Part shown: piece by piece, positions 1 through 47,598 of the stretch
How the letters are laid out: every line of letters starts with the position of its first letter
Numbering within the stretch: the first letter of the stretch is position 1
DNA from: Nitrososphaerota archaeon
Lineage (GTDB): Archaea; Thermoproteota; Nitrososphaeria; Nitrososphaerales; Gagatemarchaeaceae
DNA: 47,598 nt
Reading direction: 5' to 3'
Assembly (NCBI GenBank): GCA_027886825.1
Contig: JAPCJS010000004.1
Coordinates: 1 to 47,598, forward strand
The notes under the pieces: model-generated
What the model was told of the DNA's origin: nothing
Seen by the model: only the letters and a program-made list of their open reading frames with translations
The model's database searches: none
Program-made: the position numbers and the translations under genes

Positions 1-273
1 ACTGTCCTACTTCGCCGACTATGCATTCTGGAAGGGACCTCCAGTGGAACCTGATAGACCCGGACGCGTCATGACGGCTTCGCCTGGCTCTACGATCTGT
101 CTTTGCAAGGGGTTCATTGCGCCTCCCCCTGGGGCTAACATAACGCGTTGGCTTTTGAGCGTCCCTCCGCGGGATTGGCTTGACAGTCGCGAGCGAGAAC
201 GACATTGCCATAGTGTTCGGGCAAAACTACTAATGATGACGAGCCTCTTGAATGCTTTCTAGGTGCTACTTGA

Positions 274-777
274 ATGAACAGTCCGTCAGCTCGAAATTTC
301 TCCCGGCTCGCCATAGCTATCATCCTAGCGGGAGTGGTGATCGGCGCTGGCATCTTCGCCTCGTCCTATCTGGGGACGTCCCGCACAGTGACTGAAACTA
401 CAACGGTCACGTCAACCTTTGCCACCACTAGTGGGACGCCTCAACTGTATCAGTTGGAGTTCTCACAAGAGTCGAATTGTCCCTATGGGTCTTGGCTCGT
501 CCCTTGGGCCGTGGTGCTGAATGGCCGGACGGTCGTTCAACCATCAAATGCAACGCTCCCCCTGTCATACAATGGGGCCCTTCTCACAGGCGACAGCAAC
601 TATTCGAGGATTTTGTTCTCTCTTCCGAACGGCACATACAACTACACGATACTCCCCGATGATCCCCTGGACTCGGCTCAATCCGGCAACGTGACTATCG
701 ATGGCAGTGGCGTCATTGTCCCGGTATACGCATTTATTACGGCCATGGGTTGTTCCTCTACCAGTAGTAGTGGATAG
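274..777 (+). CDS. secreted/membrane-anchored protein with one 'PW(S/A)V..NG...LP..FSLPNGTY' beta domain
   Basis: N-terminal hydrophobic segment, Thr-rich linker, domain shared with the 16346..17257 protein. Confidence 0.75.
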   Translation: MNSPSARNFSRLAIAIILAGVVIGAGIFASSYLGTSRTVTETTTVTSTFATTSGTPQLYQLEFSQESNCPYGSWLVPWAVVLNGRTVVQPSNATLPLSYNGALLTGDSNYSRILFSLPNGTYNYTILPDDPLDSAQSGNVTIDGSGVIVPVYAFITAMGCSSTSSSG

Positions 778-1455
778 ATGCGTTCGAAGCCAAGGCACAT
801 CAAAAACTAGCTATAATCAAAGAGATGAATTTTAAGCCCATCGAGAGGATGGAGGGGGTCAGTGTCTCAATCGAACGACCCATACCTTTCGTTCCTTGGC
901 TTGCATCGGACTGAAGGCGGTTGCAGATTGCAAGAAGCATGTAATTGAGGCGTGCTGGTTTTTGATGTAGCGACGAATTATCGTTATCGACGCCTGCAAC
1001 AGGATCGCCCTCCTCCTGGATGATCCTAACTGGATGAGCAAGCAAGTCTTGCCGGCGGCACTATTCGCGCAGGGCAACTTCTCAGCTATCGAAGCCTATC
1101 TCACTAGTTTGGACTGACTGAACGAGGATCATGTGTTTGCCGCTGGTATCACCACCACCGCTGCATGATCCATGATTAGGACGTAGACGGTCGTCTCTAG
1201 GACAGCCCTTCCATCCCATGTCGGGTTTTGGAACATGGACCTACTTGGAGTAACGTTTCGCGGTACATTATGATATTCCGTTGCATGCCAACGACCCTTT
1301 TCGACAAGGTGTACCGCGCTTAGGCCGAGGGAGCTACGACAGAAGGACAGTCAACGGCATACCTTGATTCGTCCAACTTGGACGTATCGTTATGCCCCTA
1401 ATGCGGTTTCAAAACAAAATTCAATAACATCGAATGCTTGCTTGCTGATGGATCC

Positions 1456-2430
1456 ATGCCGAATGAATCAACTGTAGAGTGGCTCTTGCAGAGAGATCAA
1501 CCCGCGGCTCGCTACTTGACCCTGACCCAGATCTTTGATAGACCTCTGGAAGATGAGGAAGTCAAAGAAGCCTATTCGGAGATACCAACAAGAGGCTGGG
1601 CAGCGGAGATACTCAAGGAGCAGCTCCCGGACTTTTACGGTCTTCGTGGCTACTGGCACAATTATGTGCTTCTCGACAGACCGAAATATGTAGCAACGGA
1701 GTGGAAGTTCCTGGTTTTGGTCGATCTGGGCTTGACCGCAAAGAACGGTCAAGTATTGAAAACCTGCGAGCTTCTGAGCGAACGATACCTCAAAAATGAA
1801 GAAAATTATCACCTCTGTACGACGGCTAACATCACCAGAGCTCTTCTCCAGGCCGGTTATGATGATGGGCACGATAGGGTGCGCCAGACTTTGGACTGGC
1901 TCGTCAAGGAGCAGAAGGAAGACGGAGGGTGGCACTGCTTTGAATCAACAAAAGGCACTCTCGATTGCTGGGAGCCGCTCAGCGCTTTCTCGGCACTGTC
2001 AAGGAATCGATGGAGCCGTGGCATCAAGAAGAGCGTCGAGCGGGGTGCTGAGTTTTACCTGGAACGGAAACTGTTCAAGGAAGGGCCTCGCAGATATGCG
2101 CCGTGGTTCAGATTTCACTATCCGGTTCATTACTACTATGATCTGCTGGTGGGCCTTGATCTTCTCACTTCGCTCGGTTACGGGAAGGACAGCAGGATGA
2201 AATTTGCCCTGGATCTTCTGCGCAAGAAGCGTAGATCTGACGGTAGATGGGCGCTGGACGCACTGAATCCTGACCTTCCTGCAGATCTACCGGAAACTGA
2301 TTACAGTACATCACCTCCTTTCGAGCCGTTCCCAGCTGTTCCTCTCGGGTTCGAAAAGGTCGGCCGGCCCAGCAAGATGATCACCCTTCGGGCGCTGAGA
2401 GTTCTTGGGAGAGCTGAAACCATAGTTTAG
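1456..2430 (+). CDS. prenyltransferase/squalene-cyclase-type alpha-toroid repeat protein
   Basis: Repeats such as 'LDWLVKEQKEDGGWHCFE' and 'LDLLRKKRRSDGRWALD'; ATG at 1456 preferred over the TTG at 1438. Confidence 0.7.
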   Translation: MPNESTVEWLLQRDQPAARYLTLTQIFDRPLEDEEVKEAYSEIPTRGWAAEILKEQLPDFYGLRGYWHNYVLLDRPKYVATEWKFLVLVDLGLTAKNGQVLKTCELLSERYLKNEENYHLCTTANITRALLQAGYDDGHDRVRQTLDWLVKEQKEDGGWHCFESTKGTLDCWEPLSAFSALSRNRWSRGIKKSVERGAEFYLERKLFKEGPRRYAPWFRFHYPVHYYYDLLVGLDLLTSLGYGKDSRMKFALDLLRKKRRSDGRWALDALNPDLPADLPETDYSTSPPFEPFPAVPLGFEKVGRPSKMITLRALRVLGRAETIV

Positions 2431-2588
2431 TTCAGAAGTAGGCAGTATCCTTTATTGGACCAGAAGGAAATCTATCCTTCGCGGGCACGGCCCTCGTCCG
2501 CAACCGAGCGGAGGTGATTACCTAACTAACTTTTCGATTGACCGGAACGACGGAAACGTATTTCTAGAGCACAGTGCGGGAAACCATC

Positions 2589-2975
2589 ATGTTCAACAGT
2601 GACGAGCTCAACTATCTGAAATCTCAGTTTCTCGCCAGAATAGCGACCGCAACGCCCAAGGGCAAGCCGAACGTGGCCACAGTCGGCTTCGAGTTCGATG
2701 GCGAATACTTCTACGTAGGTAGCGTGAATCAGGAGATTCTGCGCAGCACTCCAAAGTACCACAATGTCAAGAACGGAAACAAGCAGGTGGCTATGACCAT
2801 CGACGACCTCGTCTCGGTGGAGCCGTGGAACGTCCGAGGGATAAGGGTGAACGGCCTAGCCGACACGGTCACACGCAAAGGAGAGCTCGGCGAGGGTGAG
2901 TACATCCGTGTCAAGCCCAAGCTCACCTGGAGCTGGGGCATCACCGGGTCCAGCACCAAGACTGTCTGGAAGTAG
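2589..2975 (+). CDS. PPOX-class pyridoxamine 5'-phosphate oxidase family (FMN/F420-binding)
   Basis: 'FLARIATATPKGKPNVATVGFEFDGEYFYVGS' is typical of the PPOX split-barrel fold. Confidence 0.75.
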   Translation: MFNSDELNYLKSQFLARIATATPKGKPNVATVGFEFDGEYFYVGSVNQEILRSTPKYHNVKNGNKQVAMTIDDLVSVEPWNVRGIRVNGLADTVTRKGELGEGEYIRVKPKLTWSWGITGSSTKTVWK

Positions 2976-3007
2976 GCCTGGGTGCCCGTCCCATCGCGGC
3001 CCCTGCC

Positions 3008-3145
3008 ATGTCGACGGCCGCAAGCGGACGGAGCCAATTCTGTGGCAATACGACAGGAATCGCGGTGGGCATCATCCTTGCGATTATCGGACTAGGCTGT
3101 GCGGTCTACGGACTCTCGCGTCAATTGATGGTATCAGGAGTGTGA
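3008..3145 (+). CDS. small single-TM membrane protein (45 aa)
   Basis: Hand translation MSTAASGRSQFCGNTTGIAVGIILAIIGLGCAVYGLSRQLMVSGV*; below the ORF track length cutoff. Confidence 0.4.
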   Translation: MSTAASGRSQFCGNTTGIAVGIILAIIGLGCAVYGLSRQLMVSGV

Positions 3146-3456
3146 GTCCGGCTTGCTTTCTTCCAATCGTCGACCTCTTTTTGCATCCTCTCCAGCTCAC
3201 CGTCGAAGACCTTGATCTTCTTCTGCTGGTCCAGGAGGATCGAGAGGAAGAACGGCTCGGTGAGGTAGAACTTGCCGGATTGCTCGATGGCCTCCACGTA
3301 CTTCAGACACGCATCCATCATCTCCTGGGCGACCTTCTTGTCGTCTCCCTTGAGCGCCTCCACGAACCCCTTCCAGCTCTCCAGCTCCTGCCTGAGGAGT
3401 CTCACGGTAGGCTGCTCATTGTCGATCATCGTAACCATAGGGACAGGAATGTGCAA
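3121..3456 (-). CDS. hypothetical helical/coiled-coil protein
   Basis: Charged helical composition; internal ATGs probably the true start. Confidence 0.55.
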   Translation of the reverse strand: MHIPVPMVTMIDNEQPTVRLLRQELESWKGFVEALKGDDKKVAQEMMDACLKYVEAIEQSGKFYLTEPFFLSILLDQQKKIKVFDGELERMQKEVDDWKKASRTHTPDTIN

Positions 3457-3523
3457 GGTAATAACACGAGACCAGAAATCGCACTATCGAGGCGAGAGGA
3501 GCTCTGAAACTGATCACACGGAT

Positions 3524-3868
3524 CTAGTCGATTTTGCCGTTCAACCAGAAAATCTCGATAGGATGTCCTTTGGAACACGCGTGCACTATCTTCAGGGACG
3601 ACAGTGGCGTCGATGGGGTCGTTGAGGCCTTGGTATGCGAGTTGTCTGGTTGGTTCACATTAAAGATCTCTCCGCAGGTGGGGCACTCGACCACCTGTTC
3701 CCAGATATTGATTGGAGGCCTAGTCATTTTCACTTCCATAAGGAGAGGCTCTTTCCGCTCGCTGCTTATCCCTCGTAGGCTGCGCTTACCATCGCGAGAC
3801 AGCTCTAGGGCAATGACAATTCGTCGCGTTAACTGAAATCTCCGCTTCGGCTCTTTCTTGCTCATCAT
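3524..3868 (-). CDS. hypothetical protein with CPTCGEIF zinc-binding-like motif
   Basis: CxxC motif plus later Cys/His; AT-rich promoter-like region upstream. Confidence 0.5.
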   Translation of the reverse strand: MMSKKEPKRRFQLTRRIVIALELSRDGKRSLRGISSERKEPLLMEVKMTRPPINIWEQVVECPTCGEIFNVNQPDNSHTKASTTPSTPLSSLKIVHACSKGHPIEIFWLNGKID

Positions 3869-4020
3869 TCATTGACATCCTCCTGAGTGAGAATATACAC
3901 ATATTTAATAAGAGTTTATGTTTGCTATTTCTAACAAGTTATCCTCAGTCGATCGCCGCCGCTCCAGGGCTGATGCCCGAAACGATCCTGGACAAAGAAC
4001 ACAATGCTCATATCGGATAG

Positions 4021-5766
4021 ATGCAATTGAGCATCATGGCAAAGAAGGTTGCCGATGTTATCATCGAGTCGTTCATTGCTGCAGGCGTAAAGAGGATCTA
4101 TGGGGTTCCGGGAGATTCCTTGAACGGGATTACAGACTCAATTCGAACCCATGGCAAAGACATCAGCTGGGTACACGTTCGGCACGAAGAAACTGCTGCC
4201 TTTGCTGCCGGAGCCGAAGCGCATCTGACAGGGAGGCTGGCGGTCTGTGCTGGAAGCTGTGGTCCTGGCAATATGCATCTGATCAACGGGCTGTACGATT
4301 GCTATCGAAGCCGGGTTCCTGTTCTCGCCATCGCCGCACATATTCCCAGCCGGGAGATAGGAAGCACCTACTTCCAAGAAACTCACCCCGAACTCATCTT
4401 CAGGGAATGCAGCCAGTATTGCGAACTGGTCTCGCATCCCGAGCAGATTCCCCGGATACTCGACATTGCGATGAGGACGGCCATCTCACTTCGGGGAGTC
4501 TCGGTTGTAGTGATCCCAGGAGACATCGCGTTGATGGACGCAGCATCCCACCGCCGACCAAGTAGCTCCTCGGAGCCATCGAGACCTGTGGTCTGTCCCT
4601 CGAAAGAAGAAATCCGGAGGGCAGCCGAGATCCTGAACTCGTCGCAGAAGGTCACGATTCTCGGTGGTGCAGGCTGCGAGGGTGCCCACGCCGAGCTGGT
4701 CGAGGCCGCAGGTCTTCTCCAGGCTCCCGTCGTTCACACGATGCGAGGGAAGGAGTTCGTGGAACACGATAATCCCTACGATGTGGGGATGACCGGACTG
4801 CTGGGATTCTCTTCTGGTTACTACGCCATGATGGATTCGGACGTCCTGTTGATGCTCGGTACCGACTTTCCGTATCAGCAGTTCTACCCCGATAACGCGA
4901 AGATCATCCAGGTTGACATCCGGGGCGAACAGATAGGGCGCAGGACGAGGGTCGATCTGGGGTTGATCGGGGATGTAAAAGAGACCCTGATCGCTCTGAG
5001 GGCGAATCTGGAACAAAAGAGCGACAAAGGGCACCTCAGATCGTCGCTCGACCATTACACAAAGACCCGGACGGACCTGAATTCCTTGGCGGTCGGCGAG
5101 GTGGGACATAAGCCGATACACCCGCAGTACGTCGCGAAGATCCTGGGTGAGGTTGCAGCGGATGACGCCATCTTTTCCTGCGACGTGGGAACCCCCACGG
5201 TCTGGGCAGCGCGCTATCTGCAGATGAACGGCAAGAGGAGGTTGCTCGGCTCGTTTTCCCATGGATCCATGGCAAACGCCCTCCCGCAGGCTATCGGGGC
5301 ACAGGGGGCCTTCCCCGAAAGACAGGTTATTGCACTCTCCGGGGATGGCGGCCTTTCGATGCTGATGGGTGATCTTCTTTCGCTCAGACAGCTCAAATTG
5401 CCGGTCAAGATTGTTGTCTTCAACAATAGCGCTCTCAGCTTTGTTGAGCTCGAGATGAAGGCGGCGGGTATCCTCGACTACGGGACCGATCTCGTCAATC
5501 CCGACTTCTCGAAGCTGTCGGAAGTGGTAGGGATGCTCGGATTACGAGCCGAAGCACCCGAGCAGGTGAGGCCCATGCTGACCCAGGCATTGAGTCACAA
5601 CGGCCCGGCTCTCGTTGACGTAGTCGTCAACCGCCAGGAACTCTCTATTCCACCGAGCATAACCGTTGAAGTGATGAAGGGGTTCACTCTCTATATGATA
5701 AAGGCCGTTCTTAATGGGCGAGGTGACGAGGTGGTTGACCTCGCGAGAACAAACCTCTTCAGATGA
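4021..5766 (+). CDS. thiamine-pyrophosphate enzyme, pyruvate oxidase/PoxB-like
   Basis: '[20 protein letters not shown]', '[17 protein letters not shown]', '[34 protein letters not shown]'; ATG at 4036 also possible. Confidence 0.9.
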
Positions 5767-6439
5767 GAAATCGCAGACCAGATCTCCATTCTTTATGATG
5801 ATTCAAGTCCATCCAGCGAAAGCATACTGGTTGAAGCTCACATTCCAACTGCGGTGAGGAGCTTCATGCACTTTTCACTCTAAATAAGTCGTGATGCTGA
5901 TCTCCTGGACGGATGGTGTGGGCGTCATCCTGGAAGATACTGTTGGGTCCAAATGCCCGCGTTTTTCAAATGCTTCTCGGATACCATCACCTGGGCTCCG
6001 AGGATTCGTTACTGGCCCATCCCCTTTTTCCTCCTCCGGCAGCAGGACTATCAGCTGCCATGAGTCGAGCAGACCGAAAGATTCCTGGAAAATCCCAAGA
6101 ATCGTTTCCCCCACTATCCATTGTGGGACATGAACAGGGGATTCGGTCCCTGATACAGATGGAACATACGACTCGCATCTCTCGATACATGTGGTTGGCC
6201 GCCGACCAGGCGGATCAGCCTCTTCCTAGTTTTGAGGATCACCTGATTCTGGAATGAAGAAAGTAAACTGGTCGATTCCCGTCGGGCCCGCCTCCGTTCG
6301 GGTTCGAGTCCTTGTTACCCCCTCCGTCTTCACCGCTTGGTTGAGGCATACTGTTACTTTCTTGGTCCGTACATAAACACCAAGAATCTACGGCCGAAAT
6401 GACATCTCGAGGGGTATTGAGTGTTCAAATCTAACCGGC

Positions 6440-6457
6440 CCCACTAATATTAGTGGG
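6440..6457. repeat. 18-bp perfect palindrome CCCACTAATATTAGTGGG
   Basis: Read directly. Confidence 0.9.
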
Positions 6458-6528
6458 TTCAAGCAACGCACACACGTCAATTCTTCGGGTAGTGGGTCTT
6501 GATTCGTAGTTAATGCCAATCTTGTTCT

Positions 6529-8349
6529 CTAATTCAGGTATGATCCCGCCTCGTCCGGGTCGGAAACAACTAGAAGAGCATATTTTGATCCGACGTGCTT
6601 TTCCGCGTATTCCTTCACGTCGCTCGGGACCTCGCGCTCCGAGAGCATTACCCCCATCCTGACCTGGTATTTGAAGTTCGAGCTTGCCAGCTCTTTCAGC
6701 TTGTCGATGAACTTGTCGATTGTTGCTTTCGTGGCCCCTTCGCAATAATCGCAGACGATGTACTCGGAGGTGACCCTGTTGTAGGCCACCAGCTGGAAGG
6801 CGACAATCTCTCCTAATATGATGGAGAGCTTGTTCTCGACGCGGCGGTACCCGGATTTCAGGAGGTTCGACGCAAGCCTCTCGGCCCTGTCTTCTTTGGT
6901 TGCCTGCTCACGGGTCTCTGGCACCGTGGTCTGACTCAGACCGATCTTCTGCAGCATAGCGACGTATCGCTGGTCTGACCTTACCGCGTCGCGCTCTGAA
7001 TCAATTCCCATACGCGTCAGCCAATAATCATCGTCGCGGCACGCCCTCTCGAGCCAGTTGAAGCCGGCATCCTTGTCATCGAGTAAGAAGCGCACTCGCG
7101 CTAGCCAGTAGGGGCTCAAGACCTCCTTGTCGAACCCTGCCTCGACCTCGGCCATCAGGCCCCTAGATTCGTCCTTCTTGCCCATCGCCGCGTACACGAA
7201 GGCCGTCATGAGCTTTCTGTGAAGAGGCAGGAGGCCTTGCAAGAGAGGGTCCTCGACGACCTTCAGCGCCTCAGCATACATGGATTTCCCGACGAGGGTC
7301 TGAACGAGCATGATCTGAGGAACCACGTATTTGGGGCTCATCCGCGTGGTTCTCTCGAGTTGTTCGATTGCTTTGTCGTACTCTCTTAGATAGAACAGTG
7401 TGGTTCCTAGGAACATGTTTGCAATCGCCGAGAGCGGGTCAAGCTGCACCGCCTTTTCTGCTTCCGCAAGAGCTTCCGGGGGGCGACCGACTGATAATAG
7501 AAGATTGGAGTACCACATATGAGCCGCCGCATAGCTGGGATTCAGCGCGATCGCACGCCTCAATTCTTCCTCCCCGCGAACCGGGTCCCGCTTGTAGGAG
7601 AATAGCACGGTGCCCAGAACGGCGTGAGCCTCCCCCAGGTCAGGATTGAGCTCAAGAGCCCTCAGGACAGAGGTCAACGCTTTCGGGTAGGCAGTCGCGG
7701 GACGGACAAATCCGACCCTGGCCATCCCGACCATGGTGTTCGCAAGTCCGGCGTAACCGAGCGCGAAGGTCGGGTCCTGCTCGACCGACTTCTCATAGAA
7801 TCTTATCGCTTCCTCGAAGCCCTGCTTGTCCGCTCGGTTCCAGAAGTACCTGCCCTTCAGGTAGAGCGTATAAGCCTCCGCGCTTGACGTCGGGGCCTTC
7901 TCCAGGATGCGTCTCTCGGAGTTGAGCAGTTCGACCTTCAGGGCCTCGACGACCTTCTCCGCTATCTCACTCTGAACGGCGAAGATATCGTCGAGTTGCT
8001 TGTCGTATGTCTGCGTCCATATATGCCCCTCGTCCCTCCCGTCGATGAGCTCTACCGCGATCCTCACTCTGTTGGCAGCCTTCCTGACGCTCCCCTCGAC
8101 CAGGGTGTCAGTGGAGAGCTCCCTGGCGATCTCGATCACCCCTTTCGTACTGTTCTTGTACTGCATGACTGAGGTCCTCGATATGACCTTGAGGCCATCG
8201 ATAGCCGACAGCGAGGTTATGAGCTCCTCAGTGATTCCGTCCGAAAAGTACTCGTTCTCCGGATCGGAGCTCATGTTCTTGAACGGGAGAATCGCTATAG
8301 TGGGCCTGCCCGAGGCACCCTGTGCAGGCTTGCTTTCTCCAGAGAGCAA
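6529..8349 (-). CDS. TolB-N/FlgO-like domain + TPR repeats + C-terminal uncharacterised domain
   Basis: 'RPTIAILPFKNMSSDPENEYFSDGITEELITSLSAIDGLKVISRTSV' followed by TPRs, then about 115 aa unlike TPR. Confidence 0.85.
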   Translation of the reverse strand: MLSGESKPAQGASGRPTIAILPFKNMSSDPENEYFSDGITEELITSLSAIDGLKVISRTSVMQYKNSTKGVIEIARELSTDTLVEGSVRKAANRVRIAVELIDGRDEGHIWTQTYDKQLDDIFAVQSEIAEKVVEALKVELLNSERRILEKAPTSSAEAYTLYLKGRYFWNRADKQGFEEAIRFYEKSVEQDPTFALGYAGLANTMVGMARVGFVRPATAYPKALTSVLRALELNPDLGEAHAVLGTVLFSYKRDPVRGEEELRRAIALNPSYAAAHMWYSNLLLSVGRPPEALAEAEKAVQLDPLSAIANMFLGTTLFYLREYDKAIEQLERTTRMSPKYVVPQIMLVQTLVGKSMYAEALKVVEDPLLQGLLPLHRKLMTAFVYAAMGKKDESRGLMAEVEAGFDKEVLSPYWLARVRFLLDDKDAGFNWLERACRDDDYWLTRMGIDSERDAVRSDQRYVAMLQKIGLSQTTVPETREQATKEDRAERLASNLLKSGYRRVENKLSIILGEIVAFQLVAYNRVTSEYIVCDYCEGATKATIDKFIDKLKELASSNFKYQVRMGVMLSEREVPSDVKEYAEKHVGSKYALLVVSDPDEAGSYLN

Positions 8350-8735
8350 CGAGACTTGAAACTTGACTTGTGATTAGATATGTCTTTGGATTTGGTCGAT
8401 CTCTATGTCCCTGGTACAGGAGGAACCTCTTGGTTCGCCAAGGGAGTCGATAATCGTTTTTGACCTAATGCCACGTGCGTCGTTCCACTCTACAAATGAG
8501 TTCAAGACCGAGTAGACCTTCTCTCCGCTCACCTCCACCACTCTTTTGTCACACCAGATGGGCTTTTTCTTGCTAATAACAGGGCGGGCTTGAACCCGTT
8601 CGGGTCTGTGTACCGTGGGCCCGCATCCATTCGAGCCTCGGAAGGGCCGTGGAATTCGTTTGGGGCGACAGCAGAACCGTTACCCCTCGAGGACCTTCGC
8701 CAACCTCCCGCTTCCCCTGTACCTTCGACTCACGT

Positions 8736-10155
8736 CTATTGGCAACTGGCCAGATACGCGTTCACGTCGACCTGCTCTGCCTCGTAGCCGCCGTTCTGGG
8801 CCTCCGCCAGACTCTTCGCGCTGGCTGCGTCCGGCGCGAATACCGCGAGCATGAAGCAGGGCAGGATGTCGCTCTCATCTGTCATCTGGAAGTAGAACCA
8901 CGATCCCTTGTCCTGCTTGCTGTTGTAGACGTCGACCCAGAGACTATCGCTCGCGCTGCCACCCGGCCCGCTGATTTGCAGGGAGTACCGGGTATTGGCG
9001 GAGGGAACGACCTGAAGTGAGTTCACCTGATTCGAGTATGACTGGATGCCCTTGGCGTTGAAGACCGTCTTCCCCTGTCCGTCGGTCCCCACTATGCTCA
9101 CTCCGTCCCTGTAGTCGAGGCCAGCGTACTTCCAGCTCAGCACCGCCGGCTTGCCGAGGGCCACGTACCCCGTCTTCGGGTCGTTGTCATTCGGGGTCGC
9201 GGTGAATGACTCTATCACCGGGGGACGATAGATGAGCTGTGCGCTGAGCGACGCCTGCGCCTTGCCACAGTTCCCGACAGCGGTCAGCACGAACGGCTTT
9301 GCCGTCTCTGACTGCTGGAGCTCACCCATCTCGAAGGTCTGCTGCCCTGATGGCCCCAGCGCGATGCCGTTGCCAAGGTTGGGGCCGGTCAGAGTCACGC
9401 TGCTCAGGCTTCCAGGATGGTCGTCCACCGGAGGGAAGCCTCCGCTTCTCACGTCCCAAGATATGGCTACGGATTGAAACGGCGCCGTGAGATTGTCCAC
9501 GTCGTCCTTGTACACAGTGCTAGCGCCGATGAACTGGAAGCTCTCGATCTTGAGGTAGTCCGACTGGGCCGCGAACTTCGGCGGGTCGGCCTGACATGGG
9601 GGATACAGCTCCAGCAAGCCCAAGTCGTCGAGATCGGGGCCAGCGTCGTCGCCGTCTTCGTGAAAGGGTTGTAGAGCTGATCGTCCCCCGCGGATCGTCC
9701 TGCGCGACAACGATCCAATATTGCAAGAGCAGCGCCTGCATTCCGACTTTGAGGAATGTTGGGTCCGTTTTCCACGACTTGAGGACCACGCTCACCGAGG
9801 TCTTTTGACCTGGCCCAAGCGGAGTCACAGCAGCAGCCCCCTCCCCGGCGCCCCCGCCGACTCCGAATCCCGATGAGAAGACGGCGTCGAAGCCATCTTG
9901 AAGGAGGTCCGCGGTGACCGTGCCGGAGGTCTCCTGCTTGGTGTTGTTGATGACCGTCACGTCAACCTGGGCTGTGCTGTTCGGCCACGCAGTCGATGGG
10001 CTCATCTTGTCGACGACGACCCGGATGTCGGGCACTCGGCCCGGGGGAAGGATGCGCCGCATCTCCTCGAGGGCATCGCTCGGCTCTGCTCCGCTCTGTG
10101 CGATTGCTCTTATCTGCCCTAGAATGCTCTGGTACTCGAGCATGCTCCGGTACAC
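8736..10155 (-). pseudogene. secreted/surface-type protein gene split by a frameshift at a G5/C5 run
   Basis: ORF 9520..10155 runs well to '...WIVVAQDDPRG', then coding sense moves to the frame of ORF 8736..9710 ('EDGDDAGPDLDDLGLLELYPPCQADPPKFAAQSDY...'); C run at 9685-9689. Confidence 0.6.
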
Positions 10156-10463
10156 CGACCCCGGAGAGTGGCTAGGGACGCTCCCGCTCTATCCCCTCGG
10201 GGTCCTGCTCAACAAGTTGGACCCGTCAGCGAACAAACTGCTAGGGCACGTCAAGGCCTCCCTTAGTCAGATAAACCTTGGTCCATACAACAAGGATAGC
10301 ATAATCGCCTACGGAATGTTCGTGGCAGAAAAGCTGAGTTGACTGACCCCTCAGTATCGAGGGGCCAAATCTCACCGATCATTCCTACTTCCTGTTCAAA
10401 GCCATCTCATATTGGGGGCTGAAGTGGTCTCTCGAGTGACTCTTGTGGGGATGTATGCGAAAA

Positions 10464-11297
10464 TTAGCTTCTTAGGAAATCCACTAGCGCGGGGTTGACT
10501 TCGTCCGGGTGCGTCCAGGTGATGCAGTGAGGCCCGTCTTTCACGACTATGTAGCGTGCTCCCTCGACCATCTTGGCCGTCCGCGCTCCTGAAGCCGAGA
10601 TTGGAACGATCCGGTCCGCATCACCGTGAAGAACAAGGGTGGGCACGTCTATACGGGAGAGGTCCTTGCGGAAATCTTCGTGCCAGGTGGGCACGCAGGC
10701 ATAGCTGGCCGTTGCTGAGGCGCCGGCAGCGACGTTCCAGCAGGCCTGGATCGCCTGCTCGCTTACGCGCTTACCCAAGAGAAGGTCGGCATTGAAGAAG
10801 TTCTTGAAGAATTCTGTGAAGAAGGCATAGCGGTCTGCAGCGACCGCTTTCTGGATCCCGTCAAAGACACTCCCGTCCACTCCCTCCGGATTATCCTGCG
10901 TCTTTAACAGGAATGGGGGGACTGAACTGATGAAGACCGCCTTGCTGACACCCTTTGAGCCGTTTCTTCCGAGGTAGCGGGCCACTTCGCCGCCGCCCAT
11001 GGAGAAACCTACCATGGAGAAGTCTTGGAGTCCGAGATGACTGACGAGTTTGTGGAGGTCGTCCGCAAATGTATCGTAGTTGTACCCTGACGTGGGCTTG
11101 CTCGATTGGCCGAATCCACGGCGGTCGTAGGTGATGACGCGGAAGCCCGCGTCGAGCAGGACAGGCACCTGCTTTTCCCAGGAAGCTCCGCTCAAAGGAT
11201 ACCCATGGATCAGGACGACCGGTTTGCCCGTGCCGTGGTCCTCGTAGTAGAGGTCTATCTCGGAGGAGTTTGCCTTACCAACATTGACAAAGGGCAC
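10464..11297 (-). CDS. alpha/beta hydrolase, non-heme chloroperoxidase-like
   Basis: 'VVLIHGYPLSGASWEKQ', 'YDRRGFGQSSKP', nucleophile elbow 'GFSMGG', 'LHGDADRIVP', 'GPH'. Confidence 0.92.
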   Translation of the reverse strand: MPFVNVGKANSSEIDLYYEDHGTGKPVVLIHGYPLSGASWEKQVPVLLDAGFRVITYDRRGFGQSSKPTSGYNYDTFADDLHKLVSHLGLQDFSMVGFSMGGGEVARYLGRNGSKGVSKAVFISSVPPFLLKTQDNPEGVDGSVFDGIQKAVAADRYAFFTEFFKNFFNADLLLGKRVSEQAIQACWNVAAGASATASYACVPTWHEDFRKDLSRIDVPTLVLHGDADRIVPISASGARTAKMVEGARYIVVKDGPHCITWTHPDEVNPALVDFLRS

Positions 11298-11374
11298 TTC
11301 TATGCACCAAAGACTTGGAGGCTGCCGTTACTAATAAACGTGACAAAACTAATGTAGGATTATCAGGTGAGTAG

Positions 11375-11909
11375 ATGAAGATGGCAGTGAATCTCTCCGA
11401 GAAACCTGTACAAAAGAAGATCACACCATTCCTGTGGTTCGACAAAAAAGGCGGAAGAGGCGATGAACTTTTACGTCTCGATCTTCAAGAATTCCCGAAT
11501 CGTCAGCATCAGCCGCTATCCCGATGGCCCGTTGGAAGGACCGATGAAGGGCATGGAGGGAAAGGTGCTGGGCGGGATCTTCGAGCTGGAGGGGCAGGCG
11601 TTTATGGCACTGGACGGCGGGCCACTCTTCAAGCCTACGCCAGCCGTTTCGTTCTACGTCGAGTGCGAAACACAAAAAGAGGTTGACCACTACTGGGATA
11701 AACTCGCCGAGGGCGGTGATCCGAAAGCCCAGCGTTGCGGCTGGCTCCAGGACAAATACGGTTTCTCTTGGCAGATCATTCCCGCCGCCCTGCCGCGCTT
11801 GCTCAGTGACCCCGATGGAGAGAAGGCTGGCCGTGCGATGCAAGCGATGCTCAAGATGAAAAAGATCGACATCGCAACCCTGAAACGGGCACACCGCGAT
11901 AGAAAATAG
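11375..11909 (+). pseudogene. PhnB-like / VOC superfamily protein interrupted by a frameshift in an A6 run
   Basis: 'KKITPFLWFDKK' (frame 1) continues as 'AEEAMNFYVSIFKNSRIVSISRYP' (ORF 11463..11909) if one A is removed from the A run 11444-11449. Confidence 0.8.
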
Positions 11910-12008
11910 AATTCACTGCAGAAGCCACAGGAAACATCCTTCGTTCGGGGCCGCAGGTAGGGCTGGGGGCTCGGAGTCTCCCGACCAGCTAGAACTCGGC
12001 TGAACGCC

Positions 12009-12503
12009 TCAGGCCCGAGGTGCAGCCCCTTTCTTCGCCTTGGCATAGTCGGACTCCATTGCCTTGGCAAGGCTCTTCCAGACCCTCGCATCGCCCTCCC
12101 TCTCCTCGGCAGCAATCTCAGAAACCTGCTCGGACGAGAGGTCCTTCTCGCTCGGATAGAGGATAAGCCCCGTGAACTCGAGCCTTGAGCCTCCGCTCCC
12201 TTCGGGAAAGAACTCGTACCAGTACTGGGAGTGAATGGTCGGGCCTGCGATGTGGGTGTTCGAGAACGAGCGCCTCTCAGGGTTGACCCTCACCAACCGC
12301 GTCTTCTCGACCACCCCCTTGTCTGTCTTCCTCGCGTCCTCCAGGATGAACGCATCCTCCGAGAGCTTCCTCACCTTCCGTGTGCCTTCCCACCCCATCA
12401 GAGGGAAGTCGTCCGGGTCGTAGTCGATGGACCATCTGAACGCCTCCTCCACCGGGACGGAGAAGCTCTGGCTGAACGAAAAACGCACCGAGATGAGCAC
12501 CAT
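12009..12503 (-). CDS. SRPBCC/START-like protein
   Basis: 'FSFSQSFSVPVEEAFRWSIDYDPDDFPLMGW', polyketide cyclase/SRPBCC style. Confidence 0.6.
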   Translation of the reverse strand: MVLISVRFSFSQSFSVPVEEAFRWSIDYDPDDFPLMGWEGTRKVRKLSEDAFILEDARKTDKGVVEKTRLVRVNPERRSFSNTHIAGPTIHSQYWYEFFPEGSGGSRLEFTGLILYPSEKDLSSEQVSEIAAEEREGDARVWKSLAKAMESDYAKAKKGAAPRA

Positions 12504-12796
12504 ACCGACCGTCTCGAAGCTCCTTTGTTCTAATAACTGTTATCGCGTAGACTCTCTGACGTGCTACTGTTCTCATACCAGGAAGTTGAGTTCGAGGGCG
12601 ACCCACGCCGCATCTCCATTTTTTTGCAGTTGGGATCTCCCGCAATCCGTGGCCGGCGTAAACAGTTTTCTATGGAAATCTACTAGAACCTTTCCTTCTA
12701 TATGAAACTTGAATAGCTTCTTCGGTATTTTCCATGTCTTCCAACCTGAACCACGTGTGCTAGGACTAAATTCATTCACTGGAATCGCCCTAACGC

Positions 12797-14953
12797 ATGA
12801 GCCTCTTGGGTCGGCTGAAACCGCGACAAGATCTCCGCATGTTGGTCGTACTCTCTTTGCTCCTGTGCTCGGTCGTTGCGTTTGCGCTGTCCGCCAGCCC
12901 TGTGCTAGCGGCATCTATTTCCAGCAACGACCATCATGGCAATAGCTGTCAGCTCGACTCGGCCCAGGGCAACATACAGCACGTGATCTACATCCAATTT
13001 GACAACCTTCACCTGACGCGCGATAACCCGAACGTTCCATCGGATCTCGAGCAGATGCCCGCTCTCCTGAACTTTATGGAGCAGAACGGCATCGTGATGA
13101 GCGACCAGCAGACCCCGCTGATCTCCCACACGGCCAACGACATTCTGACGTCCCTCACGGGAGTCTATCCCGACCGCCTGGGAGAGGCGGTCTCGAACAG
13201 CTACGGCTACTTCAACCCGAGCGGGACGGTCAGCTTCGCCTCTTCGTTCACCTACTGGACCGATAAGGTCGGTGGGACGAATTCGAACTACAACCTGCTG
13301 ACATCCACCGGCCAGAACGCGCCAGCCCCCTGGGTATCTTACACCCGGGCCGGATGTGACGTGGGAGCCGTCGGGACGGCGAACCTGGAGCTCGAGAACC
13401 TCGGGGGCGACATCACTACAGTGTTCGGTGCAGGCTCGCCCCAGGCTGGGGAGGTGACCGCCAACTATAACCAGGCGTATGCGGACTTCGTCGGAATCGC
13501 GGTCCACTGCGCTACAGGCAATTCGGTCTGCTCGACATCGAATGGCGGCGTCGGCGACGTGCTCCCTAACGAGCCCGGCGGCTACAACGGGTACAACGCG
13601 CTCTTCGGCAACAAGTACGTCGCGCCCGTGATCAACGGTGGCCAGCCGATGACCGACCTGTCCGGGAACGTTATCAGCGACGGTGCGGGCCACGATGGCT
13701 TCCCAGGCTTCGACGGGATGTCGGCGTCGGTCTCCCTCTCCTACGTGGCGGCGATGCAGGAGCATGGCATCCCGATAACCTACGCGTACATCTCCGACGC
13801 CCACGACAACCACACAACCGGCAACGCCTATGGGCCAGGCGAGGCGGGATACGTGGCTCAGCTCGCCGCATACAACCAGGCCTTCGCGACATTCTTCGCC
13901 CGCCTCCAGCACGACGGTATCACCTCGAAGAACACGCTCTTCGTCGTCACGGCCGACGAGAACGACCACTTCGTGGGCGGACTTCCGACCCCCTCGAACT
14001 GCGACGGCGTCAACATCCCGTGCACCTACAGCCAGATCGGCGAGGTGGATGCTGACCTGACAGGCCTCCTCTCGACGACGACACAGTACAGCACCCACTT
14101 CGACTCCGCCCCCGCGATCTACATCAAGGGCAACCCCAGTCCGTCAGCGACGGTCACGCGGAATCTCGAGGGCTCCGTAGCCGCTCTTAGTGTGGTCAAT
14201 CCGATCAGCGGCGCCACGGACCAGGTAACGCAGTACATGGCCGATTCGGTCGAACTGAACCTCCTACACATGGTCACGGCGGACCCGGCGCGGACGCCCA
14301 CGTTCATCGACTTCGCCAACCCAGACTACTTCATCACCTCGGGCGTGAACTACTGCAGCGTCCCGACGGTCTACGTCTGTCTGGACTCGGGATTCGCCTG
14401 GAACCACGGCGACGTCCAGCCGGTGATAACTACGACCTGGCTGGGGCTGGTAGGTCCCGGGGTGGCCAAGAACGGCCTTGACACGAGCACCGTGTCTGAC
14501 CACGCCGATATCCGCCCCACGATGATGGCACTGCTGGGGCTCAGGGACGATTACACCTACGATGGGCACGTCATCGCCCAGGCGCTCGACGACGGTGCCA
14601 TTCGGTCGATACTTCACGGCTCCGGCGAGTTGAACTCCTACGACAGCCTTGCCGCGATGTACGACCAGATCAACGCTCCGACGGGCCAGTTCGCCCTGAC
14701 CACGCTCACGATATCGACCCATGCGCTCGAGAGCCACACGCCGGGTGACGCGACCTACTCCTATCTGGAGGGGCAGCTGACCTCCATGACGACCCAACGT
14801 GACGCGATCGCGTCCCAGATGAACGCGATCCTGCAGTCCGCCGTCTTCGGCAGCAACAACCAGCACATCGACGACACCCAGGCCGACTCGCTGATAGCCC
14901 AGGGCCAGCGCCTCCTCACCCAGGCGAACACGCTCGCAGCCCTGTTGGCGTAG
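12797..14953 (+). CDS. secreted alkaline-phosphatase/phosphoesterase superfamily protein
   Basis: Signal peptide 'MLVVLSLLLCSVVAFALSASPVLAA'; 'VIYIQFDNLHLTRDNPN', 'TADEN DHFVGG', 'VSDHADIRPTMMALLGL'. Confidence 0.75.
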   Translation: MSLLGRLKPRQDLRMLVVLSLLLCSVVAFALSASPVLAASISSNDHHGNSCQLDSAQGNIQHVIYIQFDNLHLTRDNPNVPSDLEQMPALLNFMEQNGIVMSDQQTPLISHTANDILTSLTGVYPDRLGEAVSNSYGYFNPSGTVSFASSFTYWTDKVGGTNSNYNLLTSTGQNAPAPWVSYTRAGCDVGAVGTANLELENLGGDITTVFGAGSPQAGEVTANYNQAYADFVGIAVHCATGNSVCSTSNGGVGDVLPNEPGGYNGYNALFGNKYVAPVINGGQPMTDLSGNVISDGAGHDGFPGFDGMSASVSLSYVAAMQEHGIPITYAYISDAHDNHTTGNAYGPGEAGYVAQLAAYNQAFATFFARLQHDGITSKNTLFVVTADENDHFVGGLPTPSNCDGVNIPCTYSQIGEVDADLTGLLSTTTQYSTHFDSAPAIYIKGNPSPSATVTRNLEGSVAALSVVNPISGATDQVTQYMADSVELNLLHMVTADPARTPTFIDFANPDYFITSGVNYCSVPTVYVCLDSGFAWNHGDVQPVITTTWLGLVGPGVAKNGLDTSTVSDHADIRPTMMALLGLRDDYTYDGHVIAQALDDGAIRSILHGSGELNSYDSLAAMYDQINAPTGQFALTTLTISTHALESHTPGDATYSYLEGQLTSMTTQRDAIASQMNAILQSAVFGSNNQHIDDTQADSLIAQGQRLLTQANTLAALLA

Positions 14954-14984
14954 TGATGTCCCTTTCCGGCTCCCAAACAGGGCC

Positions 14985-15404
14985 CTAGGACGTCGCTGCC
15001 AGGGTCTTTAGAGCCTCATAGAGCAGGATCACGACCGCCGCCGCGCAGACAATCAGCGAGAACACGTACGTCGACGTTATCGAGGCCGGCCTCAGGATCG
15101 TCAACAGGACCACGAGCGCGCTGGCGAAGAAGGCCACGAACGTGGCCTGCAGAGGGATCACAGTCCTCCTTATCCGGATCACATTTTCAAAGACAATCTT
15201 GTCGACCGTGTAGCCATTCTGGTCTGGTTTGGCAAGCCCTGCCCTGACGAGCTTCTTGATGTGGTACTCTGCCACCGAAGGCGAGCTCAGCTTCAGAGCC
15301 CTCTGGACATCGTGGATGCCCAGCGGAGTCCCGGCGCGGTATAGGCAGCGATAGACCCGGAGAGTGGTGCCCTTGAGGACGTAGTCTGCCCGTTCGTCAC
15401 TCAT
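14985..15404 (-). CDS. winged-helix transcriptional regulator with two C-terminal TM segments
   Basis: 'ADYVLKGTTLRVYRCLYRAGTPLGIHDVQRALKLSSPSVAEYHIKKLVRAGLAKPDQNGYTV' then two hydrophobic helices. Confidence 0.75.
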   Translation of the reverse strand: MSDERADYVLKGTTLRVYRCLYRAGTPLGIHDVQRALKLSSPSVAEYHIKKLVRAGLAKPDQNGYTVDKIVFENVIRIRRTVIPLQATFVAFFASALVVLLTILRPASITSTYVFSLIVCAAAVVILLYEALKTLAATS

Positions 15405-15513
15405 TCACCGACTCCCCGGAGGTAGAGAGAGGCACAAGACTCAGACGGCGCTCCTATGAAACTACTGTCCTAAAACATAGGACTATATCGGCCATGGGCA
15501 AAAGAGACCTCAG

Positions 15514-16209
15514 TTGTCCGAGTACAAGAGACAGATCGCTGCAGGCGCGACGGTCGCTGTCGTAGTCGTCTTCGTACTTGCCCTAGGTGTCGGTGCGTTC
15601 TTCCCGGAGGCCACCTCGAGCGAGAGCCTGACTACTACGGCAACGAGCGGGACCCTGACAGCTTCATCATCGACCTTTCCCACATCGAGCACCCCACCCT
15701 CATCTTCAATATCGAGTTCGGGCACGACGAGTTCCACCGCAACCTCTTCTGGGGTCGGCGCCACAAGTACAACCACCATCACCACGACGGTCCCAGCGAC
15801 GTCCAATACGGTCCCCTTTACTTCGACTACGACGACTGCATCTGCGTCTACAACTACGACGACTCTTACAACCACCGCAGTTTCTACGACGGTGTGCTAT
15901 ACCTGTGGCATCCTCAAGATCGAGTCTGTGAACCTGACGATCGGCGCGGCGGCCGGGAACAGGACCATCCTGTCCTTGACCATAGCAAACAACGGAAGCG
16001 AAGACATATCGAACCTGTCGGTGTCTCTTGCTTCCACGGTGGTCGTCGTGATCCCGGCACTTGCGGCGGGCACCCAGACCTGGGTGAGCATCCAGGTCCC
16101 CGATTCCCAGCCGATCGAGGCAGGACAGTCCTATCAGGTCATCATTCAGGGTGGATACGGGTCCTACCCTACCGGAGCGATTACGACTGTGGAAGCGTCC
16201 AGCTCATGA
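15514..16209 (+). CDS. membrane-anchored Ser/Thr-rich surface protein with C-terminal beta domain
   Basis: TTG start, TM segment, long S/T linker, then 'SVNLTIGAAAGNRTILSLTIANNGSEDISNLSVSL'. Confidence 0.75.
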   Translation: MSEYKRQIAAGATVAVVVVFVLALGVGAFFPEATSSESLTTTATSGTLTASSSTFPTSSTPPSSSISSSGTTSSTATSSGVGATSTTTITTTVPATSNTVPFTSTTTTASASTTTTTLTTTAVSTTVCYTCGILKIESVNLTIGAAAGNRTILSLTIANNGSEDISNLSVSLASTVVVVIPALAAGTQTWVSIQVPDSQPIEAGQSYQVIIQGGYGSYPTGAITTVEASSS

Positions 16210-16345
16210 GGGGCCCGCATATAATCCAATCTAGAGCATCCCTGGAAAGCAGCACCGCCACGCTCATCCTAAAGTTAGTACGCACCCCAATCGGCTGTCC
16301 TAACCCGTAGGTTCTACTATCTTCTCGGTTCCTCTTTCTATCAGG

Positions 16346-17257
16346 TTGATTCAGACGAGCAGCCTGTCATTCACGCGCCGGAGGGTCTCTCCCCCATCGG
16401 GAACGCTTGCTCGCGGCTACCGGGCAATCCCCTTCTCGATCGTTGTAGCGGGCATCCTGATCTCGGCGAGCCTGTTCTTCGCGCTAGGCAATTCGACGAA
16501 GACCGTAACCCAGACCAATACTTCGACTCTGCTTCAGACGACCAGGACCGTGACCACAGGCGGCGAGGGCCCTTCAGACCATCACTACATGGTCTTCCAG
16601 CAGATCGGCGCCTGTTCACCCGAGTTCTGGGGCGTCCCCTGGTCCGTCACGGTCGGGAACGTGACCGAGGTGCAACCGTCCGGGACGCCGCTGCCCCTGA
16701 ACAACTACGGGCTGTCGGGCACCGTGGACAAGAATCTGACGATCATCGTCTTCTCGCTGCCCGACGGGACATACCATTTCAGCGTCAGTCCATCTGCAGG
16801 GTTCTTCACGCCGCAGTCTGGCACCGCCGTCGTCAACCGGACCGACGTTCTGGTCGATGTCGCTTACACGGGTACGTCGTGCGTAACGATAACGAGCAGC
16901 CCGACCCAAGGTTTCGCTCGGGAGTTCAGGGTGACATTTGCCCAGTCCGGCGCCTGCTCGCCCTCAGCCTACATCGCACCCTGGTCGGTGAACCTTGGGA
17001 ACGAGATTGAGGCTGAACCTGCCGGTGCGACCCTTCCCATCCAGAACGACACCTACACGGCGAGTCCGCTCTACGCGAACGTCTCGACGATAATCTTCTC
17101 GGTACCCGATGGGACATATCAGTTCAGGGTCTCCCCCTTTGGACCGTTCGGGCCAGATTCCGGCACCGTCACCGTCGACGGAGCAGATGTGACTGTACCG
17201 CTGAGCGGGCCGTTCCTCTCCTGCACGACCACGACACCGGGGAGTTCCTCCACATGA
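16346..17257 (+). CDS. secreted/membrane-anchored protein with two tandem copies of the 'CSP..PWSV' beta domain
   Basis: Two internally similar blocks ('QQIGACSPEFWGVPWSVTVGN...FSLPDGTYHFSVSP' and 'AQSGACSPSAYIAPWSVNLGN...FSVPDGTYQFRVSP'). Confidence 0.8.
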   Translation: MIQTSSLSFTRRRVSPPSGTLARGYRAIPFSIVVAGILISASLFFALGNSTKTVTQTNTSTLLQTTRTVTTGGEGPSDHHYMVFQQIGACSPEFWGVPWSVTVGNVTEVQPSGTPLPLNNYGLSGTVDKNLTIIVFSLPDGTYHFSVSPSAGFFTPQSGTAVVNRTDVLVDVAYTGTSCVTITSSPTQGFAREFRVTFAQSGACSPSAYIAPWSVNLGNEIEAEPAGATLPIQNDTYTASPLYANVSTIIFSVPDGTYQFRVSPFGPFGPDSGTVTVDGADVTVPLSGPFLSCTTTTPGSSST

Positions 17258-17622
17258 GCTCAGGGAAGCCGGACCTTGAAGCCCGGGAGCGGTTTGCATC
17301 TCCCGGCGTCTGGATATGGCGGGGCAGGGTGAAATCGCGCTGGGAGAGCCTTGGATTCGATTCGGGAACGTTCGACCTGTTCATGAAGATGAAGGGGGCC
17401 AGGACAAGATCCAACCTCCTGTACGCCCTATCGAATCCAAGGGACAGGCTGCAACTCGCTCAGGAGCTCGGCGTCGACTGGAAGGTCGTCGACTATCACA
17501 TCGGCCTGCTGAGCAAGTGCGCCCTTGTTCACGAGGATTCTGTGTTTGGAAGGACCAGGATGTACCGTCTCACGACCCTAGGAGAATCCTTGCTTCGACT
17601 GCTCGGGGAGTTCGATAGGTAG
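17254..17622 (+). CDS. winged-helix transcriptional regulator
   Basis: 'MKMKGARTRSNLLYALSNPRDRLQLAQELGVDWKVVDYHIGLLSKCALV'; ATGA overlap with upstream gene. Confidence 0.75.
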   Translation: MSSGKPDLEARERFASPGVWIWRGRVKSRWESLGFDSGTFDLFMKMKGARTRSNLLYALSNPRDRLQLAQELGVDWKVVDYHIGLLSKCALVHEDSVFGRTRMYRLTTLGESLLRLLGEFDR

Positions 17623-17625
17623 ATT

Positions 17626-17894
17626 GGAAGGCGCCGGGGTCAGACCGCACCATAGCTCTCATACTCCGCAGCACCTCGACGGCTGAGGAGAGCGGAAAAC
17701 GCGGGTTTGTTCGGGCAGAACCATCAATCGCTTGTACGCAAACGAGCGTACCAGAGTTCCCGTCAATCTCGGTATTTGGCCCTCTGGTGCTCGTCGCTCT
17801 GCTCCTTCCCGTCCTGATGATGCGAAGGCGATTTAGCAGCCTGCCTGCCAAGCGACTCGTAAGGCTGGATACTCAGGGCGGGATTTGGGCTTGA
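17626..17894 (+). pseudogene. start-less fragment ending in a PEF-CTERM/archaeosortase-like sorting tail
   Basis: Hand translation ...'TSVPEFPSISVFGPLVLVALLLPVLMMRRRFSSLPAKR...'; no ATG/GTG/TTG start in frame. Confidence 0.45.
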
Positions 17895-18087
17895 TTAGGT
17901 TCTATCTCGCTCAAAGCAAAGTTTGATCTCTCCGATGCCGCTGAACAAACTTCCGACATTGGTTCACTCACCTAACTATAGCCGCTTCCTTTAGCCACTC
18001 CGGTTCGTAGCGACCTTCTAGGACAATTCAACGGCTACGGCAACGACGGTCGTCCTAGCAGAATGATACTTGTCCCCAAACACTTCC

Positions 18088-18855
18088 TCACTTCCCGAGC
18101 TCAAGATCGAACTCTTCCACGAGTGCCATGGCCTCGCTCATGTTCCTGAAGACCTCCTGTGGAAGGTGGGAGTCTGAACCGAGGCTCACATTGCAACCTG
18201 CCTTTGAGCATGCCTTCGCAAGCCTGCGAACGAGCCCGGGTGCAAAATTCAGATCCTTTCCGTTGAGCTCGAGGGCCTTGCCGTGCCTTCTCGCCGTCTT
18301 TGCCAGCTCCAGGAGGAGGTCGTCCATCTCATCGGGTATCAGGTTCGCTCCCCTCACCATCCTGATAGGGTGGGTGAGTACGGCGAAGGGTACGAAATCG
18401 CTCTCGAGCGCCATGCGCTCCAGCCCGAAGTATTCATCCCACTGCTTCCGAGCCTCGGCAGGGTTCTGCAGCTCGGCCCTGGGTGTCTCGACATCGACAC
18501 CATGTTTCAACTCGTGGACGGAGCACAGCAGGACATCCCACTCTTCCTGGTTGACATATCCCCCTATCCTCGCCTCGTACTGCGGCAAGAAGTCGACTTC
18601 GAGCCCCATCCTCAGCTCCATCCCCGGGTGCTCGGAGACATCGACCCTGGAGAACTCCCTTCTGTACTCTTTCAGGTCCTCGAAAATCCTTCCCGTGGAG
18701 TGCATGGCCGCGAAGACGCCCGATTCCCTCAGCTCCCTGAACTGTGAGACGTGTTCCGTGATGGAGTACTGCCTGATGCCCTTTGCCTGGGCGGATGCGA
18801 CCATATCCGTGATGTCTGCCAGGATTATGTGACTGTGACTATCGACCCTGATCAT
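18088..18855 (-). CDS. PHP-domain phosphoesterase (histidinol-phosphatase-like)
   Basis: 'MIRVDSHSH', 'SITEHVSQF', 'GMELRMGLEVDFLPQYE', 'VSLGSDSHLPQEV'; start chosen at internal Met. Confidence 0.85.
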   Translation of the reverse strand: MIRVDSHSHIILADITDMVASAQAKGIRQYSITEHVSQFRELRESGVFAAMHSTGRIFEDLKEYRREFSRVDVSEHPGMELRMGLEVDFLPQYEARIGGYVNQEEWDVLLCSVHELKHGVDVETPRAELQNPAEARKQWDEYFGLERMALESDFVPFAVLTHPIRMVRGANLIPDEMDDLLLELAKTARRHGKALELNGKDLNFAPGLVRRLAKACSKAGCNVSLGSDSHLPQEVFRNMSEAMALVEEFDLELGK

Positions 18856-19013
18856 TCTATTACTCAACCAAGCAGCAGCCCGATGCCGCAATTCCCTGAA
18901 CAACCCTCCTTAAAGACAGTCCTCGGAGGGGGATGTTTGTTTGTTCGGGCTCACGTTCAGTTACGTGTTTCTTTCGGCTACAATCCGTCTTGGGCGTTCA
19001 GCAGATCGGCACC

Positions 19014-19066
19014 GTATCACTATCGTTTCAGCCAAGTAGCGACTGTATCAGAATCGTTTCAGCCAA
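19014..19066 (+). repeat. two imperfect 22-bp direct repeats GTATCASWATCGTTTCAGCCAA, 31 bp apart
   Basis: 19014-19035 GTATCACTATCGTTTCAGCCAA; 19045-19066 GTATCAGAATCGTTTCAGCCAA. Confidence 0.85.
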
Positions 19067-19110
19067 CCAATTTAGTCCCACCCCTCCAATATATCTCCTG
19101 TGATTCAAAA

Positions 19111-19589
19111 ATGACTACACAACAAACGGCAGCAGGATATCCAAACACGGCGTCGATACTCGCCATGATAGGAGGCTGTTTCATGATCGTGGCTGGACTC
19201 TTCATCCTGGGAGTCTCCTTCGTGGTCCCTCACCTGAATACCTCCTTATTCCATAATGCAACCGGGTCAATGCCGGTTCAAAATATTCCTGGCTTCGTAG
19301 GAAGCGTGCTGACCGGGTAGGCCTGTTTGGGCTCATTTCAGGTCTCATCGTGCTCGTCTCTGGCATCATGTTGAGGGTCAATCCGGGCCAGCCGGTCGTC
19401 TTCGGACTGCTGATACTCATCTTCTCCGTTCTGAGCTTCTTCGGGTCGGGAGGGTTCGTCATAGGAGCGATACTGGGCATAATAGGCGGCATCATGACCC
19501 TCAGGTGGAGACAGCCGGTAGGGTCAGCTCAAGCACCATCGAGGAGCGGGAGGACAGGAGAGACCAAGCAGAGCGCTCCGGAGATATAA
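19111..19589 (+). pseudogene. multi-TM membrane protein gene split by a frameshift
   Basis: 19111-19320 'MTTQQTAAGYPNTASILAMIGG...GFVGSVLTG*'; the next frame continues 'VGLFGLISGLIVLVSGIMLRVNPGQPVVFGLLILIFSVLSFFG' to 19589. Confidence 0.65.
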
Positions 19590-19658
19590 GATCGGGCCTG
19601 GGACGGACAAGGTAAAGAATCATCCAGAGAACAAGGGCGAGGGAGGGGGCCAAACGAG

Positions 19659-20174
19659 TTGAAGAAGCTCAAGGTTCTGCTTATACTGCTGCTGGCGGCG
19701 ACCTCGGGCCTTGCGGTCTCGATTTACCTGCTCGCGCTGATCTATGCCCCGACAGAATCACCGCTAGATGTGCTCTACCTGATCATCACACGCGGTTTCC
19801 CGCAGAACCTGACCTTTTTCATTCCGCTTTCCTCGCTCCTGTTTCTCAGCACGGTCCTTGCCAGCATGGTCGGGGTAATCTATTTCCTCGTCCTGCCAGA
19901 GATGAAGACCTACTACGAATCTGACCCTGGAAAGGACGCCGGCGCGATGGTCCTGAGGACCCTGAAGCCCGACGAGAGGAAGGTTGTCGGTGCGCTCAAG
20001 GTTCATGGGGGCACCTGCTTGCAGAAATTCATCACTCAGGAGACCGGCCTGTCCAGGCTGAAGACCCACAGGGTCGTTGCTACACTCACGGAGAGAGGGA
20101 TAGTGCACGTTGAAAAACGTGGGAACACGAACGAGGTCTCGCTCACAAAATGGTTCCTTGATGGGATGGGATAA
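19659..20174 (+). CDS. membrane protein with C-terminal winged-helix (MarR/IclR-like) domain
   Basis: Two TM segments then 'LKPDERKVVGALKVHGGTCLQKFITQETGLSRLKTHRVVATLTERGIVHVEKRGNTNEV'. Confidence 0.8.
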   Translation: MKKLKVLLILLLAATSGLAVSIYLLALIYAPTESPLDVLYLIITRGFPQNLTFFIPLSSLLFLSTVLASMVGVIYFLVLPEMKTYYESDPGKDAGAMVLRTLKPDERKVVGALKVHGGTCLQKFITQETGLSRLKTHRVVATLTERGIVHVEKRGNTNEVSLTKWFLDGMG

Positions 20175-20222
20175 GGAGGAGGAATCAGAGATACAGTTCT
20201 ACTGCCGTAGTCGATGAAGCGA

Positions 20223-20624
20223 TTATTTCTTGCGAGTTTTTGGAGTGTCGGGAGTGCTTGGAGTTCCGGTTGAAAAGGGTGCCTGGAATCTGTCCACGTT
20301 CTCTCTGATCATACCATACCCCTTCTCCGCGAGCGAGTTTGGTAATTTGCCCAGCTCTAGTGGTTTTTCTTCGCCCTTGAGCTGGAGTTTGAGCGTTGAT
20401 CTCCCTATTCCCTTGTCCAGCTGTACACCCGTGATGTCTGAGTAGCTGAAATCCGTGTAGTCCTTCTTCAATCCAAGAGCGTGGGGGTGTCGCAGAATTA
20501 TCCGTTGGTCAGTGATGACTGCGGAGTCGATGTTGATTGTAGGATGATAGATTTTCTCCTTGATATACAGCCCGACCGTTTCGTTCGGGCCAAGTATGTT
20601 CTTTACGTCCTCGGGGTCAGCCAT
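20223..20624 (-). CDS. PH-domain-like (bacterial PH) protein
   Basis: 'LGPNETVGLYIKEKIYHPTINIDSAVITDQRIILRHPHALGLKKDYTDFSYSDITGV'. Confidence 0.65.
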   Translation of the reverse strand: MADPEDVKNILGPNETVGLYIKEKIYHPTINIDSAVITDQRIILRHPHALGLKKDYTDFSYSDITGVQLDKGIGRSTLKLQLKGEEKPLELGKLPNSLAEKGYGMIRENVDRFQAPFSTGTPSTPDTPKTRKK

Positions 20625-20731
20625 TTTTTACCATCACAACTCAGACGAGAACGCATATGATTGATATTGGTGCCTGCTTAGTATAAATAGTTGTCATCGT
20701 TATATACAAAGAACGTCTATACATATTTTGT

Positions 20732-20956
20732 ATGACAGGAACCGTCGTGGTCAGGGTTGACCCTAAGCTCAAGAGAAAGGCCAAGCTGTACAACGTGAAC
20801 ATAAGCGAGGTGGTCCGGTCGGCGCTCCGCGATGAGGTGCAGCGGAGGGAAAGAGAGGGGTTGATCTCGGCGCTGGAGCGGGCAAAGAAGGTGCTTTCAA
20901 AGGTACCCGACGAAGAGATAATCAGGGCAGTCAGGGAGACAAGAGATACCCGATGA
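20732..20956 (+). CDS. vapB: VapB-like ribbon-helix-helix antitoxin
   Basis: 'VVVRVDPKLKRKAKLYNVNISEVVRSALRDEVQRR'; ATGA overlap with the PIN gene. Confidence 0.8.
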   Translation: MTGTVVVRVDPKLKRKAKLYNVNISEVVRSALRDEVQRREREGLISALERAKKVLSKVPDEEIIRAVRETRDTR

Positions 20957-21390
20957 AGGCTCTCCTGGATGCAAGCTCCCTGCTTCTCCTCGTGAAGCAC
21001 GCAGACGCGACGAAACTGGCGGACGTGGCCAAGGACCTTACCACGCTGGACCTCGCAGCATACGAAGCAGGAAACGCAATCTGGAAGCAGGTCCACCTCC
21101 AGAAGTTGGTCACCCATGAGGAGGCGCGAGCCACCCATGAGGCTCTCATCGGGCTCCTGTCTCATCTCTCCCTTGTGCGTGGAGAAGAGTTGAACCAGAC
21201 AGAAGCCATGAACCTCGCCATCAGAAAGGGGATCGCGTATTACGACGCCTGCTATCTTGTCGCCTCGGAGTCGCTCGAACTTCCGCTGGCCACGGAAGAC
21301 CGAAAGCTCGCCGCGGCGAAGGCCAGACGCGAGGTCATCGGATGGGAGCAGGTTCTCGGCGATGGGACGTCCGAAGGCGACACAAAGTAG
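20953..21390 (+). CDS. vapC: PIN-domain toxin, VapC-like
   Basis: 'KALLDASSLLLLVKH', 'AAYEAGNAIWK', 'YYDACYLVASESLELPLATEDRKLAAA'. Confidence 0.88.
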   Translation: MKALLDASSLLLLVKHADATKLADVAKDLTTLDLAAYEAGNAIWKQVHLQKLVTHEEARATHEALIGLLSHLSLVRGEELNQTEAMNLAIRKGIAYYDACYLVASESLELPLATEDRKLAAAKARREVIGWEQVLGDGTSEGDTK

Positions 21391-21518
21391 GCCCCGGAAG
21401 CGGCGTTCTAAGATAGCGCGTGGATGACATGTCCTAAAGCGGAGACGCAGATGCTGGAAGCGTCACTACTGATCGAGGAAGGGCTTATCTAACCAGTGTT
21501 TCCAGTGCTGTTATCATC

Positions 21519-22709
21519 TTGGTCGACACCATCGACACCATCTTCAACAAGGCCAAACAGGGAAGGGTCCTTTTCCAGGATAGGAACGCACTCTCCCCCG
21601 AGTTCATCCCAGACCACCTCCCATTCAGAGAGGTCCAGATAGCAAACGTTGCCGAGGTTCTGGCACCCGCCCTTCATGGGTCCAAGCCCTCAAACCTGCT
21701 CCTGTACGGAAAGACAGGGACGGGTAAGACCGCGGTAGCGAGACTGGTGATCGGCAAACTTCAGAGCCAGGACGACTCCAAACAGATAATGACCTTGTAC
21801 GTGAATTCCAGGCTCGCAGGGACTGAATACAGGACGCTCTTCAAGATCGCCGAGGGGCTGCCGCTGGATGAGGAGAAGAAGATACCACTCACGGGCCTTT
21901 CCATAAGCGAAGTGGTCGGCCGCATCTTTCAGGCCATCCAGAAGAACGCCATCCACTTTATCCTCGTGCTGGATGAGATAGATTATCTCGTCAACGCCCA
22001 CGATGACACCCTCTATCAGTTCACCAGAGCCGGCGAACAGGTCGCACCAGGCTTCCTGACGATCGTTGGAATCTCAAACGACCTTAGGTTCAAAGAAGGC
22101 CTCGACCCCCGGGTCCTGAGCAGCCTCGGCGAGGAGGAGCTCGTCTTCGCACCCTACACCACGGAGGAGCTGCGCTCGATCCTGGCGGAGAGGGCGAAGG
22201 TAGCGTTCAAGCCAGGGGTCATCCCGGAAGCAACGATCAACCTGTGTGCAGCGCTGGCAGGGTCGGAGCACGGCGATGCGCGCAGGGCGGTGGACCTGCT
22301 CAGGATAGCCGGCGAGGTCGCCGAGCGCGAAGGCCACCAGCGGGTGGACGAGGAGAGCATCCGGAAGGCGTCGGACAAGGTCGAACGCGACCGCGTGGAG
22401 GAGGCCCTGCATTCACTCCCGTTCCAGAACAAGATAATAATCATCGCCGCCTCGAAGTTCTCCGCCGGGACGAACACGGGAGAGCTCTATCTCGCTTACA
22501 CCAACCTGGCGAGGAAATCAAGCGTGGAGGTCCTCACGCAGAGGAGGGTGAGTGGAATCCTGGCCGAGCTGGACGTGCTCGGTCTCGTGGAGGCCGCGGT
22601 GGTCAGCAAGGGTCGGAGAGGCAGGACCAAGAGGATCAGGCTCCTGATCGACAACGAAACGCTCGCCAGGGTCATCGGCGAGGATGCACGCCTGCTCGAC
22701 CTCGTCTAG
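21519..22709 (+). CDS. cdc6: Orc1/Cdc6 replication initiator
   Basis: Walker A 'LLYGKTGTGKTAVAR', Walker B 'LVLDEIDYL', sensor 'GISNDL', C-terminal winged helix. Confidence 0.95.
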   Translation: MVDTIDTIFNKAKQGRVLFQDRNALSPEFIPDHLPFREVQIANVAEVLAPALHGSKPSNLLLYGKTGTGKTAVARLVIGKLQSQDDSKQIMTLYVNSRLAGTEYRTLFKIAEGLPLDEEKKIPLTGLSISEVVGRIFQAIQKNAIHFILVLDEIDYLVNAHDDTLYQFTRAGEQVAPGFLTIVGISNDLRFKEGLDPRVLSSLGEEELVFAPYTTEELRSILAERAKVAFKPGVIPEATINLCAALAGSEHGDARRAVDLLRIAGEVAEREGHQRVDEESIRKASDKVERDRVEEALHSLPFQNKIIIIAASKFSAGTNTGELYLAYTNLARKSSVEVLTQRRVSGILAELDVLGLVEAAVVSKGRRGRTKRIRLLIDNETLARVIGEDARLLDLV

Positions 22710-22727
22710 CACCACCGTGAGACGCTA

Positions 22728-24203
22728 CTAGCTTCCCGGCCCAAAGACCTGTTTGGTAAAGCTCCTCTTCAGCACCTCGAGCGTGGAGAGGTCCACGATA
22801 GGCACGATCGAGCAGGTTGGTTCCATTCCCATGTTCGCCTGAAAGGGCGTCTGCGCCTGGAACGTACCTGAGTTTATCACAAGGGTCCCCCTGTAGTCCA
22901 GTACATCGATCGCGTGGACGTGTCCTGAGTGAAAGACATCAGGGACGGGATCTATGACAAGCATATCCCTCAGCTCCGGGGAGAGCGCGGTCCTCTTGCC
23001 GTACATGGGCGCCAGATGTCTGGCCTTCAGCAGGACCTGCATCGCCGCCGCAGGCCTGTCATAGCTGAGATTGGGCACAGTGGCGATGATGTCGTCGAGG
23101 CTTCTTCCATGGTACACGAGGAAGTTGACCCCGTCCAGCTTTACATAGGACGGGTTTCCCACGTTCTTCACGTTGGCCAGGCCATAGAGCTCCTCTGCGA
23201 TGTCGATCGAGATAGCCGGCTGCGGGAGTGCCTGCCGCACGGGGTCGTGGTTGCCTGGTGATACCAGGACCTTGATGTGCTTCGGGATCTCCGAGATCAT
23301 CTGTGCCGCAAGAGAATACTGCTTCTTCAGGTTCCTCTCGCTGAGCTGGTATTCCTGACCCGGGTACACGCCGATCCCGTCTATGACATCTCCCGCGATC
23401 ACGACGTACTTGACCCTGCTGACGATGTCGATGTCCCCGAGCTTACCGTTCAGCCACATGATGAACCTCCGGAAGTCATCCTCGAGGAACATCTTGCTCC
23501 CGATGTGCAGGTCGGAGAGCAGGACCGCATAACCACGATGAGACGAGGTCGTTGCCTTCCGGCTCGGGACATCCGGAACGGTCAGCGATGTCGCGTAGAT
23601 CTGGCCTCCCTTCCCTCCTGACAGCTCCGCGACCACAAAGCTGTCCAGCGGAATCCTCACCGCTATGTTCGCGAACTCCTCATTGCATAGTATACGCGCG
23701 CTTCCCGTCGGATCGTCGATTATGAGCTCGATGTTCCCATGCTTGCTGTTCCTTGACGAAAGGAGACCTGCCACCTTCATCTTGTCGACCTTCTGTCCCT
23801 TCATGGACTCGATGTTGGAGATGTTCCTGGAGTCAGGTCTCCTTCTGGCTATGCCGAGCAGCCTCCAGTATCTGTCCTGGAAGAGCTTCTTGAAACCGAT
23901 GTCAGCCTCCGCCGGAGCGATCTGATCTGTGGGGTCGCTGACGACCTCGATCTCTCCAGCCTCTCCTGAGACGCGGAGGACCGGCTCCTGGACTGCGAGG
24001 AGCTCCTGGGGAGTCACCTGTTCGATGTCTGCCTTCCGTATCACTTTGTCGCTGCCACCCGATTTCTTCCGTATGGCGTTCTTGACGAGCAGCTCGACAT
24101 CGGTGCCAGGGGGGAGACCCGAGATGAGCTTGAACGCCTCGCCGTCTATCTGATACCCTTCCGACAGCGCCTTCGAGATTGCGTTCATTAACTCCAGTGA
24201 CAT
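22728..24203 (-). CDS. DNA polymerase D small subunit (DP1), calcineurin-like exonuclease
   Basis: OB region plus 'LLSDLHIGSKMFLEDDFRRFIMWLNG', 'VIAGDVIDGIGVYPGQE', 'SPGNHDPVRQALPQP', 'HSGHVH'. Confidence 0.93.
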   Translation of the reverse strand: MSLELMNAISKALSEGYQIDGEAFKLISGLPPGTDVELLVKNAIRKKSGGSDKVIRKADIEQVTPQELLAVQEPVLRVSGEAGEIEVVSDPTDQIAPAEADIGFKKLFQDRYWRLLGIARRRPDSRNISNIESMKGQKVDKMKVAGLLSSRNSKHGNIELIIDDPTGSARILCNEEFANIAVRIPLDSFVVAELSGGKGGQIYATSLTVPDVPSRKATTSSHRGYAVLLSDLHIGSKMFLEDDFRRFIMWLNGKLGDIDIVSRVKYVVIAGDVIDGIGVYPGQEYQLSERNLKKQYSLAAQMISEIPKHIKVLVSPGNHDPVRQALPQPAISIDIAEELYGLANVKNVGNPSYVKLDGVNFLVYHGRSLDDIIATVPNLSYDRPAAAMQVLLKARHLAPMYGKRTALSPELRDMLVIDPVPDVFHSGHVHAIDVLDYRGTLVINSGTFQAQTPFQANMGMEPTCSIVPIVDLSTLEVLKRSFTKQVFGPGS

Positions 24204-24209
24204 GATGGA

Positions 24210-25553
24210 TCAGCGCTGCCTGTTCCCAGGTACCGCCGCGATGCCTTGGAGTATCCTCTTTGCGGCCTCGAGGAGCTCCTCTAATCTGGTCTGATCTTGC
24301 GACTCACAGTAGATCCTTGTCTTCGGCTCCGTACCTGACGACCTGAACATGATCCACGACCCGTCCTTGAACACCAGCTTCAGTCCGTCGAGTCGCCTGA
24401 CCTCAGATATCCTGAACTTGGAAAATTCCGTCTCTATCCTGTCGGTGACGTCGGACAGGACCACGGATATCGGTACGTTAAGCTGCCTGTAATGCCACTT
24501 TGGATCCGAGCCCAGGGACTTGAGCAGCTCCGGTTCTCTTGAGATGAGATCGGCGATCAGCAGCGCAGCGTACATCCCATCCTCCCACATCCCCCACCGC
24601 GGGTCCACGACCTTGCTCGGTTCCGTGGCGAACAAAGCCCCCTCTTTCTCTATCTCCGCAAAGGTCTTCCCTATCCTGCTCCTCACGACGCGATGTCCCA
24701 TGGCGACCGCTTCCTCCTCTACGGCGGAAGACGAGTTCTCTGAGAGCACGACGACTCCTCCCTTCTGTGCAGACGCCCTGAGCGCCAGTATCGACACCAT
24801 GGAATCCGGAAGGACCCGTCCCGCCGAGTTGATCATCACCAACCGGTCAGCATCCCCGTCGTGCGCTAACCCGATGTCCGCCCCCAGAGACGGAACGATC
24901 GAGGCCGTCTCCGCCAGATTCTGGGCTGTCGGCTCTGGGAGGCGCGCCGGGAACCGCCAGGAGATCTGGGCGTTCAGCGGGACCACCCTGTGCCCCAGGG
25001 CCTCCAGGGCCCTCGGCGTGACCAGGGCTCCAGGACCGTTGACACAATCCACCACTATCTTGAGGCCCTTTCGCAGCTTCTCGAAACGCGCGAGCAGCCT
25101 GACAAGATAAGAGTCCAACATCTCCCGCCCTATCACCGAGCCAAATTCTCTGGAGTTCATGTTGGCGTCCACGACCATCGCCCTCTCTATCCTCAGCTCC
25201 TGTTCCTTGGGGAGCTCCATGCCCTCACCGTTGAAGAACTTCACTCCAGAGTACTCAGGCGGATTGTGAGACGCCGTAACAGAGAAACCGAGCTTGCACC
25301 TCTCTTCCCTCGCGCCAAAAGCCGTCACGGGAGTAGGGACCAATCCGAACGAGATGGCCTCGCCCCCGGCCGAGGAAAGTCCTGCAGCGACCGCGCGCGC
25401 CAGCAACGCCGAGCTCTTGCGTCCGTCCCATCCGATGCCATATGATCCTCTTCCAAAGACAAATGCCGAGGTCAGCGCGAGCCTGTATACCTCCTCCGGC
25501 GTCTGGGTAGAGTTGAAGATGCCCCTGATGCCAGCCGTGCCGAACACAGGCAA
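24210..25553 (-). CDS. phosphoglucosamine/phosphomannomutase
   Basis: 'FGTAGIRGIFN', 'VTASHNPPEYSGVKFF', 'DGDADRL', 'FRSSGTEPKTRIYCES'. Confidence 0.93.
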   Translation of the reverse strand: MPVFGTAGIRGIFNSTQTPEEVYRLALTSAFVFGRGSYGIGWDGRKSSALLARAVAAGLSSAGGEAISFGLVPTPVTAFGAREERCKLGFSVTASHNPPEYSGVKFFNGEGMELPKEQELRIERAMVVDANMNSREFGSVIGREMLDSYLVRLLARFEKLRKGLKIVVDCVNGPGALVTPRALEALGHRVVPLNAQISWRFPARLPEPTAQNLAETASIVPSLGADIGLAHDGDADRLVMINSAGRVLPDSMVSILALRASAQKGGVVVLSENSSSAVEEEAVAMGHRVVRSRIGKTFAEIEKEGALFATEPSKVVDPRWGMWEDGMYAALLIADLISREPELLKSLGSDPKWHYRQLNVPISVVLSDVTDRIETEFSKFRISEVRRLDGLKLVFKDGSWIMFRSSGTEPKTRIYCESQDQTRLEELLEAAKRILQGIAAVPGNRQR

Positions 25554-25725
25554 GGCATCACGAACCCTTGACTCGGCTATGAGTCACAAAAACAATACGC
25601 TGCATAATGATACAACTACCTCTCGATACACATTCCCATATTTAATGTGAACCTTAGATAAGGCCCTGAGTCATCGAAAAGAGGAGTACAGATTAATTAA
25701 CACAACCTATCAAAGCCGGCAGCGA

Positions 25726-26520
25726 ATGAAGTTCGTCGAACCACAGGTCTATCTCATAGGCGAGACAAAGATAGACCTGGCCCAGCTCAAAGAGATGCTG
25801 GCCGCGATCGGAGGGTCTACGGCGTCAGAGTGGTTCTCAAAGACGCAAAAAGCATCAAAATCGGAGGGCGAGCTTCTCACGGAGGTCGCGGGACGGCTCT
25901 GCTACAAGAGTTTCGGGGTGGGATTGAACCCTAACGTCACCAAGATCCGCCAGAGTTCCGAGGAGTACATACAGAACACGCTCTCCAAGGGCGACGGCTC
26001 GATCTTCGAGCACGCCAGCTGCACCTTCGCCTTCGTCAACGTCAGCCGGGTCTTCACCCACGAGCTCGTCCGGCACAGGGTAGGCGTGGCCATCAGCCAG
26101 GAGTCTCTCAGGTACGTGCGTCCCTCGCAGCTGGGCTTCTGGCTCCCGCCAGAGCTCGGTGACAAGAAAGCCAAGATCAAGACCATAATCGAGAACATCG
26201 AAGAGAGCTACAGAGATCTCGAAGGGGAGTTCGATTGGGAGAACATGAACTTCGACGTAAAGAAGCGCATAACGTCTGCCCTTAGGCGAATCGCGCCTGA
26301 TGGGATGGCCACGTCGATCATCTGGACCGCTAACCATCGAACCATCAGGCACGTAATCACGATGCGCACGGCAGAAGCGGCCGAGGTCGAGATAAGATAC
26401 GTCTTCGACAAGGTCGCACGGGTCATGAAGGAGAAGTTCCCTCTGATCTACGCCGACTTTGAATACTCGGAGCTCGCTGACAATACCAGGAGCTGGCGTC
26501 CGAAGTTCGTGAAAGTATGA
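25726..26520 (+). CDS. thyX: flavin-dependent thymidylate synthase
   Basis: ThyX signature 'RHRVGVAISQESLRYV' and 'NHRTIRHVITMRTAEAAEVEIR'. Confidence 0.93.
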   Translation: MKFVEPQVYLIGETKIDLAQLKEMLAAIGGSTASEWFSKTQKASKSEGELLTEVAGRLCYKSFGVGLNPNVTKIRQSSEEYIQNTLSKGDGSIFEHASCTFAFVNVSRVFTHELVRHRVGVAISQESLRYVRPSQLGFWLPPELGDKKAKIKTIIENIEESYRDLEGEFDWENMNFDVKKRITSALRRIAPDGMATSIIWTANHRTIRHVITMRTAEAAEVEIRYVFDKVARVMKEKFPLIYADFEYSELADNTRSWRPKFVKV

Positions 26521-26555
26521 TCATGAGCCGTTGCGAGACGACCGAAGAAGATAGG

Positions 26556-26571
26556 CATACATGCATGTATG
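26556..26571. repeat. 16-bp perfect palindrome CATACATGCATGTATG
   Basis: Read directly. Confidence 0.9.
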
Positions 26572-26761
26572 TTGCATTTTGAGGTCCTATGAGCAAGATC
26601 GAGAGGACGTCCCTAGCCAGCGCCGCCGCTCACAAAAATTCACCAAAAAAGATGAACCCGTCAACATGCTTCTGCCGGAAACCTTCGATCAATTGGTCGT
26701 CCTAACCGCCTGATTCCACTGTTTGCAAAGAATAAAGAGGGCATGAATGGCTGGTCGCTTT

Positions 26762-26930
26762 GCCGGGATGGCGGAGTCTGGCCAACGCGCGGGCAATTCG
26801 CTCACAAGGCGGATCCGCAACTCGAGATCAACTGGCAAGTCAGCCCGTGCCCTTCGGGGCATGTGGGTTCAAATCCCATGGAAGGAAACTCAGGCGGGTT
26901 CTCCCATGGGTGAAAGTCCCACTCCCGGCG
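26762..26930 (+). tRNA. tRNA-Ser(CGA), three introns predicted (about 26795-26820, 26828-26842, 26874-26916)
   Basis: Acceptor GCCGGGA/TCCCGGC + G73; anticodon stem CGGGC/GCCCG around CTCGAGA; class II variable arm TGCCC-TTC-GGGGCA; T-arm GTGGG-TTCAAA-[43 nt]-T-CCCAC; spliced length 85 nt. Confidence 0.85.
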
Positions 26931-27179
26931 CCTCTCATCCGTGGCCAAAGGCCTACTCTTCGAGCATAACGTGCGCTCGAGCAATATTCAGGGACGAAAT
27001 CATGAGATCGACAGAGCTTCTCCCCTTCCCTCCCTTTCTCGAGAAAGTTCGAGATGTGGTCGACGCACTGAAACTCCTCTGCATGGAGCGCGGCTCTGGC
27101 GCCTTCTGCGATCGCTTGGGCGGGTGTCGCTGAACGGGCGACTCCTCGATACGTACCGTGAGCGATAGATCTGGAAGCC

Positions 27180-27545
27180 TTAGGCCGTCTTGAAGGATTC
27201 CCCACATCCACATGTGGAGATGGCGTTTGGATTCTTCACTACAAACCCGCCGCCCATCAGCTTGTCTGACTGGAAGTCGATCAACGAACCGGCGATGAAA
27301 GGCATGCTGGACTTGTCAACGATTAGCTTCGCGCCATGCTGGGTAATTACATAGTCATCTTCCGTGCTCTTATCTTCGGGGACCATCCCGTAAGAAAGTC
27401 CTGAACAACCACCCGCAGAGACAAAGACGCGCAAACCACCCTGGACCTTGCCCTGCTTCTCAAGATAGATCTTGAGCTCTACTGCAGCCTGCGGTGTTAT
27501 CTCCACGACCGGCTTAATTTCCTTGACTTCCTGGGACATTTTCAT
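27180..27545 (-). CDS. HesB/IscA-family iron-sulfur assembly protein
   Basis: 'GGLRVFVSAGGCSGLSYGM' and C-terminal 'CGCGESF'. Confidence 0.93.
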   Translation of the reverse strand: MKMSQEVKEIKPVVEITPQAAVELKIYLEKQGKVQGGLRVFVSAGGCSGLSYGMVPEDKSTEDDYVITQHGAKLIVDKSSMPFIAGSLIDFQSDKLMGGGFVVKNPNAISTCGCGESFKTA

Positions 27546-27595
27546 GTCTCCTTGACATCAGGTGCTATAAAAACAACACTCAACCGCCCACTTCG

Positions 27596-28072
27596 TTAGT
27601 TGAGTTTCCTCAAGGACTCTATGATTTCATCGTAGGGAGGCTCCTCGCTGGGTACGTCTGTGATCCACCGGTATCTCAGTATTCCCTTGCTGTCGAGAAC
27701 GAAGACCGAGCGCTTGGCTACCCCAATGTAACCAAAAGCCACCCAGGGGCTCTGTAAGACGTCGAAGGCCTTGCTGACCTTCTTGTTGAAATCACTGAGA
27801 AGCGTGTACTCTAGGCTGTAGGTCTGTGCAAAGACTTTGAGCGTGAAGAGGCTGTCGACGCTTATACCGACCACGCTGGCCCGCACCGAGTTCAGCTTTG
27901 TCATGCTGTCCCTGAACGTGCACATCTCCCTGTCACAGGTCCCAGAGAAAGCGAAAGGAAAGAACGCTATCACCACGTTCCCCTTCTGAATGAACTCAGA
28001 GAGTTTCCGCTCCTGCTTCATATGATCAGGGAGGGTAAAGTCCGGGACCCGCTGACCGATCCTGAGGACCAT
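27596..28072 (-). CDS. peroxiredoxin (AhpC/TSA, Bcp-like)
   Basis: 'GQRVPDFTLPDHMKQERKLSEFIQKGNVVIAFFPFAFSGTCDREMCTFRD'. Confidence 0.92.
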   Translation of the reverse strand: MVLRIGQRVPDFTLPDHMKQERKLSEFIQKGNVVIAFFPFAFSGTCDREMCTFRDSMTKLNSVRASVVGISVDSLFTLKVFAQTYSLEYTLLSDFNKKVSKAFDVLQSPWVAFGYIGVAKRSVFVLDSKGILRYRWITDVPSEEPPYDEIIESLRKLN

Positions 28073-28100
28073 ATTATTTACCCGTGGATGCGCTGTAAAC

Positions 28101-28442
28101 TTAAGTTCTTTGTGATGATTCGAGCTTACTTAGTAGGTCGACATACTTCGCCATCACCGAAACGATCTGATCCTGTTTCTGTGGGTCCTTTTCGTTCTCG
28201 AGCAGAGCCGTGTTCTCCTTCAGCTTTGTCAGCAGCTGGTCCCTCATGCTCGCAGCGACATCGCCGAAGGTTATCTCCTTGGCCGAAAGAGCTGCCTCCA
28301 GATCGTCATGCGTTGTGCAGTAGACCTTCCCCTTGTACCTCATCTGGACTCCGTTGTCAAGAGGGCACGGTTCCTTCATCATCACGGCGCCGCGTCTCAT
28401 CAGCTCTACCGTAAGCTGCATCTTCTCACGCGATTGGCTCAT
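28101..28442 (-). CDS. SSSCA1 / UPF0148-type zinc-ribbon protein
   Basis: 'MRRGAVMMKEPCPLDNGVQMRYKGKVYCTTHDD'. Confidence 0.75.
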   Translation of the reverse strand: MSQSREKMQLTVELMRRGAVMMKEPCPLDNGVQMRYKGKVYCTTHDDLEAALSAKEITFGDVAASMRDQLLTKLKENTALLENEKDPQKQDQIVSVMAKYVDLLSKLESSQRT

Positions 28443-28576
28443 TGGGTCAATTTGCGACGCCCAGCCTATTAATCATTCTGACAGGACGCGCTCTCAGACG
28501 GGGATTCCTGCCAAGGGAAAGCCAAATATGCTCCCGAAGGGAGGCTGAGGAAACTCCTTTTCAAAGGTGCCATAAT

Positions 28577-28858
28577 TTGAGCAGCAAAATCAAGAAACAA
28601 CAAGAGAACGATGGTAAGCTAACCTAGGCGAGCGAAAGCCTTCAACAAATAGCAGACTCGAACATCACTCCGAGAAATATCCGGAAGATCGTCAAGGACT
28701 CCATAATCATCCTTCAAGATTCTAAGCTGAGCGTAGCTGTGAGGGCTGCAAATGCGATCAGCATGCTCGATGAGGTCGCCCAGGACCCCAACATGCCCTC
28801 CTTCGCGAGGGTGACGCTCTGGTCGGCCGTATCAGAGCTCGAATCGATTCGCGAGTAG
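28577..28858 (+). CDS. UPF0147 family protein with in-frame TAG at 28625-28627
   Basis: TTG start MSSKIKKQQENDGKLT-TAG-ASESLQQIADSNITPRNIRKIVKDSIIILQDSKLSVAVRAANAISMLDEVAQDPNMPSFARVTLWSAVSELESIRE*. Confidence 0.7.
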
Positions 28859-28903
28859 CAAGATTTAACCATAAGCTGGGCGTACTGACGCCAGAACTTG
28901 CCA

Positions 28904-29323
28904 GCATGCCCCACCTGCGGAACCACCGCCGACACACCAACCAAGGTCTTCACGGTCATAGTAGAGCCGAAGGAGGGCGAACGAGGATTGACACAGCGGA
29001 AGGTCGGGATGTATCAATGCTCAAAATGCAACACGAAGTTTCCGATCATAGTCAGCCGCCAGAAGTACCTGGTCGTGGCGGAGGATCAGCTCAGGAAGAT
29101 ACAGCGTGACCTGAAGGACCTGAAATCAACCAACGAAGAGCTGGAGCATAAGGTCGACAGGCTGGTGAAGGAACAAGAGGAGCTGCAGGAGACCCTGAGG
29201 CGCAAAGAGACAGAGTCCCTGGTGAAGCAGCTAGAGGTGAAGCTGAACGCCCTGGAGGGGCAGGTCTCCTATCTCAGAAAAGAGAAGGGAGAGCTCGAAG
29301 AGAAGGTATCGAAGTTCCGTTAA
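28904..29323 (+). CDS. zinc-finger plus coiled-coil protein
   Basis: CxxC pairs 'CPTCG', 'CSKCN', then long heptad-like coiled coil; exact start uncertain. Confidence 0.65.
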   Translation, partial: ACPTCGTTADTPTKVFTVIVEPKEGERGLTQRKVGMYQCSKCNTKFPIIVSRQKYLVVAEDQLRKIQRDLKDLKSTNEELEHKVDRLVKEQEELQETLRRKETESLVKQLEVKLNALEGQVSYLRKEKGELEEKVSKFR

Positions 29324-29577
29324 ACCTGATAGCCTTCAGTCGAAGCTGCTGACTCGATGGAGTAAGATGCGATCTTCTCTTCCAGTACCGTCTTCTCAGT
29401 GCGGAGTGCCTCGACATCGCTGGCGAGTGAAGAAGCGTGCCTCTCCAACTCCAACGTTGTTAACTTCTCCTTCAGGGCTGAGATGTCGGCGATGAGTGAT
29501 GCCTGCTCCATTTCCAGCACTTCGATGCGTCCTTCGAGCTGTGTCTTGTGGTCCGCGTATTGGGTAACTACTGCCAT
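29320..29577 (-). CDS. small coiled-coil protein
   Basis: 'MAVVTQYADHKTQLEGRIEVLEMEQASLIADISALKEKLTTLELE'. Confidence 0.6.
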   Translation of the reverse strand: MAVVTQYADHKTQLEGRIEVLEMEQASLIADISALKEKLTTLELERHASSLASDVEALRTEKTVLEEKIASYSIESAASTEGYQV

Positions 29578-29688
29578 TGACGACCAAGCGTCACCTCGTT
29601 GAGGACCGATTTCACCAGTCAGACAAAAAACAATTGATACAATCGTTAAACCCTTTCAATCGTCTACAAATCTTATCAAGACGTCCTT

Positions 29689-29994
29689 GTGAAGAAGGCC
29701 GTGAAAGGTCCCTGGGTCTGGTCCGACCCCACGCACAGACGAACGGTCCTCCACTCGATCAAAAAATCTCACCTGGATCAGATCTTGGGCGCCCTGGCCA
29801 AGAACCAGGGGAAGGGACTCTCGAACGCAGAGTTAGACTCGGCCCTTGGGGCCTCGTCGCAGTGGGTCATTCACTGGAAGTTGACAGAGCTGCTCGCGTT
29901 GGGCCTGATCGAGTACACGGTGGAGCCCTTCGGGGAGCCCGGCAGATACACGATCACCCCGCTTGGTGTCACCGTTCTTCCGGAAGTCAGTTGA
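29689..29994 (+). CDS. winged-helix DNA-binding protein
   Basis: 'HLDQILGALAKNQGKGLSNAELDSALGASSQWVIHWKLTELLALGLIEY'. Confidence 0.65.
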   Translation: MKKAVKGPWVWSDPTHRRTVLHSIKKSHLDQILGALAKNQGKGLSNAELDSALGASSQWVIHWKLTELLALGLIEYTVEPFGEPGRYTITPLGVTVLPEVS

Positions 29995-30010
29995 ACCGCT
30001 AAAAACTAAA

Positions 30011-31660
30011 CTAGAACACTCCGGTGATGGCTCCATCATCGGAGATATCGATGTTCTCGGCGGCGGGATGCTTAGGGAGCCCGGGCATCGTCACGATCTG
30101 GCCCATGTGCACGATGTTGAAACCGGCCCCCGCAGCAGGCTCGATCTTCCTTACCGTCACGATGAAATCGCGTGGCCGACCCTTCCTGCTCGGCTCGTCG
30201 GAGAATGAAAACGCAGTTTTCGCCACACAGATCGGGTTGTCAGAGAGTCCAAGTCTGGAGATGCGCACAAGATCCTCTCTGGCCCCATCCGTGTACTCGA
30301 CGCCGCGTCCTCCGTACACCTTCTTCACGAGCTGCTCGATCTTTGCTTCAACGCTCAGGTCCAGTCCATACACAGGCTTACAGGAAGAGCCTCTCCTGCA
30401 CGCCTCTACCACCAGACGGGCGAGCTCCTCGGACCCGCTTCCGCCATCGGTATAGACGGTCGATACCGCAGATGGGACTCCTTCAGAGGTACACGCCTCC
30501 GCCACTATCCGGAGCTCTTCATCCGAGTCTTCGGGGAACCTGTTTACAGCGACGACGGGTGTGAGTCCATAGAGCCTCACGTTCTCCAGATGCTTCTTCA
30601 CGTTCTCAAGGCCGAGCCTCACCGCGCCCGCATCAGGGGCCTCCCAGTGTGCCGCTCCTCCATGGTACCTCAACGCCTTGACCGTGACGACGAGTACCGC
30701 CACGTCCACGCGGAGGTCGCCCGCTCTGGTCACGATGTCTACGAACTTCTCTGCTCCAAGGTCGCTCGCAAAACCTGCCTCGACGATCAGGTAATCCGCA
30801 AGCGACAGGCCGAGCCTCATCGACGCAAGGCTGCACGTCCCATGCGCTATGTTCCCAAAGGGCCCTCCATGGACGAGGGCGGGGGTCCCCTCGCCTGTCT
30901 GGACGAGATTGGGCAACATGGCCTCCTTCAGCAGCGCCCCCATGGCTCCAACGCACTTTAGATCAGATGCCCTGACCGGCTCGTTCTTCGCGTCGTAGCC
31001 GACTATGATGCGCCCGAGTCTCCTCTTAAGGTCCGCGTAGTCTCTGCTGAGACAGACTATGGCCATGATCTCCGATGCTGCCGTTATCACAAAGTGGCTC
31101 TGCCGCGGCACGCCGTTCTTGGCTCCCAGGCCCACCGTGATCTCTCTGAGGGCTCTATCGTTCATATCGAGGGCGCGGGGCCAGGTCACCGAAGCGGGGT
31201 CGATCTGTAGCTCGTTTCCTTGGAATATGTGATTGTCGATCATGGCTGCCAGCAGATTGTGTGCAGCGCTCATCGCATCGATGTCTCCGGTGAACCGCAT
31301 GTTGATCTGCTGCATAGGCTCTATGGTAGCCGCCCCTCCGCCAGCCCCTCCACCCTTCACCCCGAAGACAGGTCCGAGAGACGGCTGCCTTATGCAGGCG
31401 ACCGCTCGATGCCCGAGCCTGCTCAGAGCCATCGCCATACCTACCGAGGTCACGGTCTTTCCTTCCCCACGCGGAGTCGGCGTCATCCCCGTGACTAGGA
31501 CGAGCCTGCCTTTCTGGGGTGGCCAGGGCTGGAATGCCTCCGCCCTCACCTTGGCGATGGACTCGCCGTACGGGATCAGGTATCGAGCGTCCAGACCCAG
31601 ATCCTTCGCAACATCGGCGATCGGCTTCAAACAGAGCAAGGCCTGGGCTCGACGACTCAT
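30011..31660 (-). CDS. fhs: formate--tetrahydrofolate ligase
   Basis: 'TGMTPTPRGEGKTVTSVGMAMALSRLG', 'RQPSLGPVFGVKGGGAGGG', 'HGGPFGNIAHG'. Confidence 0.95.
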   Translation of the reverse strand: MSRRAQALLCLKPIADVAKDLGLDARYLIPYGESIAKVRAEAFQPWPPQKGRLVLVTGMTPTPRGEGKTVTSVGMAMALSRLGHRAVACIRQPSLGPVFGVKGGGAGGGAATIEPMQQINMRFTGDIDAMSAAHNLLAAMIDNHIFQGNELQIDPASVTWPRALDMNDRALREITVGLGAKNGVPRQSHFVITAASEIMAIVCLSRDYADLKRRLGRIIVGYDAKNEPVRASDLKCVGAMGALLKEAMLPNLVQTGEGTPALVHGGPFGNIAHGTCSLASMRLGLSLADYLIVEAGFASDLGAEKFVDIVTRAGDLRVDVAVLVVTVKALRYHGGAAHWEAPDAGAVRLGLENVKKHLENVRLYGLTPVVAVNRFPEDSDEELRIVAEACTSEGVPSAVSTVYTDGGSGSEELARLVVEACRRGSSCKPVYGLDLSVEAKIEQLVKKVYGGRGVEYTDGAREDLVRISRLGLSDNPICVAKTAFSFSDEPSRKGRPRDFIVTVRKIEPAAGAGFNIVHMGQIVTMPGLPKHPAAENIDISDDGAITGVF

Positions 31661-31706
31661 AAGGAGTTCCGAGAAGGCTGGTTGATTGATTGATTGATGA
31701 ACTGGT

Positions 31707-31790
31707 GCGGGGGGTGGGATTCGAACCCACGAACCCCTAAGGGACGAGGTCCTGAGCCTCGCGCCGTTGACCAGGCTGGGCGACCCCCGC
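31707..31790 (-). tRNA. tRNA-Leu(CAG), no intron
   Basis: RC GCGGGGG...; anticodon stem-loop CGAGG-CTCAGGA-CCTCG; class II variable arm; T-arm GTGGG-TTCGAAT-CCCAC. Confidence 0.92.
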
Positions 31791-31861
31791 AGATGGCGCC
31801 TCGGCCATAAAACTGGTTTTAAAGTAATCTGGTTCTAGTCCTTTGACCCCAGTCCGTCAGA

Positions 31862-32245
31862 TCAGAGCCCCCAGCTGACGACCTTCAGCGGGGTTATGCT
31901 CAGGATCGGGGATTCCCCCTCTTTCCATGGGTTCTTCCTGTAGACCTCGAACTTCTTGAACAGGATGTCGAGGAGACGAAGATACTCTGGACCTCTCTCA
32001 AGGATTGCAGCCGTGCCCTGGATGAAGACCGCTCTGTTTGGTTCGGACTCGTCGACCACAAGAGAGACCTTTGGGTTCGCCTTCAGGTTCTCCAGTTTCT
32101 TTGTCCCATAATCCACGGCCACTATGACCTTCTCCTCATCCATCGCATACACCACAGGTATCACGTGTGGCATGAGCTCCTTCGACACCGTCGCCAGCCT
32201 GGCGAGGTCCCGCTTGTCAAGAAATGCGATCTCTTTCTTCTTCAT
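31862..32245 (-). CDS. PPOX-class pyridoxamine 5'-phosphate oxidase family
   Basis: 'KEIAFLDKRDLARLATVSKELMPHVIPVVYAMDEEKVIVAVDYGTKKLENLKANPKVSLVVDE'; start approximate. Confidence 0.8.
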   Translation of the reverse strand: MKKKEIAFLDKRDLARLATVSKELMPHVIPVVYAMDEEKVIVAVDYGTKKLENLKANPKVSLVVDESEPNRAVFIQGTAAILERGPEYLRLLDILFKKFEVYRKNPWKEGESPILSITPLKVVSWGL

Positions 32246-32314
32246 CGACGGGGGAGAGGCATGACGCACACGTAAAAGGGTTCAGTGGAGCGCACGCGAC
32301 GAGGGATGATAGGA

Positions 32315-32400
32315 GCCTCGGCCGGGATTTGATCCCGGGACCCCTGCCTTTCTGGATTTCTTTACCAAGGCAGTGCTCTACCAGGCTGAGCTACCGAGGC
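32315..32400 (-). tRNA. tRNA-Thr(GGT) with predicted 13-nt intron (32350-32362)
   Basis: RC GCCTCGGTAGCTCAGCCTGGTAGAGCACTGCCTTGGTA[AAGAAATCCAGAA]AGGCAGGGGTCCCGGGATCAAATCCCGGCCGAGGC. Confidence 0.88.
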
Positions 32401-32609
32401 GTAGGTGGACAGGGCACCAATTGGTGCGATTTTTTAGTGTTTGGTAACGTCGGCACGACAAAGATGATGCACAATCTACACCCGGGGACCCCCCCTGTCA
32501 TCGTCCCACATGTTTACAGCTTCATGCAGGTAAGTATGGGGGTCTAAAGAGCGGAGACATATACGCGAGCAGTGTAATTTAAATTACCTCACATTTCGTT
32601 TGCATGCGT

Positions 32610-32741
32610 GCCGGGGTAGCATAGCTTGGCTCATTGCGCCGGGCACGCCTTAGGTGGGCGAAACTCATAATCCCAAGCTCGGATGCGAAATCCGGAGGTC
32701 GCGGGCTCGAATTACGGAAACACGAGAATCCCGCCCCCGGC
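32610..32741 (+). tRNA. elongator tRNA-Met(CAT), three introns predicted (about 32643-32662, 32671-32690, 32709-32725)
   Basis: Acceptor GCCGGGG/CCCCGGC; after removing 20+20+17 nt: CCGGA-CTCATAA-TCCGG anticodon arm and GCGGG-CTCGAAT-CCCGC T-arm; spliced length 75 nt. Confidence 0.82.
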
Positions 32742-32787
32742 ACTCAGAAAACTTATACCATACCAAATCTCGACCGGCAACTCAACG

Positions 32788-32922
32788 ATGATACCGATCC
32801 TTGACACGACCGGCTACTACAACTTCCTCAGCGGTACCATGATCACCCTTTTCGTCGTGATACTGGTCATAATCTTCGTCTATGAGTATGAAGTGCTGAG
32901 AAGGCCGAAGAACCAGAGCTAA
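32788..32922 (+). CDS. small single-TM protein (44 aa)
   Basis: 'MIPILDTTGYYNFLSGTMITLFVVILVIIFVYEYEVLRRPKNQS'; start placed after the tRNA-Met. Confidence 0.55.
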   Translation: MIPILDTTGYYNFLSGTMITLFVVILVIIFVYEYEVLRRPKNQS

Positions 32923-32939
32923 TCCATCAGTACATCAAA

Positions 32940-34124
32940 TCAATCAGAGACCTTCTCGATAATCGACTCTTTCTCCAGCTCTAACGTTACCATACCCATC
33001 TTGGAGACCTGCCGGGCGACGTCGATTACTCGGACCTTCTGACCCACCTCGATCTCGACCAGTCTGTCGGCCATTTCCCTCCAACCCACGACCGTGATCT
33101 CGCCGGTATCGTCCCCGATTATGAGCTCGGCCTTCTTCAGACTTGGGCCGTCCCGCATCGGCACGTCATGGGTACTCGCCTTCGAGAGCGCCATCACCTC
33201 GAGACTGACACGCCCGCTCAGGTCCCTCACACGGTTCACCTTCACGAACATCGGGTTCGACCTGACGGCCGCCACCACCGCAGATCCGACTGCTTGGACC
33301 ACACTGCCGCTGTCTCCGTGAAGCTCTCGGTCGCCGTTGATGCTCTTCTTCACCCTCAGGTTGGTGACCATGACCGTCTGACCTGCCTTTACTTCGATGG
33401 CGACAGGGTTCCAGATCACCACTCGGATCTTATCCTTACCCGCTTCCCCGGTCAGTTCAAACTGTGCCATCGAGCCCGGAGAGCCATCGCTCCTCGTAAA
33501 ATTCGAGGACCTGCTCGCCGAAGATGCCGTACCCTGCACTGCAGGTATGTTCTGTTCCTCCTCGACCTCACCGACCTTTCTAGTCAGCTGCGATAGAGGC
33601 ATCAGCCGCGATATCAGGCTCTCGTCGGTCAGGACCTCGATCTTGCCCCTCTTCCCAAGGTTCAGGCTCGGTTTTCCATCCAGCCCGGGTCTGACGTAGC
33701 CGTTGGATATCCTGACCGGCATGTCTACCGACATTCCTTCGAGCTTGACGGCGTCTTCGTTGTCATCCCAGATCGTAAGCCTCGAGACGTTGCTCTTGTC
33801 GAAGAGGCTCAGCCTCCTGTATCTCCCTACATTGCCGTCCTTCTTCTTGAACTCGCTGACAGGGTAGATGGCCAGGATCCTGGCGACGATCGTGATGTCA
33901 TTGGCCCCCACGTAGATGTCCTTCAGCGTCAGGTCAGTAGAGGTCATGTGACTCAACTGCACGCCAAGCTCACCTGCTATGAGGAAGAGGGCGCCCTGAT
34001 CGGTCAGAAACCCTGCTCCGATGTCCCGCTTCTTCTCCTGTATCTGTCCCATTATCTGATCCCGTGTGAGCTCAGGCCTGTTCCTCAGGACCTCATCCAG
34101 CAAGGAATCAAAGTCATACATCAT
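32940..34124 (-). CDS. replication protein A-like OB-fold ssDNA-binding protein
   Basis: Repeated OB-fold signatures, e.g. 'YRRLSLFDKSNVSRLTIWDDNEDAVKLEGMSVDMPVRISNGYVRPGLDGKPSLNLG'. Confidence 0.88.
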   Translation of the reverse strand: MMYDFDSLLDEVLRNRPELTRDQIMGQIQEKKRDIGAGFLTDQGALFLIAGELGVQLSHMTSTDLTLKDIYVGANDITIVARILAIYPVSEFKKKDGNVGRYRRLSLFDKSNVSRLTIWDDNEDAVKLEGMSVDMPVRISNGYVRPGLDGKPSLNLGKRGKIEVLTDESLISRLMPLSQLTRKVGEVEEEQNIPAVQGTASSASRSSNFTRSDGSPGSMAQFELTGEAGKDKIRVVIWNPVAIEVKAGQTVMVTNLRVKKSINGDRELHGDSGSVVQAVGSAVVAAVRSNPMFVKVNRVRDLSGRVSLEVMALSKASTHDVPMRDGPSLKKAELIIGDDTGEITVVGWREMADRLVEIEVGQKVRVIDVARQVSKMGMVTLELEKESIIEKVSD

Positions 34125-34266
34125 TAACTGCCCTGCCGCTAGGATACATCGTTCATCCGGTCAGAGGTGGCCTTGCTATAAGAAGACCATCGTCCGATGG
34201 TCACGCGCGTTCCATTGTCTGGAACCCACAAGCGCCGATTCAGCTCGTTCGATCAGAGTCGTTGGG

Positions 34267-34581
34267 TCAGGCGGTGGTGGTAGTCGTATTGGTCTGCGCC
34301 TTCGGCATCGATAGCTCGATCTCCAGGACTGGAAGACTGAGTTGTCTCCCGTCTCTTGAGATTACGTTCTCGCCGTCGATCTGGATCTTCGAGATCTGCA
34401 CCTGGCTGAAGAACCTCTTCCTGAGAAGCTGTGCGACGTCGACGGCCATGTTTATCGCCTCTCCCCTCGAGCGAAGGACCACGTGTTCTGCCCCACCGTT
34501 GAACATCGTTATGCATGCGGTGACGTAGTTGAGGAGTGGTTTGGATTGGCCGACGATTACAATTTTCGTAGCTTCCTGCAT
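34267..34581 (-). CDS. DNA/RNA-binding protein Alba
   Basis: 'IVIVGQSKPLLNYVTACITMFNGGAEHVVLRSRGEAINMAVDVAQLLRKRF'. Confidence 0.88.
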   Translation of the reverse strand: MQEATKIVIVGQSKPLLNYVTACITMFNGGAEHVVLRSRGEAINMAVDVAQLLRKRFFSQVQISKIQIDGENVISRDGRQLSLPVLEIELSMPKAQTNTTTTTA

Positions 34582-34694
34582 AGGCCCACCGTGGAAGCTT
34601 CCTGCTTATAACGCCTGCGCAGACGCATGAGGGGACGGGTCTTCAACCAAAGGTTGAGATATGACCGTCGGGGAGAGGGCGCCGCCAAACGGCT

Positions 34695-34803
34695 GGGGTC
34701 GTCGGCTAGTCTGGTCAAGGCTTCAAGCCTCGGGAAGAGACAGATTGGAGACAATTTGTCTAGAGAACGCTTGAGAGCGCCGGTTCAAATCCGGCCGACC
34801 CCA
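34695..34803 (+). tRNA. tRNA-Pro(CGG) with predicted 33-nt intron (34735-34767)
   Basis: Acceptor GGGGTCG/CGACCCC + A73; anticodon stem CAAGC/GCTTG with CTCGGG-[33 nt]-C loop; intron contains AGACA/TGTCT stem; T-arm GCCGG-TTCAAAT-CCGGC; spliced length 76 nt. Confidence 0.83.
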
Positions 34804-34848
34804 TCAATTTAATACCCTTAAATCGAACTGAGAGTCGGTCCTCAAAGT

Positions 34849-35937
34849 TTGACCCGATTGGTGGGCCATCTCGACCTGGACTACTTCTACGCTCAGGTCG
34901 AGGAGCTTGAAAACGCCTCCCTGAGAAACCTGCCTGTCCTGGTCTGCGTCTATTCCGGTCGCACGGAAGACAGCGGAGTCGTCAGCACCGCCAACTACAG
35001 GGCGAGGGAGCTGGGTGTCCGATCGGGTATCCCTATAGCGTTCGCAAAGAAACGACTGGAAGGCAAGGAGGCCGTCTTCATCCGCATGGACCGGGAAAAG
35101 TACGAACGCTATTCCGAGCGGGTGATGGCCATCCTGAAGGAGAACGTGGACGTAATGGAACAGACAGGGATAGACGAGGCGTTCTTCGACATCACAAAGA
35201 GGTCAGGCGGCAGCTTCGAGGTCGGTGCGGAGATTGCTTCCAGCATAAAGCTGCAGATACTGCGACACGAGGGGCTGACCTGCTCCGTCGGGGTCGCGCC
35301 CAACAAGATAGCGGCGAAGTTAGCCTCTGATTTCAAGAAACCTGATGGACTGACGGTCATACGGCCCTCGGAGCTTACCGGGTTCATGGAGCCGATGCCC
35401 GTGGACAGGCTCTATGGAATAGGCGCCAAGACGGCTAAGGCGTTACAGGAGATAGGCGTCGTAACCATTGGAGACCTGGCAAGAAAGGACATATCCCAGC
35501 TCGACGACCTCTTCGGACAGAAGCTGGCGGTCTACCTTCACAACTCCGCGAGTGGTGAGGACGGGGAGCCCGTGGAGGAGAGAGGCCAGGCGACTCAGAT
35601 AAGCAGGATAATCACCCTCAAGAGGGACTCGCGAAGCGCAGACGAGATACTGCCGCAGCTCATCCCTGCCGTGGAGGACGTTCAGAGGAGAGTGGTCGAG
35701 AAGGGTCTGTTCTTCAGGTCGATCTCGGTCATCGGCATACTCAGTGACCTGTCCACCAGGACCCGCAGCAAGACTCTGGAGACGCCCACTCGCGAATCCT
35801 CGACGCTGAACCGGGCTGCGTCAGAGCTGCTGACCTCCCTCGTCAGTGAGCTGGGCGAGCTGAGACGGGTCGGAATCAAGGTGGCTGACTTTGAAGAGTC
35901 GAAGGAGCAGAGCTCGCTTGCCGAGTTCCTGGGGTGA
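34849..35937 (+). CDS. dinB: Y-family DNA polymerase IV
   Basis: 'GHLDLDYFYAQVEELENASLRNLPVLVC', 'YSERVMAILKENVDVMEQTGIDEAFFDIT', 'CSVGVAPNKIAAKLASDFKKPDGLTVI'. Confidence 0.95.
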   Translation: MTRLVGHLDLDYFYAQVEELENASLRNLPVLVCVYSGRTEDSGVVSTANYRARELGVRSGIPIAFAKKRLEGKEAVFIRMDREKYERYSERVMAILKENVDVMEQTGIDEAFFDITKRSGGSFEVGAEIASSIKLQILRHEGLTCSVGVAPNKIAAKLASDFKKPDGLTVIRPSELTGFMEPMPVDRLYGIGAKTAKALQEIGVVTIGDLARKDISQLDDLFGQKLAVYLHNSASGEDGEPVEERGQATQISRIITLKRDSRSADEILPQLIPAVEDVQRRVVEKGLFFRSISVIGILSDLSTRTRSKTLETPTRESSTLNRAASELLTSLVSELGELRRVGIKVADFEESKEQSSLAEFLG

Positions 35938-35947
35938 TGATGAGGGC

Positions 35948-36325
35948 GTGACGGTCCCCGAACTCAGCAGGGAAGAGCTCATCTCCCGGTTCGCTGCTGC
36001 CTCAGACCACCCCGGTCATCTCAAGAAGGCTGCCGACGCCGTCCTTGACGGATGTGTGAAGAAGCACGTCTTCAGTCCGAGCGGCAGGGTCTTGTTCACG
36101 GTTGTCGGTCGGAGCGGCGACGAGTTCATAGACCCCGAGAAGCCGTTCTGTTCCTGCCGGCACTTCTTTTTCAGGGTCCTGGGGGGAAGAGACCTGACCT
36201 GCTATCACCTGCTGGCCTATGAGATGGCCAAAGAAGCACAGAGCTTCGATCAGGTCGAGATGCACGACGAAGAGTTCGGGGTGTTCCTTAGGCTGCTCGC
36301 ATCTGACCTGATGGCCAGCGAATGA
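35948..36325 (+). CDS. SWIM zinc-finger protein
   Basis: 'FCSCRHFFFRVLGGRDLTCYHLLAYEMA' = CxC...CxH; GTG start at 35948. Confidence 0.75.
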   Translation: MTVPELSREELISRFAAASDHPGHLKKAADAVLDGCVKKHVFSPSGRVLFTVVGRSGDEFIDPEKPFCSCRHFFFRVLGGRDLTCYHLLAYEMAKEAQSFDQVEMHDEEFGVFLRLLASDLMASE

Positions 36326-36380
36326 ATGAATGAAGAAGGGAGAAAGAAGATAAAGACAATCAAGAGCAGTCTGGCAGCAT

Positions 36381-36453
36381 GCCTCGGTAGCTCAGCCTGG
36401 TAGAGCAACTGCCTTGTAAGCAGTAGGTCGTGGGATCAAATCCCGCCCGAGGC
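36381..36453 (+). tRNA. tRNA-Thr(TGT), no intron
   Basis: GCCTCGG...GGTAGAGCAACTGCCTTGTAAGCAGT...CCGAGGC; anticodon loop CTTGTAA. Confidence 0.93.
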
Positions 36454-36467
36454 TCTTCCTTTCTCTC

Positions 36468-37439
36468 TTACCCGGAGGTCAGCATGTATGACTTGACCTT
36501 GTCCTTGTCGACGTCGCAGAGCAGCCCCTTCAGGATGCCAGAGTTGTACTCGCTGCCGGGGTTGAAGCACATGGTCTGTCCGATCTTCACCATCCCCCTC
36601 GACTCGTGAATGTGCCCGTGTATTCCTGCGAGAGGCTGATGCTTCTCGATGCTGGCCCTTACGGCCGTGCTCCCGGCGGAGGTCATCACGATGCTGCCTC
36701 CCGAGATTACCGGTTTCAGGTTCGCGTCGAGTTTCGGCGCCTGGTCAATCACCGTGTTTATCGGAGGGACGTGCAGGTTGAACAGAGTCATCTTCATGTT
36801 CTTGACCTGGCTGATCATCTTGTCGATCTTCTGCTGGAGCACGTCCTCGTCGACCTCCCTCGGGCTGTTCCAGGGGGTGTGGTTCGCATATCCGAGCGTG
36901 ATCATCTCGTGCTCCTCGTCTATGTAGATCGTCTTCTCCTCGGGATTGATCACATAGGTCGCCGAGTCGAGCGCCTTGTCGATCTCAAAGTAGTCGTCGT
37001 TACCTGGAGAGACGTAGCACTTAATGCCCGTGCCCTTCAGCCGCTCCTCAGCGAGCTTCATCCACCCGTCGATGCTCTCCACCATCAGCTTCTTGAAAAG
37101 CTCGTGGACGAGCTCGGGCTTCGCTGAGAGCTCCTCGACGTCCTTAGGCTCTGCAATGTAGGGATAGAAACCAGAGTCCTTGATGTTCTTGACCGTCTCA
37201 TTCACCTGTTCCTGTGACTTGAGATTGTACTGCGTTCCTCCGAACTCGCACCTGAAGGTCCCGTCCTGCTGCTTAACGATGGGGACGATCATCTTCCCCG
37301 TGATGTCCCCTCCGAGTATCAGCACGCTGGCGTTGTAGAACTTCCCTGCGTTGATGAACTTGCGGAAGCATCTATCCGAGCCGTGAACGTCGGTGACGAA
37401 GAAGAGCCTTGTCTTTACCAATGACCAGCACTCACTCAC
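36468..37439 (-). CDS. calcineurin-like metallophosphoesterase
   Basis: 'RLFFVTDVHGSDRCFRKFINAG', 'LILGGDITGK', 'SPGNDDYFE', 'LAGIHGHIHESRG'. Confidence 0.9.
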   Translation of the reverse strand: MSECWSLVKTRLFFVTDVHGSDRCFRKFINAGKFYNASVLILGGDITGKMIVPIVKQQDGTFRCEFGGTQYNLKSQEQVNETVKNIKDSGFYPYIAEPKDVEELSAKPELVHELFKKLMVESIDGWMKLAEERLKGTGIKCYVSPGNDDYFEIDKALDSATYVINPEEKTIYIDEEHEMITLGYANHTPWNSPREVDEDVLQQKIDKMISQVKNMKMTLFNLHVPPINTVIDQAPKLDANLKPVISGGSIVMTSAGSTAVRASIEKHQPLAGIHGHIHESRGMVKIGQTMCFNPGSEYNSGILKGLLCDVDKDKVKSYMLTSG

Positions 37440-37461
37440 TCCAACGGGGCGGTTTAAAACC

Positions 37462-38262
37462 TCACGGGGCGGGCTGCTGCTCCGTCCCTGAGCCGATGCG
37501 CGAGTCGACCACTTCCTTGTCGGCTTCAGGGAGCTCGTACCACTGCACCTTCTCCCCGACCCTCGCCCTCATCTTCCACCTGAAGCTCTTTGGGGCGTCC
37601 TCGATCATCTTCTTCAGCTTTGTCACCCTGTCGCTCACGAGCCTCTTCTCGCTATCTTCCAGTCCAAAATCGTTCACCATGCTCAGGACGCGGTCGAGGT
37701 TCATCGTGAAGGTCTTGTAGATGCCCCAGTCATCGGAGCAGAGCTTCGCCAGGTATGTCCCGTTGATCACCTCGGGGGCGTCGCTGGTACCTATGTCGTG
37801 ATCGATGAACATGCTGACGACATCCTTGAGGTCCTTCTGGTTTATCTCGACGATCTGAAGCTTGGTCGCCAGCATGTCGGCAAGAGAGATTGTGTACTGG
37901 TCGATCTCGAGTCTGTCCTTGAAGTTGAACTTGTGGCACATCTCGAACACGTCCAGGAATATGTCGACGCGCCGCTGGTGCTCGATATCGTTGAAGATCA
38001 GCCTCCTGTACCCCTGCATCGCGTTGAACCTGTCCCTCGGCACGTAGCCGAGCTCCTCGAAGAGCTGTTTGATCTCTTTGGACTGCTTTGCATGTCCCAT
38101 GAAGTCTACATCGACATAGTTTCTCTGGAGGCTTCTGTGCTTCGCTGACGGACAGCGAAAATAGAAGGAGACGCCACCGAAAAGCCTCAGAATTATCTGT
38201 TTTTGCTGTGCGACTTCAATAATTCTCTTAGCCTCATCCGTCGGGCTCTCCAAGATAGGCAT
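37462..38262 (-). CDS. nucleotidyltransferase-fold protein (AbiEii-like)
   Basis: 'RLFGGVSFYFRCPSAKHRSLQRNYVDVDFMG', 'RRVDIFLDVFEMCHKFNF', 'SLADMLATKLQI'. Confidence 0.65.
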   Translation of the reverse strand: MPILESPTDEAKRIIEVAQQKQIILRLFGGVSFYFRCPSAKHRSLQRNYVDVDFMGHAKQSKEIKQLFEELGYVPRDRFNAMQGYRRLIFNDIEHQRRVDIFLDVFEMCHKFNFKDRLEIDQYTISLADMLATKLQIVEINQKDLKDVVSMFIDHDIGTSDAPEVINGTYLAKLCSDDWGIYKTFTMNLDRVLSMVNDFGLEDSEKRLVSDRVTKLKKMIEDAPKSFRWKMRARVGEKVQWYELPEADKEVVDSRIGSGTEQQPAP

Positions 38263-38372
38263 TCTTCCCGCCGTCAGGCGTTCCTTTTTCTTTTAACCTT
38301 TGCCGAGGTCACACGTGTTAATTGTCGTACATCAGATAGACTAAAACAAGAGCGATTTCGTCCCGCCGCGCG

Positions 38373-39182
38373 ATGGAACTCAGGGAGATCGGCAAGACCG
38401 GAGAGAAGATCCCTGTCGTCGGGATGGGTACTTGGGCCATGGGAAACTCGACCGGCGAGCAAAGGAGGGAGGAGATCAAGGCTCTTCAGAGGGGAATCGA
38501 GCTCGGTATGAACTTCATCGACACGGCAGAGGTCTATGGGCATGGCAAGTCCGAGAGCCTGGTCGGCGACGCGATAAAGGAGTACAGGGACGACGTCTTT
38601 TTGGCCACCAAGGTCGCTCCCGAGAACTTCGCTTACGATGACGTCATAAGGTCGTGCGAGACCAGCATACAGAGGCTCGGGGTAAAGTTCGTCGACCTCT
38701 ATCAGCTGCACTGGCCCAGCCCGCGCATCCGCATCCAGGAGACCATGAGGGCGATGGAAGAGCTGGTTGCGACAGGGAAGACGAGATACATCGGCGTGAG
38801 CAACTTCTCGGTCGAGCAGACCATGCAGGCACAGGAGTCACTGCCCAGGAGCGAGGTGGTCTCGAATCAGATGAGATACAGCATCACCTCGCGGTCCATC
38901 GAGGCCGATGTCCTCCCCTTCTGCAGGAAGGAGAAGATCACCGTGATAGCGTACAGCCCGCTCGACACGGGCAAGATACCCATCAGCAGGATACCGAAGG
39001 ACATGCTCGCCAGGTATGAGATGACGCCTGCGCAGCTCATGCTGAACTGGGTGACCTACCAGGACCCCGTGGTCGCCATACCAAAGGCAGGCAGGATACC
39101 GCACATAGAGGAGAACGCCAGATCGATCGATATGAGAATCTCTCAGGCGGACTATGAGGCGCTATCCAAGAAGTTCCAGTGA
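38373..39182 (+). CDS. aldo/keto reductase
   Basis: 'MELREIGKTGEKIPVVGMGTWAMG', 'NFIDTAEVYGHGKSE', 'YIGVSNFSVEQ', 'VAIPKAGRIPHIEEN'. Confidence 0.95.
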   Translation: MELREIGKTGEKIPVVGMGTWAMGNSTGEQRREEIKALQRGIELGMNFIDTAEVYGHGKSESLVGDAIKEYRDDVFLATKVAPENFAYDDVIRSCETSIQRLGVKFVDLYQLHWPSPRIRIQETMRAMEELVATGKTRYIGVSNFSVEQTMQAQESLPRSEVVSNQMRYSITSRSIEADVLPFCRKEKITVIAYSPLDTGKIPISRIPKDMLARYEMTPAQLMLNWVTYQDPVVAIPKAGRIPHIEENARSIDMRISQADYEALSKKFQ

Positions 39183-39189
39183 CCCGCCA

Positions 39190-41553
39190 TCAGCTGCCGG
39201 TGATGTGGTGCATCCTTGTGAGGTCGGGGAGATATGGCTGAAGGTTCTTCGGGACCTCCACCTGGATGGGCTCCTTGAGCGCGACCCCCTTGTCCCTTTT
39301 TGACTTCCAGACCTGGACGTTGAACTCGATGAGTGCCTGGGTGACCCCGTCGGGGAGGTGATGACCCCCGGCCTTCGGGAAGAGCTCCATATGGATCGAA
39401 CCGGTGCCGTACAGCCTCCTCCAAATGTGGTCTGTTATGTGCGGGATTATGGGCGCCAGGAGCAGCAGGAGGCTCCTCATGACCCTGTGGAGCGTATAGC
39501 ATGCGGCTTCACGGTCCTTCTGGCTTCCAGAGTCGCCGTAGGCTCTTCCCTTTGTCATCTCCAGGTAGTGGGCCGTGAACACGTTCCACAGGAACTCCCT
39601 GATCTTCGTAGCAGGGACGAACATGTTGAACTCCCCGTATCCCTTGTTACACTCTTCTATCAGCTTGTCAAGCTCGGCGAGGATCCAGTTGTCTGAATCC
39701 GTGAGGGCAGGAGCAGAGACGGGTTCGGGGAACGAGCCTATGTAGCGCGCCGTGTTCCAGAGTTTGGTCAGGAACTTACCTGCGCCGGCCACTCTGTCCT
39801 CGCTCAGACGAAAGTCGTAGCCCTGATTGGCCTCAGCCGCGCCCCAGAACCGGAACGTGTCACTGCCGTACCTCTGCAGCAGCGGCTCCGGGTCCACGAA
39901 ATTACCCAGGCTCTTCCTCATGGCACGTCCCTTTGCATCCTGGCCCAGCCCACCCACCCAGGCGCTCTTGAATGGCGCTTCCCCTGTGAGAAGATAACAC
40001 TTGAGGAGCGAGTAGTAGAGCCAGGTCCTTACGATGTCCTTGCCCTGTGTCCTGATAGTGGTCGGATAGGTCGCACTGTGGAAGCGCTTGTTCCTCATCC
40101 ACTTTGTGATGAAGAGCGCCGAGATGCTAGAGTCCATCCAGGTATCGAAGGTCTTCGTCTCGCCGACGAACTTCGTGTTCCCGCATTTCGTGCATTTCTT
40201 GAAAGGAGCAGCGTCCTTCCATGGCCTGTAGTACTTTCCGGGCTTTGGCAGGTGCGGTTCGTTGCACTTGCTGCAGTACCATATCGGGATCTCGGTCGCA
40301 TAGTACCTCCTCCTCGAGATGGGGTAGTCTGTGGTCAGAGAGTTGATCCAGTTCAGGAGTATCTGCCGGTGCTGGTCAGGGTAGAACTCCATCTCCTTTG
40401 CAAGCTTCCTGAGCTTGGGAAGGAAAGCGAGCTGTTTGAGATAGAACTCCTGCATCGGTATGATCTCGATGGGCGTGTGGCTCCTTTCACACAGAGGTGT
40501 CCTGTGCTGTATCTGCTCGACCTTCGTGGCGACCTTGCTCTCCTGCAGGTCCTGGATGATCTGCGACCTGGCATCCTTGATCGACATGCCGACGTACTTC
40601 CCGGCTGCCGAGGTCATCTTGCCGTCGATGTCTATGGCGACGATCTCCTTCAGGCTGAACTCCCTGATGAGCTGGACATCGTGGTAGTCGCCGTAGCTGC
40701 ATATCATCACGGCACCCGTACCGAACGCCATATCGACGCTCTTGTGGGCCTTTATCGGGACCTCGTTACCGAATATGGGCGTTATCGCCGTTTGGCCGAT
40801 CAGTCTCTTGTACCTGTCGTCGTCTGGGTGTACCACGATGAGCTGACAGGCCTCAAGCAGCTCCGGTCTCGTGGTGGCCACCAGGATCTCCTCGTCGCCC
40901 CCCTTCACCCTGAACCTGTTCGTTACGAGATAGGTCGGAAGCTCCTCATACTCGATCTCTGCGTCTGCGATCGTGGTCCCGCAGTCCGTGCAGTAGTTGT
41001 TCGGCCTGTTCGCTATGTGAACTAGTCCCTTGTTCCACAGCTCGATGAACGACCACTGGGTCATCTTCCTGTAGTCCTCGGAATCGGTCCTGTACTTGTT
41101 CTTGAAATCGCCGGAGATCCCGAGCCTCTTCAGTAGCTCGATCATGTAGGCCTCGATATCGTCGAGGGCGTGCCTGCAGAGCGCTATGAACTCATCGCGT
41201 GGCGTCTTCCTGAGCTGGATCCTGTACTTCCGCTCGGTCGCGATCTCCACTGGCAGTCCGTTCCTGTCTATGCCGACAGGGTAGAGGACGTTGTAGTTCC
41301 TCATGCGGGCCGAACGCGCTATCATGTCTATCTGCGAATATTGAGTGAGCGCACCCGGGTGCCAGGGCTTCCCGGACGGGTATGGAGGAGGGGTGTCTAT
41401 CACAAAGTTGCCCTTCTTCTTCCCTTTGCTCGGCTTGAACACAAAACTATCCTCCGATTCCCAGAGTACCCTCGTCGCCTCCTCGAGACCAGGGTTCCAG
41501 CTTGTAGCCTCAAGCTTGGGAACTGCTGGGGCGGGGGTTTCCAAAGTCTTCAA
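39190..41553 (-). CDS. valS: valyl-tRNA synthetase
   Basis: Class I aaRS: 'IDTPPPYPSGKPWHPGALTQYSQIDMIARSARM', editing 'VATTRPELLEACQLIVVHPDDDRYKRLIG', 'SLGNFVDPEPLLQRYGSDTFRFW'. Confidence 0.88.
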   Translation of the reverse strand: MKTLETPAPAVPKLEATSWNPGLEEATRVLWESEDSFVFKPSKGKKKGNFVIDTPPPYPSGKPWHPGALTQYSQIDMIARSARMRNYNVLYPVGIDRNGLPVEIATERKYRIQLRKTPRDEFIALCRHALDDIEAYMIELLKRLGISGDFKNKYRTDSEDYRKMTQWSFIELWNKGLVHIANRPNNYCTDCGTTIADAEIEYEELPTYLVTNRFRVKGGDEEILVATTRPELLEACQLIVVHPDDDRYKRLIGQTAITPIFGNEVPIKAHKSVDMAFGTGAVMICSYGDYHDVQLIREFSLKEIVAIDIDGKMTSAAGKYVGMSIKDARSQIIQDLQESKVATKVEQIQHRTPLCERSHTPIEIIPMQEFYLKQLAFLPKLRKLAKEMEFYPDQHRQILLNWINSLTTDYPISRRRYYATEIPIWYCSKCNEPHLPKPGKYYRPWKDAAPFKKCTKCGNTKFVGETKTFDTWMDSSISALFITKWMRNKRFHSATYPTTIRTQGKDIVRTWLYYSLLKCYLLTGEAPFKSAWVGGLGQDAKGRAMRKSLGNFVDPEPLLQRYGSDTFRFWGAAEANQGYDFRLSEDRVAGAGKFLTKLWNTARYIGSFPEPVSAPALTDSDNWILAELDKLIEECNKGYGEFNMFVPATKIREFLWNVFTAHYLEMTKGRAYGDSGSQKDREAACYTLHRVMRSLLLLLAPIIPHITDHIWRRLYGTGSIHMELFPKAGGHHLPDGVTQALIEFNVQVWKSKRDKGVALKEPIQVEVPKNLQPYLPDLTRMHHITGS

Positions 41554-41664
41554 AATCCCAAGAAGGGGGTATTTAGCGGTTGAGTAGAGGGGCCGTCTGG
41601 ATGGGCCCAGATATCCGGGAGTAACATATATAGAAAGACGAATCTCTCTCCCGGAAGAAAGCTA

Positions 41665-42186
41665 TTGGGAAAGTGGGAGTGTTACAGGTGCTCTTACGTC
41701 AGTGAGGGCGACAACCCTCCGGAAGAGTGCCCAAACTGCCATTACTCGGTCACCTTCTGGATCGAGAGCGTCGAAGAGAGACCGCTTACCGTGAAGGACT
41801 TTGTGAGGAGCACCCTCCTCAAGCTGGACGCCGGCAGCTCCGTGCTGGACGCTGCCAGACTCATGAGACAGAACGACGCCGGGAGCGTGCTGGTCACAGT
41901 CGCTGGCCAGCATGTCGGGATCGTCACGGAGCATGACATCCTCTACAAGATCGCGGCAGAGGACCTGCCGGCATCGAGCGTCCCCCTGAGGGACGTCATG
42001 TCCACTACGGTCTTCTCGACCAGGTCAGACACGCCGATAAGGGATGCACTGAAACTGATGGCGAAGCACCACATAAGGCGCCTGCTGGTTACCGAAGATG
42101 GAAAGGCCATGGGGATGGTGAGCCAGCGCTCCATCCTGGGAGGGAGTTTCAGGCTCGCGAAGGACTCTAAAGAAGACAGGGACTGA
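41665..42186 (+). CDS. zinc-ribbon + tandem CBS-domain protein
   Basis: 'WECYRCSYVSEGDNPPEECPNC' then two CBS units ('GSVLVTVAGQHVGIVTEHDIL', 'RRLLVTEDGKAMGMVSQRSIL'); TTG start. Confidence 0.88.
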   Translation: MGKWECYRCSYVSEGDNPPEECPNCHYSVTFWIESVEERPLTVKDFVRSTLLKLDAGSSVLDAARLMRQNDAGSVLVTVAGQHVGIVTEHDILYKIAAEDLPASSVPLRDVMSTTVFSTRSDTPIRDALKLMAKHHIRRLLVTEDGKAMGMVSQRSILGGSFRLAKDSKEDRD

Positions 42187-42209
42187 TTGATAGCTGCAGG
42201 CAGGCCCTC

Positions 42210-42956
42210 TCAGGGTTTAGCGTAGACAGACGTATCTTTGACGCCGCCCTCCAGGAAAGCCAGCTTCCTTCTCTTGCAGTTGGAGCAGGTCCCGCAGTGG
42301 ACCGGTAGCTTCTCTCCGTCTACCGTCCTGAATCCATAGCCGGCATAACAGCTGTATGTGTACTTCCACGGGACACCAAGCTCCTCGCCCAGCTTCACGA
42401 CCTTGTCCTTGTCATAGTCGATCAGGGGTGCGGATATCTTGTAGCCTCCGTGGTGCGTGGCCTGCTCCGCGAGCCGGTTCATCTCCTCGAGGAACTCGGG
42501 GGTGTTGTCCTTCATCGCCACAGGAGTCTCCCTCCTTATCCCGATGTAGACGTCGAACCTTTCCTGCTTCGAGATGTAGAGCGACTCCGCATGCGCGAGG
42601 CCCACCAGCAGGAGGATGGAGTTCCTGCAGGGGTCCCACCACTTGAGTATCCTCTCCCGCGCCTTCTCGGGGTTCCAGAGGTCCTTCTCCTGCGTCTCGG
42701 GTATCTCCTTCTCGGCGTGCGTCAGGAGGGAGGTACTGATCTCTCCAAGCCACCTGAGGTCGATCAGCTTCAGCGGTACGTCCAGCGTCTCAGAGATCTT
42801 CTCTATGCAGAACTTCTCGTACTCGTAGGTCCTCTGGCGATAGTCGCAGAAGATGTGCATCTGCCTTTCGGGCTTGAGGACCTTCTTGACGTAATACGCC
42901 ATGGTGACAGAGTCCACGCCACCGGAGATGCAGCAGACGGCGCTCCTATTTTCCAT
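42210..42956 (-). CDS. queC: 7-cyano-7-deazaguanine synthase-like PP-loop ATPase
   Basis: PP-loop 'CCISGGVDSVTMAYYV', C-terminal 'YSCYAGYG...HCGTCSNCKRRKLAF'. Confidence 0.85.
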   Translation of the reverse strand: MENRSAVCCISGGVDSVTMAYYVKKVLKPERQMHIFCDYRQRTYEYEKFCIEKISETLDVPLKLIDLRWLGEISTSLLTHAEKEIPETQEKDLWNPEKARERILKWWDPCRNSILLLVGLAHAESLYISKQERFDVYIGIRRETPVAMKDNTPEFLEEMNRLAEQATHHGGYKISAPLIDYDKDKVVKLGEELGVPWKYTYSCYAGYGFRTVDGEKLPVHCGTCSNCKRRKLAFLEGGVKDTSVYAKP

Positions 42957-43006
42957 GCTCTTCAGCGCACCTTGAACCAGGGTTCATATCGTTTTTTCTC
43001 AGTCGG

Positions 43007-43978
43007 TCAGTTGCCGGCGGGTCTGTATCTCTGAGTTATCTCCTTCGGTAAGAGGGCGTAAATGTCCGGATGCTCTGCCTTCAGCTTGCCCAGTGTAGGA
43101 GGCATCAGACCGTTTCTCTTGGCCCTCTTGACGTTGTACTCGATGAACCGTTTCATGGAGCTCGTCTCTCCCTTGGCAGCCACGAAGCTCCGGATCTTCT
43201 CCACGGCCTGGTCTTCCTCGAGGTTCTTGACGTTGATGAGGTAGGGCGCGAGGACCAGCCAGGTCAGCCTGTGCCTCCCGTCGGACACGGGGTGGCTCAG
43301 CAGCTCCTCGACGTAAAGGTAGCCGCGGGTAGACTTGACCCTGGGCGGTGGAAGTAAGGGAAGCAACCTCTCGCGCACCTGTGACAGCTGCCTTGGGAAC
43401 GGGACCTTCCGGAGGTTCTTCACGCCGCCGTAGATCATCTTCTCGGACAGGTCACCAAAGAGATCGTTGACGCCGTTCTCCGTGAGGTAGACCGTCCCCC
43501 TGTCCAGGGGACGGTTGACCAGCCTCCAGTACTGCGACTTCAGCTCAAAATGGGCGGTCGCCTTCAGATAGTCCTCTACGTGCATGCTGTACCCGTATCC
43601 TGCCGTGTCTGGACCGGTGCGCGTAAGCTTGATCTGGAAGCACTCGTCCAGGATGACCTGCTTATCCAGCGGCCTCTCCCTGATGAACAGCCTCCTCGCC
43701 AGGTCGCTCTCGCTCCGGGCGAGCCTCTGCCCGAGATAGAGTTCCTGGCTCGCGACGAGCACCGCCACGAAGAAGCTCGAGAACTCGATCAGCTCTGAGA
43801 CGTGGGGCGCGTATCTGCCCTGGCCGATGGAGCTCAGGAGCCTGCTCTCGGCCTGTCTCAGCACTTCGGAGCTGGAGAAGCTCTCCTCTATCGGGAGCCT
43901 GTCGAAGAACTTTCTCGAGAGGGGCGTAAAGGGGTACTTGACCATGAGCTGAGAAAGGACCGGTTCCTCCCGTGACAA
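43007..43978 (-). CDS. priL: DNA primase large-subunit-like protein (PriL N-terminal type, C-terminal domain without Fe-S cysteines)
   Basis: 'LMVKYPFTPLSRKFFDRL', 'VEDYLKATAHFELKSQYWRLVNRPLDRGTVYLT', 'GRHRLTWLVLAPYLINVKNLEEDQAVEKIRSF'. Confidence 0.65.
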   Translation of the reverse strand: MSREEPVLSQLMVKYPFTPLSRKFFDRLPIEESFSSSEVLRQAESRLLSSIGQGRYAPHVSELIEFSSFFVAVLVASQELYLGQRLARSESDLARRLFIRERPLDKQVILDECFQIKLTRTGPDTAGYGYSMHVEDYLKATAHFELKSQYWRLVNRPLDRGTVYLTENGVNDLFGDLSEKMIYGGVKNLRKVPFPRQLSQVRERLLPLLPPPRVKSTRGYLYVEELLSHPVSDGRHRLTWLVLAPYLINVKNLEEDQAVEKIRSFVAAKGETSSMKRFIEYNVKRAKRNGLMPPTLGKLKAEHPDIYALLPKEITQRYRPAGN

Positions 43979-44065
43979 GCGACTAGAAATTCAGGATTTT
44001 GCTAATAAAAGTTCCTGTCCCGGCCCGGGTTTGTCATCTCGGGGTATAGGGCCGGGACCCCTTGG

Positions 44066-45283
44066 CTAGCCTCTCCTCGCGGTCGAGACGATCGACAGCA
44101 CGTCTCTGTCTCTCAGGACATAGTCTGTGGGAAGGTGGATCCCGGTCCTGACGTCGACGGCGTAGAGGAGACCCTTGTGCAGGTCGGAGTGGACAGTCCT
44201 CGCAAGGTCATCGAGGGTCGAACCGGTCGGGAGAAGATATACGTCAGGCAGGACGTTCCCGCTCTTGTCGGTCAGCTTCTCCGGGTCCGCCACCGGATAG
44301 ATGGCGTTCATCTTGAGCAGCTTGAATATCGTTATGCTGAGCGCGAACTGGACCCCTGTCCTCAGGTACTCCCCGAAGACCTTCCTCTTGATGTACGCCA
44401 GCGCGGTCCGCTGGGCGTCGTTCAGCCCCTGCGGCTTTACGACATCGAACCGTTCCTCGCCCGGGACATATTTTATGAGCCCCTTCGACTGTGCCCTTCT
44501 CAGAGAGAGCTCGGCTTCCCCGCTCGTCGGGACCACGATGAGGTCTTTGTAGTGCTCCCGCAGCTTCTTGAAGTTCTCTGCGGCGTTGGGCAGGTCCATC
44601 TTGTTCGCTATGATGAGGGTGGGTTTTGAGACGTCCCGGAGTATCCAGCAGAAGTTCTGGGTCTCCTTCTCGTTCCAGTCCTCTATGTCCTTCCCCTCCA
44701 GGAGCGCCTCCTTGAGGGAGAAGCTCACGTGCTCCTTCCTGACGCCGATCCCTTGCATCACGTCGGCTATAGCGGTGCTCACGTCTCCTCCTGGCTGCTT
44801 CGCAGCCTTGGCTATCTTCCCCATGTTGCTCGAGAACATCTTCGTGTACCAGAGCACGAGCTCAAGCTCCACGTCGGCGAAGTCTGCGATAGGGTCTCCG
44901 GTGCCTGTCTCAGTCACCCTTCCTTCCTTGTCGACGCTGCCCGAAGCATCGACCACGTGGAGCAGGGCGTCCGACTGGGCGGCCACCGCAAGGAACTGAT
45001 TGCCGAGCCCCTTCCCCATGTATGCCCCCTTGATCAGGCCAGGAAGGTCCGTGACCTCTATCGGGATGAACCTCCACCCCTCCTCGCACTTGGAGTTCTT
45101 CGGATTGTCCTTCACGCCGAACTCCTTGTGGACGCAGAGCGTCACCACTTCGGCCACGCCCACGTTCGGAGACTTTGTGGTGAACGGATAGTTAGAGACC
45201 TCGGCGGCCTGAAGCGTCATGGAGTTGAATAGGGTCGTCTTACCCGCGTTGGTCTTTCCGATGATACCGATTCGGATGGGCAT
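44066..45283 (-). CDS. YchF/Obg-family GTPase with C-terminal TGS domain
   Basis: 'RIGIIGKTNAGKTTLFNSMTLQAAEVSNYPFTTKSPNVGVAEV', 'TDLPGLIKGAYMGKGLGNQFL', 'NKMD'. Confidence 0.93.
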   Translation of the reverse strand: MPIRIGIIGKTNAGKTTLFNSMTLQAAEVSNYPFTTKSPNVGVAEVVTLCVHKEFGVKDNPKNSKCEEGWRFIPIEVTDLPGLIKGAYMGKGLGNQFLAVAAQSDALLHVVDASGSVDKEGRVTETGTGDPIADFADVELELVLWYTKMFSSNMGKIAKAAKQPGGDVSTAIADVMQGIGVRKEHVSFSLKEALLEGKDIEDWNEKETQNFCWILRDVSKPTLIIANKMDLPNAAENFKKLREHYKDLIVVPTSGEAELSLRRAQSKGLIKYVPGEERFDVVKPQGLNDAQRTALAYIKRKVFGEYLRTGVQFALSITIFKLLKMNAIYPVADPEKLTDKSGNVLPDVYLLPTGSTLDDLARTVHSDLHKGLLYAVDVRTGIHLPTDYVLRDRDVLSIVSTARRG

Positions 45284-45422
45284 TGTCGGTCGATCTCTTT
45301 CCGGACGAAGCTCTACTTATAGTTGAAGGGTCAACCGGACACCCTGCTGTCTCTGATGGTCATAGGACATGTCGAGAAAGACAGAAAGAAAGAGATCGAT
45401 AAGCCTGGAGACAAGCTAGCTA

Positions 45423-47598
45423 TTATGTCCTGTACCTGAGGAAACCGGCGACCCCGCCGAACGACTTTAGCATCGCTCCCTCTTCAGACCCCGAGGATAT
45501 CATCTCGACCCTGGCGCCTATCTGGACGGCCTTCTCCTCCAGCATGTCCACCACGTCCGATTCGTCTATCTCGTAATCGGTGGCACCGCACTTTGAGCAC
45601 GGCTCGCTGAGCATCTCCTGCATGGTCTGCATCTTCTTCTGGTTCTCGACGACCTTCTCCTTCACGGTCTGGCAGTTCTTGCAGGTCATCTTGATCTTCA
45701 CGATGTTGATGTCGTCAGAGATCAGGATCGTGTCCATGTTGGATTTGTTGAGGGCGTCGATGATCTTGGGGAGACCGTAGACGGCGAGCCCGTTGGGCCT
45801 GTTGATCTCTCCCAGGAACTTTTGGACGAGCTTCCTCTCCTCGATCAGCCGCACATCCTGGAGCTTGTCCGAGGCCTTCTCGACGATCTCGCGGATGCCT
45901 TCCCTGCCCGAGTATGAGATGTCGATGACCTCTATGATGTTGTTCTGGAGCCGATAGTCGAGATACCCTCCCTTTAGGAAGTTCTCCTTGGTGGGGCCCG
46001 GACCTCCTACGATGACTCCGTTCACGTGGTGGTCGGTGATGAAGATCCGGGTGACGTGTTCGGAGACCCTGTTGAAGAAGTAGGTGAGCTCCATCTCCCG
46101 GCCCCTCTCGTACCTCCTGGCGCTCTGGCCTCCCTTCCTCGTCTTTCCCGATATCCCTGAGGTCATGAGGTCCTCAATGTCCAGCCTGTCCCCCGACAGG
46201 ATCCCTATGCCTGCCTCGTTCGAATCCAGGGAGAGGATGCCGTAGACCTTTTCCGCCTTGAGCATGTCCTTGAGGTACTCGACGTGGAAGTGATCGTCGC
46301 AGTTGTGCACAAGGAAGCCGTTCGCAAAGAAGCTGTGGCTTTCGCTCCCGACGGTCAGATCTCTGACGTCTTCGATGGCTTCACCCTCTATCGAAACGAC
46401 GCTCTCCCACAGGAGCGGCTCCTGCAGGCCTGTCTGTGCGATGCTCAGCCACCCATCAAACGACGGTAGCTGGCTGGCTTTGACCATTGGCTTATGGGTC
46501 GTCTCTTGGACCAGGCTGACCATCGTCTTCTGGGATGACCCCTGAAATTCACCGGCCTTTGCCTGTCGCCCCTCCTCTGTGAGGTCTATCGCCCTGGTGG
46601 CTCTCTGTCTGTTCTCATGGCGTATCCGGGACTTGATTCGAAGGTACTCCCCTATCATGCTCATGCTCAGGGATTTCTGCGAACAATATCTGACCCCGAT
46701 GACATGGCACAGATTCAGAATGTTATCCTCGGATAGTTTGAAACGCAGGCGGATCTCCTGCGTGACGGAACCATCCTTGCGTCTGTAACCGGGTTTGCGT
46801 TCGACCGCGTTTGTGACGACGCCGAACCTAGAGAGCAGCAGCACGAGCTGGTCTGCAAACTTCAGCCCCGAGTTCTCTTTCTCGATCACCCTGTGGAAAC
46901 CTACGCTTGACTGACTGACGAGATTGCGGCCCACGATCCTCGGAACGGTCGCATCTCCTCCCAGGTAGGCTGCCAGGAATTCCCGCTGCGCGTCCAGGGG
47001 ACCATCGACCAGCCACGATGGGATCTTTGTCCCGTTCTTCACCTTGTCCCCTACCGGGGCTCCCAGTGCTCGGAACAACGCAGCTATACCGGCGTCTCGC
47101 AGTTTCACATGCCTTGTGTGGGCGACGTATGGCCTCCCCTCAACGTTCATCTCGTATGATACCTCGTAACCTTCAGGGAGCTTCCGGCCGAGCTTTGCAA
47201 AATCATTCCTTATCTCGTCTTCGTCTGACCTGGACCCGACGCAGAAATCAAAGGTGTAGGAAGAATAAGTGCCGTTTCGCCTTTGTTCGGTCGTAGCGTA
47301 GAACGAGCCGTCGCTGAACAGGTGCCCGAGTATCCTGGCGATCGCAGGAACCCTCGGATCATCGGAGCGCAGCGGCAACAGACCCTGCTTTTTCAGCCTC
47401 TTGATCGCCAGGCCGATGTTCTTCGGGGGTGAAGGAAGTCTCCGCAGATGCGCTTCGTCAAAGAGCACCTCACTCGAGCGATGCCTCTTCTTCTCGTCCC
47501 CTGGGGATTCGATATCGGCTACGGGCATCACACACACGAGGTCTCCCTTCTTGAGCTGACCCAGCCTGATCCATCCTCTGGCTGTCTGGAACGGATGA
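45423..47598 (-). CDS. prf1: peptide chain release factor aRF1, C-extein plus in-frame intein; N-extein lies outside the window
   Basis: 'GGQSARRYERGREMELTYFFNRVSEHV' (GGQ motif), 'SKCGATDYEI' zinc site; frame stays open to the window edge. Confidence 0.92.
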   Translation of the reverse strand, partial: HPFQTARGWIRLGQLKKGDLVCVMPVADIESPGDEKKRHRSSEVLFDEAHLRRLPSPPKNIGLAIKRLKKQGLLPLRSDDPRVPAIARILGHLFSDGSFYATTEQRRNGTYSSYTFDFCVGSRSDEDEIRNDFAKLGRKLPEGYEVSYEMNVEGRPYVAHTRHVKLRDAGIAALFRALGAPVGDKVKNGTKIPSWLVDGPLDAQREFLAAYLGGDATVPRIVGRNLVSQSSVGFHRVIEKENSGLKFADQLVLLLSRFGVVTNAVERKPGYRRKDGSVTQEIRLRFKLSEDNILNLCHVIGVRYCSQKSLSMSMIGEYLRIKSRIRHENRQRATRAIDLTEEGRQAKAGEFQGSSQKTMVSLVQETTHKPMVKASQLPSFDGWLSIAQTGLQEPLLWESVVSIEGEAIEDVRDLTVGSESHSFFANGFLVHNCDDHFHVEYLKDMLKAEKVYGILSLDSNEAGIGILSGDRLDIEDLMTSGISGKTRKGGQSARRYERGREMELTYFFNRVSEHVTRIFITDHHVNGVIVGGPGPTKENFLKGGYLDYRLQNNIIEVIDISYSGREGIREIVEKASDKLQDVRLIEERKLVQKFLGEINRPNGLAVYGLPKIIDALNKSNMDTILISDDINIVKIKMTCKNCQTVKEKVVENQKKMQTMQEMLSEPCSKCGATDYEIDESDVVDMLEEKAVQIGARVEMISSGSEEGAMLKSFGGVAGFLRYRT
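46302..47598 (-). mobile_element. aRF1 intein with LAGLIDADG/DOD homing endonuclease (N-terminal end cut by window edge)
   Basis: Block B-like 'HPFQTARGWIRLGQLKKGDLV', endonuclease motifs 'ILGHLFSDGSF' and 'FLAAYLGGDATV', C-terminal 'VGSESHSFFANGFLVHN|C'. Confidence 0.93.

Follow-up and report, generated by a model that had tools for sequence, protein, structure and literature searches.

A LAGLIDADG-type intein in the archaeal release factor gene aRF1, an intein host with two insertion sites

The window analyzed here, a whole stretch of 47,598 nucleotides from a Nitrososphaerota archaeon, ends in a minus-strand reading frame in which a polypeptide of the Hint/homing endonuclease type runs directly into the translation termination factor aRF1. 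The question raised by this locus is whether a working release factor gene is interrupted by an intein, where in the protein the insertion lies and how the element came to be there. A reading made from the sequence alone, hereafter the sequence-only reading, had proposed such an intein, and we followed it up with profile searches, structure models and a search for relatives covering 101 genomes, namely the window's own genome (G000, a MAG) and 100 relatives.

The reading frame at the contig end

The minus-strand ORF, open from the contig edge at 47597, translates into 724 residues with no internal stop before its stop codon at 45423-45425. Its residues 1-432 correspond to the intein, which ends in ...FLVHN in frame with the aRF1 part, and residues 433-724 to a C-extein of 292 aRF1 amino acids (45426-46301), so that the boundary at 46302 given in the sequence-only reading proved exact. 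Both parts were recognized in profile searches: TIGR03676 (aRF1_eRF1) matched residues 430-724 (4.7e-89), with Pfam eRF1_2 (7.7e-33) and eRF1_3 (9e-21) found in the C-extein, and RtcB_rel_intein matched residues 1-434 (3.2e-48). The intein C-terminal profile TIGR01443 matched residues 410-433 (1.9e-7), where blocks F and G read VRDLTV...HSFFANGFLVHN|C, that is, a terminal His-Asn followed by Cys, as had been recognized in the sequence-only reading. HNCD[DN]xF, the pattern of the junction, was matched at a single place in the window and nowhere in shuffled sequences. The two LAGLIDADG-type motifs lie where they had been placed, at residues 89-99 and 207-218, with their acidic residues kept, and Pfam LAGLIDADG_3 gave a match starting at residue 203 (9e-5). 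Taken with the complete orthologue of G008 described below, the TIGR03676, RtcB_rel_intein and TIGR01443 matches bear out the proposed intein in aRF1. Pfam Intein_splicing scored 26.8 bits (5.1e-6), under its cut-off of 35.8, probably because the N-terminal half of the Hint domain is off the contig.

Table 1. Coordinates of the features of the aRF1 locus in the window
Feature	Positions	Strand	Remarks
Intein at aRF1 site a	46302..47597	-	432 residues, from 'HPF' of Hint block B to the terminal 'HN'
First LAGLIDADG-type motif, ILGHLFSDGSF	47301..47333	-	acidic residue kept
Second LAGLIDADG-type motif, FLAAYLGGDATV	46944..46979	-	acidic residue kept
Hint blocks F and G, VRDLTVGSESHSFFANGFLVHN	46302..46367	-	TIGR01443 (1.9e-7) and alignment
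C-extein, aRF1 from the eRF1 Cys127 equivalent to the stop codon	45423..46301	-	TIGR03676; alignment to 1dt9 residues 127-416
+1 Cys codon, predicted splicing nucleophile, the Cys of YxCxxxF	46299..46301	-	alignment
GGQ motif; site b (GGQ/S) unoccupied in the window	46125..46133	-	comparison with relatives
OBG/YchF-like GTPase gene, downstream context outside the intein	44066..45283	-	family name from sequence appearance only

The contig (C151) ends at 47598, inside the intein, and since it is 47598 bases long the missing N-terminus reflects an assembly edge. Judged from the 507-aa G008 orthologue, about 74 N-terminal intein residues (Cys1 to TED) lie off the contig: the window intein begins at the H of HPF where orthologues read TEDHPF at block B. 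The aRF1 part shows eRF1 domains 2 and 3, the GGQ motif and the C...F of the decoding motif, with domain 1, NIKS and the Tyr off-contig. No copy of the contig-terminal 300 bases and no contig-end overlap was found elsewhere in the MAG. The N-extein and the first Cys, which the sequence-only reading expected past the contig end, are likewise not found elsewhere in the MAG and are present in the orthologous G008 precursor.

Complete relatives and the two insertion sites

The best match after the window itself was G008, a Thaumarchaeota MAG of the same family carrying an unbroken 1456-aa aRF1 ORF. G008, G014 and G016, which recur below, are Thaumarchaeota archaeon TA_8, TA_14 and TA_13, and scaffold names of the relatives (e.g. 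14_0903_05_40cm) suggest soil depth samples. The G008 ORF holds the N-extein, two inteins and the C-extein in one frame, and shows NIKS, YxCxxxF and GGQ together with all three eRF1 domains. With a slash marking each junction, site a reads ...PKPVSTYLYM/CVAPET...FLVHN/CDDHYHLEWL... around an intein of 507 aa, and a second site, b, reads ...GKTRKGGQ/CVSSDT...FVLHN/SARRYERARE... around an intein of 527 aa, followed by the aRF1 C-terminus. The site-a inteins of G008 and the window share 59% identity over 432 residues and their junctions are identical. In silico removal of the inteins from the complete precursors (G008, G012, G031 and G033) yielded proteins of 420-422 aa compared to 418-427 aa for the uninterrupted aRF1s of the family, in keeping with the aRF1 identity proposed for the spliced protein; this length comparison was made on the relatives, the window contributing its C-extein only.

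A Cys occupies intein position 1 in the site-a orthologues of G008 and G014, as it does in each of the six complete site-b inteins, and the class-1 set (Cys1, TEDH, block F Asp and His, HN and +1 Cys) is complete in the full orthologues. The G008 site-a intein was modelled with AlphaFold (pLDDT 72), and the model matched TliVMA, PI-PfuI, 2cw7 (archaeal intein endonuclease II) and PI-SceI first, with E-values of 2.6e-14 to 2.9e-9, Hint mini-inteins ranking next. TM-scores of this model were low (0.25-0.4), the domains matching but not their arrangement, because relative domain placement is unreliable. The model of the window ORF itself (pLDDT 40.6) was uninformative. The site-b inteins, as at L034 2686-4266(-) and L035 1634-3214(-), contain one more domain, a DNA-binding HTH_3, which lies between their Hint and LAGLIDADG parts.

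In the alignment to human eRF1 (1dt9), the +1 Cys of the window falls on residue 127, query residue 2 being paired with chain residue 127. By this alignment site a splits the stop-codon-reading motif YxCxxxF at the end of the N-domain, eRF1 Cys127 being the +1 residue. The insertion had been located directly before the Cys of CDxxFH, which stands; its assignment to the start of the central region, the catalytic middle domain, does not. Site b, as read in the relatives, adjoins the catalytic motif, between the Gln of GGQ and the next Ser. Cys127 of YxCxxxF is highly conserved in eRF1/aRF1 and has been linked to recognition of the second base of the stop codon, and the Gln of GGQ coordinates the catalytic water (PMC5681627). 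When local conservation was ranked, the site-b neighbourhood fell in the top 1.5% of windows and site a in the top 28% only, so that extreme local conservation is supported for site b and not for site a. Both the second site and the site-a replacement described below are seen in relatives only, beyond the reach of the sequence-only reading.

Distribution, origin and mobility

A recognizable aRF1 is encoded in 31 of the 46 family genomes. Site a is occupied in four of these, site b in six and both in three, and 24 are uninterrupted, which answers the call of the sequence-only reading for a survey of empty sites. Both sites are occupied in G008, G014 and G016; site b alone is occupied in G012, G031, G033 and, in another family of the same order, G097. 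All five congeners of G000 that have an aRF1 are empty; in the sister genome G001 the empty site a reads FLYM/CDDHF (site sequence TTCCTTTACATG^TGCGACGATCACTTCC). The extein tree joins G000 and G001 as sisters (94/85) inside an empty clade, and the minimum number of state changes is two for site a and five for site b. Junction patterns, which miss Ser1 inteins at site b and non-HN ends at site a, were also run on 398 sampled genomes of the Thermoproteota, the phylum in which we take GTDB to place Thaumarchaeota, with no match for site b and only the window genome having ORF support for site a; as this sample has only two family genomes (G000 and G013), the resulting rarity concerns organisms outside the family. 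Site-a pattern matches in G167 and G218 were rejected as chance, having no supporting ORF. On viral contigs no relative of intein b was found, and intein a gave only weak, partial Hint matches.

The survey also brought up several irregularities. No aRF1 was detectable in 15 of the 46 genomes (G003, G004, G019, G020, G023, G024, G026, G027, G028, G035, G039, G040, G041, G043 and G045), most of which have pelota only; several have an estimated completeness of 88-91%, and one of these is in 3 contigs. Incompleteness is the probable cause, yet there are more such genomes than expected. In G044 (L100 3-560(-) and L101) a full-length aRF1 without interruption lies on C20 and a further, fragmentary aRF1 on C10; the fragment stops at a contig edge near the GGQ site and is possibly a strain allele with an assembly-breaking site-b intein. 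The aRF1 proteins of G042 (L006) and G006 (L007) are identical despite different genera (g7 and g1), likely through mis-binning or mislabelling. The G016 aRF1 (L038, ~1265-1520) has a frameshift near the C-terminus, its last 40 residues lying in another frame.

In the intein tree the aRF1-a inteins form one clade (100/100), whose closest relative among the sampled alleles is an RpoB intein (99/99, on a long branch), followed by uS12 (88/86) and then RtcB inteins. The site-b inteins form a lineage of their own, the closest sampled allele being a GlmS-like intein; hence unrelated inteins entered aRF1 on at least two occasions. Within the same archaeal family, the inteins of RpoB and uS12 (rpsL) resemble aRF1-a in Hint layout and Cys +1 but differ in host genes and sites, and are only ~28-36% identical to it. 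The RtcB intein (NF038162, RtcB_rel_intein), the best NCBIfam intein match of the window, has Cys1 and a +1 Cys, but resides in an RNA ligase and forms a separate clade in the intein tree. The RpoB intein (L089 9275-14182(-) in G031) reads ETPEGVN/C...THN/CGLVKNLA, and the GlmS-like intein interrupts an aminotransferase starting MCGIIGCVAEE (L099 997-4251(+) in G033). Inteins of ~510 aa were found in uS12 at L090 1719-3707(-) in G005 and at L091-L095 and L089 in G025, G026, G033, G010, G022 and G031, with a host match to PF00164 (2.2e-39) plus Intein_splicing; their site, QPNSAIRK/C...GN or SN/C, is the PNSA loop near the decoding centre. The uS12 gene is uninterrupted in the window's own genome, and a literature search conducted mostly outside subscription journals returned no report of a ribosomal-protein S12 intein.

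Mobility could be followed in G008 and G016. The C-exteins of these two genomes are 99% identical at the amino acid level (dS 0.083) and their b inteins 96% identical (dS 0.06), as compared to 56-59% amino acid identity and a dS of 1.67, near saturation, for intein a. The last 30 bases of intein a match at 28 of 30 positions, segments further in at 16-24 of 30 and the extein at 28-30 of 30 throughout, identity thus falling within ~30 bases of the intein/extein junction. On these figures one gene carries two long-diverged site-a inteins, for which vertical descent is no explanation, and the comparison identifies a horizontal replacement of intein a between the G008 and G016 gene copies. Together with patchy occupancy, this replacement gives indirect support for mobility into empty alleles. 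The site-a inteins of G014 and G016 (the first residues of the latter lying off its contig) have no endonuclease; their deletion ends differ and the splicing blocks are kept. For intein a the dN/dS between G008 and G014 is 0.18. No co-conversion tract was seen in the C-extein of G000. Full-length inteins, mini-inteins and empty sites correspond to the stages that the literature describes for homing.

Competing explanations and implications

The window very probably contains a LAGLIDADG homing intein in a single-copy aRF1 gene, whose splicing would be required for an active release factor. The aRF1 precursor would be translated whole, intein included. The Hint domain would then follow the class-1 route, with an N-S acyl shift at Cys1, transfer to the +1 Cys (eRF1 Cys127), Asn cyclisation and an S-N shift, rejoining ...LYM to CDDHFH... 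and restoring YxCxxxF, so that aRF1 would be active only after splicing. At the DNA level, aRF1 alleles free of the intein would be targets for the endonuclease at site a, the intein then being copied in during repair. We infer splicing, endonuclease activity and, for G000, an intact off-contig N-terminus.

That the window copy is instead a pseudogene or an assembly join, a fragment left by decay or chimerism rather than a working aRF1, is very improbable, even though the contig ends within the intein and the N-extein is absent from a MAG estimated at 90.8% completeness and 5% contamination. The 724-codon frame is open, and the C-extein, which is 90% identical to that of the empty congener G001, is under strong purifying selection by its dN/dS of 0.075; no second intact aRF1 was found in the MAG, the sole related protein being pelota, on C83. 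The decayed copy considered in the sequence-only reading therefore fails as an explanation. Moreover, the junction is identical in three other assemblies and gene order is conserved: the GTPase gene adjoins aRF1 also in G001, G002, G005, G007, G008, G010, G014 and G042, with and without an intein in aRF1, which makes this the orthologous locus. The genomes are almost all MAGs or metagenome assemblies and chimeric contigs may occur, yet several separate assemblies agree. Hint domains can also cleave without ligation, and an intein acting in a Hedgehog-type or bacterial intein-like manner would leave two cooperating aRF1 pieces; this is hardly credible here, given the full class-1 residue set of the complete orthologues and a cut inside a decoding motif which needs both its sides.

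The intein might otherwise have been domesticated as a switch, splicing at Cys127 responding to redox or stress and metering translation termination. Both nucleophiles are Cys in the complete site-a orthologues, the insertion lies within the decoding motif and splicing-only mini-inteins are kept in two relatives; PMC5790916 and PMC6195587 report that other inteins, of archaea and mycobacteria, splice conditionally. We nevertheless regard such a role as improbable, since a scattered occurrence, congeners without the intein, loss of the endonuclease more than once and horizontal replacement are what a selfish element produces, and the data hold no sign of a benefit or condition. It is just as doubtful that the inteins at both aRF1 motifs are stress-sensitive maturation switches throttling termination in these soil Thaumarchaeota.

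A homing intein in aRF1 thus remains the preferred reading, and aRF1 is, by the literature covered, a new intein host with two new alleles of an already known kind of element. The inteins known so far are concentrated in genes of replication, repair and metabolism. Our literature search, outside InBase and most subscription journals, returned no report of an aRF1 or eRF1 intein, and aRF1 is absent from the Halobacteria and eukaryote host lists and from a general review, as the sequence-only reading had surmised. The Bodo saltans virus paper lists eRF1 and inteins, the latter in other genes, and a survey counted one intein in 18 Thaumarchaeota genomes (PMC10643990). The haloarchaeal MCM inteins a and d (PMC10643990) are similarly neighbouring inteins at catalytic motifs of one essential gene, but in a replication helicase of Euryarchaeota, and the IF2/eIF5B intein (PMC5784728) shares a translation factor host but concerns initiation and eukaryotes rather than termination.

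In this family an essential single-copy termination factor has been invaded independently at both of its functional motifs. Mature aRF1 would be needed to terminate translation of its own precursor, and the cell would hence depend on efficient splicing. The full-length, mini and empty alleles, together with a near-identical gene carrying two different inteins, document in one locus how the homing cycle runs in nature.
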